Below, piece after piece: positions 1 through 64,000 of a stretch of 64,000 bases of DNA. The notes under the pieces are model-generated. The model did not search any database. It was not told where the DNA came from and worked only from the letters and a program-made list of their open reading frames with translations. Location of the stretch: positions 1 through 64,000 of the forward strand of contig JADLFV010000108.1 in NCBI GenBank assembly GCA_020849625.1, given 5' to 3'. A program made the position numbers and the translations under genes. Positions within the stretch are counted from its first letter, which is position 1. Each line of letters opens with the position of its first letter. Source of the DNA: Phycisphaeraceae bacterium (lineage in GTDB: Bacteria; Planctomycetota; Phycisphaerae; Phycisphaerales; Phycisphaeraceae).

Positions 1-108
1 CATCTGGGCTGGACGATCGCCGCGTTCAACCTGATGCTCGACACCAACGCCGACCGCACCCATGACGACGACCGGCCCCTCTTCAGCATCGCCGATTTTG
101 TGTTGTAA
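1..108 (+). CDS. C-terminal end of an unidentified protein
   Basis: The first 108 bases read without interruption in frame 1 and end at a TAA. The 35 visible residues (ending DRPLFSIADFVL) show no motif I recognise. The start and most of the protein lie outside the window, so no function is proposed. The fragment is Asp-rich and uses the high-GC codons typical of the neighbouring genes, which supports a real gene rather than a chance frame. Confidence 0.5.
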   Translation, partial: HLGWTIAAFNLMLDTNADRTHDDDRPLFSIADFVL

Positions 109-161
109 AAGTAGCACCATTGGTTATCTAATGGTCCCGGAATGCAGGTAGTGATCTGGAA

Positions 162-234
162 TGCCTCGCGAAGGACTCGAACCTTCAACCTGCGGATTAA
201 GAATCCGATGCTCTACCAATTGAGCTAGCGAGGC
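162..234 (-). tRNA. tRNA-Lys (anticodon CUU)
   Basis: On the minus strand the 73 bases fold into a full cloverleaf: acceptor GCCTCGC/GCGAGGC with discriminator A, D-arm GCTC...GAGC, anticodon loop TTCTTAA giving anticodon CUU, and a T-arm with the GAAGG-TTCGAGT-CCTTC pattern. CCA is not encoded. It decodes the Lys codon AAG. It lies between the convergent-facing end of the first gene and the BamD-like gene and shows no sign of being an integration site. Confidence 0.95.
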
Positions 235-408
235 AGGAAAAGCAAAGAAAAGGATTGTAGAGTCAACGCCGTGGCCGTCAAACTGAAGCGGCAAAGCCAT
301 CAGCCGCCAGCGGCCGGCCATGATTCAGCCGGCAGAATGACTCCCGTTCCGGCAGCTGCTGGTGACTGTTTCCCGGCATGCTCAGATGACACCAGCGGGG
401 CGGGGCCG

Positions 409-414
409 TATCAT
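409..414 (+). promoter_or_regulatory. Putative -10 box TATCAT of the BamD-like gene
   Basis: TATCAT ends 7 bp before the chosen ATG at 422. No Shine-Dalgarno is visible between, so the transcript may begin at or next to the start codon. The same arrangement recurs at many starts in this window. No convincing -35 box is seen. Confidence 0.4.
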
Positions 415-421
415 CCGCAGC

Positions 422-1390
422 ATGTCGCGCTTCATGGCGGTTTTCACAATCCTGGTGTTGGTCTGCACGCTGGCTTCTGCTGCCCGGGGCCAGCAGCGGT
501 ACGAGCTTAATGACGGGCAATGGGTGGCCCGGACGCCGCCGGACCCCGCATCGCCGGAGGGCAAGCTGGAGACGATCCGCAAGAGCATCGCGGAAGGCGA
601 CGGCAAAACTGCGGTGACGCTGGCCGATGACTGGATCGCCGCATATCCCAATCACAACATGCTGGTCGAAGCCTACCTGCTGCGCGGCGACGCCAAGGTC
701 GCTCAGCAGCGCTACTGGAAGGCTCTTTACGATTACGAAGCGGTGATCCGTCTCTATGCCGGTTCGGAGCAGTATGCCGTCGCCCTGGAGCGCGAGTATG
801 AGATCGCCCGCCTTTATGTCAACGGCCTCAAGCGCCACTTCATGGGCATGCGCATCCTCGATGCCTCGGGCGACGGCGAGGAACTGCTGATCCGTTGCCA
901 GGAACGCGCACCCGGCAGTGAGATCGGTCAGCGGGCCAGCATGACGCTGTCGGATTACTATTTCGACAAAGGCGACATGAGCCAGGCCGCTGAAGCCTAT
1001 GATCTTTTCCTGCAAAACTACCCCGACAGCCGCCAGCGCGAGTGGGCCATGCTGCGGCTGATTCAGGCCAATCTGGCTCGTTTCAAAGGGCCGCAATTCG
1101 ATCCCACCGGCCTGCTGGAAGCCCGTCAGCGTCTGGCGGATTACAGTGAGAATTTCCCTGCTGCTGCTGAGCGTCTGGGTTCCGACGCCCTGACGGTGCG
1201 CATCGATGAGTCGCTGGCCCTGGAGGATTACGTGATCGCCCGCTGGTACGAGAAGCGCCAGTTGCACGTCAGTGCGGTGTATCTGTATCGCCGGGTGATT
1301 GAGAAGTATCCGCAGACCGGCGCCGCGCAGCAGGCTCAGGATCGGTTGAAGGCCATGCACGAGCCGATTGTTGAGGAGGCCGCCTCGTGA
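422..1390 (+). CDS. BamD/YfiO-like TPR protein, outer-membrane assembly
   Basis: The 322-aa product resembles BamD-type tetratricopeptide proteins, which in Gram-negative bacteria are periplasm-facing parts of the beta-barrel assembly machinery. Residues 1-23 form a signal peptide with the hydrophobic core AVFTILVLVCTLASA; I see no lipobox Cys, so it may be soluble or differently anchored. Residues about 40-320 are helical repeats with typical TPR phrasing, such as AEAYDLFLQNYPDS near 190 and LYRRVIEKYPQTGAA near the C-terminus. ATG 422 was preferred to a longer frame from 362 because the signal peptide starts there and a TATCAT box precedes it. It overlaps the next gene by 4 bp (GTGA), implying translational coupling. 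The BamD identity is inferred; a generic TPR protein is the alternative. Confidence 0.7.
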   Translation: MSRFMAVFTILVLVCTLASAARGQQRYELNDGQWVARTPPDPASPEGKLETIRKSIAEGDGKTAVTLADDWIAAYPNHNMLVEAYLLRGDAKVAQQRYWKALYDYEAVIRLYAGSEQYAVALEREYEIARLYVNGLKRHFMGMRILDASGDGEELLIRCQERAPGSEIGQRASMTLSDYYFDKGDMSQAAEAYDLFLQNYPDSRQREWAMLRLIQANLARFKGPQFDPTGLLEARQRLADYSENFPAAAERLGSDALTVRIDESLALEDYVIARWYEKRQLHVSAVYLYRRVIEKYPQTGAAQQAQDRLKAMHEPIVEEAAS

Positions 1391-1953
1391 GCGAGATGCG
1401 ATCCATTTCGAGGCCGCTCCACTTCAGTGGAGCGAGGGCGTGCGGCAACGCTCCACTGAAGTGCAGCGGCCTGGCGCTGCTGCTGGTGATGCTCACCGGT
1501 TGTGCCTATAGCGCCAAGACGCTCTACCCGGAACAGTACCACACGGTCGCTGTGCCGGTGTTCGAGAACCGCACGTTCTACCAGGGCGTCAATGCCAGCC
1601 TGGGCGAGGCCCTGGTCAAGCGTATCGAGCAGCAGACGCCATACAAAGTCGTCGCCCCCGGCACGGCTGACACCATCCTGGAGGGCACGATCACCAGCAT
1701 CAGCCAGACCCAGCTCAGCCGCCGCCGTCGGGGGGCGGGCGGCCTGCCCCAGGAGCTGGAGGTCACTATGGTCTGCGACTGGCAGTGGAAGGATTTGCGC
1801 AGCGGGGAACTGATCCGCCAGCGCAAGGGCTTCGCGGCCGTGGGCAGCTATATCCCCACCTCGCCCGTCGGTGAGCCGGTGGATATCGCCCTGCAGCAGG
1901 CGGTGGACCGCATGGCGACCGATATCACCAACACGCTGCAAGCCGACTGGTGA
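1387..1953 (+). CDS. lptE: LptE-like LPS-assembly lipoprotein
   Basis: This 188-aa lipoprotein resembles LptE, the plug of the LptD outer-membrane LPS translocon. Residues 29-39 are a hydrophobic stretch ending in the lipobox LTGC, so Cys39 would be the lipidated residue. The mature part has the family opening (TVAVPVFENRTFYQGVN) and the following helix (LGEALVKRIEQQTPYKVV). The GTG start overlaps the stop of the BamD-like gene. The signal peptide is unusually long before its hydrophobic core: residues 9-29 are encoded by an in-frame 60-bp palindromic element (1412-1471). Loss of those residues would leave a normal-length lipoprotein signal. Family assignment rests on these motifs and the outer-membrane neighbour. 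Confidence 0.75.
   Translation: MSEMRSISRPLHFSGARACGNAPLKCSGLALLLVMLTGCAYSAKTLYPEQYHTVAVPVFENRTFYQGVNASLGEALVKRIEQQTPYKVVAPGTADTILEGTITSISQTQLSRRRRGAGGLPQELEVTMVCDWQWKDLRSGELIRQRKGFAAVGSYIPTSPVGEPVDIALQQAVDRMATDITNTLQADW
1412..1471 (+). repeat. 60-bp double palindrome inserted in frame in the lptE signal peptide
   Basis: Two 23-bp arms (1412-1434 and 1449-1471) are reverse complements with one mismatch. Each arm is itself a palindrome (CTCCACT-TC-AGTGGAG), so the strand can fold as one long hairpin or as two hairpins side by side. The element length is a multiple of three and it adds 20 codons without breaking the frame. The architecture matches elements at 4132, 18591 and 49336, although the sequences differ. 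Confidence 0.85.
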
Positions 1954-2033
1954 TCGGACCGATGAAATAACAGCCCAGTGAGGCGGCGACGCAGGTGTCA
2001 GGCTGCGCCCCGGCCGCGGGGGCGGGTCGGGTC

Positions 2034-2039
2034 TATAAT
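2034..2039 (+). promoter_or_regulatory. Consensus -10 box TATAAT upstream of ftsH
   Basis: A perfect TATAAT lies 36 bp before the ftsH ATG, in the short gap after the lptE-like gene. No good -35 hexamer is visible at the proper distance, but the position suggests ftsH has its own promoter. Confidence 0.45.
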
Positions 2040-2075
2040 GACCATTGTGACCAGCCCCAGGCAACGGATAGTTCC

Positions 2076-4118
2076 ATGAGCGATCAGGACGACAACAACA
2101 CCAGCCAGGACCAGCGACGCAACGGCAAGGACGTTCCGCCCCAGCGGCCCAACCCCAACTTCCCCGGCCGCAGCGCGTTCGTTTACATCATTCTGATCGC
2201 CCTGGCTATCGGTCTGCTGCTTCTGATGCAGCAATCCAGCCACCAGGTCGCCTATGTCAGTTGGCAGCAGTTCTACAGCATGGCCCAGGAGCACGCCTTC
2301 GACGGCTCGCTGACCGCTGAGGATGAGAGCATCTGGGCTACCGTCAAGGACAACCCCAGCGTCAGCCTCGCTGAAGGCGTGACCCCCGGCGGCCGCGTCG
2401 CCACCCGCATCAGCCCCTACACCAAGCAGCTTCGGCTCTATCAGCTCGACAAGATCGACAACCTCGACCTCAAAGAGGAGCACGGCACCGGCTGGCTGGC
2501 GCCGCTGCTGTGGAACTTCGGCCCGCTGCTGCTGCTGGTGCTGCTGATCTACTTCTTCGTCTATCGTTCGCTGCGCAGCGCGGGGGCTGGTCCGGGCATG
2601 CTCGGCAACTTCGGGCGATCCAAACATCGCCTGATGAACAAGGAGCACTCCAACGTCACCCTCAACGACGTGGCCGGCATCGACGAGGCGAAAGAGGAAG
2701 TCGGCGAGATTATCGAGTTCCTCAAGAATCCTAAGCGCTTCCAGCGCCTCGGCGGCCGCGTGCCCCGTGGCGTGCTGCTGATCGGCGCCCCCGGCTGCGG
2801 CAAGACGCTGCTGGCCAAGGCCGTGGCCGGTGAAGCGGACGTGCCGTTCTTCTCCATCAGCGGCAGCGACTTCGTGGAGATGTTCGTGGGCGTGGGCGCC
2901 TCCCGTGTGCGCGATCTGTTCAAGCAGGCCAAGGACTCTTCCCCGTGCATCATCTTCCTCGATGAAATCGATGCGGTGGGACGTAAGCGTGGGTCTGGCT
3001 TTACTTCCGGCGGTCACGACGAACGCGAGCAGACGCTCAACGCCATCCTGGTCGAGATGGACGGCTTCGATTCGTCCGACCAGGTGATCGTCATGGCGGC
3101 CACGAATCGCTCGGACGTGCTGGACCCGGCCCTGACCCGGCCCGGCCGCTTCGATCGCCAGATCACCGTGCCCCTGCCGGACGTGGCCGGCCGCGTGGAA
3201 ATCCTCAAGGTCCACAGCCGCAAGATCAAGATGTCCCCGCGCGTCGATCTGGAGAAACTGGCCCGTGGCACGCCGATGTTCTCCGGTGCGGAACTGGCAG
3301 CGATCATCAACGAGGCTGCCATCGCCGCGACGCTGCTGAACAAGGACTTCGTGGAGCAGGACGACCTCGAGGAAGCCCGCGACAAGGTCAAGTGGGGCCG
3401 GGCCCGCAAGAGCCACAAGGTGGAAGAGGAAGAAAAGGTCGCCACAGCCTGGCACGAGGCAGGCCACGCCGTCGTGCAGCACCTGCTGCCGCACACCGAT
3501 CCGCTGCACAAGGTGACGATCATCCCGCGCGGCCAATCCATGGGCGCGACCATCGGATTGCCGGAAAAGGACCGCCACAACTACACCCGCAAATACATCC
3601 ACGACACCCTGCGCGTCCTGTGTGCTGGCCGCATCGCCGAGCAACGCAAGACCGACGATGTTTCCTCCGGCGCCGCCATGGACATCCGCATGGCCACCAA
3701 CATGGCCCGCTACATGATCCTCGAGTGGGGCATGAGCGAGAAGCTCGGCTTCGTCGATTACACCCCGCAGGGCGACCGCGACGCCCTGATCCCCGAAAAG
3801 GCCTTCAGCCCCGAGACGGCCCGCATCATCGACCAGGAAATCAAGCGCCTGATCGACGAGGCCTACGGCGACACCGAGAAGATCATCGGAGAAAACTGGG
3901 AAAAAATCGGCGCCATCGGCGAAGCGCTGCTGAAATACGAAACGCTCTCGCGCGAGGAAGTCGATCGCATCATGCGCGGTGAACCGCTGACCAAAGCCAC
4001 CGTCAGCGACCTGCTGGCCGCCGAGAAAAAGAAGCAGGAAAAGCCCAAAGCCAAGACCGGCGACCGCCCCCAACCCGCCGGCCCCCCCGAAAGCGGCGCC
4101 CTGCCCAGCCCGGCGTGA
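2076..4118 (+). CDS. ftsH: ATP-dependent zinc metalloprotease FtsH
   Basis: FtsH is a membrane-anchored AAA+ protease that extracts and degrades misfolded membrane proteins and short-lived regulators. The 680-aa product has a cytoplasmic N-terminus, two membrane segments (about 33-51 and 140-165) flanking an extracytoplasmic domain, then the AAA domain with Walker A GAPGCGKT at 237-244, Walker [12 protein letters not shown] and the second region of homology ending [10 protein letters not shown]. The peptidase domain carries the zinc motif HEAGH at 460-464. The C-terminus is a charged, Lys/Pro-rich tail. ATG 2076 was chosen over an upstream GTG at 1995 because it begins a normal FtsH N-terminus and follows a TATAAT. 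All key residues are present. Confidence 0.97.
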
Positions 4119-4131
4119 TGATCTTCTGACC

Positions 4132-4183
4132 GTTTAGCCGCCGCGGCTACGCGGCGAGGAGCGAGCAAGCTCGCCCGCTAAAC
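4132..4183. repeat. Stem enclosing two hairpins, overlapping the methyltransferase stop
   Basis: GTTTAGC (4132-4138) pairs with GCTAAAC (4177-4183). Between them sit two smaller hairpins: CGCCGC/GCGGCG and GCGAG/CTCGC. The element lies between convergent genes and contains the stop codon of the minus-strand methyltransferase, so it may have replaced that gene's original end. It could act as a bidirectional terminator, though neither strand has a clear T-run. Confidence 0.7.
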
Positions 4184-5080
4184 AGGGACTGGTGAGTAGC
4201 GCACCATCACCTGCCCGCGCGGATGATTCCAGTTGCCGATGTATTGGGCTTCCCAGCCGTTGCGGCGGCCGAAGTCCAGCATTTGAGCCTGTGTGTACTC
4301 GCAGCGCTGATGATCGTGCACGCGCTCCGGTACGTCGCGCGACACGGCTGACTCGAAGAACGTGGCGTAAAACGCACCGCCCTCAGCCATGTGCGGCCGC
4401 AGCTTGGTCAGACAGTCATCAATCAACGACGGCGGCAGATGCGAAAACAGCGACTGGGCCAGTGCGTAGTCCGCCTTCTGCCCGAATTTCTCGAACTCGA
4501 AGCTGTCGCTGACCACCAGTTGCGGCCGCTTGCACTGTCGCAGCGCTTCGGGCAATTCGTGTTGCAAGCCCGCATCGATCAGCTTCTGTTCTTTCTCCAG
4601 TCCCAGGTAGTGGCCGGGTTCGAGATAAGGGATGAAGTGCACCCCCGCCCGCAGGCTGCCGCAGGCGATGTCCAGCAGGTAGTGGTGGGGCTTGAGACCT
4701 TGCTCGAGCAGGAATTCAAATTGCAGCTTGCCCATCTGGTCCCACAGGCCGCCGACGGACTTGCGATGTCCGACATCCTCGACGCCGCGCTGGCCGTGCC
4801 TGATCATGGCATCGCCGACGCGCTGCGGCATCTGCCCGAACCATAACAATCGCGTGCAGTCGGCGCACATCAGCAGGACACTTTGTCGGCCGCGGGGGTT
4901 GACGCCGACCAGACGAATCCCGGCCGGCTCCAGCGGCATGATGCCGGGCACGAACACGTCGTTCTCGCAATGCGGGCAGGTGATGCTTCGGCCGGCGGCG
5001 GCGAAACGACCTGGGGCGAGGCTGATAGTCGTGGCGCCACCACTTCCGGGGGCGAGAGCAGGGGCGGGATTTTGCATCAT
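4178..5080 (-). CDS. Class I SAM-dependent methyltransferase with N-terminal zinc ribbon
   Basis: The 300-aa protein carries a class I methyltransferase fold. The SAM-binding motif I is LLDIACGSLRAG (about residues 137-148), followed by the acidic end of strand 2 (YLGLEKEQKLI) and a motif IV region (KADYALAQSLFSHLPP). Residues about 35-80 hold two Cys pairs (CPHC and CADC) that look like a zinc ribbon. The substrate cannot be told from sequence. The start is the first of two adjacent ATG codons. The gene is convergent with ftsH and divergent from the SpoU-family gene; its final codons lie inside a palindromic element. Confidence 0.75.
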   Translation of the reverse strand: MMQNPAPALAPGSGGATTISLAPGRFAAAGRSITCPHCENDVFVPGIMPLEPAGIRLVGVNPRGRQSVLLMCADCTRLLWFGQMPQRVGDAMIRHGQRGVEDVGHRKSVGGLWDQMGKLQFEFLLEQGLKPHHYLLDIACGSLRAGVHFIPYLEPGHYLGLEKEQKLIDAGLQHELPEALRQCKRPQLVVSDSFEFEKFGQKADYALAQSLFSHLPPSLIDDCLTKLRPHMAEGGAFYATFFESAVSRDVPERVHDHQRCEYTQAQMLDFGRRNGWEAQYIGNWNHPRGQVMVRYSPVPV

Positions 5081-5146
5081 GGTTCTATCATCGGGCCGAC
5101 AAAAAGGTAGAGGCTACATTTCCAACACTTCCGGGGGCGGGGGCGG

Positions 5147-5152
5147 TAGGAT
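5147..5152 (+). promoter_or_regulatory. Putative -10 box TAGGAT of the SpoU-family gene
   Basis: TAGGAT ends 6 bp before the GTG start at 5159 and there is no Shine-Dalgarno, consistent with a leaderless transcript and with GTG 5159 as the true start. Confidence 0.35.
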
Positions 5153-5158
5153 GGCAGC

Positions 5159-5944
5159 GTGGGTAGGGACTTTCCCATCACCAGTCCGAGCAATCCGCGG
5201 ATCAAGCGGCTGCTGAAATTGCGCAAAAGCCGGGACCGCCGCCGCGACGGCGTGTTCCTGGCTGAGGGTCTGCGCGAGGTGGAGAGGGCGTTTGCCGCAG
5301 GGTTGCAGTTGGAGGAGTTGTATGTCTGCCCGGCATTACTGGGCGGTCAGCGAGTAGCGGCCGAGGCGGCCCAGCGGTTCGAGGTGACCGAGGCGATCCT
5401 GAATAAGGCGGCCTATCGCGACGACCCTGAGGGCGTGCTGGCGGTGGTGCGTCAGCCGGAACATTCGCTGGCCGATCTGCCGATCGGCGACCTGTGGCTG
5501 ATCGCGGTGGGCACGGAGAAGCCGGGCAACCTCGGGGCCATGGTGCGTACAGCGGCGGCGGCGGGATGCGCGGGGGTGCTGGCGACCGGGCCGGTGGACG
5601 TGTTCAATCCCAACGCCATCCGGGCCTCGACCGGCGCGGTGTTCAGTCTGCCGGTGGTGGAGGCGGAGGACGAAGCGATCATTGCCTGGTGCCGCAAGCG
5701 TGATCTACGCCTGATCGCGGCGACGCCGGAGGGTGGACTGCCCTACCAGCAGGTCAGCTACCAGCGGGCTGCGATCGTGATCGGGCCGGAGGACAAGGGC
5801 CTGGACGATCGCTGGCTGGCGGCGGCGGAGCAGCGGGTGACGATTCCGATGGCGGCCGGGGTGGTCGATTCGCTGAACGCAGCGGCGACGGCGGCGGTGC
5901 TGCTGTTCGAGGCCCGCAACTGGTATGGCGGGCAGAAGCGATAA
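5159..5944 (+). CDS. TrmH/SpoU-family RNA 2'-O-ribose methyltransferase
   Basis: This 261-aa SPOUT enzyme should methylate the 2'-OH of a ribose in rRNA or tRNA with SAM bound in a deep trefoil knot. The three SpoU motifs are visible: NPNAIRAS (motif 1), IVIGPEDKGL (motif 2) and IPMAAGVVDSLNAAATAAVL (motif 3). The N-terminal 90 residues form the small substrate-binding domain typical of 23S rRNA methylases of this type (NPRIKRLLKLRKSRDRRR, FLAEGLREVE). The GTG start is supported by a TAGGAT box 6 bp upstream. The exact RNA target is not predictable from this evidence. Confidence 0.88.
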   Translation: MGRDFPITSPSNPRIKRLLKLRKSRDRRRDGVFLAEGLREVERAFAAGLQLEELYVCPALLGGQRVAAEAAQRFEVTEAILNKAAYRDDPEGVLAVVRQPEHSLADLPIGDLWLIAVGTEKPGNLGAMVRTAAAAGCAGVLATGPVDVFNPNAIRASTGAVFSLPVVEAEDEAIIAWCRKRDLRLIAATPEGGLPYQQVSYQRAAIVIGPEDKGLDDRWLAAAEQRVTIPMAAGVVDSLNAAATAAVLLFEARNWYGGQKR

Positions 5945-5965
5945 ACCGTAAAATGCAATCTCAGC

Positions 5966-6463
5966 ATGACCAGGCAAGCCATGATCTGCGATGAGTGCCA
6001 ACAACTGTACGAGGAAGTCGGCGATCGGGTCAGGCAGGCTCAGGTGTTCGCCAAGGTCCGTCGCACCGATCACGCCCTGCGCTGCGCCGCCAGGGGCATC
6101 AAGAGCGAAGCCATCTATCGCGCCACCGTCGATTTGCCGGAGCACGATGTGGTGTGGGTCGGCCTGTACACCCCCGACCGCTGGCTGAGTGAGTCGATCG
6201 AAGCGGAGCTGATGCACGTCGGCGACAAGATCGAGGACCTGCTGGAGGAGGAGTTGATCGATCAGGGTTTCGAAGGCCGGTTGGCGGTGGAGCATTTTCG
6301 CGATGACGAGAAGCTATTCGTCTTTCGCTCGCCTGTGTTTGTGCCCGCTGGCAAGCAGGTCAATGACCTGACGGTGATTGATCAGGTGGCGAAGGTGTTG
6401 CTGGCTTACGAAGCATGTTTTCGTGAGCTGGGTGATATGAAGCCTGGTGATGGATCGGACTAA
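5966..6463 (+). CDS. Conserved-looking hypothetical protein, 165 aa
   Basis: I do not recognise this protein. It is soluble and acidic, with a CDEC motif near the N-terminus (residues 8-11), a central beta-rich part (YRATVDLPEHDVVWVGLYTPDRW) and a C-terminal helix. It follows the SpoU-family gene by 21 bp and precedes the glycosyltransferase by 29 bp, all on the same strand, so the three may be co-transcribed. A TAAAAT box lies 11 bp upstream of the ATG. Codon use is like its neighbours, which supports a real gene. Confidence 0.6.
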   Translation: MTRQAMICDECQQLYEEVGDRVRQAQVFAKVRRTDHALRCAARGIKSEAIYRATVDLPEHDVVWVGLYTPDRWLSESIEAELMHVGDKIEDLLEEELIDQGFEGRLAVEHFRDDEKLFVFRSPVFVPAGKQVNDLTVIDQVAKVLLAYEACFRELGDMKPGDGSD

Positions 6464-6492
6464 CGTCCCTCCACGGATGAGGGGATCATCCC

Positions 6493-7812
6493 ATGCGCAT
6501 CTTCATGCTGGGTTGGGAATTTCCGCCGTACATCAGCGGTGGTCTGGGCACTGCCTGCGAGGGTTTGACCCGCGGCCTGACGCAGAAAGGCGCGCAGATC
6601 ACCTTCGTCCTGCCGCGCCCCGTCAATGGCGGGCCTTCGCCGACGGTCAAGGTGCTCTCGCCGCGACAGGTTCGCCTGGCCCGCCAGCGCCTGGCTGCCG
6701 AGGCAACCGAGAAGATCAGTTTTCACGTGGTGCCCACCACGCTGTCCACGCCGTACCAGGCGACTGCGGCTGTGACCGCCGCGCCATCCATTGCTGCCCA
6801 GCCGCCCGATCAGGAGAATGCCGACGAAGGCCAGGATCTGGGGCTGACCAGCGAAACCCCGGCCATCACCCGCTACGGCGGCGACCTGATGTCCGAAGCC
6901 CAGCGCTATGCCGAACTGTGCGTGGCCCTGGCCAAACATGAGCAGTTCGACGTCATCCACGCCCACGACTGGCTGACCTTCCCTGCCGCCATGGCTGTGG
7001 CTGCGGCGACCGGCAAGCCCTTCGTCGCCCACGTCCACTCCACCGAGTTCGATCGGGCCGGCGAATCGCACCTGCACCGCCAGATCTTCGACATCGAACG
7101 CGATGGCCTGCAGAACGCCAACCGCATCATCGCCGTCAGCCACCTGACCCGCCGCATCCTGGAGACGCGCTACAGCATCGACCCGGCCAGAATTGACGTG
7201 ATCTACAACGCCGTCGAAAACGGCGGCCCGGTGCGCGTGCAGCCGCGCCTGGCGGCCATCCGCTCCAGCGATCGCATCGTCCTCTACCTCGGCCGCATCA
7301 CCATGCAGAAGGGCCCGGAATACTTCATCACCGCCGCCAAGAAGGTGCTGGACGTCATCGACGACGTGAAGTTCATCATGGCGGGGTCCGGTGACATGGT
7401 CAAAGAGGTGATGAACCTGGCAGCCCGACAGGGCATCGGCGGCAAGGTGCTGTTCACCGGCTTCCTGCACGGGGCGGATGTGCATCGCGTCTTCGAAATG
7501 GCTGATGTTTATGTCATGCCCTCGGTCAGCGAACCGTTCGGCATCGCCGCCCTGGAGGCGATCACCCACGACGTGCCGGTGATCATCAGCCGCCAGTCCG
7601 GCGTCTCCGAGGTGGTCAAGCATGCTCTGAAAGTGGACTTCTGGGACACCGACGAGATCGCCAACAAGATCATCGCCGTGCTGCGGCATCCGCCGCTGGC
7701 CCGCATGCTGACCGAACAGGCGGACATGGAGATCCGCACGCTGACCTGGTCCGGGGCGGCTGAACGCTGCCTGGCCTGCTACGACCGCGCTTGCGCCGCA
7801 ATCACCGCCTGA
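6493..7812 (+). CDS. Glycosyltransferase, GT4/GT5-like (glycogen-synthase type)
   Basis: The 439-aa protein has a GT-B fold. The N-terminus (MLGWEFPPYISGGLGTACEGL) carries the Pro/Gly-rich donor loop seen in glycogen synthases and related GT4 enzymes, followed by FDVIHAHDWLTFPAA. The C-terminal Rossmann domain has VLYLGRITMQKGPEYF and the nucleotide-sugar signature MPSVSEPFGIAALEAI with the conserved E-x7-E spacing. It probably transfers a hexose from an NDP-sugar to a glycan; acceptor unknown. A purine-rich segment (GATGAGGGGATC) precedes the ATG. The gene is followed directly by a palindromic word repeat. Confidence 0.85.
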   Translation: MRIFMLGWEFPPYISGGLGTACEGLTRGLTQKGAQITFVLPRPVNGGPSPTVKVLSPRQVRLARQRLAAEATEKISFHVVPTTLSTPYQATAAVTAAPSIAAQPPDQENADEGQDLGLTSETPAITRYGGDLMSEAQRYAELCVALAKHEQFDVIHAHDWLTFPAAMAVAAATGKPFVAHVHSTEFDRAGESHLHRQIFDIERDGLQNANRIIAVSHLTRRILETRYSIDPARIDVIYNAVENGGPVRVQPRLAAIRSSDRIVLYLGRITMQKGPEYFITAAKKVLDVIDDVKFIMAGSGDMVKEVMNLAARQGIGGKVLFTGFLHGADVHRVFEMADVYVMPSVSEPFGIAALEAITHDVPVIISRQSGVSEVVKHALKVDFWDTDEIANKIIAVLRHPPLARMLTEQADMEIRTLTWSGAAERCLACYDRACAAITA

Positions 7813-7816
7813 ATGA

Positions 7817-7913
7817 CGGGTATCGGGTATCGGGGTTCGGGTTTAAGCCAGAAACCGATGCCCGACATGCGATACCTATTCCCACTCCCCCGATACCCGA
7901 ACCCCGATACCCG
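7817..7913. repeat. Inverted tandem-word element (CGGGTATCGGG word)
   Basis: The left arm (7817-7841) repeats CGGGTAT and CGGGGTT words; the right arm (7887-7913) is its approximate reverse complement (CCCGATACCCGAACCCC and so on). The loop is 45 bp. It starts 5 bp after the stop of the glycosyltransferase and ends 52 bp before the next gene. The same words recur at 37463-37558. Confidence 0.85.
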
Positions 7914-7965
7914 ATCCGTCTGCTAATCCTGCGGCCATCGTCGCCTGCCTGCCGATAACACTTCC

Positions 7966-8559
7966 ATGCGCCGTGTGCGGTCATGGATGGCGGTCTGTCT
8001 GCTTGTCGCCCTGGCGGGCGCGTCGTTCTACTTCGGCAACCTCATCGACCTCTCGGCCACCACCTTCAGCATCGGCATGGGCTCCGTGCCTCGTGCCAAC
8101 TTCGATGATTCGCCCTTCTCCATCGGCTCGCCGCAGCGCTACCGCGAGCCGGGCGTCTATCTCGACTACCTCAACGCCCACGGCGTTATCATCGTCAGTC
8201 ACACCGGCATGGTCGTGGCGCTGTCGGCGCACAACCCCACCACCGGCAAGGCCGTCCGCTACGAGCAGTTGACCAGCCAGTTCTCCGACCCCGCTACCGG
8301 CGCCCGCTTCAACCGTGACGGCATCATCACCAGCCTCAACCGCGCCCAGCGCCGCATCCTCGATGATAACGACCTGGCCAGGGACGCCCTCGATGAGAAC
8401 CCGACGATGCTCCGTTCGCTGGAACGCTGTTACATCCGCTTGCGCCAGACCGACAGCGACCGTGATCAGGAGCTGATCGTCGATCCTCGCCATCGCTTCA
8501 TCTTCGAGTTGAATCAGTGGTCGCGCGAGTTCTGCTGCTACCTGCTGAACAGTCAATAA
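7966..8559 (+). CDS. Membrane-anchored Rieske-like protein lacking the cluster ligands
   Basis: The 197-aa product starts with one membrane segment (residues about 5-27). The rest follows a Rieske domain line by line: a lead strand ending in GMVVALSAH, then NPTTGKAVRY where Rieske proteins have CTHLGC, then SDPATGARFNRDG where they have CPCHGS.FD..G, and a C-terminal part like the usual LERCYIRL...LIVD. All four iron-sulfur ligands are therefore absent. I infer a cluster-free structural derivative. A GATAAC box lies 6 bp before the ATG. The gene overlaps the end of the minus-strand FtsJ-like gene by 7 bp. The alternative is a chance resemblance, to be settled by profile search. Confidence 0.6.
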   Translation: MRRVRSWMAVCLLVALAGASFYFGNLIDLSATTFSIGMGSVPRANFDDSPFSIGSPQRYREPGVYLDYLNAHGVIIVSHTGMVVALSAHNPTTGKAVRYEQLTSQFSDPATGARFNRDGIITSLNRAQRRILDDNDLARDALDENPTMLRSLERCYIRLRQTDSDRDQELIVDPRHRFIFELNQWSREFCCYLLNSQ

Positions 8560-9107
8560 GTCGGTTCGAGCAGGGCAAGCCACTCCGCGTTGCCGCCCTT
8601 GCCCCCCGGAAGCGGAGATTTCACCCAATTCAGCACGCGCACGCCCAGGGTCGGCAAGTGCTCGATCACCTGCAGGGCCACCCGCTGTGCTTCCTCATCA
8701 TCGAGCCGATGCACGCCCGCTTCATAGTGCGGCTTGATGAGCGTGATGACACGCCCAGTGGGTGGAGTGAGCCAGCGCAAGGCGGCGGGGATCGCCTGCT
8801 GCTGTTTGGTCCAGCCCAGGTCGATCACGACCAGATCGCATGTCGTATCCGGGGGCGCCAGGTGCAGAGCATTGCTGCGCTCCATGACAGTGACCCGCGG
8901 ATCGTTGCGCAGCTTCCAGTCGAGCTGGCCGTAGGCGGTGTCCACGGCAAAGACACGGGCCGCACCGCGCTGCAGCAGACAATCGGTGAATCCGCCGGCC
9001 GAACAACCCAGGTCCGCGCAGGTCATGCCAGTGACATCAAGTTGAAAGTGATCGAGGGCCGCCTCCAGCTTCAGTCCACCGCGGGAAACGTAGGGTCTTT
9101 CGCTCAC
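8553..9107 (-). CDS. FtsJ-domain RNA methyltransferase (TlyA-like without S4 domain)
   Basis: The 184-aa protein has the FtsJ/RrmJ fold: SRGGLKLEAALDHF is the TlyA-type entry motif, then the SAM site DLGCSAGGFTDCLLQRGA, VFAVDTAYGQLDW, and the catalytic Lys region VITLIKPHYEAG. TlyA enzymes usually carry an N-terminal S4 RNA-binding domain before SRGGLKL; here it is missing. GTG 9107 is chosen because it overlaps the stop of the upstream gene as GTGA; a longer frame to 9188 would run through that gene. Likely a 2'-O-ribose methyltransferase of rRNA or tRNA. Confidence 0.8.
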   Translation of the reverse strand: MSERPYVSRGGLKLEAALDHFQLDVTGMTCADLGCSAGGFTDCLLQRGAARVFAVDTAYGQLDWKLRNDPRVTVMERSNALHLAPPDTTCDLVVIDLGWTKQQQAIPAALRWLTPPTGRVITLIKPHYEAGVHRLDDEEAQRVALQVIEHLPTLGVRVLNWVKSPLPGGKGGNAEWLALLEPTY

Positions 9108-9487
9108 GTTGGACCTCGACCGGCCGCCATTGTCCGCCGCACGAACTCCACCAGCGACACCACCGCGGCTGTGAAAAACAGCGGACACAGCGCGATCAGC
9201 ACCATGCCCGTGTTGTGTTGAAGCTCCAGATCAACCCCCGGTTGCTGCTTGCCCAGCAGGTAGGCGACGCCCAACACCGTGCCCTGAATGCCGACGGTGA
9301 GCATCAGCAGGCTCACGGCAATGGGAAGCAGCGCCGGCGCGGGCTTGTCCTGTGGGCGCAGCATCATCATGTGCAATCCACCCAGCAGCAGGGCGGCCCC
9401 CATGCCGATGAACTGATGATAGATAGCGAACCCGAAGCCGCTGAGGATCACCAGGACGTTGAGGACCAGGGCGGCGCGGCGGATCAT
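9104..9487 (-). CDS. Small four-helix membrane protein, unknown
   Basis: The 127-aa product is almost entirely four hydrophobic segments (about residues 5-22, 26-42, 53-75 and 95-118) with short polar links such as MLRPQDKPAP. I do not recognise the family. ATG 9487 is chosen because a TACCCT box lies 6 bp upstream and because the longer frame would read through the AGTGAAA repeat. Its stop overlaps the start of the FtsJ-like gene, so the two form an operon. No ligand-binding motif is visible. Confidence 0.65.
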   Translation of the reverse strand: MIRRAALVLNVLVILSGFGFAIYHQFIGMGAALLLGGLHMMMLRPQDKPAPALLPIAVSLLMLTVGIQGTVLGVAYLLGKQQPGVDLELQHNTGMVLIALCPLFFTAAVVSLVEFVRRTMAAGRGPT

Positions 9488-9493
9488 GTTGGT

Positions 9494-9499
9494 AGGGTA
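9494..9499 (-). promoter_or_regulatory. Putative -10 box TACCCT of the small membrane protein gene
   Basis: Read on the minus strand, TACCCT is followed after 6 bp by the ATG at 9487 without a Shine-Dalgarno. It abuts the AGTGAAA repeat, so the repeat lies immediately upstream of the promoter. Confidence 0.35.
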
Positions 9500-9504
9500 A
9501 AGGC

Positions 9505-9613
9505 AAAAGTGAAAAGTGAAAAGTGAAGAGTGAAAATGAAAAAAGCGCGGCCGAGCGTCCAGCCGCGCTTCATCACTCAAATTTTCACTTTTCACTTTCC
9601 CCTTTTCACTTTA
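9505..9613. repeat. Inverted tandem-word element (AGTGAAA word) around the sod terminator
   Basis: The left arm (9505-9537) is built of AGTGAAA heptamers and the right arm (9580-9613) of the complement TTTTCACTTTTCAC. The right arm runs into the stop codon of the superoxide dismutase gene. The loop holds a separate GC-rich hairpin (9543-9570). The same heptamer occurs inside cimA at 19708 and in the gap at 41136. Confidence 0.9.
9543..9570 (-). terminator. Rho-independent terminator of superoxide dismutase
   Basis: AAGCGCGGC pairs with GCCGCGCTT around a 10-base loop. On the minus strand the stem is followed by TTTTTTCATTTT, a usable U-run, about 40 bp after the sod stop. Confidence 0.75.
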
Positions 9614-10234
9614 CTTCGCCTTGGCGAAGTTCTCCGCCACCTGCTTCCAGTTGACCACGTCCCAGAAGGCCGCGATGTAGTCGGGCCGGCGGTTCTGATA
9701 GTTGAGGTAGTAGGCGTGCTCCCAGACATCCAGGCCGAGGATCGGCTTGCAGTTGCAATCGACCAGGCCCTTCATCAGCGGATTGTCCTGGTTGGGGGTG
9801 GAGCAGACGCAGAGCTTGCCATCGGCGCCGAGTCCCAGCCAGGCCCAGCCGGAGCCGAAACGGGTGGCGGCGGCATTGGCGAACTTCTCCTTGAAGGCAT
9901 CGACCGAGCCGAAGGCGCTTTCGATGGCTTTGAGCAGCTCACCTTGCGGGGCGCCGCCTTTGCCCTTGGGCGCCAGGACCTTCCAGAACAGCGAATGGTT
10001 GGCGTGCCCGCCGCCGTTGTTGCGGACCGCGGTCTGTTTGTCCTTGGGCAGTTTGGACAGGTCAGCGATCAGCTCGTTGACGTCGGTCGGGACACTCAGG
10101 CTTTCGATCGCCTTGTTGAGATTGGTCACGTAGGCGTTGTGGTGCTTGCCGTGGTGAATCTGCATGGTTCGTTCGTCAATCACCGGCTCGAGGGCGTTGG
10201 GTGCGTAGGGCAGGTCGGGCAGCGTATAAGCCAT
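9611..10234 (-). CDS. Fe/Mn superoxide dismutase
   Basis: The 207-aa enzyme dismutates superoxide in the cytoplasm; no signal peptide is present. All family landmarks are visible: [14 protein letters not shown] with metal ligand His27, [11 protein letters not shown] with the second His, and [18 protein letters not shown] with the Asp and third His. ATG 10234 is preceded by AGGAG at good spacing; the longer frame from 10306 is not needed. Iron versus manganese cannot be decided with confidence from these motifs. It is monocistronic with its own terminator. Confidence 0.96.
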
Positions 10235-10398
10235 GTCGGAATCTCCTGTGTAGAAGGAATAAAAGGGCAGACCACGGAGTTTAGGTAGCAGCTTGAGGCC
10301 GGTCAAGCATCCAGCGGGCGGGTTCTTGGCGATAAATCATTATTTTTTAATAACTTGAGATCGTAATAGCCTGACGGGCGTTCGCGGCCATCCCTTTT

Positions 10399-10428
10399 TT
10401 GCTAAATATTTTGGAAATGTTCTAGTAT
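10399..10428 (+). promoter_or_regulatory. Possible promoter in the AT-rich leader of the sigma factor gene
   Basis: TTGCTA (10399-10404) and TAGTAT (10423-10428) are 18 bp apart, in a distinctly AT-rich stretch (about 10330-10470) that is otherwise empty between sod and the sigma factor. The remaining leader to 10530 shows no other feature I can name. Confidence 0.35.
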
Positions 10429-10530
10429 TCTGAACGACAGTTTGTGATAATCGTAATCATTGTAGGGTGGCGAAAGTGCCACCGGTGACGATTCAGGGAT
10501 CCGGGGGTTCCAAGATGAAGGGATAGGGCC

Positions 10531-11520
10531 ATGATGCACCTGACCGACATCCCGACGACTGAGGCGACTACTTCCAGGCGAAGAATCGCCCCCAAACCCT
10601 CCAGCGAAGCACTGAGCGACGCTGAGCGTGAAACTGCGCGTCAGATTCTCGATCAGCCGTACGATTTCACGCCGCACAAGCTGTTTAGCAAGCGGGACCG
10701 TGAAGCGGAGCGGGCGATTTTTCATGATGCTCCCTCGATTCCCACGCCGGACACCAGTTGGTACAACCCGGTGATGGAAGGCATCGGCGAGTCGCGCTCG
10801 ATGAACCAGGGATCGGTGCTGCTGACCGCCAGCCAGGAGCAGGCGTTGTTCCTGCAGTTCAACTACTGCCGCTACCGGGCAGCCCAGTTGCGCCAGCGCC
10901 TCCAGAAGCAGGGCCGACTGGCGCCCACCACCACGCGCAAGATGCTGTTCTGGCACAGCCAGGCGGCCGCCCTGCGCGATCAGATCGCTGACACCAACCT
11001 GGCCCTGGTGCTGGCCATGGCCAAGCGGGCCCGGCTCAACGACATGGATTTCGCCGACCTGGTCAGCGAGGGCAACATGGCCCTGCTGCGGGCGGTGGAC
11101 AAGTTCGATGCCGCGCGCGGGTTCAAGTTCTCGACCTACGCCTGCCGCGCCATTCTCAAGGCGTTCAGCCGGGCCGGGATGAAGATGACCCGCCATCGCC
11201 AGATGTTCCCCACCGACTTCGATCCGACCATGGAGCGCTCCAACTACATGGAGGTCAAGCGCGACGGGCACGAGGATGATTGTGCCGGCGAAGTCAAGGA
11301 CATCGTGCTGGACAACCGGGCCGACCTGACCGACATCGAGCAGGAAGTGATCGAGCACCGCTTCGCTCTGAACCGGGCCGCCACGGATAAGCCGCGTCGT
11401 CCGCTGACGCTGGAGCAGGTCGGCCGAATCATCGGCGTGACCAAGGAGCGGGTGCGTCAAATTCAGAACAAGGCCCTGGCCAAGATTCGCGCTTCGCTGG
11501 AGGATGATTTCCTTCGTTAG
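10531..11520 (+). CDS. Sigma-70 family RNA polymerase sigma factor
   Basis: The 329-aa protein is a sigma factor with regions 2, 3 and 4 but no long region 1. Region 2 is plain: ADTNLALVLAMAKRA, DFADLVSEGNMALLRAVDKFDAARGFKFSTYA. Region 4.2 is TLEQVGRIIGVTKERVRQIQNKALAKIR, the group 1/2 helix-turn-helix. The N-terminal 120 residues are unusual, with FTPHKLFSKRDREAERAIF. The ATG is the first of two in tandem after AAGGGATAGGG. A group 2/3 alternative sigma factor is likely; the housekeeping factor would be longer. A second sigma factor gene faces it at 11599. Confidence 0.88.
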   Translation: MMHLTDIPTTEATTSRRRIAPKPSSEALSDAERETARQILDQPYDFTPHKLFSKRDREAERAIFHDAPSIPTPDTSWYNPVMEGIGESRSMNQGSVLLTASQEQALFLQFNYCRYRAAQLRQRLQKQGRLAPTTTRKMLFWHSQAAALRDQIADTNLALVLAMAKRARLNDMDFADLVSEGNMALLRAVDKFDAARGFKFSTYACRAILKAFSRAGMKMTRHRQMFPTDFDPTMERSNYMEVKRDGHEDDCAGEVKDIVLDNRADLTDIEQEVIEHRFALNRAATDKPRRPLTLEQVGRIIGVTKERVRQIQNKALAKIRASLEDDFLR

Positions 11521-11558
11521 CGTGACGGGCTTGGGAAAAACGTCTGTTGGCTCTTCTG

Positions 11559-11592
11559 AGGCCGTGGGTATTCTCCGCCCACGGCCTTTTTA
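11559..11592 (+). terminator. Rho-independent terminator of the sigma factor gene
   Basis: GGCCGTGGG pairs with CCCACGGCC and is followed by TTTTT on the plus strand, about 40 bp after the stop codon. Confidence 0.88.
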
Positions 11593-11598
11593 CGTCGC

Positions 11599-12432
11599 TC
11601 AGGCCGAGCGCCGGGTCATCAGGTCGCGCAGCAGGCGGTCGTTGTCCGCCAGACGCGCCCGCAGACGCGCCAAAATCGAACTGTGCATCTGGCTGACGCG
11701 CGATTCGGACAGATCCAGCGTGCTGCCGATCTCGCGCATGGACAGGCCTTCGTAATAGTAAAGAATCACGATCAACTGCTCAGCCCGGGTCAGGTCGCGC
11801 AGCAGGGTATTGCGGATGTTGCGCCGCTCGGCGTCCTCGTGCGGCGGCACGACCCGCGGGTCGGCCAGGGAATCGGTCATCGGGCGCGACGAGCCATCCT
11901 GTGATGAATCATCACCTTCAAACCGGCTCATCGGCACATTCACTGACGCCAGCCCCTCGCGCTGGGCGCGGCGAACCTGGGACAACGTCAGCCCGCACAG
12001 ACCGGCCAGCTCCTGCTCGTCAGCGCAACGCCCCGTGTGATGAAACACCGATTGGCGCGCCCGTTCGATCAGGCGCAGCCGCCGCCGCTGCAGGCGCGTC
12101 ACCGCGTCGATCGAACGCAGGTAGTCGAGGATGGCGCTGTTGATCTTGTAGCGGGCATAGGTGGAAAATGCGGTGCCGCGATCGCCGTCGAAACGATCGA
12201 TGGCCTCCATCAGCCCGAACACGCCCTGTCCCGCCAGATCGCCCACCGCCACGTGACTGGGCAGCCGGCCCGACATGTGCTGGGCACACTGGCGGACCAG
12301 CGGCAAGTAGTGGGTGATCAGATCGTTGCGTGCGGCGAGGATGCAGTCTTGCTGCGCCGCGGTGCGGGCATGGCGATATTTGCGCCACAAGGACGCCTGC
12401 GGATCACTCAGATCGCGGATTGTCTGCGCCAC
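11599..12432 (-). CDS. Sigma-70 family factor of FliA/WhiG/SigB type
   Basis: The 277-aa factor has region 2 (GDLAGQGVFGLMEAIDRFDGDRGTAFSTYA), region 3 (DEQELAGLCGLTLSQVRRAQREG) and region 4 (LSMREIGSTLDLSESRVSQMHSSILARLR). The RVSQ-HS motif in region 4 is typical of FliA/WhiG and SigB/SigF groups. GTG 12432 is preceded by GGAGG. No flagellar genes or anti-sigma factor are next to it, so its regulon cannot be guessed from context. It converges on the other sigma gene across a terminator. Confidence 0.87.
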   Translation of the reverse strand: MAQTIRDLSDPQASLWRKYRHARTAAQQDCILAARNDLITHYLPLVRQCAQHMSGRLPSHVAVGDLAGQGVFGLMEAIDRFDGDRGTAFSTYARYKINSAILDYLRSIDAVTRLQRRRLRLIERARQSVFHHTGRCADEQELAGLCGLTLSQVRRAQREGLASVNVPMSRFEGDDSSQDGSSRPMTDSLADPRVVPPHEDAERRNIRNTLLRDLTRAEQLIVILYYYEGLSMREIGSTLDLSESRVSQMHSSILARLRARLADNDRLLRDLMTRRSA

Positions 12433-12625
12433 GCCGCCTCCATCTTCCCGGCCCGTCCGAACAACTCATGCGCGGGTTGAACTTACCTTCATCGGCCAAC
12501 ACTGACAACGAGTTTTCCCGCTTTGAGGATTAAGCGTGTAAAGCCCGTGAAAGAACGTCATTCATTGCCCGATAACCGGCGTTATCATGGACCTGCCCCG
12601 CCGCTGACCCGGCAAACAGGAGCGC

Positions 12626-13618
12626 ATGATGAAAAGCGAAACCTTCGCCGCTGATCGTTACGATCGAATGACCTACCGCCGTTGCGGGCGCAGCGGACTG
12701 ATGCTGCCGGCCATCGCCCTGGGCGGGTGGCACAACTTCACGCAGCGCGATGCCGCCTTCGCCATGATGAAGGCAGCCTTCGATCAGGGCGTGACGCACT
12801 TCGATCTGGCCAACAACTACGGCCCGCCCCCCGGAAGAGCGGAAAAAGTGGTGGGACGCCTATTGCGAGACCACTTCCGGGGGCATCGTGATGAGTTGAT
12901 CGTCTCCAGCAAAGCCGGCTACCTGATGTGGCCCGGGCCGTATGGTGAATGGGGCAGCCGCAAACACCTGATCGCTTCCTGCGAGCAGTCGCTGCGCCGC
13001 CTGCGTCTGGACTACGTTGACATCTTCTACTCGCATCGTCCCGACGATCAGACACCGATGGAAGAAACCGTTGGCACCCTGGATCAACTGGTGCGTCAGG
13101 GCAAGGCGCTGTACGCGGGGGTGAGCAACTACAGTGGCGCTGCGACGCGCCACGCCAACGAGTTGTTGCGCGGCATGGGCACGCCGCTGCTGATCCACCA
13201 GCCGCGCTATCACATGCTCGACCGTCGGATCGAGGACGACCTGCTACCGGTGACGGATGAACTGGGCATCGGCGTGATCGTGTTCAGCCCGCTGGCTCAG
13301 GGCCTGCTCACCGAAAAATATCTCGACGCCATTCCCGCCGACTCGCGGGCGAGTGATCCGTCCAGTCCGTTTCTGCGGCCCGAGCAGGTGACCGAGCAGG
13401 TGCGTGACAAAGTGCGCCGGCTGCAGCCGATCGCCGCCGAGCGTAATCAGAGCATCGCCCAGTTGGCGGTCAGTTGGATACTGCGCGATGCGCGGATCAC
13501 CAGCGTGCTGATCGGGGCGCGCACGGTCGAGCAGGTGGCGCAGAACGTCGCAGCCCTGGAGGCCGAGCCGGTGAGCGGCGAGCATCTTCAGCGCATCGAG
13601 GCGATCCTGTCACAGTGA
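12626..13618 (+). CDS. Aldo/keto reductase, YghZ/L-glyceraldehyde 3-phosphate reductase type
   Basis: The 330-aa NADPH-dependent reductase belongs to the AKR superfamily. Catalytic residues are in place: Asp60 and Tyr65 in FDLANNYGPPPG, Lys in ELIVSSKAGY, and His in DIFYSHRPD. The PPPGRAEK and SSKAGYLMWPGPYG segments match the YghZ-like group, which reduces L-glyceraldehyde 3-phosphate and other aldehydes. The NADPH-binding end is SVLIGARTVEQVAQN. A Shine-Dalgarno (CAGGAGCGC) precedes the ATG. Two inverted copies of CTTCCGGGGG lie within residues 68-86. Confidence 0.92.
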   Translation: MMKSETFAADRYDRMTYRRCGRSGLMLPAIALGGWHNFTQRDAAFAMMKAAFDQGVTHFDLANNYGPPPGRAEKVVGRLLRDHFRGHRDELIVSSKAGYLMWPGPYGEWGSRKHLIASCEQSLRRLRLDYVDIFYSHRPDDQTPMEETVGTLDQLVRQGKALYAGVSNYSGAATRHANELLRGMGTPLLIHQPRYHMLDRRIEDDLLPVTDELGIGVIVFSPLAQGLLTEKYLDAIPADSRASDPSSPFLRPEQVTEQVRDKVRRLQPIAAERNQSIAQLAVSWILRDARITSVLIGARTVEQVAQNVAALEAEPVSGEHLQRIEAILSQ

Positions 13619-13663
13619 TCGCGGTTGAACGTGATCGCTGAATGCATTTGGGGTGAAATAAAA

Positions 13664-13692
13664 GAAGCCCACGGTTTCAAACCGTGGGCTTC
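13664..13692 (-). terminator. Terminator of the secretin gene
   Basis: GAAGCCCACGGT pairs with ACCGTGGGCTTC. On the minus strand the stem is followed by TTTTATTT, so it serves the secretin gene ending at 13719; the plus-strand side lacks a T-run. Confidence 0.82.
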
Positions 13693-13718
13693 CAGGTATT
13701 GTTGTGTGGTTTGACCGC

Positions 13719-16700
13719 TCAGCGGTTGGCGTTGTAGTCGATCGGGTTGGCAGTGATGCCCGGGAACAATTGCTCTTCCTGTTCGCCCTGGATGATGATC
13801 GACGGTCGGATCAGGATCAGCAGCGTTTTTTCATCCTTGATGGTTGCTGAGTTGGTGAACAGGCGGTTGAGCACGGGGATCTTGGACAGCACGGGGACGC
13901 CGGCCTCGATCTCAGCTTCGCCGATCAGGCGCTGGCCGCCCAGCAGCAGGGTGCCGTTGTCCGGGATGCTGACCGTGGCGCGGATCACGGTGATTTCCAA
14001 CTCGGGCGTCTGGATATAGCCTACGACGCCGGTGCCCGGAATGGGATTGCCATTGTTATCCGTTTGCTGAGCGCCGGAGATGGCGATGCGTTCGATCGGT
14101 TGGGCAAGGTCAGCCAGGGACGGTCGCAGAGTGAGCGTGACATATCGGCGGTCGGCGCTGACGGTGCCTTCAACGTCCATGATCACGCCGGACTGCACCA
14201 CCGACAGTGTAATGTCAAAGCCGCCTGTGTCCGGCACCGGCTCCAGGTCGCTGATGAAAGCGATCTGCTTAGCCACCTGGACATAGGCACGCTGGCCATT
14301 GAAGAAAGTGATCCGCGGCGCGGTGAGCGTGATGGAGCGGTTGCTGACCTGCGTGGCCTTGACCATCAGGTTGACTTCGAAGTCGTCCAGATATGTCACC
14401 GACATATCCAGTCCGCGACCACTTCCCGGAGCGCCCACGCCCGGAAGGATCGGGCCGGAGTAGGTGCCGATGCCGGGAGTGGGGATGATACCGGCAGGAG
14501 TCAGGCCGGAAGTCACGGCCCCCGCCTGGGCCAGGGACACTGAATCCTGGTTGATGGCGATCGGCCCCAGCCCGTTGCCCAGGCCGGTGATGCGGAAGTC
14601 CATATCGACGCCGATTTCCTCGAGGAAGTGTTCCTCGACCAGCAGGAATCGCGTTTCCACGGAAATCTGCGCGGTCTTGGCTTCGCGCAGGCTGGCCAGC
14701 AGGGCCACGATTTCGCGGTGGTTCTGCGGGGTGGTCTTGATGATGAACTGGTTGCCCAGGACCTGGAGGCTGGAGACGGTGCCGCCGTAGAAGGCCCACT
14801 CCTCGGGCTGGCCGACGGTGTCCTGAATGAGGCTGGTCACCGACTGAATGATCTCAGTACGGGTGGGAGTGTCGGTTCCCTCTCCCTCCTGCTGGCCCTG
14901 CTCCTGGCCGAAGAGCCCCTGGCCGCCGCCACCGCCGCCACCGCCGCCACCACCGCCGCCGCCGCCCGTGCTGGTGTTGGACAGGGCGTCCTGAAGGCTG
15001 AAGGAGGATGCGTCAGTGAAGTTGGGCACCTGCACCAGCAGGTCGCGGATGTCGTAGGTGCGGATTTCGGTGGTGCGGCTGAGGTCACGGTTGGTGGAAA
15101 CGGTCACGATGCCTTCGATGATCGAGTAACCGACCGGATCGAAGTCGCTGCCGACCTGCTGCAGCACCAAACGCAGGGCCTGCTCGGCCGAGACGTTGGT
15201 CAACTGGAGGCTGATGGGGGTGTCGGGTTCGACGCCGGCCTGCTCCAGCACGGTCCAGTTGACGAAGAAGTTGACGCCGGTGGTGTTGCGCAGGTATTCG
15301 ATGACGTTGGCCAGGCGGTTGGCCTCGAAGTTGATCGGCACCGGCTCCTTGAGCTTGCGCATCACCTGGCGGTTGACGTCGGTGTCGCCGCCGGCCTCAT
15401 CAGCGCTGGACAGGCGAAGCTCGGTCAATTCCGGCCAGTCCTCGGGATAACGGATCAGCTCGGTGTAGGGCACCGAAGCCTCGGCGTCGTCCGTACGCAG
15501 ACGGGCTCGGTAAACATTGCGATTGCGGCGGACCTCGCGGCCACGGACCAGGATATCCGCGTCTTCGCACATATCCTTCATGGCCTGGGCCGCGATATTG
15601 TTCGGCTCCAGCCACAGCACCTGGCTGAGCACATCCAGGGCCTCGGTGTACTTCATGTCCTTCTGCAACTCGCGGGCACGGACCAGCAGTTCGTTGACTT
15701 GCTTCTCACGATCACGGGTCGCGGTTTTCTGAGCCAGTTGCTGCTGCTTGGCCCGCTGCTCTTCCTGGGCCTTGAGTTCCTGCTGCTCGTATGAGCGCTG
15801 CTGGTTGAGGATGTCACTGGTGAGGCTCTCCGCTTCACCGCGCAGGGCCTTGTACTGCTCGGCGCTGAACAGTTCGCTGTTGCGGTCGAGTACGCCTTTG
15901 GCCTGGGCCACCGACTCCAGGGCCGCGGGGAAGCTGCGGGCCGCAGCGAGGCTGCGGGCGTTATTCATCGCCTGATCGAACTCCGCTCGCGTGGCGGCCG
16001 CCCGAAGCTCGCGCAGCGAACGGTCGCGGGTCAGCACATCACTGGGCGCCAACTCCTGGGCGCGGCGGGCCTTGACGGCTGAGAGTGCCGCGGCGATCTG
16101 CTGATTGTCCGGATCCAGGGCCATGGCCTGCTGGTAGCTTTCCGTGGCCAGAGAGAGGTTGCCGGCCATTTCCGCCTGCTGACCCTCAGCCAGTTTCTGC
16201 TGGGCGTACAGCTTGCGGTAGTGATCCATCGTGTCCTGGCCGCTGGGAGCTGCAGCGGTCATCGGTTCGGCTGCGGGGGCAGGTTGTTCGACAACGGGAG
16301 CAGGCTCAGCCATCGGTTCGGCGGCAGGCTGCTCGGTAGTCGTGGGGGCGGGTTCGGCTGCGGGCTGTTCGACGGCCGGCTCGGTCGCCATGGGCTGTTC
16401 GGTGGGCTCGGCTTGGGCCAACTGGCCCACGGGCTTCTCAAGCACCGGCTCGGCCACGGGCTGTTCAACCACCACCGGCTCGGCGGCGGGCTGTTCGACG
16501 ACCGGCTCGGCGGCGACGACCGGAGCTTCCACGGCAGCCGGCGTCTCAGCCATCGCCATCGGCGGGGCCTGCGACGCTTCGATCGAAGCCATGTATTGAT
16601 CCACACGCTGCTGCTCGAACCAGCTCAGGCTTACGCCGCTGTCGTGCACCGCGGCCAGCTTCGATTGCGCGGCCGCCATGTTGCCGGCCTCGAGGTCGCT

Positions 16701-17333
16701 CTGCGCCGCATCGATCAGCATCCTGGCGGTGGTCAGATCGGCGTTGGACTGGCGTCGCACCTGAGCCAGCCGCGCCGCAGCCACGGTCTTGATCGAATCG
16801 CTGGCCTGGGCGTCGGAGAGAATCGCTTCGTACAGTGAGATCGACGCGGAGGGATTGCCTGCGGCGACTTCGTCAGCGGCAGCCAGGTTGTCCGCAGCGG
16901 TCACGACCGGCACTGCGGGCGCCGCTTCAGTGATCGGCTCAGTCGCGGGCGCGGTTTCAGCCGCGGGCGCAGCGGCCGGTGCAGCCTTGGCTGCTTCGGG
17001 AGTCATCGGCTCGGCGGGTGTGGTGGGCGCTTCGTTTCGCGCTTCAGCCTGCACCTGCGCGGTGTCGGAAGCGTCAGCACCCAGCGTCTTGTCGATCTGC
17101 TGCAGCATCTTGTACAGCGCCAAACGCTCCTCGCGCGGCAACTGCATCGTGTCCACGCGGCGGAAGGTTTCGCGCGCTGTCTGCAGATCGCCGGCCTCGT
17201 ACTGTCCAAGGCCTTGCTGATACAGCTCGGCGGCCGTGGAAGGTTTGTCAGCCTGAGCAAGGATCACTTGCGCCAGACCGAGAGACAGGCACAGACTGAC
17301 CGTGACCACAGCGAGAATGCGTCGTGTCAACAA
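13719..17333 (-). CDS. Secretin (GspD/PilQ superfamily) with long TPR and low-complexity N-terminus
   Basis: This large outer-membrane channel protein (1204 aa) has a signal peptide (AVVTVSLCLSLGLAQVILA), helical repeats to about residue 240, a Pro/Ala/Val/Glu low-complexity linker (repeats of EQPAAEPV), further TPR-like helices, a secretin N0/N1-like part (ISLQLTNVSAEQALRLVLQQ) split by a run of Gly and a Gln/Glu-rich loop, and a C-terminal secretin core ending VPVLSKIPVLNRLF. TTG 17333 is chosen because GGAGG lies 7 bp upstream; a TTG at 17348 overlaps that Shine-Dalgarno. No other type II secretion or pilus genes are adjacent, so the partner system is elsewhere. Confidence 0.88.
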   Translation of the reverse strand: MLTRRILAVVTVSLCLSLGLAQVILAQADKPSTAAELYQQGLGQYEAGDLQTARETFRRVDTMQLPREERLALYKMLQQIDKTLGADASDTAQVQAEARNEAPTTPAEPMTPEAAKAAPAAAPAAETAPATEPITEAAPAVPVVTAADNLAAADEVAAGNPSASISLYEAILSDAQASDSIKTVAAARLAQVRRQSNADLTTARMLIDAAQSDLEAGNMAAAQSKLAAVHDSGVSLSWFEQQRVDQYMASIEASQAPPMAMAETPAAVEAPVVAAEPVVEQPAAEPVVVEQPVAEPVLEKPVGQLAQAEPTEQPMATEPAVEQPAAEPAPTTTEQPAAEPMAEPAPVVEQPAPAAEPMTAAAPSGQDTMDHYRKLYAQQKLAEGQQAEMAGNLSLATESYQQAMALDPDNQQIAAALSAVKARRAQELAPSDVLTRDRSLRELRAAATRAEFDQAMNNARSLAAARSFPAALESVAQAKGVLDRNSELFSAEQYKALRGEAESLTSDILNQQRSYEQQELKAQEEQRAKQQQLAQKTATRDREKQVNELLVRARELQKDMKYTEALDVLSQVLWLEPNNIAAQAMKDMCEDADILVRGREVRRNRNVYRARLRTDDAEASVPYTELIRYPEDWPELTELRLSSADEAGGDTDVNRQVMRKLKEPVPINFEANRLANVIEYLRNTTGVNFFVNWTVLEQAGVEPDTPISLQLTNVSAEQALRLVLQQVGSDFDPVGYSIIEGIVTVSTNRDLSRTTEIRTYDIRDLLVQVPNFTDASSFSLQDALSNTSTGGGGGGGGGGGGGGGQGLFGQEQGQQEGEGTDTPTRTEIIQSVTSLIQDTVGQPEEWAFYGGTVSSLQVLGNQFIIKTTPQNHREIVALLASLREAKTAQISVETRFLLVEEHFLEEIGVDMDFRITGLGNGLGPIAINQDSVSLAQAGAVTSGLTPAGIIPTPGIGTYSGPILPGVGAPGSGRGLDMSVTYLDDFEVNLMVKATQVSNRSITLTAPRITFFNGQRAYVQVAKQIAFISDLEPVPDTGGFDITLSVVQSGVIMDVEGTVSADRRYVTLTLRPSLADLAQPIERIAISGAQQTDNNGNPIPGTGVVGYIQTPELEITVIRATVSIPDNGTLLLGGQRLIGEAEIEAGVPVLSKIPVLNRLFTNSATIKDEKTLLILIRPSIIIQGEQEEQLFPGITANPIDYNANR

Positions 17334-17348
17334 AGCGGAGCCTCCCAA

Positions 17349-17562
17349 TTTCAGTCGCCTTTCGGGCAGGGATTTCGCACCCAGCAGCGACCGAGCACAA
17401 GGTATCCTACGGGAACAAATTCCGGGCCTGCCCCGAAGGGCCGGTTCCCACCGGCAGGCAGTCTAAATCCAAGCCCCCGTCGCTGCAAGTGCCTTGTTTC
17501 AAACCGCTTGTCCGATAAACCGTCTGACGCCAATACTGGTGGTCGCCGTCCACGACCGTCGT
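17349..17562. other. Gap upstream of the secretin gene
   Basis: No gene is visible. The only structure is GCCTGCC (17426-17432) pairing with GGCAGGC (17453-17459). The secretin promoter presumably lies here, but I find no convincing hexamers. Confidence 0.35.
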
Positions 17563-18510
17563 TCATTGTTCTTGCAGCCCCGCGAACACCGTCGCTTGCT
17601 GAATGGCGCTCGCCCAGGCCTGTTTCAGCGCCTTTTCAAGGGCTAGTGGATCGCTTTCGGGGACCTTCCCGCCTTCCGGAGCCGGTAGCCGCCAAATACG
17701 GAAAAAAAGTTCATCACATCGCGCCAGCGACAGGTATAACCGCCGACTGGACCCTGCCAGTTCCGGATCGGCCGCCGCCGTGTCGGCCCAGGCCAGGTGC
17801 GGGCGGATCAGCCCCATCCGTCCCGGAGCCAGCGGTGACCAGCCCACCCGCTGCACCTGCTCGGTGCTGACCCCCATCGCTTGCAGCACGTGACTGGCGA
17901 TCACCATGTGCATCAGTTCGCCAGGCAACCGGTCGCCCAGCGTCAACTGCTTGAGCAATTCCTTGTCCGCCTGGTCATACACCTGGCGCATTGGGCGCTG
18001 AATGTCAACGAACAGTGCACGTTCCGTCTGCGCCACGCGCTGAGCCACATCGGTGAACTGCCGCAGCTTGGGGCCGACCTCCGCTTTGGGCAACGCCGGC
18101 GGCGACATCACAATCACGCCACCGGGGATCGAGCTGGCCTGCACCGATGGATATTGCCGCACCGCGGCGATCAGGTTCGACAGGTCCAGTTCATATTGCT
18201 CCGCCTCGTGCAGTTGCGCGTCGTTGAGTCCGAAACAGATCACCACCACGCTCGGCTGCGTGCGCTGCATCAGCGGCCGACACCATTCGACGGCGTCACC
18301 GGCCATTGCGCCATCCTTGCCGCCGTTGAAGAAGCGTTGATCGCCGGTCGGATCAAGCGACATCAGGCACGTGGCCGCCGCCTGGCTGAAGAACATCTGC
18401 TGGGTCAGGTCATCGCCCAGAAACAGCACATTTTCGCCGTGCCGCAGCGGACTTTCAGCCTGGGCCGCAGTGCAACAGAGAGCCAGCAGCAGGCAGATCA
18501 GCGATCGCAT
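17563..18510 (-). CDS. Secreted SGNH/GDSL-type hydrolase
   Basis: The 315-aa protein has a signal peptide (MRSLICLLLALCCTAAQA) and SGNH hydrolase blocks: LFLGDDLTQQ takes the place of the GDS block, ICFGLNDAQ is block III with its Asn, and PGELMHMVIASHVLQAMG may hold the catalytic His. The nucleophile Ser of GDSL is replaced by Asp in GDD, so catalysis is uncertain. Such proteins are often esterases acting on acylated polysaccharides. ATG 18510 is supported by the signal peptide and by a TAACCT box 7 bp upstream. Confidence 0.72.
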   Translation of the reverse strand: MRSLICLLLALCCTAAQAESPLRHGENVLFLGDDLTQQMFFSQAAATCLMSLDPTGDQRFFNGGKDGAMAGDAVEWCRPLMQRTQPSVVVICFGLNDAQLHEAEQYELDLSNLIAAVRQYPSVQASSIPGGVIVMSPPALPKAEVGPKLRQFTDVAQRVAQTERALFVDIQRPMRQVYDQADKELLKQLTLGDRLPGELMHMVIASHVLQAMGVSTEQVQRVGWSPLAPGRMGLIRPHLAWADTAAADPELAGSSRRLYLSLARCDELFFRIWRLPAPEGGKVPESDPLALEKALKQAWASAIQQATVFAGLQEQ

Positions 18511-18517
18511 GACCGAT

Positions 18518-18523
18518 AGGTTA
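18518..18523 (-). promoter_or_regulatory. Putative -10 box TAACCT of the SGNH hydrolase gene
   Basis: On the minus strand TAACCT is followed after 7 bp by the ATG at 18510, with no Shine-Dalgarno between. Confidence 0.35.
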
Positions 18524-18590
18524 CCGCGCCATGTCCCTTGCGGCGCACACACCCGTCCCGCCGCGCCCGGGCGGGCGTGCATTTTTTCAC

Positions 18591-18658
18591 ATAGCCCGGC
18601 CATTCTGGCCGGGCCGACGTCCACGCGGGTAAGCGCCCGGCCAGGATGGCCGGGCTAT
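18591..18658. repeat. Double palindrome with GCCCGGCCA core
   Basis: Two 24-bp arms (18591-18614 and 18635-18658) are reverse complements with one mismatch. Each arm is itself a hairpin (GCCCGGCCA/TGGCCGGGC). It lies in the gap between the SGNH gene start and the end of cimA and repeats the architecture seen in lptE. Confidence 0.88.
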
Positions 18659-18712
18659 ATGTCAACACACCAGGTCACGGATGTATTGCGTCGCGCCCAC
18701 GTGCTACGGCCC

Positions 18713-20329
18713 TTAGCTGGGGGTTTCGATCAGGAAGTAGGTGAAGGCATCCGACAGCGCTTCCCAGGAGGCATCTACGATGTTCTCGTTGACTCCGGTC
18801 GTGCTGAAACGTCGGACCACCGATCCCTGGCCGTTCTTCTGCCGCACCGCGAAGTCGATAATGACCCGCACCTTGGCAGCCGACTCGGCCGTGGGGTTGA
18901 CCACCCGCACTTTGTAGTCGGTCAGATGGATACTGCCCAGTTGCGGGTAGTGGGGCTCCAGTCCCTTGCGCAGGGCGCCATCCAGGGCATTGATCGGGCC
19001 GTCACCCTCAGCCACGTGGTGTTCGAGCCGGCCGTTGACGGTCAGCTTCACGATGGCTTCGGTGCCGCAGGGTTCGCCGTTGCGCTTGAGGATCACGCAG
19101 CGGTAGTGGTCCAACTCCCAGAAGCTTCGCCGCTTGCCCAGCACCTCCAGCAGCAGCAGCTCGAAGCTGGCCTCGGCGGCCTCGAACTGGTAGCCGCGGT
19201 TCTCCAGGTCCTGCACGCGCTCCAGCACCATGCGTTGCAGTTTTTTGTCCTCGCTGATGTCGTACTTGCGTCCCAGCATGGCGACCACGTTGCTCGCCCC
19301 GGCCAGCTCGCTGACCAGCACCCGCCGCGTGTTGCCCACCGACTCCGGCGGCACGTGCTCGTAACTGCGTGCCAGCTTCTGCACCGCATGCACGTGCATG
19401 CCGCCCTTGTGAGCAAACGCACTGGTGCCGACGTACGGCTGGTTCGCCTGCAGGTTCAGGTTGGCGATCTCATACACATAGCGCGACAACTCCGTCAGCC
19501 TCATTTCGGCGCCTGAGACTAAACACTCGTGGCCCATTTTCAGTGTCCGATTGGCGACCACCGGGATCAGGTCCCCGGTGCCGCAGCGCTCGCCGATGCC
19601 GTTGATCGTACCCTGCACCTGGACGCAGCCGGCCTCCACTGCCGCCAGGGCGTTGGCCACCGCCACGGCCGAATCATTATGAGGATGCACCGCCAACAGA
19701 CCATCCGTTTTCACTTTCCACTTTTCACTTTTCACTTTCACCTCGTTGACGGCCAGGCTGATCCAGTTGGGTAGCGATCCACCGTTGGTGTCGCACAGCA
19801 CCAGGCGCGTGGCGCCGCCGTCGAGGGCCGCCTGCAGGGTTTGCAGGGCGTAGTCCGGGTTGGCCTTGTAGCCGTCGAAAAAATGTTCCGCGTCGTAGAA
19901 GACCTCCCCCCCGGAACCGTGCTTGGCGCAGAAGGCCACCGACTCGCGGATCATGTCCAGGTTTTCCTGTTCGCTGACGTCCAGCACCTGCTTCACGTGC
20001 AGGTCCCAGGTCTTGCCCACGATGGTGATCACCGGCGTTTTGGCGGCCACCAGCGCTTTCATCCCCGTGTCTTCTTCCGCTTGAACACCCTTGCGCCGCG
20101 TCATGCCGAAGGCGCACAGCTTGGCGTGCTTGAACGTCAGCTTGCCCGCCTCCTCGAAGAACGCGGCATCCTTGGGATTGCTTAAGGGGTAGCCGCCCTC
20201 GATGTAGTCGAAGCCCAGCTCATCGAGCATCTGCGCGATCTTGAGCTTATCGACCAGCGAGAGGTTGAACCCCTCAGCCTGCGTGCCGTCGCGGAGCGTG
20301 GTGTCGTACATTTCGATGCGGCGTGTCAT
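18713..20329 (-). CDS. cimA: (R)-citramalate synthase
   Basis: CimA condenses pyruvate and acetyl-CoA to citramalate, the first step of the threonine-independent route to 2-oxobutyrate and isoleucine. The 538-aa protein has the isopropylmalate-synthase-family start YDTTLRDGTQAEG, a TIM barrel with GERCGTGDL and HPHNDSAVAVANA metal-binding motifs, the SAFAHKGGMHVHA signature, and a C-terminal regulatory domain. The arrangement fits the CimA branch rather than LeuA. Residues about 197-208 (VKVKSEKWKVKT) are encoded by AGTGAAA tandem words in frame. An isoleucine-rich leader attenuator lies upstream, matching the pathway. Confidence 0.93.
   Translation of the reverse strand: MTRRIEMYDTTLRDGTQAEGFNLSLVDKLKIAQMLDELGFDYIEGGYPLSNPKDAAFFEEAGKLTFKHAKLCAFGMTRRKGVQAEEDTGMKALVAAKTPVITIVGKTWDLHVKQVLDVSEQENLDMIRESVAFCAKHGSGGEVFYDAEHFFDGYKANPDYALQTLQAALDGGATRLVLCDTNGGSLPNWISLAVNEVKVKSEKWKVKTDGLLAVHPHNDSAVAVANALAAVEAGCVQVQGTINGIGERCGTGDLIPVVANRTLKMGHECLVSGAEMRLTELSRYVYEIANLNLQANQPYVGTSAFAHKGGMHVHAVQKLARSYEHVPPESVGNTRRVLVSELAGASNVVAMLGRKYDISEDKKLQRMVLERVQDLENRGYQFEAAEASFELLLLEVLGKRRSFWELDHYRCVILKRNGEPCGTEAIVKLTVNGRLEHHVAEGDGPINALDGALRKGLEPHYPQLGSIHLTDYKVRVVNPTAESAAKVRVIIDFAVRQKNGQGSVVRRFSTTGVNENIVDASWEALSDAFTYFLIETPS
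19708..19742 (-). repeat. AGTGAAA tandem words inserted in frame inside cimA
   Basis: The plus strand reads TTTTCACTTTCCACTTTTCA and continues with two more words. It is the same heptamer as the element at 9505. It encodes alternating Lys/Val/Glu/Ser/Trp (residues about 197-208) in a loop before the HPHND motif, and the frame is preserved. Confidence 0.85.
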
Positions 20330-20340
20330 GGGTAAGTCCA

Positions 20341-20441
20341 GTGAGTAGGGAGTAGGCAGTCGGCAGTAGGGGGGATTCGTTCTTTTCTTGTGTCTTGGGC
20401 AGCAGACCCTATTGCCTACTGCCTACTCCCTATTGCCTAAT
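20341..20441. repeat. Inverted tandem-word element (GGAGTAGGCAGTA word) in the cimA leader
   Basis: The left arm (20341-20370) reads GTAGGGAGTAGGCAGT; the right arm (20407-20441) is the complement built of ACTGCCTACTCCCTATT. It lies between the attenuator terminator and the cimA start, so any readthrough mRNA carries the hairpin 11 bases before the cimA ATG. A single arm of the same word occurs at 28511. Confidence 0.85.
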
Positions 20442-20442
20442 T

Positions 20443-20466
20443 AAAAAACCCCGCCTCGCGGCAGGG
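20443..20466 (-). terminator. Attenuator terminator upstream of cimA
   Basis: On the minus strand CCCTGCC (20466-20460), loop GCGA, GGCGGGG (20455-20449) and six T (20448-20443) form an intrinsic terminator. Its 5' arm plus two bases, CCCTGCCGC, is perfectly complementary to GCGGCAGGG at 20510-20502, which directly follows the leader stop: a mutually exclusive antiterminator. The leader start region (20564-20550) can in turn pair with 20509-20495, completing a classical 1:2, 2:3, 3:4 set. Confidence 0.85.
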
Positions 20467-20510
20467 TGGTCAGCTTCCTTGGGTTTCCAGTGGATGGCCG
20501 GCCCTGCCGC

Positions 20511-20564
20511 TTAATGCGTGGGAATCTCGATAATCGCGATGATGGCGATGGCGAGGTTGGCCAT
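20511..20564 (-). CDS. Isoleucine-rich leader peptide of the cimA attenuator
   Basis: The 17-residue reading frame MANLAIAIIAIIEIPTH contains six Ile codons (residues 6, 8, 9, 11, 12 and 14) in a nine-residue span. It is followed at once by an antiterminator arm and then by a terminator, the arrangement of the ilv and his leader peptides. When charged tRNA-Ile is scarce, stalling at the Ile codons would free the antiterminator and let cimA be transcribed. A promoter (TATACT) lies 10 bp before its ATG. No other role is likely for so short a frame. Confidence 0.85.
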   Translation of the reverse strand: MANLAIAIIAIIEIPTH

Positions 20565-20574
20565 AAGTTCCACA

Positions 20575-20602
20575 AGTATAGTCGGCCTTCCAATCGGGGC
20601 AA
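20575..20602 (-). promoter_or_regulatory. Promoter of the cimA leader
   Basis: On the minus strand TTGCCC (20602-20597) and TATACT (20580-20575) are 16 bp apart. Transcription would begin very close to the leader-peptide ATG at 20564. Confidence 0.65.
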
Positions 20603-20627
20603 GTTTAGCCGGACAGTTTGCGGCCGC

Positions 20628-21917
20628 TCATTTCTCCTGCAAAGCGTCGGCCGACCGGGGCTGATCCACCAGGGCACGGATCATCCAGTCGCCGGTCGGG
20701 CTGCTGCCCATCCGGCCGGGCAGACCCGTGCGGCTGTCACCGTCCATCTGGTCGTCGTGGCTGACGTACACCCCCTTGGTGGCGGTGGCGTTGAAGCCGA
20801 AGACCACCATGAAATGCGGGGGCACCTGCGTCGGCTCCAAGGGCAATCTCACCCAGTGCTCCGCACCGCGCTGGAAGCTGGCATAGGGCAGATCGAACTG
20901 CCGGATCACCTGCCCCTGCTCGTCGCACAGCCAGACCTGAAAGTTCTCCTTCGGCGGCTGCGGCATCCCATAGCGACTGGCGAAGATCGCCACATCGGTC
21001 AGGTACCACGAATCGCCCACCACATCAAAACTTACCGCGTGTCCCGAGCCGGCGATCGATCGCTTGCCGGCTGCCTGGCCGTCATCGTGCTTCAACTCCT
21101 CGCCTTTGCCCGACAAGTCCTTGCGATTGACCGTGCGAGCGGCAAACCCGCTGCGCGGCTGCTTGAAGACCAGCACCTGCTCGGCGCTGTTCCACCAGTC
21201 TTCGATCGCATGGCCGCCGTGCACGTTCAACAGCGCAGCCCGCAGCGCCGCGCCGGGATCCTGCGGATCCAACTGCGCCTGATCCCATGCGGCAAACAGT
21301 GGGGCGATCTGTTCGTCGCCGATGATCTGCATCAGTTCGAGCCACATCTTTGCAGCTCGGGCCCGATCGTTGAGCTGAGGAAATTGCAGTTGCCGATTCA
21401 ACCGCTGCATGCCCTCGCTGCGATAGTCGTACGGCTGCGGCCAAAGCTCCTGCCCGGCCTGCTCATACACGATGTCCACCAGGCGGCTTCCCAGGTAATG
21501 CGCCCAAGCCTCAGCCGCATCGGTCGTTTGCCAACTGTGGTCGCGGATCAAACGGTATTGAGCGATGTGGGCGGTCTCGTGGCAGAAGCCGTAGATGGTG
21601 AACACGCCGCTGATCGGCGAGGGGCGCAGCTTGTCTTCCGCGGGTAGGTCCAGGAAAAAGCAGCGATCGCCGTCGGTGTAGAGGCGCAGCGGCCGTTTGG
21701 GATCGACGCTGACGCGAATGCTGACGCTGTCGGGCATGTCGAAGCCGAACTGCTCACCCGCCGCCTTCCGCGCCAGGCTCGCGGTGCGTGCGATGGCTGC
21801 GGCATAGGCCTCGCCGATGCCGTCGTACTCCACCACCGCACCGTCCGTGCGATAGACCTGTGAATCCGCCAGCACCGGTCCGGTCATCAGCAGGACAAGC
21901 AACGCTCGTAAGCACAT
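20628..21917 (-). CDS. Secreted protein with HExxH zincin-like motif
   Basis: The 429-aa protein has a signal peptide (MCLRALLVLLMTGPVLADS) and the motif GFCHETAHIAQYR, an HExxH zinc site, with AEAWAHYLGSRL about 20 residues on as a possible third ligand region. This suggests a gluzincin-like metallopeptidase fold. The C-terminal third (DVVGDSWYLTDVAIFASRYG) looks like a beta-sandwich module. ATG 21917 is preceded by AAAGGGGG. Substrate unknown; the longer frame to 22139 has no support. It could be an inactive homologue. Confidence 0.68.
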   Translation of the reverse strand: MCLRALLVLLMTGPVLADSQVYRTDGAVVEYDGIGEAYAAAIARTASLARKAAGEQFGFDMPDSVSIRVSVDPKRPLRLYTDGDRCFFLDLPAEDKLRPSPISGVFTIYGFCHETAHIAQYRLIRDHSWQTTDAAEAWAHYLGSRLVDIVYEQAGQELWPQPYDYRSEGMQRLNRQLQFPQLNDRARAAKMWLELMQIIGDEQIAPLFAAWDQAQLDPQDPGAALRAALLNVHGGHAIEDWWNSAEQVLVFKQPRSGFAARTVNRKDLSGKGEELKHDDGQAAGKRSIAGSGHAVSFDVVGDSWYLTDVAIFASRYGMPQPPKENFQVWLCDEQGQVIRQFDLPYASFQRGAEHWVRLPLEPTQVPPHFMVVFGFNATATKGVYVSHDDQMDGDSRTGLPGRMGSSPTGDWMIRALVDQPRSADALQEK

Positions 21918-21997
21918 GTTTTGCCCCCTTTCCGTGGATCGTCTGCTTTTAAGACGCTCGCCGAGCCGTGTTGTTCCACCCATCGTAACATGGTGGC

Positions 21998-22173
21998 GTG
22001 ACGACCCGGGTATCCACTTCGCCGCCGCCTGAGACGCCGCTGCCCTCCCTCGACCCGCACTGCGACGCGGCCGGGGCCATCGATCAGGACTACTACTGCT
22101 TCGGCTGCGGCTGATCAGTTGCGATGTCGAACGGGCCATGAGCCGGGTCTATCCCGACGGGAACCAGGCTCCG
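21998..22173 (+). pseudogene. Possible gene remnant ending in a CFGCG motif
   Basis: A GTG-started frame (21998-22114) of 38 codons ends in DQDYYCFGCG; a shift of one base would continue as ISCDVERAMSRVYPDGNQAP before meeting the word repeat at 22179. The Cys motif resembles small zinc-binding proteins, but no family is recognised. The rest of the 440-bp gap between 21917 and the helicase holds only the repeat and the helicase promoter. Confidence 0.25.
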
Positions 22174-22178
22174 TGGAT

Positions 22179-22304
22179 GAACACGGATAAACGCAGATAA
22201 GAAACAAACATTTCCTGCATTTCATCTGCGTTCATCCGCGTCTCATCGGCGTTCCTCCGCGTGCTCTGCCTTGCCTTCCTCCGCATCCTTTGCGTCTCCG
22301 CGGT
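22179..22304. repeat. Inverted tandem-word element (ACGCAGATAAACG word), compound right arm
   Basis: The left arm (22179-22200) carries CACGGATAAACGCAGATAA; the right arm (22223-22304) starts with the complement CATCTGCGTTCATCCGCG and continues into a second word, CCTCCGCATCCTTTGCGTC, whose partner is not visible here. The first word is shared with the inner arms at 52923-53019. Confidence 0.8.
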
Positions 22305-22344
22305 TCAAATTCTTTTCGATTTCAGGCCTGCCCCCGCAATGCTC

Positions 22345-22350
22345 TACAAT
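22345..22350 (+). promoter_or_regulatory. Putative -10 box TACAAT of the DinG-like gene
   Basis: TACAAT ends 6 bp before the GTG at 22357. It supports that GTG, rather than ATG 22339 which overlaps the box, as a leaderless start. Confidence 0.45.
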
Positions 22351-22356
22351 ATCCCC

Positions 22357-24441
22357 GTGACGTTCGATCCATTGCACATTCTCTCGCCGCAAGGTCCGAT
22401 CGCCCGGCGGCTGGGCGAGCGCTACGAGCATCGGCCGCAGCAGGACGCGATGGTCGAGGCGGTGCGCTCGGCGTTCAATTCAGGTGACACGCTGCTGGTC
22501 GAGGCGGGCACCGGCGTCGGCAAGTCGTTCGCCTACCTGTTGCCGGCCATCGACATGGTGGTGCGCCAGCGCGACGATCTGGACAAGCGCAAACGTGTGG
22601 TCATCGCCACGCACACCATCGCCCTGCAGGAGCAACTGATTCAGAAGGACGTTCCGCTGCTGAACGCGGTGGCGGGCGAAGAGTTCACAGCCGTGCTGGT
22701 CAAGGGGCGCGGCAACTATCTTTCCAAGCGCCGTGCCCAGCGGGCATGGGACCGTCAGGCGACGCTCTACAACGACTCGGCCGCTATGCAATCGCTGGAG
22801 CGCGTGCTGGAGTGGGCCCGCACCACCAATGACGGCTCACAGGCCACCTTGCCGCAGTTGGGACTTCCGGGGGCGCAGGTGTGGTCGGACGTGCAGTCGG
22901 ATTCCGAGGACTGCATGGGCCGCAAGTGTCCGCACTACAAGACGTGTTTTTACCAGAGCGCCCGGCGGCGAATGGAGCATGCGGACATCCTGGTGGTCAA
23001 TCACGCCTTGTTCTTCGCTGATCTGGCCATGCGCAAGGATGGCTACGCTGTGCTGCCGCCGTACCACGCGGTGGTGCTGGACGAAGCGCAGCACATCGAG
23101 GACGTGGCCAGCGAATACTTCGGCCTGAGCGTCTCGCGCTACCAGGTGTTTCACCTGCTGTCGCGCCTGATCAATCGCCGTGGCCAGGGCGTGCTGCCGG
23201 CGGTTACAATTCCGGGGGCGGCGGGTAAAAATCAGGTCGATCCGGGCCTGGTCAGTCGCGCCGCCCAGGCGGTGCACGACGCCCACGCGGCGGCCGAGGT
23301 GTTCTTCGATCTTCTGCTCGACTGGCAGCAGCGCCTCGGCCGCGACAACGGCCGGGTCGAGGATGCCAACATCATCGACAACGAACTGTCCCCGCTGCTG
23401 CGCGATCTGTCACTGCTGCTGAAGCGCGTGGCGGAGAAGCTGGAGAGCGAGGACGACCGCTTGGAGCTGCGCGGCTACGGCGATCGCGCCATGGGCATCG
23501 CGCTGGCGGTCGAGGCGTTGCTCAAACAGGATCAGCCCGACAGCGTGTACTGGCTGGAGGTCACGCCCGCCCGTGGTGGTCGGCCGCCGCGCATCACCTG
23601 GCAGTGCTCGCCCATCGAGGTCGCTGCCGCCCTGCGCGAACGATTGTTCGCCGCCCGCACGATCCACGATGAGCCGATGCCCGTGGTGCTCACTTCCGCC
23701 ACGCTGGCCACCGGTGACGGCGAGAAGGCATTCGGGCACCTGATCAGCCGGCTCGGTTGCGATCAGGCCCGCACGTTGCGCCTCGGTTCGCCGTTCGATT
23801 ACACCCGACAGGTGACGCTGCACGTCGATGCGAGCATGCCCGATCCGAAAGACGACAAGAACTTCCAGCGCCTGGCACCGCGCGTGCTCGAGCAGATCAT
23901 CGCCACCGACGGCGGTGCGTTCGTGCTGTTCACCAGCTACGGCCTGCTGCGCCGCATGGCGGAGTGGTTAGGGCCCAAACTCCAGCAGCGCGGCATGCCC
24001 ATGCTCGTGCAGGGCGATGGCGCGCAACGCTCGCAGCTTCTGGAGCTCTTCCGGGGTGATCCGCATCAGCGCAGCGTGCTGCTGGGCACCGACAGCTTCT
24101 GGCAGGGCGTGGACGTGCAGGGCAATGCTCTGCGCAACGTGATTATCACACGGCTGCCTTTCGCTGTGCCGGATCGTCCGCTGATCGAAGCCCGCATGCA
24201 GCGCATCGAAGCCCGCGGCGAAAGCTCGTTCATGCAGTATTCGCTGCCGGAGGCGATATTGAAATTCAAGCAGGGTTTCGGCAGGCTGATCCGCTCGAAA
24301 CAGGACACCGGCCGCGTGGTGGTGCTCGATCCGCGCATCGTCACCAAGCCCTACGGCCGGCGCTTCATCGCCGCGCTGCCGCAGATCCCGCTGGTGAATC
24401 TGTCAGCCGAAACCGTCTGTCCAGTTGACGCTCAGCATTGA
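22357..24441 (+). CDS. dinG: DinG-type ATP-dependent DNA helicase
   Basis: The 694-aa superfamily 2 helicase resembles DinG/XPD enzymes that unwind R-loops and damaged DNA 5' to 3'. Visible motifs are Walker A VEAGTGVGKSFAYLLP, motif Ia TIALQEQLI, DEAQ box VVLDEAQHIEDV, and the C-terminal GTDSFWQGVDVQG and FGRLIRSKQDTG. An iron-sulfur cluster region fits CMGRKCPHYKTCFYQSARR, giving three visible Cys in this stretch. GTG 22357 is chosen by its TACAAT box; ATG 22339 is possible. The longer frame upstream is encoded by a word repeat and is not believable. Confidence 0.88.
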   Translation: MTFDPLHILSPQGPIARRLGERYEHRPQQDAMVEAVRSAFNSGDTLLVEAGTGVGKSFAYLLPAIDMVVRQRDDLDKRKRVVIATHTIALQEQLIQKDVPLLNAVAGEEFTAVLVKGRGNYLSKRRAQRAWDRQATLYNDSAAMQSLERVLEWARTTNDGSQATLPQLGLPGAQVWSDVQSDSEDCMGRKCPHYKTCFYQSARRRMEHADILVVNHALFFADLAMRKDGYAVLPPYHAVVLDEAQHIEDVASEYFGLSVSRYQVFHLLSRLINRRGQGVLPAVTIPGAAGKNQVDPGLVSRAAQAVHDAHAAAEVFFDLLLDWQQRLGRDNGRVEDANIIDNELSPLLRDLSLLLKRVAEKLESEDDRLELRGYGDRAMGIALAVEALLKQDQPDSVYWLEVTPARGGRPPRITWQCSPIEVAAALRERLFAARTIHDEPMPVVLTSATLATGDGEKAFGHLISRLGCDQARTLRLGSPFDYTRQVTLHVDASMPDPKDDKNFQRLAPRVLEQIIATDGGAFVLFTSYGLLRRMAEWLGPKLQQRGMPMLVQGDGAQRSQLLELFRGDPHQRSVLLGTDSFWQGVDVQGNALRNVIITRLPFAVPDRPLIEARMQRIEARGESSFMQYSLPEAILKFKQGFGRLIRSKQDTGRVVVLDPRIVTKPYGRRFIAALPQIPLVNLSAETVCPVDAQH

Positions 24442-24469
24442 TCGTTCACCTCAAGTCAGGAGCCTTTTC

Positions 24470-25678
24470 ATGAAACTCAATCTGCTGCTCGCGTGTGTGA
24501 TGGTATGCAGCGCATCGGTTGCGGCCGCTGCTGCGACGTTTGACTCGCAGACCACGCAGTTCAACGGCATCACCGTGCCGGGCCAGGTCATCGCCCACAT
24601 GCCCGCCAAAGACAAGGTGTTCTTCGGCTCACCCGCCATCGCCGTGCTGCCCGACGGCGGCTACGTGATCTCGCACAACCTGGCCGGGCCCAACCGTCCG
24701 CTGCCCAGCGAAACCTGGGTTTATCGATCGGACGATCGCGGCCAGAACTGGCAGAAGATCGCAACAATTCCCATGTACTGGACCACACTGTTCGTCCATC
24801 GCGGCGATCTGTATGCCATCGGCACCAGCGACACCTATGGCAACTGGGTCATCTGCAAGTCCACCGACGGCGGCGTAACCTGGACGACGCCCACCGATGA
24901 GCATCACGGCCTGCTGCGGCCCGGTGATCCCGACAAGGTCGGCTATCACACCGGCTCGGTCCCGGTCGTCGTCCATGGTGGACGCATCTGGCGGGCCCTG
25001 GAAGACAACGGCACAGGAGGCCCCTGGCCCGATCACTTCAGGGCCGGGGTATGCAGCGCACCGGAAGATGCCGACCTGCTCGAGGCCGGCAACTGGACCT
25101 TCAGCAACATGATGGAAAAGGACGTCAACTGGCTGCCCAATGCCGGCTTCCTCGGCTGGCTGGAGGGCAACATGGTGGTCGACCCCGACGGCAACGTCGT
25201 CAACGTGTTGCGCGTCGATACTGATAACGGCCAACCGGAGAAAGCCGCCATCATGCGCGTGCAGGACCCCGGCACCGTCACTTTCAATTCCGGGGGCGAC
25301 ATCATCGACATGCCCGGCGGCGGCAAGCTGTTCACCATCCGCTTCAACGAAAGCACGCAAAGCTACTGGACGCTGGCCAACATCATCACCGACGAAAATT
25401 ACGATCCCAACGTCAAGGCCAACCGCATCCGCGACATCCTCGCTCTGCTGGAATCCAAGGACCTGCGCCGTTGGGAGATTCGCCGCGAGCTGCTCAAGGA
25501 CACTTCCGACGTCAAGAACATCGGCTTCCACTATTCCAACTGGCACTTCGACGGCCGCGACATCATCGGCGTCGCCCGCACCGCTTACCCCGATGGCGAA
25601 GGCGGAGCCGCCCGCTATCACGACGCCAACTTCTTCAACTTCTATCGCTTCCCCAACGTGATCCCCGCCGCTGAGTAA
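24470..25678 (+). CDS. Secreted BNR/sialidase-like beta-propeller protein
   Basis: The 402-aa product has a signal peptide (LLLACVMVCSASVAAAAA) and a predicted six-bladed propeller with Asp-box motifs SDDRGQNW and STDGGVTW. Proteins of this type are sialidase-like or other exo-glycosidases that act on exported or extracellular glycans. A Shine-Dalgarno (CAGGAG) precedes ATG 24470. It is a tandem paralogue of the next gene, 12 bp downstream; both share TTQFNGITVPG-like openings and a closing GVARTAYPDG segment. The catalytic residues of true sialidases cannot be identified with certainty. Confidence 0.78.
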   Translation: MKLNLLLACVMVCSASVAAAAATFDSQTTQFNGITVPGQVIAHMPAKDKVFFGSPAIAVLPDGGYVISHNLAGPNRPLPSETWVYRSDDRGQNWQKIATIPMYWTTLFVHRGDLYAIGTSDTYGNWVICKSTDGGVTWTTPTDEHHGLLRPGDPDKVGYHTGSVPVVVHGGRIWRALEDNGTGGPWPDHFRAGVCSAPEDADLLEAGNWTFSNMMEKDVNWLPNAGFLGWLEGNMVVDPDGNVVNVLRVDTDNGQPEKAAIMRVQDPGTVTFNSGGDIIDMPGGGKLFTIRFNESTQSYWTLANIITDENYDPNVKANRIRDILALLESKDLRRWEIRRELLKDTSDVKNIGFHYSNWHFDGRDIIGVARTAYPDGEGGAARYHDANFFNFYRFPNVIPAAE

Positions 25679-25690
25679 GGAAGGCCTCAC

Positions 25691-26902
25691 ATGCAACGAT
25701 TCATCTCATCGGTCGCACTGACGGCGCTGCTGCTGCTTGTTTGCATCGCCATTCCCGCCCGCGCCCAGACCACGCAGTTCAACGGCGTCACCGTGCCCGG
25801 CGTCATCATCACCCATTCGCCGCAATCCTCCGGCATCTACATCGGTTCGCCCGCCATCGTCATCCTGCCCAACGGCGATTACCTGGCGTCGCATGACGAG
25901 TTCGGGCCCAAGTCCACGGAGAAGATCGCGGCTGTGACCCGCATCTTCCGCTCGACCGATCGCGGCCGGACGTGGACGCCGCGGTCCGTCCTCCAAGGTC
26001 AGTTCTGGTCCAACCTGTTCGTGCATGGCGATGCGCTCTACATCCTCGGCACCGACTCGCACAGCAACGACCTGGTGATTCGCCGCTCAACCGACGGCGG
26101 CGCAACCTGGACCACGCCCAGCGATGCCGACCACGGCCTGCTGCGGTCCGCTGACAGTGAACTGGGTTACCACACCGCCCCCATGCCCATGGTCAGCGCC
26201 CACGGCCGCCTGTGGCGCGGATTCGAAAGTCGAAGCACGCAGGAGCGCAACGACCTGCGTGTCGGCATCATGAGCATTCCCCTCGATGCCGACCTGCTGG
26301 TGGCGGACAACTGGACCTTCAGCAACCAGATTCCCTGCGATAAAAACTGGCTGCCCGACAATGCGGTTCGCTCCTGGCGCGAATCAGGCGCGGTGCTGGC
26401 GCCCGATGACAGCGTGGTCAACGTCGTCCGCGTTGATGTCGAACGCGGTATCCCCGAAGTGGCCGCGATCGTGCGCGTGGTCGATCCGCATACGGTGACT
26501 TTCGATCCCGATCACGACATGGTTCCCTTGCCCGGCGGAAGCAAGAAGTTCACCATTCGCCGCGCCCCCGATGGCACGTACTGGTCGCTGACCAATCCCG
26601 TCAATGAGGGAAACTACAGTGCCGACGCCCGCCCCGGTTCCATCCGCAACATTCTCGCCCTGGTGCGCAGCGATGACCTGCGACACTGGACGGTTGATCG
26701 CATCGTGGCCAGGGACTTGAGCGACGTGAAACTCATCGGTTTCCAGTATCCCGACTGGCAGTTCGACGGCCACGACATCGTGGCGGTCAGCCGCACCGCC
26801 TATCCCGACGGCGTAGGCGGGGCCCATAACTACCACGACGCCAACTTTCTCACTTTCCATCAGATTGAGAACGTGCTGCCGGCAACGAGCCATGAACAGT
26901 AA
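25691..26902 (+). CDS. Secreted BNR/sialidase-like protein, paralogue of the previous
   Basis: The 403-aa paralogue has its own signal peptide (ALTALLLLVCIAIPARA) and Asp boxes STDRGRTW and STDGGATW in the same positions. AAGGAAGG precedes the ATG, so the two genes form an operon. The sequences have diverged enough that different substrates are possible. The 3' end overlaps the next gene by 11 bp. As with its neighbour, enzyme activity is inferred from fold only. Confidence 0.78.
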   Translation: MQRFISSVALTALLLLVCIAIPARAQTTQFNGVTVPGVIITHSPQSSGIYIGSPAIVILPNGDYLASHDEFGPKSTEKIAAVTRIFRSTDRGRTWTPRSVLQGQFWSNLFVHGDALYILGTDSHSNDLVIRRSTDGGATWTTPSDADHGLLRSADSELGYHTAPMPMVSAHGRLWRGFESRSTQERNDLRVGIMSIPLDADLLVADNWTFSNQIPCDKNWLPDNAVRSWRESGAVLAPDDSVVNVVRVDVERGIPEVAAIVRVVDPHTVTFDPDHDMVPLPGGSKKFTIRRAPDGTYWSLTNPVNEGNYSADARPGSIRNILALVRSDDLRHWTVDRIVARDLSDVKLIGFQYPDWQFDGHDIVAVSRTAYPDGVGGAHNYHDANFLTFHQIENVLPATSHEQ

Positions 26903-27665
26903 ACCAACGCTGCTGCAATCCACGGCGTTTCGCGCTGCGGCGCATTGGCGCGGTTGGTTGTTGGTGGTCTTGCTGGTAGTGTTTGTGGCGGTGGTGTATT
27001 ACCCCGAAGTGGCCTACTGGGTGGAACGGACGCAACAGGGCAGTCCGTACGGCCTAGCCCAGAGGTGGCCGTTTGGGCAACAGGTTCATTGGCGAACTGC
27101 CGCCATCACTCGAGTGGTGACTCTCCGTGACTGGTCAGCGAAATACCATCTCTGGCTTTCGCCACTGACGCGCGATGGCATTGTGTTCAGCGTGTTGTTG
27201 TTTTACCTGCTGGTCCGTCAACGCAGGCCGCCTGTGACGCAACGCCACGTTTTCTGCGTTGGTGTGATCTGTTATCTGTTGGGTTGCGTGGCGTCAGTGT
27301 GGCTTTTTTACCTCAGGTTCGGTTACTTCCGTTTTCTGGAGCCGTATAACCATTACGGGTTCTGGGAGGAATTAGCGCGACCTGTCACTCAGCTGGTCTC
27401 GATGTGGCAGGGGCAGGCAGTACCGATGAACTCCGTCGGCTTTGAACACATGATGAATACGGTCTGGCCGTACTACGTACGAGCGCCGCTGATCATACTG
27501 GCGGTGTTTTGCGTTAGCGCATGGCTGATGCTGCGTGGAAAACGAACCGGCGCCAGCGGGTATTACTACAAGTGCGGCTATGACCTTCGTGGGTCCGCTG
27601 AGTCTGCTCAATGCCCCGAGTGCGGCGCGAACATTGCAAGACCCAAGCCCGATTTGTCTCGGTGA
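26892..27665 (+). CDS. Membrane protein with C-terminal zinc ribbon
   Basis: The 257-aa protein has several hydrophobic segments (about residues 15-35, 100-115, 130-150 and 200-220) and ends in YKCGYDLRGSAESAQCPECG, a two-Cys-pair zinc ribbon. This CGYDLRG ribbon closes many planctomycete membrane proteins of unknown function. ATG 26892 overlaps the end of the BNR gene, implying coupling, though a role with the sialidase-like proteins is only a guess. Confidence 0.65.
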   Translation: MNSKPTLLQSTAFRAAAHWRGWLLVVLLVVFVAVVYYPEVAYWVERTQQGSPYGLAQRWPFGQQVHWRTAAITRVVTLRDWSAKYHLWLSPLTRDGIVFSVLLFYLLVRQRRPPVTQRHVFCVGVICYLLGCVASVWLFYLRFGYFRFLEPYNHYGFWEELARPVTQLVSMWQGQAVPMNSVGFEHMMNTVWPYYVRAPLIILAVFCVSAWLMLRGKRTGASGYYYKCGYDLRGSAESAQCPECGANIARPKPDLSR

Positions 27666-27725
27666 TATGAATCCGCCCACAGAACGATTGCCATGACGCT
27701 GCGGGTGCGGAAGTTGAAGCTGCAT

Positions 27726-27731
27726 TACCAT
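27726..27731 (+). promoter_or_regulatory. Putative -10 box TACCAT of the CPBP protease gene
   Basis: TACCAT ends 7 bp before ATG 27739 and no Shine-Dalgarno intervenes. Confidence 0.35.
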
Positions 27732-27738
27732 GTAACCC

Positions 27739-28485
27739 ATGAGCGCAAATGGTTCGAGTCAATATGTCGCGAAATTGAGACACCCGTTGCCGGCGCTGCT
27801 GCTGCTGGTGCCGGCCCCGACGCTGGGCGTGCTGGGGGCCATGTTGTGGTTCACCGACTCGATCGTCGGACAGGCGATGTGGGCGGCGAGCAAGGTCTGG
27901 ATCATGGCCCTGCCGCTGGCGTGGCTGCTGTTTGTGGATCGGTCTTACATCAGCGTGTCGCCCATCCCGCGCAAGCAGATGCGCAGCGCGCTGATCGCGG
28001 CCAACGTCACCGGCGTGTTGATCTTTGCGCTGATTCTGGGCGGTTACTACCTGTTCGGCCGCGAATGGATGGACCTGGATGCGGTGCGGGTCCACTTGAC
28101 GAGCGTGGGGCTGGACAGTGTGCCGCTGTACCTGGCGATGTGCGTGTTCTGGATCGTGGTCAACAGCGCGGTGGAAGAGTATGTCTGGCGCTGGTTCGTG
28201 TACACGCGCTTGGCGGCGCTGATACCGCACCGTTTGATTCTTCCGGGGGTTGCCGCGGGCCTGGCGTTCACGCTGCATCACGTGTTCGCCCTGGGCCTCA
28301 ACTTTCAGTGGGATTGGCGCATCGTGGGGCTGGCCAGCACGGGTGTGTTCGTCGGCGGAGTCACGTGGTCGATCCTTTATGCGGTCTATCGCAGCATCTG
28401 GCCCGGATGGATCAGCCACGCCTGGGCGGACCTGGCGATCTTCATCATCGGCTACCAGTTGCTGTTTAGCGTGTCCGGAAGTTAG
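27739..28485 (+). CDS. CPBP-family intramembrane metalloprotease
   Basis: The 248-aa integral membrane protein has the CAAX-protease/bacteriocin-processing signature: EEYVWRWFVYTRL (EExxxR) and, in a later helix, FTLHHVF (FxxxH). These motifs line the active site of glutamate intramembrane proteases. About six to seven membrane segments are visible. Roles in the family range from prenyl-protein processing to bacteriocin immunity; nothing nearby tells which. ATG 27739 is supported by a TACCAT box at leaderless spacing. Confidence 0.82.
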   Translation: MSANGSSQYVAKLRHPLPALLLLVPAPTLGVLGAMLWFTDSIVGQAMWAASKVWIMALPLAWLLFVDRSYISVSPIPRKQMRSALIAANVTGVLIFALILGGYYLFGREWMDLDAVRVHLTSVGLDSVPLYLAMCVFWIVVNSAVEEYVWRWFVYTRLAALIPHRLILPGVAAGLAFTLHHVFALGLNFQWDWRIVGLASTGVFVGGVTWSILYAVYRSIWPGWISHAWADLAIFIIGYQLLFSVSGS

Positions 28486-28510
28486 AACAGGTTCCGCATT
28501 CAACCCTAGC

Positions 28511-28538
28511 GCCTACTCCCTACTGCCTGCTCCCTGCT
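28511..28538. repeat. Single arm of the GGAGTAGGCAGTA word element
   Basis: CCTACTCCCTACTGCCTGC and following bases match the right arm of the element at 20407, but no complementary left arm is present. It looks like a half element left next to the terminator at 28550. Confidence 0.65.
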
Positions 28539-28549
28539 ATCAAAAACAA

Positions 28550-28581
28550 CCAAGGCCCGCTCCCCTCCAAGCGGGCCTTGG
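28550..28581 (-). terminator. Terminator of the PEP-CTERM-like gene
   Basis: CCAAGGCCCGC pairs with GCGGGCCTTGG. On the minus strand the stem is followed by TTGTTTTT, serving the gene that ends at 28611. Confidence 0.8.
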
Positions 28582-28610
28582 TGATCTTGTTGATGGTGGA
28601 TGATCCAGCT

Positions 28611-29123
28611 TCAGAAGGTTTCTTCGATTTCCTGACGACCGCGACGCAGCGTCCGCATAGCGGCCAGTCCGCCCAGCAGGCTCATGCCCGCCCAGGCAGC
28701 CACGGGTGACGGCACGGCATGGCACTGGGGCTTGTCGTCGCCGCACTTGGGCCAGTCGTAGCCGCCGCAACGCGGCCAGTTGCCATCGTTGTGATCACGG
28801 TCCCAATCCCAGCAGCCACGGTCCGACCAGTCGCCGCAATCGGGGGTGTAGTCGTCGCAATCGTAGTCCCGCCAGTTCCAATCGAAAGTCGAGCCGCCGC
28901 AATACGAGTTGTTGCTGTAGTTGTGTCCGAAGTCGAAGTTGAAGCAGTTGCTGAACGACTCGTGCTGGAAGTTGTACGGGTTGTTCTGATACCCGCCGCT
29001 GTAGCAGTTGTCATTGCTGCGGTAGTTGAAGTTGTAGCTGGAGTAGGCGTGGGCCGATGACGCGACCAGGGCCAGGGCGGCCGCGGCGAACAATGCGATG
29101 CTGAACGTGCGAAGTGCGGACAT
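28611..29123 (-). CDS. Exported Asn/Tyr/Cys-rich protein with PEP-CTERM-like anchor
   Basis: The 170-aa protein has a signal peptide (SIALFAAAALALVASSAHA), a low-complexity middle rich in Asn, Tyr, Asp, Cys and Trp (for example NFNYRSNDNCYSGGYQNN), and a C-terminus VPSPVAAWAGMSLLGGLA followed by an Arg cluster, which resembles exosortase-processed PEP-CTERM tails. About a dozen Cys residues are spread through the repeats and could form disulfides or bind metal. It may be a surface or sheath component; the function is unknown. ATG 29123 follows AAGGAG. Confidence 0.68.
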   Translation of the reverse strand: MSALRTFSIALFAAAALALVASSAHAYSSYNFNYRSNDNCYSGGYQNNPYNFQHESFSNCFNFDFGHNYSNNSYCGGSTFDWNWRDYDCDDYTPDCGDWSDRGCWDWDRDHNDGNWPRCGGYDWPKCGDDKPQCHAVPSPVAAWAGMSLLGGLAAMRTLRRGRQEIEETF

Positions 29124-29267
29124 GGGATTGCTCCTTGTTGCAAAGCGTTGGTGCAAGCAAGCCCGAGGTTCCGGGTGTTGCAAGCAGGAGGGTCAAGATT
29201 CGCCGCGGAAGCCGGCCGGGTGTGGCGCTGCTACAGGCCGGGCAAGATGGGAAAGTCCGAAAATTGC

Positions 29268-29273
29268 TATGAT
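29268..29273 (+). promoter_or_regulatory. Putative -10 box TATGAT of eda
   Basis: TATGAT ends 9 bp before ATG 29283, with no Shine-Dalgarno between. It supports the shorter start for the aldolase. Confidence 0.4.
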
Positions 29274-29282
29274 GTCCCGCCT

Positions 29283-29936
29283 ATGGACCACAATCCCCGC
29301 ACCGCGATCAGCAATCGCATCATCGACTCCGGCCTGGTGGCCATCATCCGGGCCGACAGCCGCGAAGGCCTCATCGACACCTGCCGTGCCTTACGGGACG
29401 GCGGCATCACCGTGGCGGAAATCACCATGACCACGCCCGGCGCCCTGGAAGCCATCGCCGCCGCACGCAAGACCTTCGGCAACGATTACCTGATCGGTGT
29501 CGGCAGCGTGCTCGACGGCGACACCGCCCGCCGCGCCATCGATGCCGGCGCCGAGTTCGTCGTCAGTCCCGTCTGCCGAGAGGATGTCATCGAAGCTTCG
29601 CACGAGCTTGGCAAGCCCGTGATGCCCGGTTGCTTCACGCCTACCGAGATCTATCACGCCACCGCGCTCGGCGCCGACCTGATCAAAGTCTTCCCCGCCA
29701 ACCACCTGGGACCCAAGTATTTCAAGGACATTCTGGCTCCCATGCCGCAGCTTAAGCTCACGCCCACCGGCGGCGTAGACCTGACCACCGCCATCGACTG
29801 GTTCGCTGCCGGCGCCAAAGCCCTCGGCTGCGGATCGGCCCTGGTCAAGAAGGACATGATCAAGAGCAAAAATTGGAAGGGCCTGACCGATCTGGCCGCC
29901 CAGTTCGTCGCCAAGGTCAAAGAAGCGCGAGGCTGA
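29283..29936 (+). CDS. eda: KDPG/KHG aldolase
   Basis: The 217-aa class I aldolase splits 2-keto-3-deoxy-6-phosphogluconate to pyruvate and glyceraldehyde 3-phosphate (Entner-Doudoroff and uronate pathways). The Schiff-base Lys is in DLIKVFPANHLGP and the catalytic Glu in VAEITMTTPGAL; GVGSVLD and TPTGGVD complete the barrel motifs. ATG 29283 gives the standard family length; a longer frame from 29148 does not. No dehydratase gene is adjacent, so which keto-deoxy sugar it uses is open. Confidence 0.94.
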   Translation: MDHNPRTAISNRIIDSGLVAIIRADSREGLIDTCRALRDGGITVAEITMTTPGALEAIAAARKTFGNDYLIGVGSVLDGDTARRAIDAGAEFVVSPVCREDVIEASHELGKPVMPGCFTPTEIYHATALGADLIKVFPANHLGPKYFKDILAPMPQLKLTPTGGVDLTTAIDWFAAGAKALGCGSALVKKDMIKSKNWKGLTDLAAQFVAKVKEARG

Positions 29937-30465
29937 GGCAGGCACGCCGATCAATGCAGGTGGACCACAGGTTACTGCTGGTCGGATCCCGGCATTCGGG
30001 GGGTACCATGATGGTGTGAAACTCACCGCCATCTATCGTCGGGTTCCCGAAGGATACATTGGCTTTGTCGAGGAATTGCCCGGCGCCAACACTCAGGGCC
30101 AGACACTGGACGAAGCTCGCAGCAACCTGCGCGAAGCGATCGAACTCGTCCTGGAAACAAACCGCCAGTTGAGCGCCGAATCGCTTGAGGGTGTCGAGGT
30201 GATCCGAGAAACCATCGAGTTTCCCGCCGCATGAAACGCCGACCGTAGAAACGGGGTCAGACCCCGTCAGCTTCCCGCATGATGGGCAGCGAGCCAGTTC
30301 CCGAATTCCCACACCCGCCGCAAGGAAGCGCACACCGCCGGCTTCCCAGTAGTCACGCACACACCCGCACGGACATTGAGCAACCCAGGTCTTGGTGTCA
30401 GTCCGAATCGCTTCAAACCAGCGGGCTGGAAGCAGAAACTTCAGGATGCGTTGGATGGCAGACAT
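29917..30465 (-). CDS. Zinc-ribbon protein whose C-terminus is altered by a REP-like element
   Basis: The first 65 residues look like a small protein family with ILKFLLPARWFEAI, QCPCGCVRDYWEAGGVRFLA and a final CPSCGK, i.e. two zinc-binding Cys pairs. Right after CGK the frame enters the palindrome at 30251 (TGSDPVSTV) and then runs antisense through hicB for another 110 codons to a stop at 29917. I take residues 1-65 as the native part and the rest as an artefact of insertion. ATG 30465 is preferred to GTG 30477. Function unknown. Confidence 0.5.
   Translation of the reverse strand: MSAIQRILKFLLPARWFEAIRTDTKTWVAQCPCGCVRDYWEAGGVRFLAAGVGIRELARCPSCGKLTGSDPVSTVGVSCGGKLDGFSDHLDTLKRFGAQLAVCFQDEFDRFAQVAASFVQCLALSVGAGQFLDKANVSFGNPTIDGGEFHTIMVPPECRDPTSSNLWSTCIDRRACLSLALL
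30004..30009 (+). promoter_or_regulatory. Putative -10 box TACCAT of hicB
   Basis: TACCAT ends 6 bp before the GTG start at 30016, the same leaderless spacing as at other genes in the window. Confidence 0.4.
30016..30234 (+). CDS. hicB: HicB-family antitoxin
   Basis: The 72-aa protein matches the HicB N-terminal fold: YRRVPEGYIGFVEELPGANTQG followed by TLDEARSNLREAIELVLETN. HicB antitoxins neutralise the mRNA interferase HicA and repress the operon. Here the C-terminal DNA-binding part seen in longer HicB proteins is absent, as in many short HicB-like proteins. Its stop overlaps the ATG of a hicA start (ATGA), but that gene is broken after five codons. The antitoxin is therefore an orphan unless HicA is elsewhere. 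Confidence 0.82.
   Translation: MKLTAIYRRVPEGYIGFVEELPGANTQGQTLDEARSNLREAIELVLETNRQLSAESLEGVEVIRETIEFPAA
30231..30248 (+). pseudogene. hicA remnant (first five codons)
   Basis: ATG 30231 overlaps the hicB stop and reads MKRRP before TAG, matching the usual MKRR start of HicA toxins. The sequence then turns into a REP-like palindrome 3 bp later. The rest of hicA is gone from this place. Confidence 0.5.
30251..30267. repeat. REP-like palindrome with GGGGTCAGACCCC core
   Basis: ACGGGGT-CAG-ACCCCGT is a perfect hairpin. The core shares GGGGTCAGA with the element at 54053. It sits exactly where hicA and the opposing zinc-ribbon gene are interrupted. Confidence 0.75.
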
Positions 30466-30514
30466 GTGCACTATCACAGACGTCGCGGGTCAAGGCGGAG
30501 TTGGATAAACCTGA

Positions 30515-31159
30515 TTAAAGATGGCCCCCAAGCGCCACGTGCAGACTTCCTCCAACGATGAAAAGAGCAATCATTTGAAGGAAAGCGAAGCTCAACGCCA
30601 AGGTAATCCTGATGCCCATGGATTGCCGGCGCATGACGGACAGGTGCAGCAGAGCGGCTGCCACAGGGATTGACAGAATCAGGGCATTCATCGATGGGAT
30701 ATACGTGGGCCAATGTTGCATCCCTGACTGGATGTAGGGGTAATCCCCCGCGACCCACATGCTCAACCATACGATGAAAATTGCAAGCTGAATAAGAACT
30801 GCACGCATTTCCAGTGCCAATGAGTTTGTTTTGTGGCCACCTGCAACAATCAGGTTTCTAACCTGTAAGTCTATTCTCTCTTGCTGATTTCGCTGGTCAA
30901 GGACGGTGGGGTACAAAGATCCCGTCAATGTCTCATTTGTGATACAGATGCCGCTGAATCCCTTTGGGAAGAACGTACGGAGTCGTACAATGGCTATTTG
31001 AAGGAATGGAGGCGCTTCATTGAGGTCAATATGAGCAATTCTCGCTTGAAATGAAATCTGATTGGATGAAATACCGGCGGGTATCTTATCGTATCCTCGT
31101 ATTGGGATCAGCAGTGGTAGCTTTGTTATTGTTCTACGACAAAGTGAGCAAGCCGCCAT
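30515..31159 (-). CDS. Hypothetical membrane protein in a lower-GC stretch
   Basis: The frame gives up to 214 aa with two to three hydrophobic segments (AVLIQLAIFIVWLSMWVAG, ILSIPVAAALLHLSV, LALSFAFLQMIALFIVGG) and a polar N-terminal part. I do not recognise it. The true start is unclear: the first 36 codons overlap the divergent gene at 31051, and no internal ATG precedes the polar part, so a TTG or other start, or a lost N-terminus, is possible. Base composition is clearly less GC-rich than the surroundings, suggesting recent arrival. Confidence 0.4.
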   Translation of the reverse strand: MAACSLCRRTITKLPLLIPIRGYDKIPAGISSNQISFQARIAHIDLNEAPPFLQIAIVRLRTFFPKGFSGICITNETLTGSLYPTVLDQRNQQERIDLQVRNLIVAGGHKTNSLALEMRAVLIQLAIFIVWLSMWVAGDYPYIQSGMQHWPTYIPSMNALILSIPVAAALLHLSVMRRQSMGIRITLALSFAFLQMIALFIVGGSLHVALGGHL

Positions 31160-31524
31160 GGCTGTGCAAGCCGGTTAGTGAGATTAAACGAGTTGAAATA
31201 ATGGAGCAATGGCGTGAACCGGGGGACACGCCTGAAGAAGATAAATGGCGACGTCACGATTATCAGTTACCTGGCGACAAAGCAGCAGATGTATACAACA
31301 TCTTGTACCGCGCTAAGCCCCTGCCAGAAACAAAGCTCGGCGCATGGGGCAAAATGACTGTGTATTACAAAGATCGAACAACACTTGAAATCGTGTTGTG
31401 CAACGATCGCTCCATTATCATTGATCATGCGCCATATGAGGTTAGTCATGCTCGCTATGAGATTGATATGGATAAGCTGCGGGAAGTTGTCGGCGCACGC
31501 CCATTGCCTCAATACCAGGAGTGA
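31051..31524 (+). CDS. Hypothetical membrane-anchored protein, 157 aa
   Basis: The product has one N-terminal membrane segment (YRILVLGSAVVALLLFY) and a soluble domain with ADVYNILYRAKPLPETKLGAW and KMTVYYKDRTTLEIVLCNDR, which looks like a small alpha/beta fold. Family unknown. Like its divergent neighbour it is less GC-rich than the rest of the window, so both may have come together. An alternative ATG lies at 31066. Confidence 0.5.
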   Translation: MKSDWMKYRRVSYRILVLGSAVVALLLFYDKVSKPPWLCKPVSEIKRVEIMEQWREPGDTPEEDKWRRHDYQLPGDKAADVYNILYRAKPLPETKLGAWGKMTVYYKDRTTLEIVLCNDRSIIIDHAPYEVSHARYEIDMDKLREVVGARPLPQYQE

Positions 31525-31559
31525 TGCATGCTGCGGTGAACAGCCTGGAGGTCGCCGTA

Positions 31560-31581
31560 CCCCGCGTGTATTCACGCGGGG
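31560..31581. repeat. Hairpin CCCCGCGTG/CACGCGGGG
   Basis: A perfect 9-bp stem with a 4-base loop, ending 3 bp before the first 62-bp repeat copy. No T-run follows, so it is probably not a terminator. Confidence 0.65.
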
Positions 31582-31584
31582 CTA

Positions 31585-31646
31585 AATGGGGGAAGGTGGT
31601 GCTGCGTGTGTGGTTGTCGCAGGGCGAATGGGATAAAGCGATCGCC
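31585..31646 (+). repeat. 62-bp direct repeat, copy A
   Basis: It matches copy B (31708-31769) at 53 of 62 positions with no gaps. Both copies can encode WG-x-x-VLRVWL-x-QG, so they may derive from a duplicated gene fragment. Copy A is followed directly by the hairpin at 31647. Confidence 0.75.
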
Positions 31647-31678
31647 GGGTGCCACGGCCGCACGCGGCCGTGGCACCC
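31647..31678. repeat. Hairpin GGGTGCCACGGCCG/CGGCCGTGGCACCC
   Basis: A perfect 14-bp stem around CACG, inserted between the two 62-bp repeats. Its outer bases GGGTGCCA/TGGCACCC are the same as the outer stem of the element at 49336, so the two are relatives. Confidence 0.8.
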
Positions 31679-31707
31679 CCCGGACAATGCTTTCACAATG
31701 ATCAATC

Positions 31708-31769
31708 AATGGGGACAGGCGGTGCTGCGGGTGTGGTTGGCGCAGGGCGACGGGGATGAAGTGATCGCC
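31708..31769 (+). repeat. 62-bp direct repeat, copy B
   Basis: Second copy of the 62-bp unit, 85 percent identical to copy A by direct comparison. It is followed directly by TCGCAAAT-type words, just as copy A is followed by a hairpin element. Confidence 0.75.
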
Positions 31770-31856
31770 TCTTGCGAATCGCCATTCGCAAATCGCACGG
31801 CCTCAACAGAGGCAGCAGCCGCTCAATCGCAAATCGAATATCCCCTCAGTCGCTAC

Positions 31857-32267
31857 TTACGGGTTGCTCGGGGCGGTGGCTTCTTCGACTTTTTCAGCGC
31901 CCTTTTCCGCCGCGGCTTCGACGGCCTGGCCGGCTTGCTCGGCGGTTTCCTGGACCTGCTCGATAGTCTTCTCCGCGGCCTGCTCGACCTGGCCGGCGGC
32001 TTCCTGGGCCTGCTCGGTCATGGAGGCGGGCGCCTGCTCCATCGGCTCATCCGCCATCGGCTGCCTGGTGGGCAGTTCATCGGGTGGCGGCAGGTAGGTG
32101 GGCTGGGGCTTGAGGAAGTTGTTGTAGGTGATGATGCCGGCGGCGATCAGACAGACGGCGATGATCAGAATCTTGAACGTGTTGCTGCCGCCGGAGCAGG
32201 CGGGACAGGCGGGCGTTTGCTGTTGCTGGGGTGCGGGCTGCTGGGGCGGGATTTGATCCTGGGTCAT
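31857..32267 (-). CDS. Small membrane-anchored coiled-coil protein
   Basis: The 136-aa protein starts with a Pro/Gln-rich cytoplasmic segment holding a CPAC pair, then one membrane helix (ILIIAVCLIAAGIITY), a Pro-rich linker, and a Glu/Gln/Ala heptad region (residues about 80-132, QEAAGQVEQAAEKTIEQVQE) that should form a coiled coil or an amphipathic helix like those of LEA-type proteins. GAGG precedes the ATG. No family is recognised; a role at the cell envelope is inferred from topology. Confidence 0.65.
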   Translation of the reverse strand: MTQDQIPPQQPAPQQQQTPACPACSGGSNTFKILIIAVCLIAAGIITYNNFLKPQPTYLPPPDELPTRQPMADEPMEQAPASMTEQAQEAAGQVEQAAEKTIEQVQETAEQAGQAVEAAAEKGAEKVEEATAPSNP

Positions 32268-32387
32268 GCGACACCTCGTCAGGTTTGAGCCGGGCGTGTC
32301 AGTTTAATTGCCGCGTGTCGATGCCGGCATTCGTCACGTTGGCCCACGGGCGGCTGACATTGTATCGCAACGGGTCGGCGGCTGCGG

Positions 32388-33134
32388 TCAAGCGACGGGT
32401 GCGGGAGCGGTGGCAGCGGCGGGTGCGGCGGCGGCGGGTGCGGCGGCGGCGGCTGGTCTGGTGGTGGTTTCGGGAGTGCCCTGGGTGGTGATGTGGGCGA
32501 TGACGGTGAGCCCGGCGTAAACCTTCTGGCCGCGCTCGATGGCGGGGCGGGGCTTGAGGGTCATGGGGATATAGAGTTCGGTGGTGGAGCCGAGCTTGAT
32601 GATGCCGAACTTCTGTCCGCGCTGGAGGGTGTGCCCGACGCGGGCGGCGCAGTGGATGGTGCGGGCGAGCAGGCCGGCCACCTGGTTGACGGCGGCGACG
32701 GGGTGATCCTTGACCGGGTGAACCAGCAGCACGAGGTTGGCTTCGTTATCCAGTGCGGACTGGGGATTGAGGGCGTTAAGGTGTTTGCCGGGCTTATGGG
32801 TGATGGCGGTGACGCGGCTGTGGCACGGTGCGCGATTGATATGGACATCGAGCACGGAGAGAAAGATGCGGATGCACAGGGCCGGCCCGCGGAAGGGTTC
32901 GAAGTGTTCGACGTGGTGGATGGAACTGATGCGACCGTCAGCGGGGGCGACCATGATGCCGCGCTGCGAGGGGATGTGTCGCATGGGATCGCGGAAGAAC
33001 GCCAGCAGGGCGAGGGAGGCCAGGGCGATCAGGAGAGCGGCGGGCCACCAGCCGAGGACGATGGCCGCCCCAGTCAGCATCAGGCCAACGGCGGCGATGG
33101 TGAGCCATTCCTTGAGTGCGTAGGAACTGAGCAT
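32388..33134 (-). CDS. psd: Phosphatidylserine decarboxylase, short (PSD-A) form
   Basis: The 248-aa proenzyme makes phosphatidylethanolamine at the inner membrane. Two N-terminal membrane segments are followed by VAPADGRISSI, FLSVLDVHINRAP, and the self-cleavage site LGSTTE, where the Ser would become the pyruvoyl group. The length and motifs fit the short class common outside gammaproteobacteria. The last 30 residues are an Ala/Pro run encoded by near-tandem GCGGCGGGT units, an addition not needed for activity. A TATAAT lies 13 bp upstream of the ATG, in the word repeat. Confidence 0.92.
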   Translation of the reverse strand: MLSSYALKEWLTIAAVGLMLTGAAIVLGWWPAALLIALASLALLAFFRDPMRHIPSQRGIMVAPADGRISSIHHVEHFEPFRGPALCIRIFLSVLDVHINRAPCHSRVTAITHKPGKHLNALNPQSALDNEANLVLLVHPVKDHPVAAVNQVAGLLARTIHCAARVGHTLQRGQKFGIIKLGSTTELYIPMTLKPRPAIERGQKVYAGLTVIAHITTQGTPETTTRPAAAAAPAAAAPAAATAPAPVA

Positions 33135-33147
33135 GGGAGAGAGTTCG

Positions 33148-33153
33148 ATTATA
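33148..33153 (-). promoter_or_regulatory. TATAAT upstream of psd, formed at the edge of a word repeat
   Basis: Read on the minus strand, TATAAT stands 13 bp before the psd ATG. Part of it belongs to the TAGAATTTAGAATT word array that begins there. Confidence 0.5.
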
Positions 33154-33249
33154 GAATTTAGAATTTAGAATGACGATTGAGGAAAAGCACGGCATGAACC
33201 GCGTGATTCTATCCAATCGCAAATCTAAAATCGCAAATCTAAAATCGCA
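33149..33249. repeat. Word-array element (TAGAATT and TCGCAAATCTAAAA words)
   Basis: The left part (33149-33180) repeats TAGAATT; the right part (33214-33249) repeats TCGCAAATCTAAAA. The arms are only partly complementary. It fills the gap between psd and the HTH-TM gene. Confidence 0.75.
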
Positions 33250-33258
33250 TCAATGCCA

Positions 33259-34224
33259 TCACTTGGCCGCGGCGCGGCCGACGGCGAAGCCGATGCCGCC
33301 GAGGACGAAGCTGATGACCACAAGCCCGATGAGGTACATCAACGTCTTCATGCCGTCAGGCTGATCGCCGCCGGCGAGCATGGTGGTGACGCCGCTCTGG
33401 ACGTCGAAGATCTGGGAGAAAGTGACGATCAGGCCCAGGATCATGGCGATCAGGGCGCCGAGCAGCATGCCGGCCCCGAAGCCGCTGCCGGCCGGGTCGT
33501 AGGCTTCGGCATCGTAGGCGCCGATAGCCATCATGGTGCCGGTGGGCTCGAAGCCGGGCGTGGTCGTTTCGGTGGCCAGGTGGTCCAGGCCGCTGGAAGA
33601 ACCGGTGGCTTGCGAGACGGCGCTTTCCATGCCCAGGGCGGACTCGAACACGCCGGAGGAACCGACGGCCGACTCCATGGCGGTGCCGGCGGCGCTGCCG
33701 GCTCCACTGCCAGTGGCGCTGCCCGCGGCGCTGCCGCCGGGATAGATTTCATCGAGTGCGACGCCGAGGCTGGTGTCGTCGCTCTCACGGGTCAGGTCGA
33801 GCAGACCGGAGCCGGAGCCGACGGTATCGAGGTTGAGCGCTTCATCGTCGGCAGTGCGCCGCGTCATCTGCGTCTGCGCCAGGGGGTCGGCATGTTCGAC
33901 TTCGCCGGCGTCGAAGACGTTGACGCCGGTGCCCTTGACGGACGAGCCGGAGGCGTCGGTGGCCTGAGAGGGATTGACGCTGTCGGTGTCGCCGAGGATG
34001 TCCACGTTGTCGATGCCGGAGTCGGCCAGCCCGATGGAGGAGCCGCCGGCCGCCGAGCCGCCGCTGAGGCCGGCCATGGCATCGACCTGGTCTCGTTTGA
34101 ACATCAGCTTGTCGCGGTCACGGAACTGCTGGAGCTTGCCGTCAGCGGCCAAGGCCTTGACCTTCTCTTCGTTGACGCCAAGTCGGGCCGCGGTCTCTTC
34201 GAGGGTGTAAAACATCTTGGCCAT
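33259..34224 (-). CDS. HTH (MerR/excisionase-like) protein with low-complexity linker and two C-terminal membrane segments
   Basis: The 321-aa protein begins with YTLEETAARLGVNEEKVKALAADGKL...FKRDQVDAM, a small winged-helix/excisionase-like domain. A long Gly/Ser/Ala linker follows (residues 50-230), then two membrane helices (GMLLGALIAMILGLIVTF and MYLIGLVVISFVLGGIGFAV). This layout recurs in planctomycetes without known function. AGGAGG precedes the ATG. It might tether DNA or sense membrane state, but that is a guess. Confidence 0.7.
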   Translation of the reverse strand: MAKMFYTLEETAARLGVNEEKVKALAADGKLQQFRDRDKLMFKRDQVDAMAGLSGGSAAGGSSIGLADSGIDNVDILGDTDSVNPSQATDASGSSVKGTGVNVFDAGEVEHADPLAQTQMTRRTADDEALNLDTVGSGSGLLDLTRESDDTSLGVALDEIYPGGSAAGSATGSGAGSAAGTAMESAVGSSGVFESALGMESAVSQATGSSSGLDHLATETTTPGFEPTGTMMAIGAYDAEAYDPAGSGFGAGMLLGALIAMILGLIVTFSQIFDVQSGVTTMLAGGDQPDGMKTLMYLIGLVVISFVLGGIGFAVGRAAAK

Positions 34225-34310
34225 GATCGAGGCCTCCTGGATGGTGGGTCGAACCTTAGATCATATTTCGTAAACCCCGGCCTGACAAGTGGCAAGGGGT
34301 GGAAGAATCG

Positions 34311-34379
34311 TGGGGCGTGGGGCGTAGGGCGTAGGGCGTTTTCGAGCACGCCCCACGCCCCACGCCCTACACCCTACAC
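34311..34379. repeat. Inverted tandem-word element (GTAGGGC word)
   Basis: The left arm (34311-34340) repeats GGGGCGT and GTAGGGC; the right arm (34348-34379) repeats ACGCCCCACGCCCC and CCCTACA. The loop is 7 bp. The right end contributes the TACACT box of the next gene. The same word family is at 49114. Confidence 0.88.
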
Positions 34380-34380
34380 T
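34375..34380 (+). promoter_or_regulatory. Putative -10 box TACACT of the metallophosphoesterase gene
   Basis: TACACT ends 6 bp before ATG 34387. Its first five bases are the last bases of the GTAGGGC word element. Confidence 0.45.
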
Positions 34381-34386
34381 ACCCTT

Positions 34387-35202
34387 ATGCCCGCCCCCTA
34401 CGGCTTGCTGGAGCCCTGTGATCTGAACCTGCCGCAACTGCCCGACCGACTGGTCGGCTGCCGCATCGCTCACATCAGCGACATCCACGCCTGGCGACCG
34501 AGCCATCGCTGGACCCGACTGGCTCATCAACTGTCCGGTCTGCGCCTGGACCTGGTGCTGTTCACCGGCGACTATGCCCTCAACCGCCGACGCGAGGACA
34601 TCGCCTTCTCCGCACTCAAGCAACTGACCGACAACCTCCGCCCGTCCATCGGCTGCTTCGGCGTCTTCGGCAATCACGACCACACTGCCCTGCGGCAGAT
34701 GGCGCGCGAACTGCCCGTGCGCTGGCTGGCCAACGAATCGGTGAAGCTCGACAACGTGCCGGTCGAACTGTTCGGTCTCGACGCGGCCCGCGAGCCGGCC
34801 AACGACGTGCTGGCCCTGCTGATGAATCGGCCGGTCGATGACAACGCCGAGCCATCGGCCGGCAAACCGCGAGCGCTGCGCCTGTGCCTCTGTCACTATC
34901 CCGATCTGCTGATGAGCGCAGCCGACCTGGGTTGCGAGTTGGTGTTCGCCGGCCACACGCATGGCGGACAGTGTCGATTGCCCACCGGCCGGGCCCTGGT
35001 CAATTGCAGTGAACTGCCGCTGCGCTACACCAGCGGCATCTTGCGCCACCGTCGCACGCTGGTGGCGATCAGTCGCGGCTGCGGCAGCGGGCCGATGCCG
35101 CCGCGCGTGTTCTGTCCGCCGCACGTGCCGGTGTACACCCTGCATCGCGGGCCGATGAGCGGCAAGGACACCGACGGCATGGACAATCTCCAGCCGTGGT
35201 GA
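34387..35202 (+). CDS. Calcineurin-like metallophosphoesterase
   Basis: The 271-aa protein has all five metallophosphoesterase blocks: HISDIHAW (DxH), LFTGDYAL (GDxx), FGVFGNHDH (GNHD), CLCHYPD (H) and VFAGHTHGGQ (GHxH). It should hold two metal ions and cleave a phosphodiester or phosphomonoester. The closest type is the YkuE/LpxH-like group, but no membrane anchor is present. ATG 34387 is supported by TACACT; the much longer frame upstream is antisense to the HTH-TM gene. It ends 3 bp before the convergent TPR gene. Confidence 0.88.
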   Translation: MPAPYGLLEPCDLNLPQLPDRLVGCRIAHISDIHAWRPSHRWTRLAHQLSGLRLDLVLFTGDYALNRRREDIAFSALKQLTDNLRPSIGCFGVFGNHDHTALRQMARELPVRWLANESVKLDNVPVELFGLDAAREPANDVLALLMNRPVDDNAEPSAGKPRALRLCLCHYPDLLMSAADLGCELVFAGHTHGGQCRLPTGRALVNCSELPLRYTSGILRHRRTLVAISRGCGSGPMPPRVFCPPHVPVYTLHRGPMSGKDTDGMDNLQPW

Positions 35203-35205
35203 AGC

Positions 35206-36969
35206 TCACGGGTCCGGCAGCGTGGCGGCCTGTGGGAACCATTGATGGAGGAATTGCACGACGGCCTGGTTGTGCTGGGCTTTGGCCAGTTGCATGGCGC
35301 GGAAGTAGCAGTCAGCCGCCTGGCGCGTATGCCCGAGCATGCCGTAGGCCACGGCCAGGTTGGCCCAGGCTTCGGCGAAATCATCGCGCAGGCGCGTCGC
35401 TTCACGGTGCTGTGCGATCGCATCTTCCCAGCGTTTGAGCCGGGCCAGGGCGACGCCGAGGTTCAGGTGGTATTTGGCGTTGTCGGGCTGATGCTGGAGT
35501 GCTTTTTGGTAGTGGGCGATGGCGTCGGCGGGGCGGTCGGCGTTGGTCAGGGCCAGGCCCAGGTTGTTCTCCGCTTCCCAGTATTGCGGGTTCAGGCGCA
35601 GCGCTTCCTGCAGCGGTGCGATGGCCTCGTCATAACGGCTGCGCTCGCACAGGGCGACGCCGAGGTTGTAGTGGGCCATGTCGCTGCCGGGGTTTTTCGC
35701 CACCGTGTCGGCATACAGCACCGTTTCATCCTGGTACAGCCGACTTTGCCGCCAGGTCAGCGTGGCCAGCAGCGCGATCACTACTGCGGCCGCGATCGTT
35801 GCCGTGCGCGGTGTCCGCTTGTGCCACAGGTTCCATCCCGCCGCCGCCACCACGCACACGCCGATCAACGCCAAGTGCTGATAGTGATCAGCCACCAGCG
35901 AGAACTTGAAGAAGTACACATCCGTCAGTCCCATCACCGGAATCAGCGCGATGCAGAAATAACCCCAGCCGGCCAACAGTGTCCTGCCCCATCGACTGCG
36001 TCGCTGCCAACACAGTGCAGCCGTCACCGCAATCGCAGCCACCGTCGGCAGCCACCAGCGCCAGTCGGCCGGCTGCACGTCCCACTTGGGATAGATGAAC
36101 GACAGATGGATCGGCAGCAGCGCCTTGTAGAGATAGAACCACACCACCGCCCCCGCGCCAGCCAGGCGCTGGCCCAGGTCAGCCTCGCGGATCGACACAT
36201 CCTCGCCGTGCGTCTGGAACCACACGTTCACCGCGCCCAGCGCCACGGCGATCACCAGGTACGGCCGCATCTCCCACAGCACCCGCCGCCGCAGCATGCC
36301 CTGCCACCACAACAGCAGCGGCAGAATCAGCGGCAGCACCAGCACCGATCCCTTGCTCAACATCGCCAGCAAAAACGCTGCGAGGCTCAGGCTGTAGCGA
36401 GCGCACCAGGCCCGCCGCTGCGTGTGATCCTGGGCCTGCAGATAGAACAGGATCGACAGGAGAAAAAACAGCATGGCCATGAGGTTCTTGCGCTGGGCGA
36501 TCCACGCCACCGATTCGACATTCACCGGATGCACCAGCCACAGTCCCCCGGCAAGTAACAGGGCCCACGTGTTGGGCGAGTCTTTGCCTTCGTTCGCCTG
36601 CAGAACGAGCTTGCTCAGCACCGCCCACAGCAGCAGGGCCCCGGCCGCGTGCATCAGCACGTTGGTCACGTGATAGCCGATCGGATCGCGGCCCCACAGT
36701 CGCCACTCCAGCCAGAAGCTGCTGTAGGTCACCGGCCAGTAGTCGACCGTCTGCGTGCTGAACCACAAGCGATACAACCCATTGCCCGCGGCGATCAACG
36801 GGTTCTCCGCCAGCAGTGTGTAGTCGTCCCAGATGAACCCGCCGTCCAGGGCCGGCCCATAGATGATCAGCCCCACAGCGATGAACAGCGCGGCCGCCAG
36901 CAGGCGCATCGCCACCGGTCGCTGCCACAGGGGCAACAAGCGGGCGGAAGTTTTCTCGTGTCTGGCCAT
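35206..36969 (-). CDS. Polytopic membrane protein with C-terminal TPRs (TMTC/PMT-like glycosyltransferase)
   Basis: The 587-aa protein has about ten membrane segments and a C-terminal TPR domain (residues about 430-580) with repeats such as YNLGVALCERSRYDEAIAPL and YHLNLGVALARLKRWEDAI. The first extracytoplasmic loop, GGFIWDDYTLLAENPLI, carries the Asp-Asp pair typical of GT-C glycosyltransferases of the TMTC/O-mannosyltransferase type. It may transfer sugars to exported proteins. Function is inferred from architecture. The ATG lies 18 bp after a TAAAAT box. Confidence 0.8.
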   Translation of the reverse strand: MARHEKTSARLLPLWQRPVAMRLLAAALFIAVGLIIYGPALDGGFIWDDYTLLAENPLIAAGNGLYRLWFSTQTVDYWPVTYSSFWLEWRLWGRDPIGYHVTNVLMHAAGALLLWAVLSKLVLQANEGKDSPNTWALLLAGGLWLVHPVNVESVAWIAQRKNLMAMLFFLLSILFYLQAQDHTQRRAWCARYSLSLAAFLLAMLSKGSVLVLPLILPLLLWWQGMLRRRVLWEMRPYLVIAVALGAVNVWFQTHGEDVSIREADLGQRLAGAGAVVWFYLYKALLPIHLSFIYPKWDVQPADWRWWLPTVAAIAVTAALCWQRRSRWGRTLLAGWGYFCIALIPVMGLTDVYFFKFSLVADHYQHLALIGVCVVAAAGWNLWHKRTPRTATIAAAVVIALLATLTWRQSRLYQDETVLYADTVAKNPGSDMAHYNLGVALCERSRYDEAIAPLQEALRLNPQYWEAENNLGLALTNADRPADAIAHYQKALQHQPDNAKYHLNLGVALARLKRWEDAIAQHREATRLRDDFAEAWANLAVAYGMLGHTRQAADCYFRAMQLAKAQHNQAVVQFLHQWFPQAATLPDP

Positions 36970-37003
36970 GGCCCTGATGAGGGCTGCATTTTACGGCCGG
37001 TGG

Positions 37004-37393
37004 TCAGTCGAACAAACCGGGTGGGACCGGCTGGAGCTTGCCCTGGCCATCGACGCAGACCACGGTGGTGGTGGCGCTGGCCAGCAGCTCGTCCCCTCGC
37101 CGCACCTGGTATTCGTGCTCGATCTTCACCCCGGCGGAGGGTTTGGTGGTGCAGGCGATGATCAGTTCGTCGTCGTAATGGGCCGGTCTGCGGTAGCGGA
37201 TGTTCAGCCGCGCCACCACGATGTGGATGCCGCGCTTTTCCATCTCCGCGTAACTGCGGCCGCTGCGGCGCAGCAGCTCCGTGCGGGCGATCTCCAGCCA
37301 CACGGGATAAGCCGCGTGATGCGCCACGTTCATCGGGTCGCACTCCCGGTAACGGACGCGGATCGGCACCTCGATGTGGTTGGACGGGGTCAT
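37004..37393 (-). CDS. Acyl-CoA thioesterase, 4HBT/YbgC type
   Basis: The 129-aa hotdog-fold protein has the catalytic motif RYRECDPMNVAHHAAYPVWL, where the Asp is the usual acid of YbgC-like thioesterases, and the later VVARLNIRYRRPAHYDDELI and EHEYQVRRGDELLASATTTV strands. It should hydrolyse acyl-CoA or acyl-ACP thioesters. YbgC is often near tol-pal genes, but none are here. ATG 37393 gives the normal length. Confidence 0.88.
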   Translation of the reverse strand: MTPSNHIEVPIRVRYRECDPMNVAHHAAYPVWLEIARTELLRRSGRSYAEMEKRGIHIVVARLNIRYRRPAHYDDELIIACTTKPSAGVKIEHEYQVRRGDELLASATTTVVCVDGQGKLQPVPPGLFD

Positions 37394-37428
37394 GCTGTTA
37401 TTCACCAGCCCGATGATAAAAAGGATTC

Positions 37429-37572
37429 GCCACGAAGGCACGAAGGACACAAAGAAGGAATACGGGTATCGGGTATCGGGACTTTGGATTCGGGTATCGC
37501 AAATCGCGAATCGTCTCTTGCCTTAACCCGAATCCCGATACCCGAACCCCGATACCCGTTTGCCTTCGTGGC
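37429..37572. repeat. Nested word element: CACGAAGG arms enclosing CGGGTATCGGG arms
   Basis: Outer arms are CCACGAAGGCACGAAGGAC (37429-37460) and TGCCTTCGTGGC (37561-37572). Inside lie arms of a different word, CGGGTATCGGGTATCGGG (from 37463) and CCCGATACCCG repeats (37524-37558), around AATCGCGAATCG. The inner word is that of the element at 7817. It fills the gap between the thioesterase and HEAT genes. Confidence 0.88.
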
Positions 37573-37589
37573 TTTTTTGTTTTCCGCGC

Positions 37590-39395
37590 TTAGTCCACCG
37601 GCTCCAGGAACCAGCCGCGCATGCGGAGGGGGAAATCTTCCAGCGGCGGGATCGGCTCGCCCGTCATTTCACGCACCGCCCAGTGACAGGCGGCATTCAC
37701 GATCGGTCCGCCCACAGCCAGGCTGTTGTCAGCCATCTGGCGCAGCGTCTCGAGCTGATCTTTCGCCTGCATGCGACCCATCGCCACCGCGCAGGCCACC
37801 TGCACGTCCGGGCTTTCCGGGTCCATGATCGATTCATCCAGAAGCCGCGCGGTGAACTGCTCGATCAGGGCCGGCTCCGGCTGATTCGCATACCAGTGCC
37901 CCAGGGCCCAGATCGCCGCCACCCGCGCTTCGGCTGAGGGGATGGCATGCTTGGGCACCACGCGGCGGAAGATCGGCTCGGCCTCACGCGCGTTCATGAT
38001 CCCCAACGCCACAAACAGTTGTGTGCCCTCATCGCTGAGTGTCTGCGCCGCTTGCTGGGCAACATCGCGCGCTGCGTCCTCGGGCAGCTTGATGGCGATC
38101 TTGTCCAGCCGCTGGATCATGGCCGGCGCGGTCGAGGTCACCTGCAACCGGCGCAGAGCGGCGCACACCCCCAGGCGCACCTCCGGCCGCGCATCGTCCA
38201 GCGCCTGCGCCAGTGTGTCAGCCATCGGTTTGTGATCGATCCAGTTGGCGATCAACGCCGCCTGCTCGCGCCCGCGCCAGCCTGTGCCGGCCCAGACGCT
38301 TTTGATCTGCTGCAACACCGCCGGGCGCAGCGATTCCTGCTTGCCCCATTCGATCAGCGTGTCACGGGCCTCGCTGCGCACCGATACGCTTGGATCATCG
38401 AGCATCCCGGCCAGCAGCGTCACCGAATCCAGCGACGGATCCAGCGTCACCGCCCGGGTGACCGATAGCCGCACGTCCGGGTCGTCATGTTGCAGCAGCG
38501 TGCGATCCAATTGCAGAGGGGCGATTGCCAGCAGGCGCCGTGCCGCCGCCGCTGCCACGGCCGGGCTTTCGTGCCTGGTCAGGACATTCACAAGCCCAAT
38601 CGCCTCGGGCTGCGCGTGGCCGTCGATCATGCGTACTGCCAGCAGCGCGCCAAGCTCATCCTGCGAACTGAGCGCAGCCGCTTCATCGACCAGACCTTCG
38701 TGGGCGCATCGGCCCAGGGCTGCCGCGGCCGCCAGGCGTAGCTGCGCGCTCTCCCGTACCTCACGCAGCACTTTCAGCAGCGGTTCACGAGCCTCCGGAT
38801 CGGCGACCCGGCCCAGCGCTTCGATGGCTGACACGCGCACTTCACTGGGCGCTACGCTGTCGGTAACACGCTGCCGCCACAACGGGCGGGCAGCTTCGTA
38901 ATCCCAGTCGGCCAGCACCACGTCCACGACCGGCTGCACCGTCGCGTTCAGCGGCAAAGCTTCCAGCTCGGCGATGGCATCGGCGGCGGCGCGATGATCC
39001 AGGGCGTGCAGCGCCCGCGCCGCAGTCAGGCGCACGTCCAGCGGGTGACGCTCATCGAGCATGACTGCGATCGCTGCGCACGCATCGGCGGAAACTTCCA
39101 TGCCCTGCTCGTGAGCGTCGGCGAACACGTACAGCACCTGCCGCTGCAGGGACGGATCATTCTGTCCCAGTGCCTTGAGCCAGAGTGGCTCCAGGCGCGG
39201 ATCGAACACCTTGTACGGCTTGGCCAACTCCAGCTTGGGATCAGCCAGGTGCGGCAGGTCGATCAGGCCACCCAGCGTCGGGCGCAGCGGGCCGGCATGA
39301 CAAGGCAAAGCGCAGGAAATGCAGAAAACGCAGGAAGCGCAGAAAAGCAGACTGCGTGCGGCCCCCCGGAAAACTGTTGGCGATTTGCCTTTCAT
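37590..39395 (-). CDS. Exported HEAT-repeat protein
   Basis: The 601-aa product is almost wholly HEAT repeats, for example EVRVSAIEALGRVADPEARE, DVRLTAARALHALDHRAAA and VSVRSEARDTLIEWGKQ, which form a superhelical protein-binding scaffold. The signal peptide (about residues 14-34) is LLFCASCVFCISCALPCHAG; residues 16-30 of it are encoded by the GCAGGAAACGCAG word array. It follows the ABC permease gene by 37 bp and may be the last gene of that operon. Partners are unknown. Confidence 0.72.
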   Translation of the reverse strand: MKGKSPTVFRGAARSLLFCASCVFCISCALPCHAGPLRPTLGGLIDLPHLADPKLELAKPYKVFDPRLEPLWLKALGQNDPSLQRQVLYVFADAHEQGMEVSADACAAIAVMLDERHPLDVRLTAARALHALDHRAAADAIAELEALPLNATVQPVVDVVLADWDYEAARPLWRQRVTDSVAPSEVRVSAIEALGRVADPEAREPLLKVLREVRESAQLRLAAAAALGRCAHEGLVDEAAALSSQDELGALLAVRMIDGHAQPEAIGLVNVLTRHESPAVAAAAARRLLAIAPLQLDRTLLQHDDPDVRLSVTRAVTLDPSLDSVTLLAGMLDDPSVSVRSEARDTLIEWGKQESLRPAVLQQIKSVWAGTGWRGREQAALIANWIDHKPMADTLAQALDDARPEVRLGVCAALRRLQVTSTAPAMIQRLDKIAIKLPEDAARDVAQQAAQTLSDEGTQLFVALGIMNAREAEPIFRRVVPKHAIPSAEARVAAIWALGHWYANQPEPALIEQFTARLLDESIMDPESPDVQVACAVAMGRMQAKDQLETLRQMADNSLAVGGPIVNAACHWAVREMTGEPIPPLEDFPLRMRGWFLEPVD

Positions 39396-39430
39396 TTTCT
39401 GCGTTTCCTGCGCTTTCTGCGTTTCCTGCG
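39307..39430. repeat. Inverted word element (GCAGAAAACGCAGGAA word) straddling the HEAT start codon
   Basis: The left arm (39307-39350) repeats GCGCAGGAA and GCAGAAAAC; the right arm (39396-39430) repeats TTTCTGCGTTTCCTGCGC. The HEAT ATG (39395-39393) touches the right arm and the left arm lies inside the coding sequence, where it encodes the hydrophobic core of the signal peptide. Confidence 0.88.
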
Positions 39431-39432
39431 TT

Positions 39433-41109
39433 TTATCGCGGCCTCGTCAGCCGCCACACGCGCGTCACCAGCACGATCAGGCACACCACGCACATGGCGG
39501 CGGTGAACAGCCAGTTCCACGGCAGCAGTTCATAGCGGGCGAAGCCCGGGGCGTCGATCAAACGCAACGCGGCCGCCAGCGGGTTGAGCCGCAGCGCGTT
39601 CTCGACGGTGCTGTGACTGAAGGGCGCATCTTCACCCAGCCAGAACAACAAGGTCCCGGCACACAGCAGCATCAACAATGCGTAGGACGTGGCCGAAGCC
39701 GCGGCGGTGGATGGGAACAGGCTGCTGATGGCAGCCGACACCAGCAGGGCCAGCAGGGCCAGCAATGCCAAGGTGGCGATCACCTGCACGGCGACGATCC
39801 ACTGGGCGGGGTCGATGAAGATCAGCGCCGCGTAGGCCGGGAGCGTGGCCAGCAGCACCAGGGCCAGCGTGACCAGCACGCTCAGCAGTTTGCCGGTGAC
39901 GATGGTGAACGCCCGCAGCGGGGTCATCTGCAGCAGTTGCCAGCCGCGGCTTTCGATCTCCGCCGCGATCAGGCCGCCGGATAAGCTGGGCGTGATCAGG
40001 AGGATCAGCGAGGCTTGCAATACCACCATGATGCCGCCCATGGCGCCGACGCTCTTCTGGGCGCTGCCCAGCGCTGAGGCCAGCATCAGCAGCAGCGACA
40101 CGATCAGGCACAGCCCGATCAAGCGCATCATCCAGTTGCCGCGCCCGAAGCGGCGGCAGCGCTGCTCCTTGATCAGCACCGGATTGGTCCAGCGTCCGAT
40201 CATGCCGCTGCGCCGCTGCGGATCGAAGAACCACAGGTACATCACCCGCCGGTAGGCCCGGGCCGCGGTCGAGCGATCGTCGGTGATCTTGCCGGCTTCG
40301 CGCGAGCGGTCGAACAACCTCTGGTTCATGCGCCATGCGCACCAGCCGGTGCACAACAGACTGGAGAGTCCAGCCAGTATCACGAAGCGCTGCACCTGTC
40401 CGCCGACTTCAGCCAGGCCGCCGGAGGTGATCGACAGATCGCCCATCACCGCCATCATGGCCGGCAGCGGCGAGGCGCAGCGCACCCAGTCAGCCGCCTG
40501 TCGCACGGCATCGCCCACCCAGGCCTGGTTCTGCAGGAATTGGTGGGGAATGAGCGAGATCACGCCCAGCAGCAGCACCAGGCCGTAGGTGATGCGCAGC
40601 GCTGATTCGGTGGTCTGAGCGAAGCTGGAGACCAGCAAACCCAGGGTGGCGTACATCAGTGAGAGCATCAGCAGCACGAGGTAGAGGGCGGGCAATTGTC
40701 CGGTCAGATCGACGCCGCCCATGGCGAACAGCGCGGCCGCGGCAGGCAGGGACATGATCAGCATCAGCAAGATGAATCCCACCGCGCCGACCAGTTTGCC
40801 CAGCACGATCGACCAGGGATGCAGCGGCGAATTGAGCAGCAGGGCCAGCGTGCCCTGAACTTTTTCCTTGACGATGCTGGTGGCGGGGAAGATGGGCGAC
40901 AGCAGCATGAGTGAAGCGGTCATGCCGTAGCCGAACACGCGCAGCACCTGTCGGGCGGCCGCGCCCTGCAGATCGACCACCGCGCCGCTGGGCCAGCGCA
41001 CCAACACCAGCGCCACCATGGCCGCCACCAGGGCGCAGAGCACGCCGAAGGCGCGGCGGGTGCGCAACATGCCAATGAACTCGCGGCGAATGATGGGATG
41101 GTTAAACAT
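39433..41109 (-). CDS. ABC-2 type transporter permease
   Basis: The 558-aa permease has two copies of a six-helix ABC-2 domain. The opening MFNHPIIRREFIGMLRTRRA and the segment TSIVKEKVQGTLALLLNSPL are typical of ABC-2 membrane subunits; the second half repeats this as LSGGLIAAEIESRGWQLLQM. It lies 71 bp after the ATP-binding gene on the same strand. Together they may export a polymer, lipid or peptide; the substrate is not evident. Confidence 0.85.
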   Translation of the reverse strand: MFNHPIIRREFIGMLRTRRAFGVLCALVAAMVALVLVRWPSGAVVDLQGAAARQVLRVFGYGMTASLMLLSPIFPATSIVKEKVQGTLALLLNSPLHPWSIVLGKLVGAVGFILLMLIMSLPAAAALFAMGGVDLTGQLPALYLVLLMLSLMYATLGLLVSSFAQTTESALRITYGLVLLLGVISLIPHQFLQNQAWVGDAVRQAADWVRCASPLPAMMAVMGDLSITSGGLAEVGGQVQRFVILAGLSSLLCTGWCAWRMNQRLFDRSREAGKITDDRSTAARAYRRVMYLWFFDPQRRSGMIGRWTNPVLIKEQRCRRFGRGNWMMRLIGLCLIVSLLLMLASALGSAQKSVGAMGGIMVVLQASLILLITPSLSGGLIAAEIESRGWQLLQMTPLRAFTIVTGKLLSVLVTLALVLLATLPAYAALIFIDPAQWIVAVQVIATLALLALLALLVSAAISSLFPSTAAASATSYALLMLLCAGTLLFWLGEDAPFSHSTVENALRLNPLAAALRLIDAPGFARYELLPWNWLFTAAMCVVCLIVLVTRVWRLTRPR

Positions 41110-41110
41110 T

Positions 41111-41175
41111 TGCGATTTTCGAATTTCGATTTTCGAATGTTTTCACTTTTCTCTCTTCACTCTTCTCTCTTCATT
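41111..41175. repeat. Fused half arrays of two words between ABC genes
   Basis: CGATTTTCGAATTTCGATTT (41113-41136) is followed directly by TCACTTTTCTCTCTTCACTC and more of the same. The second part is a diverged AGTGAAA array. No complementary arms are present, so it seems to be two single arms side by side in the gap between the ATPase and permease genes. Confidence 0.7.
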
Positions 41176-41180
41176 CTGTC

Positions 41181-42158
41181 TCACCCCGGCCGATCGCCGC
41201 TGCCGCCGTGCATCTGGGCGGTGACGCTGAGGAAGGCGTCCTCCAGGTCGTGCTCCATTTCGCGGTATTGCAGGATCGTCACGCCCTGTTTGGTGAGGGC
41301 GGCCAGCAGGCGGGCGAGATCTTCGTCGGTCTTGTCGGTGGTGAAGCGGACCAGGCGCTCGGCGGGTGAAGGCGTGACCGAGCTGCCGGCATCGAGTTGG
41401 CCGCGCAGCACGTCGGCGGCATTGTCCACCTGCGCTTCACTGAGCAGTTGCACTTCCATCATGCGCTGCTGGCGAATCTGGCGCATGATCTGTTCGAGTG
41501 TGCCGAAGGCCCGTAGCTTGCCCTGGCTGACGATGGCGACCGTGTCGCAGATGCGCGACAACTCGGGCAGGATGTGGCTGGTGACGATGAGGGTCTTGCC
41601 CATCTGGGCCAGGCGCAGCAGGATGTGTCGCATTTCGATGCGGGCCTGGGGATCGAGCCCGTTGGCCGGTTCATCGAGGATCAGCACCTTGGGATCGTGC
41701 AGCAGGGTGCGGGCGATAGCGACGCGCTGTTTCATGCCGTGCGAAAGCGCTTCGACGTAGCGGTCCTTCATGTAGGACGAGCCGGTGATATCGAGGCATT
41801 CCTCGATGCGGGTGCGGCGTTCGGGGCGGGGGATTTTGAAGGCAGCCCCGAAGAAGTCGAGGTATTCGCGGACGCGCATGTTGTCGTAAGAGCCGAAGGT
41901 ATCGGGCATGAAGCCGACCAGTTGCTTGATGCGTCGCGATTCGGTGACGCAGTCAGCGCCGTCGATGGTGGCGGTGCCGCTGGTGGGGCGGCTGAGACCG
42001 ACGAGGATTTTGATGGTGGTGGTTTTGCCTGCGCCGTTGGGGCCGATGAACCCGAGGATATGGCCGCGCTCGAGGCTGATCGAGAGCGAATCGAGGGCCA
42101 CGAAGTCGCCGTAGCGTTTGGTCAGGTCTTTGGTGACGACGACGGCTTGATCACTCAT
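41181..42158 (-). CDS. ABC transporter ATP-binding protein
   Basis: The 325-aa ATPase has Walker A FIGPNGAGKTTT, Q-loop VGFMPDTFG, signature LSHGMKQRVAIARTLL and Walker B VLILDEPANGLDP, with the H-loop VTSHILPEL. The 100-residue C-terminal extension is like that of the ABC-2 exporters of the NatA/CcmA group. ATG 42158 overlaps the stop of the upstream gene as ATGA. It powers the permease encoded next. Confidence 0.93.
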   Translation of the reverse strand: MSDQAVVVTKDLTKRYGDFVALDSLSISLERGHILGFIGPNGAGKTTTIKILVGLSRPTSGTATIDGADCVTESRRIKQLVGFMPDTFGSYDNMRVREYLDFFGAAFKIPRPERRTRIEECLDITGSSYMKDRYVEALSHGMKQRVAIARTLLHDPKVLILDEPANGLDPQARIEMRHILLRLAQMGKTLIVTSHILPELSRICDTVAIVSQGKLRAFGTLEQIMRQIRQQRMMEVQLLSEAQVDNAADVLRGQLDAGSSVTPSPAERLVRFTTDKTDEDLARLLAALTKQGVTILQYREMEHDLEDAFLSVTAQMHGGSGDRPG

Positions 42159-44551
42159 GGCTGATCTCCAATGGAGTTGAGCGTGCTGGCGGTCAACTGC
42201 ACTTCGAGGCGGCGCAGGGTCCACCAGGTGGCCTGCGGGCTGTCATGGACGCGCAGGCCGAGGCCGAACCAGCCTTCCTCGAACAGCGTGGGAAGGTCAT
42301 CGGCTTCAAGCGTGAATGTGTAGGACTGGTTGGGATTCTCAATCGAGCGCACGGCCACCAGTTGATTGCCGCGATAGACCACCAGGTCCACCTGCCGGCC
42401 GAGGGCGGTGATGTCAGCGTACACCTCGAGCTTCTGAAGTTGCAGGGGCATCAGCGCCGCCGGCACGTCGAAGCGCATGGCCAGTTCGCCGGACTGCTGT
42501 ACGGTGTCAACGAACTTGCGCGTTTCCTCGGCGAACAGGCTGGCGCTCTGCACGCCCTCGACGTGGCGCAGCATCGACATGCTCAGGAGAGCAAAGGGCA
42601 GTTGGATCAGCGAGCCGGGCGTGCTGGGACGCTCGTAGCGGATCGGCAGCGTGAGCAAGGCGTCGCTCTGGCGGGCCACGTCTTGGCCCAGTTCCAGGCC
42701 GCTGGACAGGGCATCGCTCCAGCCCAGCAGTCGCGGGGTTTCGAGGAATTTCGGATCGGCAAACAGGTTGCGATAGACCTGCAAGCGGGCCTGCTGTTTC
42801 TGGTTGAGCACGGTCGATTGCATGAACTGCTGGTCGCGCAGGGGGCCGTCCTCGACGAATGAGCCGGGCTCCGTGAAGCGCACTGCCGTGCGGCCGTCGT
42901 GCGAACTGAGCATGGCATCTTCGAGCGCATCAGCGGCCGGCCCGACGATGCGGCCGCGCAACTGGCCATTGCTGTCCCAGCCGATGGAGGCGTACACCGC
43001 TTCGGACAACGCCTGTCCCTGGGTCAGGCTCACGTTGCTGACGGCGCCGCTGGGCAGTTGCAACTGGTGCATGACCCAGTGCTCGTTTTCATCCTGCATG
43101 AAGCGCATGATCTGCCCGCCCTGGGCGGCGAGGCTGGGCCAGGCCAGTCCGCCTTGGCCGCGCAGCAGCAGGTCGTCGTCGCGATTCTGATTGGGGGCGC
43201 GGTAGATGCTCAGGCGATCGTCGAGCAGGACGGCGGGCACGTCGTCCGCGTAGTGTGCGATCTGGGCCACCGCCAAAGTGGTGGGGCACTGCGACTGCCG
43301 CGACCAGCCCAGCACCACCAGCAGGGCGGCGGTGATCAGTGCCAGCACGATGCCCGCTGCGGACAACCATTGCAGACGTTCCTGGCGCATCAGGTAAAAG
43401 CCCGCGCCCAGCATGGCCAGCAGATACAACCCCAGCACGCCGGCCACCGGAGCCAGGCCTAGCACGCGATAGCCGATCTGCTGGCTGACCATCGGCTCGA
43501 AGGCACCCAGTTGCTGCTGTTGATGCTGGCGATGCGGCGATGGCTGCATCCACCAGCGCAGGGCCTTGAGCGAGTTGCCGGCCAGAGGCTTGTCTTGGTC
43601 GTCCTGGCTGAACCAGGCGCGGGCTTCCAGCGTGGTCAGCAGCACCTCACCGCGCCCCACCTGCTTGCGCAACACGACTGGATACCCGCGCACCGTATGC
43701 GAGATTTCCCAATCTTCGGCCACCACGCGCGTCAGGTGCACCGGGTAATCGAATTGCAACGCTTCACTTCGCCGGCTGGCTTCGATGTCGAACTGCGTCA
43801 ACTCGATGGTGTCGAGCACGGCCAGCTTCCAGGCCTCGCCCAACAGGGCCTCGCCTAGCTTCGGCGGGGTCATGTCGAGCATGATCCACAGCCGCCCGCC
43901 CTTGAGCAGCCAGTGACGCAGGGCCTGGAGTTGGGCCGGCTCTAGGGTGATCGGATCGGCGGCGATCAGTAGCGTGTCCACCGCATCCCAGCCGGCCGCC
44001 TGCTCGGGCGCGTCGCCCTGCGACAGCCCGCTGGTGGCGGGAGAAAGATTTTTGTCATCCGTGCGCAGGGCGCGCACGATCCGTCGGGCAGCACCGGCCC
44101 GCGCCTCATCGGCGTTGTCCACAATGGTGACGGTGCTGACCGCATCCTGGTGCAACAACAGCAGCAGCTCGTTGACAGCCGCCTGCCGCTCTCCCGCGGC
44201 GGTGCGCTCGATCAGTTGGGTGCGGGCCGGCCAGGAGCGTTCATCTTTGGATGCGTCAGCGGTCAGATAAAAAGCAAAGCGCACCTGGCGCTGGGCGCCG
44301 GCGGGAACCCAGGGCTCAGCGGCGAACTGGGTCTGGTTCATCCCGCGCAACGTGAGCACCACCAGGCCGCTGTCATCGCTGGCGCTGGCGTTGCTCAACG
44401 TGCAACCCAACTGGGCCCAGGCACCGTCGCGATAGATGCGCGTGCCGGTCATGCCCGCGTTCTGCATCTGCACGCAGAACGCCGGCGTTGAGCAGACCAG
44501 CAGAACGATCAGCCAGATCACCTGTCGGCTGACGGTGGCGTTGCGCTTCAA
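42155..44551 (-). CDS. Large exported/membrane protein of the ABC-2 operon
   Basis: The 798-aa protein has a signal peptide (VIWLIVLLVCSTPAFC), an extracytoplasmic part with a Rossmann-like region (LLKGGRLWIMLDMTPPKLGE) reminiscent of the class I glutaminase-like domains seen in Gld-type ABC accessory proteins, then two membrane helices (AGVLGLYLLAMLGAGFYL and AAGIVLALITAALLVVLG) and a long C-terminal beta-rich domain. It is translationally coupled to the ATPase. TTG 44551 follows GGAGCGAGG. I infer an accessory role for the transporter; the family itself is not one I can name. Confidence 0.62.
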   Translation of the reverse strand: MKRNATVSRQVIWLIVLLVCSTPAFCVQMQNAGMTGTRIYRDGAWAQLGCTLSNASASDDSGLVVLTLRGMNQTQFAAEPWVPAGAQRQVRFAFYLTADASKDERSWPARTQLIERTAAGERQAAVNELLLLLHQDAVSTVTIVDNADEARAGAARRIVRALRTDDKNLSPATSGLSQGDAPEQAAGWDAVDTLLIAADPITLEPAQLQALRHWLLKGGRLWIMLDMTPPKLGEALLGEAWKLAVLDTIELTQFDIEASRRSEALQFDYPVHLTRVVAEDWEISHTVRGYPVVLRKQVGRGEVLLTTLEARAWFSQDDQDKPLAGNSLKALRWWMQPSPHRQHQQQQLGAFEPMVSQQIGYRVLGLAPVAGVLGLYLLAMLGAGFYLMRQERLQWLSAAGIVLALITAALLVVLGWSRQSQCPTTLAVAQIAHYADDVPAVLLDDRLSIYRAPNQNRDDDLLLRGQGGLAWPSLAAQGGQIMRFMQDENEHWVMHQLQLPSGAVSNVSLTQGQALSEAVYASIGWDSNGQLRGRIVGPAADALEDAMLSSHDGRTAVRFTEPGSFVEDGPLRDQQFMQSTVLNQKQQARLQVYRNLFADPKFLETPRLLGWSDALSSGLELGQDVARQSDALLTLPIRYERPSTPGSLIQLPFALLSMSMLRHVEGVQSASLFAEETRKFVDTVQQSGELAMRFDVPAALMPLQLQKLEVYADITALGRQVDLVVYRGNQLVAVRSIENPNQSYTFTLEADDLPTLFEEGWFGLGLRVHDSPQATWWTLRRLEVQLTASTLNSIGDQP

Positions 44552-44693
44552 AGCCTCGCTCCAGGGATCAAGGAGAACACGGTCAGAAGACGAGTAACTT
44601 AGCGACCGCTACCCATCCGAGCAATGGCCGGCGAAGATGTCGGAATATATTGGGAATGTTGACTTGCGCGCAGATGACGCACCATCACTTCGA

Positions 44694-44715
44694 CATGGTC
44701 GCTTAAGCGACCATG
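44694..44715. repeat. Perfect 22-bp palindrome between operons
   Basis: CATGGTCGCTT is followed directly by AAGCGACCATG. It lies 42 bp after the stop of the desaturase gene on the minus strand and 142 bp before the ABC operon start. It could be an operator or a bidirectional transcript end. The rest of the 205-bp gap shows nothing else. Confidence 0.75.
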
Positions 44716-44756
44716 CCAACGGTTCAATTTCGCGGCCGAAGATGAATAGAACCGCT

Positions 44757-46040
44757 TTACGCCGCCTCGCAGCGCTCGGTGATCTCGACCATCTCGAAGT
44801 CGGATTTGCTCACGCCGCAGTCCGGGCAGCACCAGTCCTCGGGGATTTCTTCCCAGGCCGTGCCGGGTGCGATGCCCTCTTCGGGCAGGCCGAGGGCTTC
44901 ATCGTAGATGAACCCGCACACGCTGCACTCCCAGCGGCGGAACTTGCGCGGGGGCTGTTCACTTGGCTGTTCACTTGAAACATCCGCGGTGTTCGATGTC
45001 TTATCCCCGGCGGCTGTGGTCAGCGGTGCATCGCTCTTGTTCTGGCCGGGCAGCGGCTGCACGTACTGATAGCTCGGGTCGTGCTTCTGCCGCGTCATGA
45101 TGTGGCCGATCTGCACCCAGGTCTCCAGCAGCCCGTTGAGCGTGGGCGGCATCTCGTGGCGCACCGCCTGATGCAGGCGGGCCAGGTTGTAGCAGGGCAC
45201 AGCCGCGTACATGTGGTGCTCGGTGTGGTAATTCATGTGCCAGTAGAGAAATCGCACCACGGGATTCAGATAGATGGTGCGACAGCAGATGCGAAAGTCC
45301 TCGACGTTATCGACCAGCCCGCAGTGCTGCGTGTTGTTGCAGAGAAAAAACAGCCAGCCGGCGATGAACGGTGCCAGCGACACGATGATGGGAATGATCC
45401 ATTGCCCGCTGGCCAGGGACACGATAGCGATCGCAGCGTGGCCGATCAGGATGACGCGGGCCCATTGGCTGACCTGGCGGCGGCGGTTGACGTCGTTCTC
45501 GGGAAACAGGTGCTCCGGCCATTCGCCTTTGAATCGGCCGCGGGCGAACCGGCTGTGATCCTTGATCTTCTGCCACAACTGGGCCGGATCGATCACGGCG
45601 GTCTTGACGAATGCACGGATCGTCTGCGTGGCGGGCAGCACCACTTCCAGGTCGTCCGGCGGGTGCAGGGTGAACTTGTGATGCTCGCTGTGGCTGCCCC
45701 AGAAGAAACGGTGATTATGCCAGCCCAGGAAGCTGAAAATGTTGACGAAAAAGTCGTTGAGCCCGGCCGTGCGAAAGACCGTGCCGTGCACCAGCTCATG
45801 CACGGCATTGATGGTGAAGTGGCGGACCGTGCCGTGCAGGAACAGGGCTGCGAGGGTGACGTACCAGGGCAGCCACAGCCAGGACAGGTACGCCCCGACG
45901 CCGGTGGCGATGAGGATGGCCAGGTATCCGCCGGTCTGCACCATGCCTTTGCCGTTGCTGCGCTGATTGAGGACGGCCAGCTCCTGCGGGTCGATGGGGA
46001 CGCGATACCAACTGATCGTGCGGTCCGAGGTGGCTGCCAT
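44757..46040 (-). CDS. Fatty acid desaturase fused to a C-terminal rubredoxin
   Basis: The 427-aa protein joins two electron-transfer partners. Residues 1-340 are a membrane-bound desaturase with the three His boxes HELVHG, HSEHHK and HTEHHMY holding the di-iron centre. After a linker rich in Thr/Ser, residues about 370-425 are a rubredoxin with [19 protein letters not shown] and [14 protein letters not shown], giving the four Fe-binding Cys. The fused rubredoxin would feed electrons to the di-iron site, as in rubredoxin-dependent alkane hydroxylases. AAGGAG precedes the ATG. An AraC regulator is divergent from it. Confidence 0.92.
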
Positions 46041-46188
46041 GGCGAGGCTCCTTGCATTTCAGTCCATTAGAACTGCTCTAGGATAGCCCTTGCAGCGCCT
46101 GTGGTCGTCCAGATGAATCAGCTTTAGAAAAACGAACAAAGCCTGGGTAGGATGTGAGTTATCTGTTGTTTTTGCAACGATCTGCGCG

Positions 46189-46194
46189 TACATT
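46189..46194 (+). promoter_or_regulatory. Putative -10 box TACATT of the AraC gene
   Basis: TACATT ends 7 bp before ATG 46202. The 160-bp gap to the divergent desaturase start must hold both promoters; TTGCAA at 46172 is the only other hexamer of note. Confidence 0.4.
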
Positions 46195-46201
46195 ATCAAA
46201 C

Positions 46202-47083
46202 ATGGCCAAGACCGCAAAAAGACGAATGTTTCTCGGCAAGCAGACGCTGGTGCCCGGGGTGCGGTTTACAGGGCATGACGTGGTGCGGGCTGCGGATCAG
46301 CGCGGGTTGAACGCCCACGACCACGGTGCCGCCTACGAGTTGTGCCTCATCGTCAGCGGCGGCGTCGATTGGTGGGTCGGCAGCGAGATCTACGAAGTGG
46401 GACCCGGCGAAATCTACCTGACCCGCCCCCACGAGCGGCACGGCGCGGTCGATTCCATGCTCCAGCCCTGCGAACTGTACTGGTGCGGCTTCGAACTCGA
46501 TGACCGGGCCGCCATCGCCAGCCTCAACCGGGCTGAGACCCGGCTGATCGCTCAGCGTTTTGCATCGCTGCAGCATCGCCACTTCCGCAGCAGCCCCGAG
46601 GTCGCGGACGCTTTTGCCCGCCTGATCGCCGCCCAGCGCGACGGCGGACCACTGGCTGGCCTGGAAGCGCGCGTCGCCTGCCTCAACCTGCTGCTCGGCT
46701 CGCTGCGCTGCCACGACAGCTACGCCACCCTGCAGCGACGCATCAGCGCCACCATCAGTCAGGCCATGCGCTGGATCAGCGATCATCTCGAAGACGACGT
46801 GGCTATCGACGATCTGGCCAAACACTTCTCGCTCTCGGCCACCCGATTCCACGAGCGCTTCCGGCGGGAGGTCGGCTACTCACCCGGCGACTGGCGGGCC
46901 CGCCAGCGCATCAAGCGGGCCAAGCAACTGCTGCGGCAGACGGACCAGTCCATCACACACATCGCGCTGCGCTGCGGCTTTTCCAGCAGCCAGTATTTCG
47001 CCACCACCTTCAAACGCCTGGTGGGCCTGACCCCGCGACAGTACCGCCGGCGCAGCGCCGATTCACATGATGCGTCAGCCTGA
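46202..47083 (+). CDS. AraC-family transcriptional regulator
   Basis: The 293-aa regulator has an N-terminal cupin domain (ELCLIVSGGVDWWVGSEIYE, EIYLTRPHERHGAV) for a small ligand and a C-terminal double HTH (VAIDDLAKHFSLSATRFHER and HIALRCGFSSSQYFATTFKR). ATG 46202 is favoured by a TACATT box and by the normal N-terminus. Its divergent position suggests it controls the desaturase-rubredoxin gene; that is inference. Confidence 0.88.
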   Translation: MAKTAKRRMFLGKQTLVPGVRFTGHDVVRAADQRGLNAHDHGAAYELCLIVSGGVDWWVGSEIYEVGPGEIYLTRPHERHGAVDSMLQPCELYWCGFELDDRAAIASLNRAETRLIAQRFASLQHRHFRSSPEVADAFARLIAAQRDGGPLAGLEARVACLNLLLGSLRCHDSYATLQRRISATISQAMRWISDHLEDDVAIDDLAKHFSLSATRFHERFRREVGYSPGDWRARQRIKRAKQLLRQTDQSITHIALRCGFSSSQYFATTFKRLVGLTPRQYRRRSADSHDASA

Positions 47084-47091
47084 AAAGCCAA

Positions 47092-47164
47092 TGGGAGTGG
47101 CAGGATTCGAACCTGCGACCGAGCGATTATGAGTCGCCAGCTCTAACCACTGAGCTACACTCCC
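47092..47164 (-). tRNA. tRNA-Met (anticodon CAU)
   Basis: The 73 bases fold with acceptor GGGAGTG/CACTCCC, D-arm GCTC...GAGC, anticodon loop CTCATAA (anticodon CAU) and T-arm GCAGG-TTCGAAT-CCTGC, with discriminator A. The first acceptor pair G1-C72 and the D-arm suit an elongator tRNA-Met; a tRNA-Ile with modified CAU anticodon cannot be wholly excluded. Confidence 0.9.
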
Positions 47165-47252
47165 TTTTGCCCGCCCCCGGAAGTGAAATATCGCTTGTCC
47201 GATGCTTCATCTGCTGCGCGGTAGTATATCGCTTGCAGGAAAGGAACGAGCG

Positions 47253-48266
47253 ATGATGGACCTTCGCACACGTGGGCTGGCGGGTCTGCTGCTGGTGATG
47301 TTGTGGTCGGCTGCGGGTTGCGGGCCGCTGACGTTCGTGGTGGGCGTGACACCCGGCGATCAGCGACTCGACAGCACCGTGGTTGAATCCGACGGCCAAG
47401 CTGGTTCGCAGCGCGTCGTCATCGTCGATGTCACGGGTCTGCTCCTCAATCATCGCAAGAACAGCCTGCTGCGCGAGGGTGAGAACCCGGTCAGCGATCT
47501 GACCGAGAAGCTGAACGCAGCCAAACATGATCCGCGCGTGGCGGCGGTCATCCTGCGCCTGAACACGCCCGGCGGCACGGTCACCGCCAGCGATGCGATG
47601 TACCGCGAAATCCTGCGCTTCAAACAGCAGAGCGACAAACCCGTCGTCGCCCTGATGATGGATGTCGCGGCCAGCGGCGGTTACTACGTGGCCTGCGCCT
47701 CGGACACCATCGTCGCCTATCCCACCACCATCACCGGCAGCGTGGGTGTGATCATGCAGACCATCAGCTTCAAGCCCGCCCTCGATCGCATCGGCATCCA
47801 GGCCCAGGCTCTGACCAGCGGCCCCAACAAGGATGCCGGCTCACCGCTGAGCGTGATGACCGACGAACAGCGGGCTGTGCTGCAGAAACTGGTGGACAAT
47901 TTCTATGCCCGCTTCGTGGCCGTGGTGCGCGAGCATCGGCTGGACATGCCTGCTGATCGTTTCGATGAATTGACCGACGGTCGCGTACTCAGCGGCGAGG
48001 ACGCCCTGGCGGCAGGCATGGTGGATGAACTGGGCGATCTGCGTGACGCTTTCGCGCGGGCCAAACAGTTGGCCAAGCTCGATCGCGCGGATTTGGTCGT
48101 GTATCACCGACCGCTGACCTACGTCGGTTCGCCTTACGCGGCCGCGCCTGCCGGCCAGCCGGAGGCGACATCACAGATCAACCTGTTGCAGTTGAACGTG
48201 GATGCCATGGCGGACCTGGAAGCGCCGGCCGGGTTCTACTATCTGTGGCGGCCGCAGTTGCCTTAA
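47253..48266 (+). CDS. sppA: Signal peptide peptidase SppA-type S49 protease, lipoprotein
   Basis: The 337-aa protein has a lipoprotein signal (LLLVMLWSAAGC) and one S49 domain: NTPGGTVTASDAMYREI, then MDVAASGGYYVACASDTIVA with the catalytic Ser of SGGYY, and TITGSVGVIMQTI. It would cut residual signal peptides or membrane proteins on the outer side of the inner membrane. Single-domain length is typical of short SppA proteins. Two ATG codons in tandem follow AAGGAACG. It converges with mlaE with a 4-bp overlap of stops. Confidence 0.88.
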   Translation: MMDLRTRGLAGLLLVMLWSAAGCGPLTFVVGVTPGDQRLDSTVVESDGQAGSQRVVIVDVTGLLLNHRKNSLLREGENPVSDLTEKLNAAKHDPRVAAVILRLNTPGGTVTASDAMYREILRFKQQSDKPVVALMMDVAASGGYYVACASDTIVAYPTTITGSVGVIMQTISFKPALDRIGIQAQALTSGPNKDAGSPLSVMTDEQRAVLQKLVDNFYARFVAVVREHRLDMPADRFDELTDGRVLSGEDALAAGMVDELGDLRDAFARAKQLAKLDRADLVVYHRPLTYVGSPYAAAPAGQPEATSQINLLQLNVDAMADLEAPAGFYYLWRPQLP

Positions 48267-49099
48267 CCGAGTGCGTTGGCCGAGAGGTGGCCGTAGATCA
48301 GGAAGTAGAGGTCTTTGAAGAACTTGGCCATGAAGAAGTTGACGACGATGATGGTGATGAAGCTGTAAACGAAGCTCTCGGTGGCGGCCTGGCCGACGCC
48401 GGCGGCGCCGCTGCGGCAGTTGAATCCCTTGTAGCAACTGATCAGGCCGATCGCCCCGCCGAAGACCACGCTCTTGCCCAGTCCGGTGAACACGTCCCAG
48501 TTGCCCACGAACACGCGGGAGAACTGCCAGTAGCCGCCGACATCGACGCTGAAGCCTTTGACCACCACCATCCAGCCGCCGAAGATGCCCAGCAGGTCGC
48601 TGCACACGGTCAGCACCGGGACCATGATGATGCAGGCCAGGAAGCGCGGCACGACCAGGAAGGCGATGGGGTCGGCGCCCATGACGCGCAGGGCGTCGAG
48701 CTGTTCGGTGACGCGCATGGTGCCCAGTTCGGCGCTGACCGCGCCGCCGACGCGGCCGGCGATCATGACCGCCGCCAGTACCGGGCCGATCTGCTTGACC
48801 ACCGACATATTGATCACGCCGCCCAGCCGTGTTTCCTGACCGATGGCGGCAAACTGATCGAAGGTCTCCACGCCCAGCACCGCGCCCACGAAGGCGCCCA
48901 CCAGGGCCACCACCGGAATGCTCATGGTGCCTACCGCGTAGAGTTGCGGCATCAGCAGCTTGACGCGGCCGAACCCGCCGGGCCCGCGCAAGATCCATTT
49001 GAAGACCGCCAGCACGAACAGCGCGAACTGTCCCAGCCCCTCGAGCAACCGGGAACAGTGCCAGCCGAACAGCGCCAGGCGATCGATTGCGTAGTTCAT
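48263..49099 (-). CDS. mlaE: MlaE-family ABC transporter permease
   Basis: The 278-aa permease belongs to the MlaE/TTG2B family, which moves phospholipids between inner and outer membrane. Diagnostic segments are ALVGAFVGAVLGVETFDQFA, MIAGRVGGAVSAELGTMRV and EQLDALRVMGADPIAFLVVP. The partner ATPase (MlaF) and MlaD are not next to it on this side. ATG 49099 is chosen; a longer frame runs into the GTAGGGC element. It fits with the outer-membrane genes elsewhere in the window. Confidence 0.92.
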   Translation of the reverse strand: MNYAIDRLALFGWHCSRLLEGLGQFALFVLAVFKWILRGPGGFGRVKLLMPQLYAVGTMSIPVVALVGAFVGAVLGVETFDQFAAIGQETRLGGVINMSVVKQIGPVLAAVMIAGRVGGAVSAELGTMRVTEQLDALRVMGADPIAFLVVPRFLACIIMVPVLTVCSDLLGIFGGWMVVVKGFSVDVGGYWQFSRVFVGNWDVFTGLGKSVVFGGAIGLISCYKGFNCRSGAAGVGQAATESFVYSFITIIVVNFFMAKFFKDLYFLIYGHLSANALG

Positions 49100-49113
49100 G
49101 GTGGAAGTGGAAT

Positions 49114-49185
49114 CGTAGGGTGTAGGGCGTAGGGCGTAGGGCGTTGGCGCGAACACGCCCTACGCCCTACGGACCACGCCCTACG
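49114..49185. repeat. Inverted tandem-word element (GTAGGGC word), second site
   Basis: The left arm (49114-49145) repeats GTAGGGC four times; the right arm (49153-49185) repeats GCCCTAC three times. It lies between mlaE and tRNA-His and shares its word with the element at 34311. Confidence 0.9.
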
Positions 49186-49192
49186 AAACAAG

Positions 49193-49267
49193 GGTGACTG
49201 AGGGGAATCGAACCCCCAACCCTCGGCACCACAAGCCGATGCTCTAACCGATTGAGCTACAGTCACC
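49193..49267 (-). tRNA. tRNA-His (anticodon GUG)
   Basis: The cloverleaf has acceptor GTGACTG/CAGTCAC, anticodon loop TTGTGGT (anticodon GUG) and a T-arm with TTCGATT. The extra 5' G (49267) that defines tRNA-His is encoded and faces C73 (49193). It decodes CAC and CAU. Confidence 0.94.
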
Positions 49268-49312
49268 ATGCAATGGGCAAGCTCAGTAGCCTAGACGCCA
49301 CCGCCGCAGCCT

Positions 49313-49427
49313 GTCAAGACCCAGCCCCCTCCGCGGGGTGCCACACCCGCGTGCGGGTGTGCCGGGTGTTGCGCACGGCCGACGCGCGGCCATGGCACCC
49401 GTCAGTCAAGACCCGGCCCCCTCCGCG
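49313..49427. repeat. Palindromic element flanked by 23-bp direct repeats at a gene's stop codon
   Basis: Copies at 49313-49335 and 49405-49427 (starting GTCAAGACCC and ending CCCCCTCCGCG) match at 22 of 23 positions. Between them, GGGTGCCA (49336-49343) pairs with TGGCACCC (49393-49400), enclosing hairpins ACACCCGC/GCGGGTGT and one with CGGCC arms. The second direct copy contains the stop and last codons of the DUF1444-like gene. Confidence 0.85.
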
Positions 49428-50416
49428 CGGGCCAGCCCCGAGAGGTCATACAGCAGCCGCACGAACTCATCGGGCGGACTGAAGTCGATGCCGCCGTCGT
49501 TCACCCGATAGGGCAACTCCCGGAATACCCCGTCGCGGTACCAGTAAAACCGGCCGGTCACCGTGTTGGGGCCCTCCTGCGCCATGCCCCAGGCCAGCAC
49601 CAGCATGTCGTGCATGCTCAGGGCCACGGAAGCATCCTCGATCGGCAGCACCGCCAGGTAATCGCGCACCGGTACAGCCACGATCGCCCCGTAGCGGCCG
49701 ATGGCGTTGGGGAACCGCTCCAGACGCAGGGCCAGGGCCGAGCTGTAAGGCATGCCCCGGAGCGTGAATACCCGCGTACGCTGGCTGAGATTGATCCACT
49801 GGGCTGTGGTGTGCGGCATGGCGGTGACGTTGTCCATGGCCAGATCGAACAAGCGATCGTGCCCCACACCCCAGCCGGCCATGGTCTGGCGGTCCACGCT
49901 CATCGTCGTGGCCGGCAGGTCCAGGCTCAGCACCGTGTATGTGCCCGGCAGATCCACGCGATAGACCAGGCGCATGTTGGCTGCCTGCTTATCGAATGCT
50001 TCCTGATCGAACAGCCGCAGGGCCAGATGCTTCTTCGCCCAGGCATAATCACGGGCCAGGCCTGCATAGCGCTGCTGCTGATAAAGCTCCTGTCGCACTT
50101 CCTTGAAGTGCTCGGCCAGCAGGCGCGGCCAATGATCGCGTGACTCGTCGGCGCAGCGGCGGGCGATGTCACTCAGGCTGAACTGCGTCTGGCCCTGGCC
50201 GTCCCGGGGCACCACCCAGCCGTCGTGGAGGGCGATCGCGATGCATACACTGTCGAAGTAGGCGGTCACCGCATCTTCAAAGTCCTGCACCTGCCGCGGC
50301 GAGTCGAACGCAGCCGCCCAGGCCGGCAGTGGCGGCGCAGCCTCAGCAGTGCGTTGGCAGCCGACGGCCGCCAAGCCGTGCAACAGAAGCAGCAATAGCG
50401 CCATGGTTCGCATCAT
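49406..50416 (-). CDS. DUF1444 (YtpQ)-like lipoprotein
   Basis: The 336-aa protein has a lipoprotein signal (ALLLLLLHGLAAVGC), then a domain with VDRQTMAGWGVGHDRLFDLA and YGAIVAVPVRDYLAVLP, which resembles the DUF1444/YtpQ pattern of an 'R.....WGV....L...A..N' helix followed by an iPxRD strand. Function of the family is unknown. ATG 50416 is the first of two in tandem. The last seven codons are duplicated downstream of the stop, around a palindromic element. Confidence 0.6.
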   Translation of the reverse strand: MMRTMALLLLLLHGLAAVGCQRTAEAAPPLPAWAAAFDSPRQVQDFEDAVTAYFDSVCIAIALHDGWVVPRDGQGQTQFSLSDIARRCADESRDHWPRLLAEHFKEVRQELYQQQRYAGLARDYAWAKKHLALRLFDQEAFDKQAANMRLVYRVDLPGTYTVLSLDLPATTMSVDRQTMAGWGVGHDRLFDLAMDNVTAMPHTTAQWINLSQRTRVFTLRGMPYSSALALRLERFPNAIGRYGAIVAVPVRDYLAVLPIEDASVALSMHDMLVLAWGMAQEGPNTVTGRFYWYRDGVFRELPYRVNDGGIDFSPPDEFVRLLYDLSGLARAEGAGS

Positions 50417-50721
50417 GGTCCGGTTGTCGTTATCGGCCGAATCGCGGCCGACCATGAAGCGACAGCCTCAGGGTGAAGATGTTCCGACCGCCATCAAAGC
50501 GAGCACCGCCATTATTTCTGTTTTCGCTGAAAACAGAGTAATCGCCGCATATGGGCTTGGGTGTCGTATCAACGCGGTTGAACTTCCGGGGGAGCCGCGA
50601 CCTCCGGAATACGCGGCGGTTCGTGACTGGATCAATGTGTTCACCCTGGCGAAAGCCCCGGCGGGTGTTGATTTTTAGGTTAACGCCCGGTATATTTTAT
50701 TGCAACAGAGGGGGCCGGTGG
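50417..50721. other. Gap before the toxin-like pair
   Basis: No believable gene is seen. It holds one CTTCCGGGGG motif (50583-50592) followed by GCCGCGAC, the same combination as at 55285, and a TATATT box about 25 bp before the BrnT-like gene. Confidence 0.45.
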
Positions 50722-50985
50722 ATGCCGACGTATTTTTTCATTTGGGATGACTCAGAGGGTGGTAATGTTGACCACCTGGCGGAACACGGCGTGACGCCCC
50801 AAGAGGCTGAAAGCGTCATGGAGCAACCTGAGTCGCACGATTTCAGCCAGTCGAGCGGGCTGCCGATTGCGTTCGGCTTCACGATGACCGGCAGATATCT
50901 GATGCTGGTGTATGAAATGCTCACGGCTGACACGATCTATGTGCATACGGGTTACGAAGTGCCGCGCCGCAACCCGAGGAGATGA
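50722..50985 (+). CDS. BrnT/DUF4258-like small protein, possible toxin
   Basis: The 87-aa protein has the BrnT-like layout: FIWDDSEGGNVDHLAEHGVT (WD..K..N...HGV), EAESVMEQPESHDF, and a C-terminal LVYEMLTADTIYVHTGYEV strand pair. BrnT proteins are RelE-fold ribonucleases. The usual final Ala-Arg-Lys segment is replaced by VPRRNPRR. A Shine-Dalgarno-like GAGGGGG lies 11 bp upstream. The XRE gene follows after 4 bp, as antitoxins often do. Toxin activity is inferred. Confidence 0.62.
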   Translation: MPTYFFIWDDSEGGNVDHLAEHGVTPQEAESVMEQPESHDFSQSSGLPIAFGFTMTGRYLMLVYEMLTADTIYVHTGYEVPRRNPRR

Positions 50986-50989
50986 CCAC

Positions 50990-51340
50990 ATGGCCAAACG
51001 GATATACAAACACATGCCCGAAGCGTTCAAAAAGCGCTCGCGGGAATTGATCGAAAAACTCGAGCGCGAGGAACTGGCTGAACTGTTGGCCAAAGGTCAG
51101 CGCATCCGTGAGCGTCACGATCGGCTGCACCACGCCCTGCGCGCCTTGAAGGCGGAACGCGAGGCGCAGGGCGTCAGCCTGTCCGAACTGCAGCGCCGCA
51201 CCGGCATCAGCAAGTCGGCCCTGTCGCGGCTGGAGAACGATCCCAATCCCAACCCCACCATCGGCACGCTGCAACGCATCGCCGAAGCCCTCGGCCGCGA
51301 AATCGTCATCGGCCTGACCACGCCCAAGGAAGCGGCGTAA
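50990..51340 (+). CDS. XRE-family HTH protein, possible antitoxin
   Basis: The 116-aa protein has a basic N-terminus, a helical segment (LIEKLEREELAELLAKGQRI) and an XRE helix-turn-helix (VSLSELQRRTGISKSALSRLEN, split here only by description) with PNPTIGTLQRIAEALGREI. GAGGAG precedes the ATG. With the BrnT-like gene 4 bp upstream it probably forms a toxin-antitoxin pair and represses its own promoter. Confidence 0.78.
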   Translation: MAKRIYKHMPEAFKKRSRELIEKLEREELAELLAKGQRIRERHDRLHHALRALKAEREAQGVSLSELQRRTGISKSALSRLENDPNPNPTIGTLQRIAEALGREIVIGLTTPKEAA

Positions 51341-51351
51341 CCGGCTCACGC

Positions 51352-51357
51352 TAAACT
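51352..51357 (+). promoter_or_regulatory. Putative -10 box TAAACT of comM
   Basis: TAAACT ends 7 bp before ATG 51365 and no Shine-Dalgarno is present; an upstream TTG at 51359 is less likely. Confidence 0.35.
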
Positions 51358-51364
51358 CTTGTTC

Positions 51365-52879
51365 ATGTTGGCCCAGGTCCACAGCTTCGTCTTGCAAGGC
51401 ATCGAGCCGGCGGCCTGCGAGGTCGAGGTCGATGTCGCCGACGCCGGGTTGCCCAAGACCACCATCGTCGGCCTGCCCGATGCCGCGGTGAAGGAATCGA
51501 TCGAGCGCGTGCGTTCAGCCATCGTCAACAGCGGGTATCCATTCCCCATGTCGCGGCTGACGATCAACCTGGCCCCGGCGGATATCAAAAAGGAAGGCCC
51601 GCTTTACGATCTGCCGATCGCCCTGGGCTTTTTGCTGGCAGCCCAGGTGGTGCAGACGCAGAAGCATAAGCGGCTGCTGTTCGCCGGCGAACTGGCGCTC
51701 GACGGCCGGCTGCGCCCGGTTAACGGCGTGATCAATCTCGCTTTGCTGTGTCAGCGCATGAAGATGGACGGCGTCGTGGTGCCGGTGGACAACGCGGACG
51801 AAGCGACCGCGGTCAAGGGCGTTGAGGTGTATCCCGCGGACACACTCTCGAGCGTGGTCGGTTTCCTCAACGATCAGCACGACATCGAGTCCATGACCAA
51901 TGTGGACCTGGATGCTGTGCTGGCTTCATCACTACCGGGGGTGGATTTCGCGGACGTGCGGGGACAGGAGCAGGTCAAGCGTGCCCTGACTGTGGCGGCG
52001 GCCGGCTCGCACAACGTGCTGATGATCGGCCCGGCGGGCACGGGTAAGACCATGATGGCCAAGGCCCTGCCCGGCATTCTGCCGCCGCTGTCGCGCGAGG
52101 AAGCGCTCGAGGTCACGCGCATCTATTCAGCCGTGGGACAGGTGCCTCGCGGCACCGCCCTGCTCACGCATCGGCCCGTGCGCAGCCCGCATCACACCGC
52201 CAGTCACGTGGCGGTCATCGGCGGCGGCACGGTGCCCCGGCCCGGTGAAGTTAGCCTCGCCCATCACGGCGTGCTGTTTCTCGATGAGATGCCCGAGTTT
52301 CCCCGGGCCGTGCTGGAAACGCTGCGCCAGCCGTTGGAAGACGGGCAAGTCACCATCGCCCGCGCTCACAGTTCCATCCGTCTGCCCGCCCGCTTCATGC
52401 TGGTCGCCGCCATGAACCCCACGCCCAAGGGTGACACGCCCAGCGACGAAGTGTCGCACCGCCAGATGGAGCGTTACCTCTCGAAAATCTCCGGCCCGCT
52501 GATCGACCGCATCGACATCCACGTCGAAGTGCCGCCCGTGCCCTATAAACAACTGACCGGCAAGCGCGACGGCACCGACTCGGCGGCGATCCGTCAGCAC
52601 GTGCTCGATGCCCGCAAGATCCAGTCGCTGCGCAACGGCGGGCCGCTGCATCCCAACAGTCGGCTGACCGGCCGCCAGCTCGACAAGCTGGCCGTACTGG
52701 ATGAGCCGAGCCAGGTGTTGCTGCGCGAAGCGATGACCACACTGGGCCTCAGCGCCCGTGCCTACGACAAGGTCCGCCGCGTCGCCCGCACCATCGCCGA
52801 CCTGGAAGCGAGCGAAAGCATCACGCAGAGCCACGTGGCCGAGGCGATCCAGTACCGATTACTGGACCGGGTGCTTTGA
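51365..52879 (+). CDS. comM: ComM/YifB-family AAA+ Mg-chelatase-like ATPase
   Basis: The 504-aa protein has the YifB N-terminal domain (VDVADAGLPKTTIVGLPDAA, YPFPMSRLTINLAPADIKKE), then an AAA+ core with Walker A GPAGTGKTMM and Walker B VLFLDEMPEF, and a C-terminal helical Mg-chelatase domain. ComM is a hexameric helicase that extends branch migration when transformed DNA is integrated. All core motifs are intact. The gene ends immediately before a nested word element. Confidence 0.93.
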   Translation: MLAQVHSFVLQGIEPAACEVEVDVADAGLPKTTIVGLPDAAVKESIERVRSAIVNSGYPFPMSRLTINLAPADIKKEGPLYDLPIALGFLLAAQVVQTQKHKRLLFAGELALDGRLRPVNGVINLALLCQRMKMDGVVVPVDNADEATAVKGVEVYPADTLSSVVGFLNDQHDIESMTNVDLDAVLASSLPGVDFADVRGQEQVKRALTVAAAGSHNVLMIGPAGTGKTMMAKALPGILPPLSREEALEVTRIYSAVGQVPRGTALLTHRPVRSPHHTASHVAVIGGGTVPRPGEVSLAHHGVLFLDEMPEFPRAVLETLRQPLEDGQVTIARAHSSIRLPARFMLVAAMNPTPKGDTPSDEVSHRQMERYLSKISGPLIDRIDIHVEVPPVPYKQLTGKRDGTDSAAIRQHVLDARKIQSLRNGGPLHPNSRLTGRQLDKLAVLDEPSQVLLREAMTTLGLSARAYDKVRRVARTIADLEASESITQSHVAEAIQYRLLDRVL

Positions 52880-53061
52880 AACCGCAGATTACGCAGATTT
52901 TCGCAGATTTCAAAAAGACAGGAACCGCGGATGAACGCAGATAAACGCGGATAAAAACAAATGCTTTGGCATTCGATCTGCGTTTATCTGCGTCTCATCC
53001 GTGTTCATCTGCGTTCATTGTATTTGTCTTGAATCTGCGAAAATCTGCGCAATCTGCGGTT
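52880..53061. repeat. Nested word element: CGCAGATT arms enclosing ACGCAGATAAACGCGG arms
   Basis: Outer arms are CCGCAGATTACGCAGATTTT (52881-52911) and AATCTGCGAAAATCTGCGC plus AATCTGCGG (53031-53061). Inner arms are AACCGCGGATGAACGCAG and following bases (52923-52957) and CTGCGTTTATCTGCGTCTC and following (52974-53019). At the centre is a small hairpin AATGC/GCATT. The inner word is that of the element at 22179. Confidence 0.92.
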
Positions 53062-53177
53062 CATTTCCTGCTGTTTGTTTTTCAGTGGTTTTTCTTGTGC
53101 CCCGGTTAACCTCTCGCCCCCTTCAACCGATACGACCGTCAGAGCCTGCACGTTTCGGGCGCGGCGGAGGCGGTCGC

Positions 53178-53984
53178 GTGGAAGATTCAGTTCGATGGTT
53201 CATGTTTCTGGCGCTGGCCAGCCTGCTGGGCATGTGGCTGGGTGCGCAGTTGGCTCAGCGCACGCGCCATCACGGGCGGGCGGGCATTGTCATTGCCTTG
53301 ATCCTGCTGGGATTCTGGGCGTGGCTGCTGCGGCATCCGGCGGTGGCGGTGCGGGTGATTCCGGTGAGCATTCTCAGTCGCATCGAAGGCGCGGCCAGCG
53401 TGCCGGTGTTCATGTTCATCATCGGGATTGCCTGGGTGCGGGCCTGCGGGGCGAGCCAGAAGCGCCTGGTGGTCTGGGGCATGGTGCTGGGCGTGGTCTA
53501 TTTTCTGCAGGGCAGCATGTGGATGCTCGAGAGCACGCCGCAGGTGGGCTTCGCTGACACCTATGGCCAGACTTACGTGCGCCAGAGCCAGGAGTATTCC
53601 TGCGTACCGGCCGCGTGCGCCACCGCGTTGCACATGCTGGACGTTCCCACCACGGAAATGGAAATGGCCCAGCTCACCGAGACGCGCCCGGGCACCGGAT
53701 CGACCCTGCTGCGGGCCATGGATGGCATGAACATCAAGCTCAGCGGCAGCCGCTATCAGATGACTATGCTGGAGTTGCCGCTGGATCAACTGCGCGCGGT
53801 GCCGACGCCGGCCCTGACCGCGTTGCAGTTCGAAACCACCCGCCGCCACATGGTCGCCATCACGCGCATCACGCCCTTCGGAGCGTGGGTGGCGGATCCC
53901 ATGGACGGCATGGTGTTCTACGGCTGGCAGGATCTTCGTCCTCTCTACAGCGGGCAGGTGCTGGTGGCCGAGTCGCGCCGTTGA
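53178..53984 (+). CDS. Membrane-anchored C39-like cysteine peptidase
   Basis: The 268-aa protein has three to four N-terminal membrane helices (FLALASLLGMWLGAQLA, GIVIALILLGFWAWLL, VPVFMFIIGIAWV, VVWGMVLGVVYFLQG) and a C-terminal papain-like domain: VRQSQEYSCVPAACATALHM with the catalytic Cys, RRHMVAIT with the His and VADPMDGM with the Asp. C39 peptidases cut double-Gly leaders of exported peptides and are usually fused to ABC exporters; here there is none. GTG 53178 follows GGAGG by 7 bp. The substrate is unknown. Confidence 0.75.
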   Translation: MEDSVRWFMFLALASLLGMWLGAQLAQRTRHHGRAGIVIALILLGFWAWLLRHPAVAVRVIPVSILSRIEGAASVPVFMFIIGIAWVRACGASQKRLVVWGMVLGVVYFLQGSMWMLESTPQVGFADTYGQTYVRQSQEYSCVPAACATALHMLDVPTTEMEMAQLTETRPGTGSTLLRAMDGMNIKLSGSRYQMTMLELPLDQLRAVPTPALTALQFETTRRHMVAITRITPFGAWVADPMDGMVFYGWQDLRPLYSGQVLVAESRR

Positions 53985-54052
53985 ATCATCCCACCCTGCT
54001 TCATGGTTCACCCCGTCGGCCGCCACGTCCGCGACTTGCCTCGCGAAACAAA

Positions 54053-54085
54053 GATCATATTCAAGTTAAATATGATCTGACCCCG
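54053..54085. repeat. REP-like element GATCATAT/ATATGATC with TGACCCC tail
   Basis: An 8-bp stem with a 9-base loop is followed by TGACCCC. The tail is shared with the palindrome at 30251. It lies in the gap between the C39-like gene and the uroporphyrinogen-decarboxylase-like gene. Confidence 0.75.
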
Positions 54086-54125
54086 GCATACACAGGCACA
54101 TGGGGGCAGTCTGTTCAATGAGCCA

Positions 54126-55241
54126 TTATCCTGCCATGCGTGCCCAGCCGCGCCTGGCTGGGTCGCGCGGGGGCAGGCCCAGCACCCGACGACCTTCATC
54201 GATGTAGTAGCGATATTCGCTCAGTTTCGTGCCGTTGGGGATGCGATGGTCGAGTCCGAACACGATGCCCCCTCCGTCGCGCATCAGCGGCTGCATTTTG
54301 TATTCCAGCTCCGCCCGGATCGCCTCGCGCCCGCGCATCAGGGCGAACTTGTCGATGCCGCCCTGCATGGCGAGTTTATTGCCATATTTCTGGCGCACCA
54401 CCACGATGTCCATGCCCGCGGCCGGCTCCATCGGGTGGATCACGTTGACGCCGCAGTCCAGCAGTTCATCGAGCACGGAGTAGATGTTGCCATCGGTGTC
54501 GAGGTTGAAAAGCTGGGCCCCGCGTGCCTTGAGCAGGTCCCAGGCCGCCCGGTAGTAGGGCTTGAACGTGCTGCGCACCAGGTCGGGACCGATCAGCGGG
54601 CCGTTGCGCCCGGCGAAGTCCTCGTGCACGCCCAACTGGTCGATGCGCACCTGTTTGCTTACGTCATCCAGCACGCGCAACGAAGTTTCCTGCATGGTGT
54701 TCAGGACGTCGCGCACCAGTTCGGGTTGATCGTAGTACGCCAGGCAGGCGTTCTCGACGCCCATCAGTTCGCGCAGCATGTCGAAGGCCCCCGGGATATC
54801 TGCACGCACCAATGTGTTGTCCGCCACGCGGGCCTCGGCCACGGCCGCGGCGTCGATGCGCTGCCGGTGGAACTCGAACAGCGGCTTGACCTTGTGCCAA
54901 CTGGCCATGTCCGTGACCGGATGGTCCATGGGCAGGGCGATGGTGGCGGTGTTCTTGACCCGCATGACGGTGCGGCCGAGGTAGTCGCGCTGGATGATCT
55001 TCTCGTCGGTTTCTTCGATGGTCACTGGTGGCGACTGGATAGGGCCGCACTTGCCGCCGCAGTTGATCTTGGGCACGAAGTCCCAGTCGAAGCCGACCAT
55101 CTCGATTTCATCGACGCTGGCGCCCTGAGCCCGCCACTCGTCGTCCAGCCCGATCAGCGGCCCGAACAGTTCGCTGAACATCGGGCGCTGGCAGCCGCGG
55201 AAGGTCATCAGGTCCAGGTATTGTTGGCGAGTCCAGCGCAT
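54126..55241 (-). CDS. Uroporphyrinogen decarboxylase-like (URO-D fold) protein
   Basis: The 371-aa protein has the URO-D/methyltransferase barrel, with VDEIEMVGFDWDFVPKINCG, GVHEDFAGRNGPLIGPDLVR and VNVIHPMEPAAGMDIVVVRQ, and a C-terminal FGLDHRIPNGTKLSEYRYY. Proteins of this branch lack the N-terminal substrate-binding motifs of true HemE and are found beside glycoside or methylamine genes; some act as corrinoid methyltransferases. No corrinoid protein is adjacent. ATG 55241 gives the family length. Confidence 0.8.
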   Translation of the reverse strand: MRWTRQQYLDLMTFRGCQRPMFSELFGPLIGLDDEWRAQGASVDEIEMVGFDWDFVPKINCGGKCGPIQSPPVTIEETDEKIIQRDYLGRTVMRVKNTATIALPMDHPVTDMASWHKVKPLFEFHRQRIDAAAVAEARVADNTLVRADIPGAFDMLRELMGVENACLAYYDQPELVRDVLNTMQETSLRVLDDVSKQVRIDQLGVHEDFAGRNGPLIGPDLVRSTFKPYYRAAWDLLKARGAQLFNLDTDGNIYSVLDELLDCGVNVIHPMEPAAGMDIVVVRQKYGNKLAMQGGIDKFALMRGREAIRAELEYKMQPLMRDGGGIVFGLDHRIPNGTKLSEYRYYIDEGRRVLGLPPRDPARRGWARMAG

Positions 55242-55257
55242 GGTGGTTTCTTTTTCT

Positions 55258-55320
55258 GCGAGCCGCGTCGTGCCGACGCGGAACCTTCCGGGGGTGCCGC
55301 GACACGCAGCGGTTCGCGGC
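55258..55320. repeat. Compound hairpin around a CTTCCGGGGG motif
   Basis: CCGCGTCG/CGACGCGG (55263-55281) and GCCGCGA/TCGCGGC (55296-55320) are separated by AACCTTCCGGGGGT. An alternative outer stem GCGAGCCGC/GCGGTTCGC is possible. It lies just upstream of the gene starting at 55241. Confidence 0.6.
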
Positions 55321-55338
55321 CGCTTTTCCCGTCCCACT

Positions 55339-55482
55339 CTAACAGGTCACCATCTTGCCTTCAGAGCCGAAGATCGCCAGGCACTGCCGGGTGGTCAACT
55401 CGCCGACGTCGGCGGGGGCGACGTGGAACTGAAAGGCGCAGCGGTGCTGCGGCGACTGGTTCGTGGTCGAGACGTTTGCAGC
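55339..55482 (-). pseudogene. C-terminal gene fragment
   Basis: A minus-strand frame ends at TAG 55341-55339 with VAPADVGELTTRQCLAIF as its most protein-like part, preceded by QHRCAFQFH. No start codon or upstream part is found; further upstream the sequence is the duplicated flank of the PEP-CTERM genes. It seems to be the tail of a gene cut off by rearrangement. Family unknown. Confidence 0.3.
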
Positions 55483-55561
55483 AGAGCCACACACTTTCTT
55501 AAAGTTGACACCCCGAATGACTCATGACGTGCCAAACCAAATAGTGCTGGGCAAACGCAAA

Positions 55562-55579
55562 GGTCGCGGTCGGGCGACC
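55562..55579 (-). terminator. Hairpin after the frameshifted PEP-CTERM gene
   Basis: GGTCGC pairs with GCGACC about 26 bp after the stop. The T-run is weak. The same hairpin follows the next PEP-CTERM gene (57285), so it belongs to a duplicated unit. Confidence 0.4.
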
Positions 55580-55604
55580 CTCGCGCGACAAAGGAAGGAA
55601 ACAG

Positions 55605-57175
55605 TCAACGAACCACACGACGCCGAAGCATCAGCACCCCCGTAAGGAGCAGAATCACCGACGTCGGCTCGGGGATGGTCACGCCGACCTGCTGCAAAGC
55701 TTCATTGAAATCGAGGTCGAGCGACGTTCCGTAGCCCCAGTTGTCACCGATGATCTGGAGGTCGGCCAAGTCCACCTTGCCATCGCCGGTGAAATCAGCT
55801 TCAGACCAGGTGGCGGTGGTGGACTGCCAGTTGTCGCCGAGGATTTGCAGGCCGGATAGGTTGACCATCCCGTCACCGTTGGCATCTCCGGGCAGCGGGA
55901 AGGCCGAGTACCCGTACAGTTCACCCGTGCCGCCTGGAAGGACGATGGTTAGCCTCTTGTTGGTCAGGTTGATGATCTCTTGATGGCCGGTCTCGCGATT
56001 GATGTGGTACAAGTGATCAACGTCGAGAAATGTGAGAGTAAATGCCAGAGGGGTTTCTGCTGACGACAGACCCGCGCCGTGAGTCGTGTTGACGATCATG
56101 AAGAAGCGATTACCTTGGTCATCCTCGAAGTGGCCGATCATGCCGTTTTCGCTGGGGTTTTCGCTGTGGACGGTAATGCTGGACAGGTGGGGGTCGTCGC
56201 CATTGCCTGGCTGCCACTCGTACAGTCCTCTGGGCACCGAGTTGGTCGGTCCTGGCAGGTATTCCACGGCGGTGCTGGTCAGGAATCGCAACGTATTACC
56301 CAGATTCGCGAGCTCGGCGTTGACGTCGGCCGCAGTGGGGTAGAGCACGGTCGGGTCGCCGTTGACATCCACCAGCGCGCGGGGATACCCGTCATAAACG
56401 AAGTTGCCGAAACCTTGATACCCGGCGGCCAAGGCCACGTAAACCTGCATGCGGTAATCGCTCTCGCTGGGCAGACGCCTTTGGTTGGAGAGGTCTTCGT
56501 ATGACTGGATATACATCCAGTACGGCCGATTGACCTGCTTCGCCGCGTTCCGCAATGTCATCAGGCAGTAATAGTAGTAATCCGCGTCGCCGTCCGTATC
56601 GAACGGATACAGGTCAACCATGATCACGTCGCTGTGGGTCTGGTTGACGAACAGTTGTGTGTAGGATTCGTATGAAGGGTTTGACAACCAGCTCCCGGGG
56701 TTGGCGTTGCTGTAGATCAACAGGTCCGGGAAGGCTTGCTGCAGCGCATTGATGTACGTGCCATAGGAGGGCATTTCCCATTCCTGGGGCTCGTCACCGT
56801 ATTGAATCCCCGTAATGCCGGGATAGGTATTCATGTAATTCTGCATGTAGGTGATCACGGCCTGTGGGGAGCTGAAGAGGTTATGGTCGTTATCGTCGAC
56901 GTGGTAGTGCCATGGCAACCCGGCTGCTACAGCTTGGGGGAGGAACTCCGAGGGGGGTTATTCCAGATCAGCATCGTGTTGAGGCCGGCCCCTTTGTACG
57001 TGGCCTCGTCAAAGCGGGGTGAATTCGCGACCAGTCCGCTCACGTAGAAAGGGTGAGAGCGGATCCATGCACGGCCGCGATCACCATAGATATCAGCGCA
57101 GACGCTGGCTGCGGACACAATCGCCACGGTACTGAAAACGAGCGCCTGGACAAGCGCCTTTCTCACCTTACACAT
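55605..57175 (-). pseudogene. Frameshifted exported protein with dockerin-like and PEP-CTERM ends
   Basis: The N-terminal frame (57175 to about 56927) has a signal peptide (ALVFSTVAIVSAASVCA) and RAWIRSHPFYVSGL...LNTMLIWNNPP. It meets a stop, but adding one base in the six-G tract at 56952-56957 continues it as SEFLPQAVAAGLPWHYHVDD into the second frame (to 55605). That part looks like a glycoside-hydrolase barrel (ITGIQYGDEPQEWE, HSDVIMVDLYPFD), followed by two dockerin-like repeats (GDANGDGMVNLSGL, FTGDGKVDLADLQ) and a PEP-CTERM tail (IPEPTSVILLLTGVLMLRRR). One gene of about 520 codons is therefore broken by a one-base change, or by a sequence error. Confidence 0.75.
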
Positions 57176-57284
57176 CCCTTGTGGGATGGGTTGCGTTTTC
57201 AACAGAATCACACACTTTCCTTAAAGTTGACGCGCCCCAATGATTCATAGGGTTCCAAGGCAATTATTGGGGGAGTAAATGCGA

Positions 57285-57304
57285 AGGTCGCGGTCAGGCG
57301 ACCT
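57285..57304 (-). terminator. Hairpin after the second PEP-CTERM/dockerin gene
   Basis: AGGTCGC pairs with GCGACCT 24 bp after the stop at 57328. Sequence around it (ACACTTTCCTTAAAGTTGAC) is shared with 55491 onward, showing that gene and flank were duplicated. Confidence 0.4.
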
Positions 57305-57327
57305 CCGCAAGACAAAGGAGACGGTGA

Positions 57328-58317
57328 TCAATTACCCACGCGACGCCACAGCATCAGCACACCCGGAAGGATCAGGATCACCGATGCCGGCTCGGGGATG
57401 GCTAACTGGGCCAGAGCTTCGTCGAAGGTGACGTCAGCTCCCAGTAGGGTCCACTGGCCATAGCCCCAGTAGTCGCCGATGATCTGGAGGTCGGCCAGAT
57501 TCACGTTGCCATCACCGGTGAAGTCGGCTTGGGACCAGGTGGCGGTGGTGGACTGCCAGTTGTCGCCCAGGATTTGCAGGTCGGAAAGGTTGACCAGGCC
57601 GTCGTCGTTGGCGTCGCCGGCGTGCGGGCCATAGGGGCCGATCTGCAACTGTGCCAGGGCATAATCCCTTTTGCCGGTGGCGGGTGTGCTGGCGTTGACG
57701 CAGCCGAATTGGATTTGCGTCAGGGTGAGGGTGCCGGTGTTAAATGTGTTCTGGAGCACGCCGTTGATCGAGTAAGCGACGGTGCCCGCGTTTGGATCGT
57801 AGGCAAATGCCACCGTGTAGTAGGTATCCGGGCCCAGTTGCACGATCGCATTATCCAGCGTGTTCTTCAACTGGCGGTTGGCGGGGTCGAAGGCGAGGTC
57901 CATCGAGGCCCGTACCGCAAAACCCAGTTCATTGGTTACGCCGATAATATCACAGATACCGGCATTGAAGAATCCGAAGTTGTCCTGGCCCGATTCCAGT
58001 CGCATCACACTGGTCAGTGTCCAGCCATTGGCGGACGCGGCAGCCTGCTCGGCACCTGTCAGTACGTATCGGTAAAAGGCTTCGCTTTGGATGAGTTCCA
58101 ACTGCCAGGATGTGATCGTCGGGAAATCGGGGTCCGGACTCAGCGCGTTGGTGATGGTCGAGAAACCAGGCCAATTGGGGGGAACGGGCGGATCATCGGG
58201 GGTATGCTGAAAGGTCCAGCTCTCGGTCTCCGGGTCACGGGCGCCGAAGTGCTCGATGTATTGTCCGTAAGCCGTCGATACGCACAGAGCAACACACAAA
58301 CCAGTCGCGGCAATCAT
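57328..58317 (-). CDS. Exported LamG-like protein with dockerin-like repeats and PEP-CTERM anchor
   Basis: The 329-aa product has a concanavalin-like beta-sandwich region (NGWTLTSVMRLESGQDNFGF, YYTVAFAYDPNAGTVAYSIN), two calcium-binding dockerin-type repeats (GDANDDGLVNLSDLQILGD and FTGDGNVNLADLQIIGD) and a PEP-CTERM tail IPEPASVILILPGVLMLWRR. The start is doubtful: ATG-AAA with an upstream AGGAG (at 58328) is out of frame by one base, whereas the paralogue at 59280 reads MKTWM in frame. ATG 58317 is the first in-frame start and gives a shortened signal peptide. Confidence 0.72.
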   Translation of the reverse strand: MIAATGLCVALCVSTAYGQYIEHFGARDPETESWTFQHTPDDPPVPPNWPGFSTITNALSPDPDFPTITSWQLELIQSEAFYRYVLTGAEQAAASANGWTLTSVMRLESGQDNFGFFNAGICDIIGVTNELGFAVRASMDLAFDPANRQLKNTLDNAIVQLGPDTYYTVAFAYDPNAGTVAYSINGVLQNTFNTGTLTLTQIQFGCVNASTPATGKRDYALAQLQIGPYGPHAGDANDDGLVNLSDLQILGDNWQSTTATWSQADFTGDGNVNLADLQIIGDYWGYGQWTLLGADVTFDEALAQLAIPEPASVILILPGVLMLWRRVGN

Positions 58318-58494
58318 CCATGTTTCATACTCATTGCTCCTGCTAATGGGCAGCCTTCGTCTTCGCCAAGGCCACCCGGTTGAAACATCAGGGATACCGC
58401 GGTGAGCCACGCTCATCCTTCCTGTTACGGAGGACACGCGATGTCACCCACATCACGAAACCAATTCTTTGACCACGACTTAACAGTTTCAGAA

Positions 58495-59280
58495 CTACGC
58501 TGACCTACGGCGAACCAGCGCGAGGACGGCCGCACACGCCAGCAAGCCAAAAGTCGCCGGCTCAGGTACTGGTTGGCCGAAGTCGGGTGTGGGGGGAATG
58601 GCGCCGAGAGGGCCGGTTTCAAACGTCACGAGAGCGAAGTCTCTCTGGCCGATACCGGCTGTGGAGGCGTTCACGTCGCCCCATTGAATCTGCGAGGGGG
58701 TCAGGGCGCCGGTGGCGAACGTATTGACGAGCGTATCGTTGATGTAGTAATCGACCGTTCCGGCGCCGACGTTATAGTCGAAGATCACTCTGTAGTAAGT
58801 ATCCCCGCCTATGTCCGCCTGGATGGTGTTATCAATCCCGTTCTTGATCGAACGGGTGGCGGCGGTGGCGCCTAAGTCCATCATGGCCCGTACCCCGAAC
58901 CCCAACTCATTGGTGACGAGAATGACATCACAGAATCCGGGTTGAAATGTCCCGTTGTCAAGGGCCGATTCCATTCGCATGATGCCGGTGAATCTCCACC
59001 CGTTGGTGACCGCAGCGAGCACCTGGAGGCCGCTGAGTACATACCGGTACGAGGCTTCGGCGGCGCCTTCGGTGAGGTCCATCTGCCAAGAGCTAGTCAG
59101 ATCGAAATCCGGGTCCGGCGACAAGGGGCTTAGATTGACACCGGAGGGGCTCTGGACCAGAGTCCAGCCTTCGGTCAGCGGGTCAGCGTCACCGACGTGG
59201 GAGGCCACGAGCGCTCCCTGGGCCGTCGAAATGCAAAAGGCCACACACGAACAAACAGCCACCGTCATCCAGGTTTTCAT
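58495..59280 (-). CDS. Exported LamG-like protein with PEP-CTERM anchor
   Basis: The 261-aa product has a signal peptide (MTVAVCSCVAFCISTAQG), a beta-sandwich like that of the previous gene (NGWRFTGIMRMESALDNGTF, YYRVIFDYNVGAGTVDYYIN) and the PEP-CTERM tail VPEPATFGLLACAAVLALVR. It lacks the dockerin-like repeats. PEP-CTERM proteins are cut by an exosortase and sorted to the cell surface. GGAGAC lies just before the ATG. The three genes are a tandem family. Confidence 0.85.
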   Translation of the reverse strand: MKTWMTVAVCSCVAFCISTAQGALVASHVGDADPLTEGWTLVQSPSGVNLSPLSPDPDFDLTSSWQMDLTEGAAEASYRYVLSGLQVLAAVTNGWRFTGIMRMESALDNGTFQPGFCDVILVTNELGFGVRAMMDLGATAATRSIKNGIDNTIQADIGGDTYYRVIFDYNVGAGTVDYYINDTLVNTFATGALTPSQIQWGDVNASTAGIGQRDFALVTFETGPLGAIPPTPDFGQPVPEPATFGLLACAAVLALVRRRSA

Positions 59281-59521
59281 TTTCTGTCTCCTTCAAAAAG
59301 TGATCTACGAATCCCTCCATTGAAGAACACGATTCTTCAACATCCGATTGCCGGTCATCGAAGCAGATATGTCCGTGCTACGGGGTATCTCTTATGGCTT
59401 CTCAATCGCTTTATTAGGTGTGTGAGTAACATGAACTTACACGACAATAATTGCACGGTGTAGACGGATTAACAATGGATTTATTCTAGAATAATTTGCA
59501 TTTATCCGATATAATATTGCG
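59281..59521 (+). promoter_or_regulatory. AT-rich divergent promoter region with a 14-bp palindrome and TATAAT
   Basis: TTATTCTAGAATAA (59481-59494) is a perfect palindrome, a possible operator. TATAAT (59510-59515) ends 6 bp before the AraC ATG at 59522, so that transcript may be leaderless. The region is far richer in A+T than the rest and lies between the divergent PEP-CTERM and AraC genes. Confidence 0.6.
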
Positions 59522-60400
59522 ATGCCGGTGCAATGGGACCATCTTGGACTTCGCATCAATCGCGTGAACAGGCAACTGTGCGAACCGGGCTGGCATCTGG
59601 GGGGACCGGTCTGGAACTTGCGCCTTCACGACTTCGACCTGTGGATGGTGTTCGAGGGTAAAGGATCGATGATGATGGATGGGCAACGCATGACCCTGCA
59701 CCCGGGCGTGTGCCTGTGGATCCGGCCCGGCCACCGATACGAGGCCGAGCAGGACACCGACAACCGCCTGGGCATCAACGCCATCCATTTCATATTGCTA
59801 GGAGAAGGTGGGACCGTCTATCACGATCAGCGGTCGTTCGAGTTGGCGAACCTGGGCACGTTGCCCCCGGTCGTGTTCGAGTTGGTGGACGTGAACTTCG
59901 CCGACACCGTGATGCGCCGTGTGGTGGAGTTGGTCAACCAGGAGGGCGACGCGCAGCGTCAGCCGCAGTCGGCCGCGACGTCATTGTTCAAAGGTCTGTT
60001 GATGGACATCGATGCGCAGATCACCCATGCTGCCGGTTCATCGTTGGGCGGCACCCAGCGACACCATCGTCAACTGGTGATGGCCGCCGCGGCGCGCCTC
60101 GCGCAAAGCCCCGGCGACGCGCCCTCGATTGAACAACTGGCCCGGCAGGCGGGCTACACCCCCGATCATTTCACCCGCGTGTTCCGCCAGCAGACGGGTC
60201 TGACGCCGCAGGCTTATCTGGTTCGCGCTCGCATCAATCGCGCCTGCCATTTGCTGATCGAGTCAAGTCTGCCCATTGGTCGCATCGCCGACATGCTCGG
60301 TTATCGCGATCCCTATTTTTTCTCACGGCAATTTCACGAAAAGGTCGGCCGGTCCCCGCGCCAATACCGCCGGCTGGGATCCGCTTTTGACGCTTCCTGA
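59522..60400 (+). CDS. AraC-family transcriptional regulator
   Basis: The 292-aa regulator has an N-terminal cupin (LHDFDLWMVFEGKGSMMMDG, LHPGVCLWIRPGHRYEAE) and a C-terminal AraC HTH (PSIEQLARQAGYTPDHFTRV, GRIADMLGYRDPYFFSRQFH). Such regulators in planctomycetes often control sugar-use genes in response to a carbohydrate. It is divergent from the PEP-CTERM cluster and followed by ppdK. TATAAT upstream and ATG 59522 suit a leaderless start. Confidence 0.9.
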   Translation: MPVQWDHLGLRINRVNRQLCEPGWHLGGPVWNLRLHDFDLWMVFEGKGSMMMDGQRMTLHPGVCLWIRPGHRYEAEQDTDNRLGINAIHFILLGEGGTVYHDQRSFELANLGTLPPVVFELVDVNFADTVMRRVVELVNQEGDAQRQPQSAATSLFKGLLMDIDAQITHAAGSSLGGTQRHHRQLVMAAAARLAQSPGDAPSIEQLARQAGYTPDHFTRVFRQQTGLTPQAYLVRARINRACHLLIESSLPIGRIADMLGYRDPYFFSRQFHEKVGRSPRQYRRLGSAFDAS

Positions 60401-60515
60401 TCAACCACTACAATCACCATTTCGTTTCCCACCGGAAACGCTGTTGGAGCGCGTCGGCGTCGGCCTTCGCTAACTCCCCAGTGACACAACCTGTTTTATC
60501 CAAGGATAAGCCACC

Positions 60516-63200
60516 ATGGCCAGTAAGTCGAAGCGTTCTAATTCCGCCCCTTCCCACAAAATGGTCTATTACTTCGGCAAGACCCGCACCGACGGCGACA
60601 GCTCGCAAAAGCAGTTGCTCGGCGGCACAGGCGCCAACCTCGCCGAGATGACCAGCATCGGATTGCCCGTGCCTCCCGGTTTCACCATCACCACCGAGTG
60701 CTGCGACAAGTACTACAAGCAGGGCAAGAAGCTGCCCGCCGGCCTGATGGACCAGGTGCACGATGCCGTGGCTGTGTTGCAGAAGGAAACCGGCAAGCAG
60801 TTCGGCTCCACCACCAATCCGCTGCTGATGAGCGTTCGCTCCGGCGCAGCGGTGTCCATGCCCGGCATGATGAACACCATCCTTAACCTCGGCCTCAACG
60901 ACGAGGCCGTCCTCGGCGTCATCAACCAGACCGGCAACGAACGCTTCGCTTACGACGCCTATCGCCGACTGATCAACATGTACGGCGACGTGGTCATGGA
61001 AGTCGATCACGAGCACTTCGAAGCCGCCTTCGACAAGATCAAGAAGAAATACAAGGTCACCCTCGACACCGACGTGCCGGCCGAGGGCCTCAAGGAACTG
61101 TGCGAGGCTTACAAGGCTGTTTACAAGAAGCACACCAGCCACCCGTTCCCGCAGGATCCCTATGAGCAGCTCACACTTGCTGTCGAGGCGGTGTTCAAGA
61201 GCTGGATGGCTCCCCGTGCCATCAAGTACCGCCAGGTCGAAGAGATCACCGGCCTGCTGGGCACGGCGGTCAACGTCCAGACCATGGTCTTCGGCAACAT
61301 GGGTGATGACTGCGGCACGGGCGTGGGCTTCACCCGCAACCCCTCCACCGGCGAAAATAAGTTCTACGGCGAGTTCCTCATCAACGCCCAGGGCGAAGAC
61401 GTTGTGGCCGGCATCCGCACCCCCATGCACGTGGACGAGATGGGCAAGTGGAAGACCAAGGGCCACCCGACGCTCGGCAAGAAGGTTTATCAGCAGTTGC
61501 TCGGCGTCAAGAAAAAGCTCGAAAACCACTATCGCGAGATGCAGGACATCGAGTTCACCATCGAGCAGGGCACCTTCTACATGCTGCAGACCCGCACCGG
61601 CAAGCGCACCGCTGCTGCCGCACTGAAGATCGCCGTCGATCTGGTCAAGGAGAAACTGGTCAACGACAAGACCGCCCTCAAGCGTCTCAAGCCGATGGAT
61701 CTCAACCAGCTCCTGCTGCCGTCCTTCTCACCAAAGGCCAAACGCGACGTGCTGTGCACCGGCCTGCCCGCATCACCCGGCGCTTCGGTGGGTAAGTTGG
61801 CGTTCACCGCTGATGAAGCCGTGGCCCGCGCCAAAGAAGGCGAGAAGGTGCTGCTGGTCCGCAAGGAAACCAGCCCCGAAGACGTCGAAGGCATGCACAT
61901 GGCGGTCGGCATTCTGACTTCCACCGGCGGCATGACCAGCCACGCGGCGGTCGTGGCCCGCGGCTGGGGCAAGTGCTGCGTCGCCGGCGCCGGCGCCATC
62001 ACGATCAACGAGAAGGCGGGCACCATCGAAGTGGCCGGCCGCAAGTTCGGCCGCAACGACACGATCTCGATCGATGGCACCACCGGCGAAGTGATGGCCG
62101 GGGCGGTTGATACCCAGGCCCCCGAGATGTCCGGCAACTTCGCCACCATCATGAAGTGGGCCGACAAGTACCGCAGCCTCAAGGTCCGCACCAATGCCGA
62201 CACGCCCGCCGACGCCAAACGTGCCCGCGAGTTCGGCGCCCAGGGCATCGGCCTGTGTCGCACCGAGCACATGTTCTTCGAGGGTGAGCGCATCCTCGCC
62301 ATGCGTCAGATGATTCTGGCTGAGGACACCTCAGCCCGCGAGAAGGCCCTGGCCATGCTGCTGCCTTATCAGCGCAAGGACTTTGAAGGCATCTTCACCG
62401 CCATGAAGGGCCTGCCCGTGACGGTGCGCCTGCTCGACCCGCCGCTGCACGAGTTCCTCCCGCACGACGCCAAGGGCCAGGCCGAGGTCGCCAAAGCGCT
62501 GAACGTCAAGCCCGCCAAAGTCAAGAGCCGCGTGTCGCAGTTGCACGAGATGAATCCAATGCTCGGGCACCGCGGCTGCCGCCTCTCGGTGACCTATCCG
62601 GAAATCCTGAAGATGCAGGTCCGCGCCATCGTCGAGGCGACCATCAACTGCAAGAAGCAGAAGATCGATGCCAGGCCCGAGATCATGATCCCGCTGGTCG
62701 GCACCCGCAAGGAACTGGCCATCCTTCGCGCCTTGACGCTCGAGACCATCGCCCAGGTCAAGAAGGACATGCAGTTCAGCGGCAAGCTGGACATCCTGAT
62801 CGGCACCATGATCGAAATCCCGCGCGCCGCCCTGACCGCCGACGAAGTGGCCCAGGAAGCCGAGTTCTTCAGCTTCGGCACCAACGACCTGACGCAGATG
62901 ACCTTCGGCTTCTCCCGCGACGACATCAACACCTTCCTGCCTGATTACCTGGCCAAGGAAATCTTCGAGAAGGATCCGTTCCAGTCGCTGGACACCACCG
63001 GCGTCGGCATCCTGGTTGACATGGCGGTGACCAAGGGTCGCAGCGTCAAGAAGGACCTCAAGTGCGGCATCTGCGGCGAGCACGGCGGGGATCCCGCCTC
63101 CATCGCCTTCTGTCACAAGGTCGGGCTCGACTACGTCAGTTGCTCGCCCTTCCGCGTGCCCATCGCCCGCCTGGCTGCAGCTCAGGCCGCCCTCAACTGA
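60516..63200 (+). CDS. ppdK: Pyruvate, phosphate dikinase
   Basis: PPDK interconverts pyruvate, ATP and phosphate with phosphoenolpyruvate, AMP and pyrophosphate. The 894-aa protein has the nucleotide-binding domain (LLGGTGANLAEMTSIGLPVP, SVRSGAAVSMPGMMNT), the swivelling phospho-His domain with STGGMTSHAAVVARGWGKC (His476) and the PEP/pyruvate barrel (IGLCRTEHMFF, FSFGTNDLTQMTFGFSRDD, CGICGEHGGDP). Length matches the family. AAGGAT precedes the ATG. It is followed by a strong terminator, so it is monocistronic or the last gene of a unit. Confidence 0.97.
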   Translation: MASKSKRSNSAPSHKMVYYFGKTRTDGDSSQKQLLGGTGANLAEMTSIGLPVPPGFTITTECCDKYYKQGKKLPAGLMDQVHDAVAVLQKETGKQFGSTTNPLLMSVRSGAAVSMPGMMNTILNLGLNDEAVLGVINQTGNERFAYDAYRRLINMYGDVVMEVDHEHFEAAFDKIKKKYKVTLDTDVPAEGLKELCEAYKAVYKKHTSHPFPQDPYEQLTLAVEAVFKSWMAPRAIKYRQVEEITGLLGTAVNVQTMVFGNMGDDCGTGVGFTRNPSTGENKFYGEFLINAQGEDVVAGIRTPMHVDEMGKWKTKGHPTLGKKVYQQLLGVKKKLENHYREMQDIEFTIEQGTFYMLQTRTGKRTAAAALKIAVDLVKEKLVNDKTALKRLKPMDLNQLLLPSFSPKAKRDVLCTGLPASPGASVGKLAFTADEAVARAKEGEKVLLVRKETSPEDVEGMHMAVGILTSTGGMTSHAAVVARGWGKCCVAGAGAITINEKAGTIEVAGRKFGRNDTISIDGTTGEVMAGAVDTQAPEMSGNFATIMKWADKYRSLKVRTNADTPADAKRAREFGAQGIGLCRTEHMFFEGERILAMRQMILAEDTSAREKALAMLLPYQRKDFEGIFTAMKGLPVTVRLLDPPLHEFLPHDAKGQAEVAKALNVKPAKVKSRVSQLHEMNPMLGHRGCRLSVTYPEILKMQVRAIVEATINCKKQKIDARPEIMIPLVGTRKELAILRALTLETIAQVKKDMQFSGKLDILIGTMIEIPRAALTADEVAQEAEFFSFGTNDLTQMTFGFSRDDINTFLPDYLAKEIFEKDPFQSLDTTGVGILVDMAVTKGRSVKKDLKCGICGEHGGDPASIAFCHKVGLDYVSCSPFRVPIARLAAAQAALN

Positions 63201-63231
63201 TCGCTCGCTACAACTGAATAACACCACGCAA

Positions 63232-63267
63232 ATGACGAAGGCCGCAAACCTTCGTCATTCGTTTTTT
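63232..63267 (+). terminator. Rho-independent terminator of ppdK
   Basis: ATGACGAAGG pairs with CCTTCGTCAT around a 7-base loop, followed by TCG and six T, 30 bp after the stop. Confidence 0.92.
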
Positions 63268-63305
63268 ATGCGCTGTCCGCGGATTGCGGGCAATGATACA
63301 TATTC

Positions 63306-63324
63306 AGCATTTAGCCTAAATGCT
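63306..63324. repeat. Hairpin AGCATTTA/TAAATGCT between ppdK and mtnA
   Basis: An 8-bp perfect stem with a 3-base loop, 48 bp after the mtnA stop on the minus strand. No T-run on that side, so a role as terminator is weak. Confidence 0.45.
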
Positions 63325-63371
63325 AAATAGGCTCATCGGCGTTGTCGCGAAGGCGAAATTCGCCAATTGTT

Positions 63372-64000
63372 CTATTCCACGCCTTGTTCAGTGATGATCG
63401 CGGTGATCAATTCGCGCGGTGTTACGTCGAATGCGGGGTTGAAGGTTTTGACCCCCGGAAGCTGCGCGATCTCGCTGCCGTCGCGCTGTTCGATGGGGAT
63501 GTGTGAGCCGTCGGGGATGCTGCGGTCGAACGTGCTGGTGGGCGCGGCGACGTAAAACGGGATGCCGTGATGTCTGGCCAGCACCGCCAGGTTGTACGTG
63601 CCGATCTTGTTGGCGGCATCGCCGTTGGCTGCGATGCGGTCGGCGCCAGTGATCACCGCCTGCACTTTGCCGCGGCGCATCACGGTGGCAGCCATGTCAT
63701 CGCAGATCAGCGTCACGTCGATGCCGGCCCGCGAAAGCTCCCAGGCCGTCAGCCGCGCTCCCTGCAACAGCGGGCGAGTTTCGTCCGCGTAGATCGACCA
63801 CTTCAGACCGCGTTGCTGCGCCAGGTACATTGCCGCGGTGGCGGTGCCGATGCCGCCGGTCGCCAATGCGCCGGCGTTGCAGTGCGTCAACACGCCGCCC
63901 GATTCGCCGCACGCTTCTTGCAGCAGCGGCAGGGCGTGCTCCCCGATCGCCTGGCACATCGCGCGATCTTCTTCGTGAATTGCCATAGCTTCCGCCAGCA
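63372..64000 (-). CDS. mtnA: S-methyl-5-thioribose-1-phosphate isomerase, C-terminal part
   Basis: MtnA isomerises methylthioribose 1-phosphate in the methionine salvage pathway. The visible 209 residues hold the eIF2B-like catalytic domain: [20 protein letters not shown] with the catalytic Cys, and [20 protein letters not shown] with the Asp. The C-terminal [17 protein letters not shown] is normal. The N-terminal part runs off the end of the window; the reading frame is open to base 64000, so the internal ATG at 63986 is not the start. Confidence 0.93.

Follow-up and report, generated by a model that had tools for sequence, protein, structure and literature searches.

A predicted isoleucine leader-peptide attenuator upstream of the citramalate synthase gene cimA in Planctomycetota

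Transcription attenuators of the enterobacterial ilv, leu and trp operons combine a short ORF rich in codons for the end product with overlapping antiterminator and terminator hairpins, and the position of the translating ribosome serves as the sensor. Among further described systems, the ilvBNC attenuator of Corynebacterium (ilvB-II motif) resembles the element reported here in its leaderless ORF, in an arm that is shared by both hairpins and in its branched-chain pathway, whereas it differs in phylum and gene, in its Leu and Val control codons and in a stable anti-antiterminator hairpin that is part of the model (PMC11857589, PMC10272879). The trpL leader transcript of Sinorhizobium meliloti begins at the leader ATG, similar to the start proposed below, but it concerns tryptophan and again another phylum (PMC7298713). 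Candidates upstream of ilvB, leuS and trpS were described for actinobacteria (PMC1262725). They are comparable in having been discovered by sequence comparison and in including aminoacyl-tRNA synthetase genes as targets, but belong to another phylum; in the accessible portion of that study the ilvB ORFs overlap the terminators, codon-based regulation of ilvB is doubted and cimA is not mentioned.

The element described here was analyzed in a stretch of 64,000 nt from a Phycisphaeraceae bacterium (contig JADLFV010000108.1; in the following the window). On the minus strand between 20602 and 20443, a promoter, an Ile-rich leader ORF, an arm, its complementary arm and a terminator follow each other in 5'-3' direction (Table 1). 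An earlier note on this DNA had claimed an isoleucine leader-peptide attenuator, and its promoter, its 17-codon frame with six Ile, the arm, the exact complement and the terminator with six T were all recovered at the positions it had given. The Ile codons of the leader are, in order, ATC, ATC, ATC, ATT, ATC and ATT. The shared arm is the exact reverse complement of GCGGCAGGG, from which it is separated by 35 nt, and since both hairpins use it, antiterminator and terminator are mutually exclusive, as had been proposed. The terminator is located 114 nt upstream of the putatively controlled gene, which had been named as cimA; its product matches the TIGR00977 equivalog with 622.8 bits (cut-off 450), while 2-isopropylmalate synthase models score far under their own cut-offs.

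Table 1. Positions of the features that make up the predicted cimA attenuator in the window
Feature	Position	Strand	Remarks
Promoter-like sequence TTGCCC-16-TATACT	20602-20575	minus	TTGCCC 20602-20597, TATACT 20580-20575, 16-nt spacer; 1 found, 0.2 expected
Leader ORF MANLAIAIIAIIEIPTH, 17 codons	20511..20564 (ATG 20564, TAA 20513-20511)	minus	Seen in the sequence; Ile-rich leaders kept in relatives
Antiterminator 5' arm GCGGCAGGG	20510-20502	minus	Immediately 3' of leader TAA
Shared arm CCCTGCCGC	20466-20458	minus	Antiterminator 3' arm and terminator 5' arm
Intrinsic terminator, 8-pair stem ACCCTGCCGC-GAGGCGGGGT, GCGA loop, T6	Stem 20467-20448, T6 to 20443	minus	
GGCCAT	20499-20494	minus	Can pair with leader-start ATGGCC (20564-20559); possible protector pairing
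cimA, citramalate synthase, predicted controlled gene	20329-18713 (ATG at 20329)	minus	TIGR00977

Like the enterobacterial ilv, leu and trp attenuators, the cimA element has an ORF rich in codons for the end product, overlapping hairpins and, as predicted, sensing by ribosome position. Unlike them, it precedes a citramalate synthase gene, is near-leaderless, lacks a strong 1:2 protector hairpin and carries its antiterminator arm around the stop codon or immediately behind it. Moreover, the cimA leaders of the window's family use Ile codons only, whereas ilv leaders mix Ile, Val and Leu. At the level of sequence, all defining features of ribosome-mediated attenuation except the protector hairpin are present; the working principle is the classical one, while the phylum and the genes are new. 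The earlier note knew of no description for cimA in this phylum, and none for an attenuator upstream of cimA or in Planctomycetota was found in the open-access literature, with subscription journals outside the scope of the search. In Rfam, at gathering as well as lax thresholds, no family covers the cimA leader, and only tRNAs reach the gathering score in the window.

We consider it highly probable that the element is a ribosome-mediated transcription attenuator which senses charged isoleucyl-tRNA and controls cimA. From its parts and their spacing, together with the conservation and the arm covariation described below, we infer the following course of transcription start, leader translation, stalling and termination. 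RNA polymerase would initiate a few nucleotides 5' of the leader ATG, and a ribosome would load at the near-leaderless start. With Ile-tRNA charged, the ribosome would pass the Ile codons, reach the stop codon and mask the arm located at or just after it, so that the terminator could fold and transcription would stop near 20443. When Ile-tRNA is scarce, the ribosome would stall on an Ile codon, in the window 4 to 12 codons ahead of the stop; the free arm would then pair with CCCTGCCGC, no terminator would form and the polymerase would enter cimA.

To describe how widely the arrangement is kept, the upstream regions of 220 distinct cimA homologues were collected, 43 from the window's family and the remainder representing other Planctomycetota plus a small number of neighbours. 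They were screened with a detector that demands a short ORF rich in Ile, followed 10-110 nt past its stop by a terminator whose 5' arm forms a helix with the stop region. The detector embodies the expected features, and its chance rate was measured. It matched 93 of the 217 regions of at least 300 nt, or 75 and 52 when four and five Ile were demanded, respectively, and gave no match in the reverse complements of these 217 regions or in 2170 shuffles (ten of each region). With any other residue in place of Ile, matches in the cimA upstream regions were far fewer. Across the window, the only match in 566 overlapping tiles on both strands was the cimA attenuator. Within the family, 33 of the 43 cimA loci are positive, counting locus L015, where the architecture is retained but the true leader, which ends within GATAGGG, has two Ile only; the ten members without an attenuator by this detector include several good assemblies. 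Outside the family, some matches with three Ile or a doubtful arm are candidates. Terminators are present in 116 of the 217 cimA upstream regions, compared with 18 in their reverse complements, and in nearly all leader-bearing family members. Among all short ORFs within the 300 nt upstream of family and order cimA genes, the densest cluster reached a mean of 3.89 Ile per nine codons (1.43 after shuffling), and Ile was the sole strongly enriched amino acid.

The arms differ between groups in a concerted manner. Family members typically have CGGTAGGG, an arm that encloses the UAG stop codon and whose partner is the terminator sequence CCCUGCC. Planctomycetia, among them Gimesia and Thalassoglobus, carry CUGAGG or a similar arm, which contains UGA or lies close to it and pairs with CCUCAGG. 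Between the two types, GG-UAG-GG/CCCUGCC is thus exchanged for C-UGA-GG/CCUCAGG, the arm enclosing the stop codon; this joint change of the stop codon and both terminator arms is a compensatory switch. The window contains a variant in which the arm directly follows UAA. Because the core arms are nearly invariant in the within-family alignment, covariation was assessed across types and by swapping arms, using 75 loci at which stop and terminator had been picked blind to pairing. Complementarity was 20.3 for arms of the same locus and 15.2 for arms swapped between loci, the observed mean being reached in 0 of 5000 permutations. This permutation keeps kinship within groups, which does not account for the drop to 10-12 when arms were exchanged between the two structural types. 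The antiterminator is furthermore lengthened by pairing of the spacers after the stop and before the terminator (0 of 2000 permutations), and base pairing between Ile codons and arm was not above chance in the family comparison. Conserved Ile codons and covarying stems in the cimA leaders of relatives, which the earlier note had suggested as a check, were accordingly both found. Its third pairing, with the start of the leader, fared less well: ATGGCC at that start and GGCCAT after the stop are present in the window, but form six pairs only and are absent from the minimum-energy fold. In the family, the corresponding pairing was -9.04 kcal/mol for own and -7.92 kcal/mol for swapped sequences (9 of 2000 permutations), a modest comparative support with which a protector hairpin is possible.

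RNA folds were computed without the RNA covered by the ribosome, taking as an assumption that about 12 nt downstream of the A-site codon are covered. With this extent, the arm lies just beyond the reach of a ribosome at the last Ile and is covered by one at the stop. The window RNA was predicted to form the antiterminator with a stalled ribosome and the terminator with a ribosome at the stop. Of the 39 family and order leaders, 29 gave the antiterminator with the ribosome at the last Ile and 38 the terminator with the ribosome at the stop. In other Planctomycetota, the minimum-energy fold with a stalled ribosome still favoured the terminator (29 of 39), which points to a kinetic switch governed by the order of synthesis, or to some misdetected arms. 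The minimum-energy fold of the ribosome-free RNA is the antiterminator; the off state would therefore depend on leader translation, and according to these folds the default state without a ribosome may be on.

The arrangement is not restricted to this genome or to cimA, but recurs through the phylum and upstream of a second gene. When 51 family genomes were searched with a DNA pattern of the family arrangement, the matches included cimA sites and sites in front of the isoleucyl-tRNA synthetase gene. With ileS identified by a TIGR00392 search, the same Ile leader and switch were detected in the upstream regions of 22 of 47 family genomes, with none on the reverse strand; the ileS of the window's own genome has no attenuator. 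These sites also bear on a different reading, in which the hairpin belongs to the upstream gene (minus-strand ORF 22139-20628) as its terminator, with short ORF and complementary arm lying there by chance. That ORF is on the same strand and ends 161 nt ahead of the terminator, and intergenic terminators are common. However, relatives retain the Ile codons, the position of the stop and the pairing of the arms to a degree far above chance, and the same unit precedes ileS, another Ile gene, elsewhere, which makes a mere terminator of the upstream gene very improbable. In the window's genome, ilvC, ilvD and a leuA-like gene likewise gave no attenuator, nor did ilvB at 16 loci in 16 genomes. With sites at cimA and ileS and none at the ilv genes checked, control would act at the entry step specific to Ile and at the charging of Ile-tRNA, and not at the shared ilv steps.

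Within the leaders, relatives preserve the Ile codons as well as both competing pairings, as expected for the attenuator that the earlier note had claimed, while the remaining peptide sequence drifts; beyond Ile clusters and codons overlapping the arm, the peptides have little sequence in common. The last Ile codon is located 4-8 codons ahead of the stop in 39 of 39 family and order leaders, and stop and terminator are 27-43 nt apart. The leaders contain 118 ATT, 68 ATC and 3 ATA codons, compared with 62 ATT, 540 ATC and 17 ATA in the cimA genes, some of which are represented by partial sequence. The resulting preference for ATT (odds ratio 15, Fisher p 7e-46, with codons treated as independent and genomes being related) means that the leaders use the less favoured Ile codon, which fits a stalling site. 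Some cimA leaders (loci L066, L094, L078 and L084) combine Ile with Val, for example AAIAIPAAPGVRTVAIIATVVVITTG of Gemmata, and may sense Val too.

The codon bias is strong enough to argue against a riboswitch or T-box that senses isoleucine or tRNA-Ile directly and next to which the leader ORF would be incidental. Such elements likewise end in a terminator and antiterminator output, and ileS is among the typical targets of T-boxes in other phyla. However, the conservation sits in codons and arms, the gap of 27-43 nt between stop and terminator is too small for a T-box, and of the Rfam families searched, with the T-box among them, tRNAs alone reached the cut-offs in the window; under the lax threshold, the leader matched unrelated families alone, all below their cut-offs. 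Direct sensing is for these reasons extremely improbable. Equally improbable is a leader encoding a functional small protein, with the RNA pairing merely ending its own short transcript, for although leader peptides acting in trans exist (peTrpL of Sinorhizobium, PMC7298713), the little shared peptide sequence fits codon sensing better than a conserved product.

Ribosome-mediated attenuation at these loci would start from a nearly leaderless transcript. In about 31 of the 39 family and order cimA leaders, a TATAAT-like box ends 6-10 nt ahead of the leader ATG, other distances being rare, and the same holds for 15 of the 22 ileS leaders. The gap between -10 box and leader ATG is 10 nt in the window, which leaves a 5' UTR of about 4 nt and no space for a Shine-Dalgarno site. 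Transcription is expected to start around 20568, 3-5 nt before the ATG, and the leader is probably near-leaderless in the window and in most family members. An alternative in-frame start, GTG 20573, lies 1 nt downstream of the -10 box, probably outside the transcript. A leaderless leader is unusual but not unique, with Sinorhizobium trpL and Corynebacterium ilvB as precedents. As most detected family leaders appear near-leaderless, the system bears on the coupling of leaderless translation to transcription in Planctomycetota.

Carriers of the cimA attenuator include the cultured strain Poriferisphaera heterotrophicis ZRK32 (leader MTTANASIIAIAIIITYPM), Thalassoglobus neptunius, Rhodopirellula maiorica, an uncultured Gimesia and, weakly, Gemmata sp. 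IIL30. It was not found at the cimA loci of Bythopirellula, Aquisphaera, Singulisphaera and four PVC/Omnitrophota, nor at the top-scoring cimA loci of other families in the phylum (L125-L154). A phylum search for the CTGAGG/CCTCAGG type gave 11 genomes from three genera of one family, several of them cimA sites already counted. Upstream of cimA at locus L238, a -10 box, the leader start and a GGTAGGCAGG remnant (GGTAGG) remain, while the Ile codons and the terminator are gone; this sequence is apparently a decayed attenuator copy. For ZRK32, strand-specific RNA-seq in rich and basal medium was reported (PMC10945688), and the predicted attenuator is immediately testable in this strain. Through the proposed control, amino-acid attenuation would reach a deep-branching phylum as well as citramalate synthase, a pathway entry step with little-known control, and the shared RNA design would define an Ile regulon of cimA and ileS.

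The same design also precedes aspS in the window's own genome (leader MLTAPTNANRQDHTPQGR, locus L316, ~1160-1335) and in a second genome (leader MRYPFGAPGGNGHNNPSPSR, locus L269); by the detector, it is absent upstream of aspS in 23 other relatives. The codons of both leaders suggest sensing of Asn and not of Asp, which would fit a non-discriminating AspRS. We tentatively consider, as a possibility somewhat short of an even chance, that near-leaderless attenuators serve Planctomycetota as a modular sensor. A single terminator/antiterminator chassis, whose arm contains or adjoins the stop codon, would be combined with Ile codons at cimA and ileS (the Ile regulon) and with Asn-containing leaders at aspS, and tRNA charging would take the place of the T-boxes or repressors used for sensing in other bacteria.

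A further observation concerns the region between the terminator and the cimA start, where an inverted pair of a GGGAGTAGGCAGTAGGC-type repeat is located (20346-20371 and 20407-20432, inside 20332-20440). None was seen at the corresponding site upstream of cimA in the relatives inspected. The repeat has 81 matches genome-wide and is therefore a dispersed REP-like element; its inverted pair forms a strong predicted hairpin (z -5.2) that ends just 5' of the cimA start.
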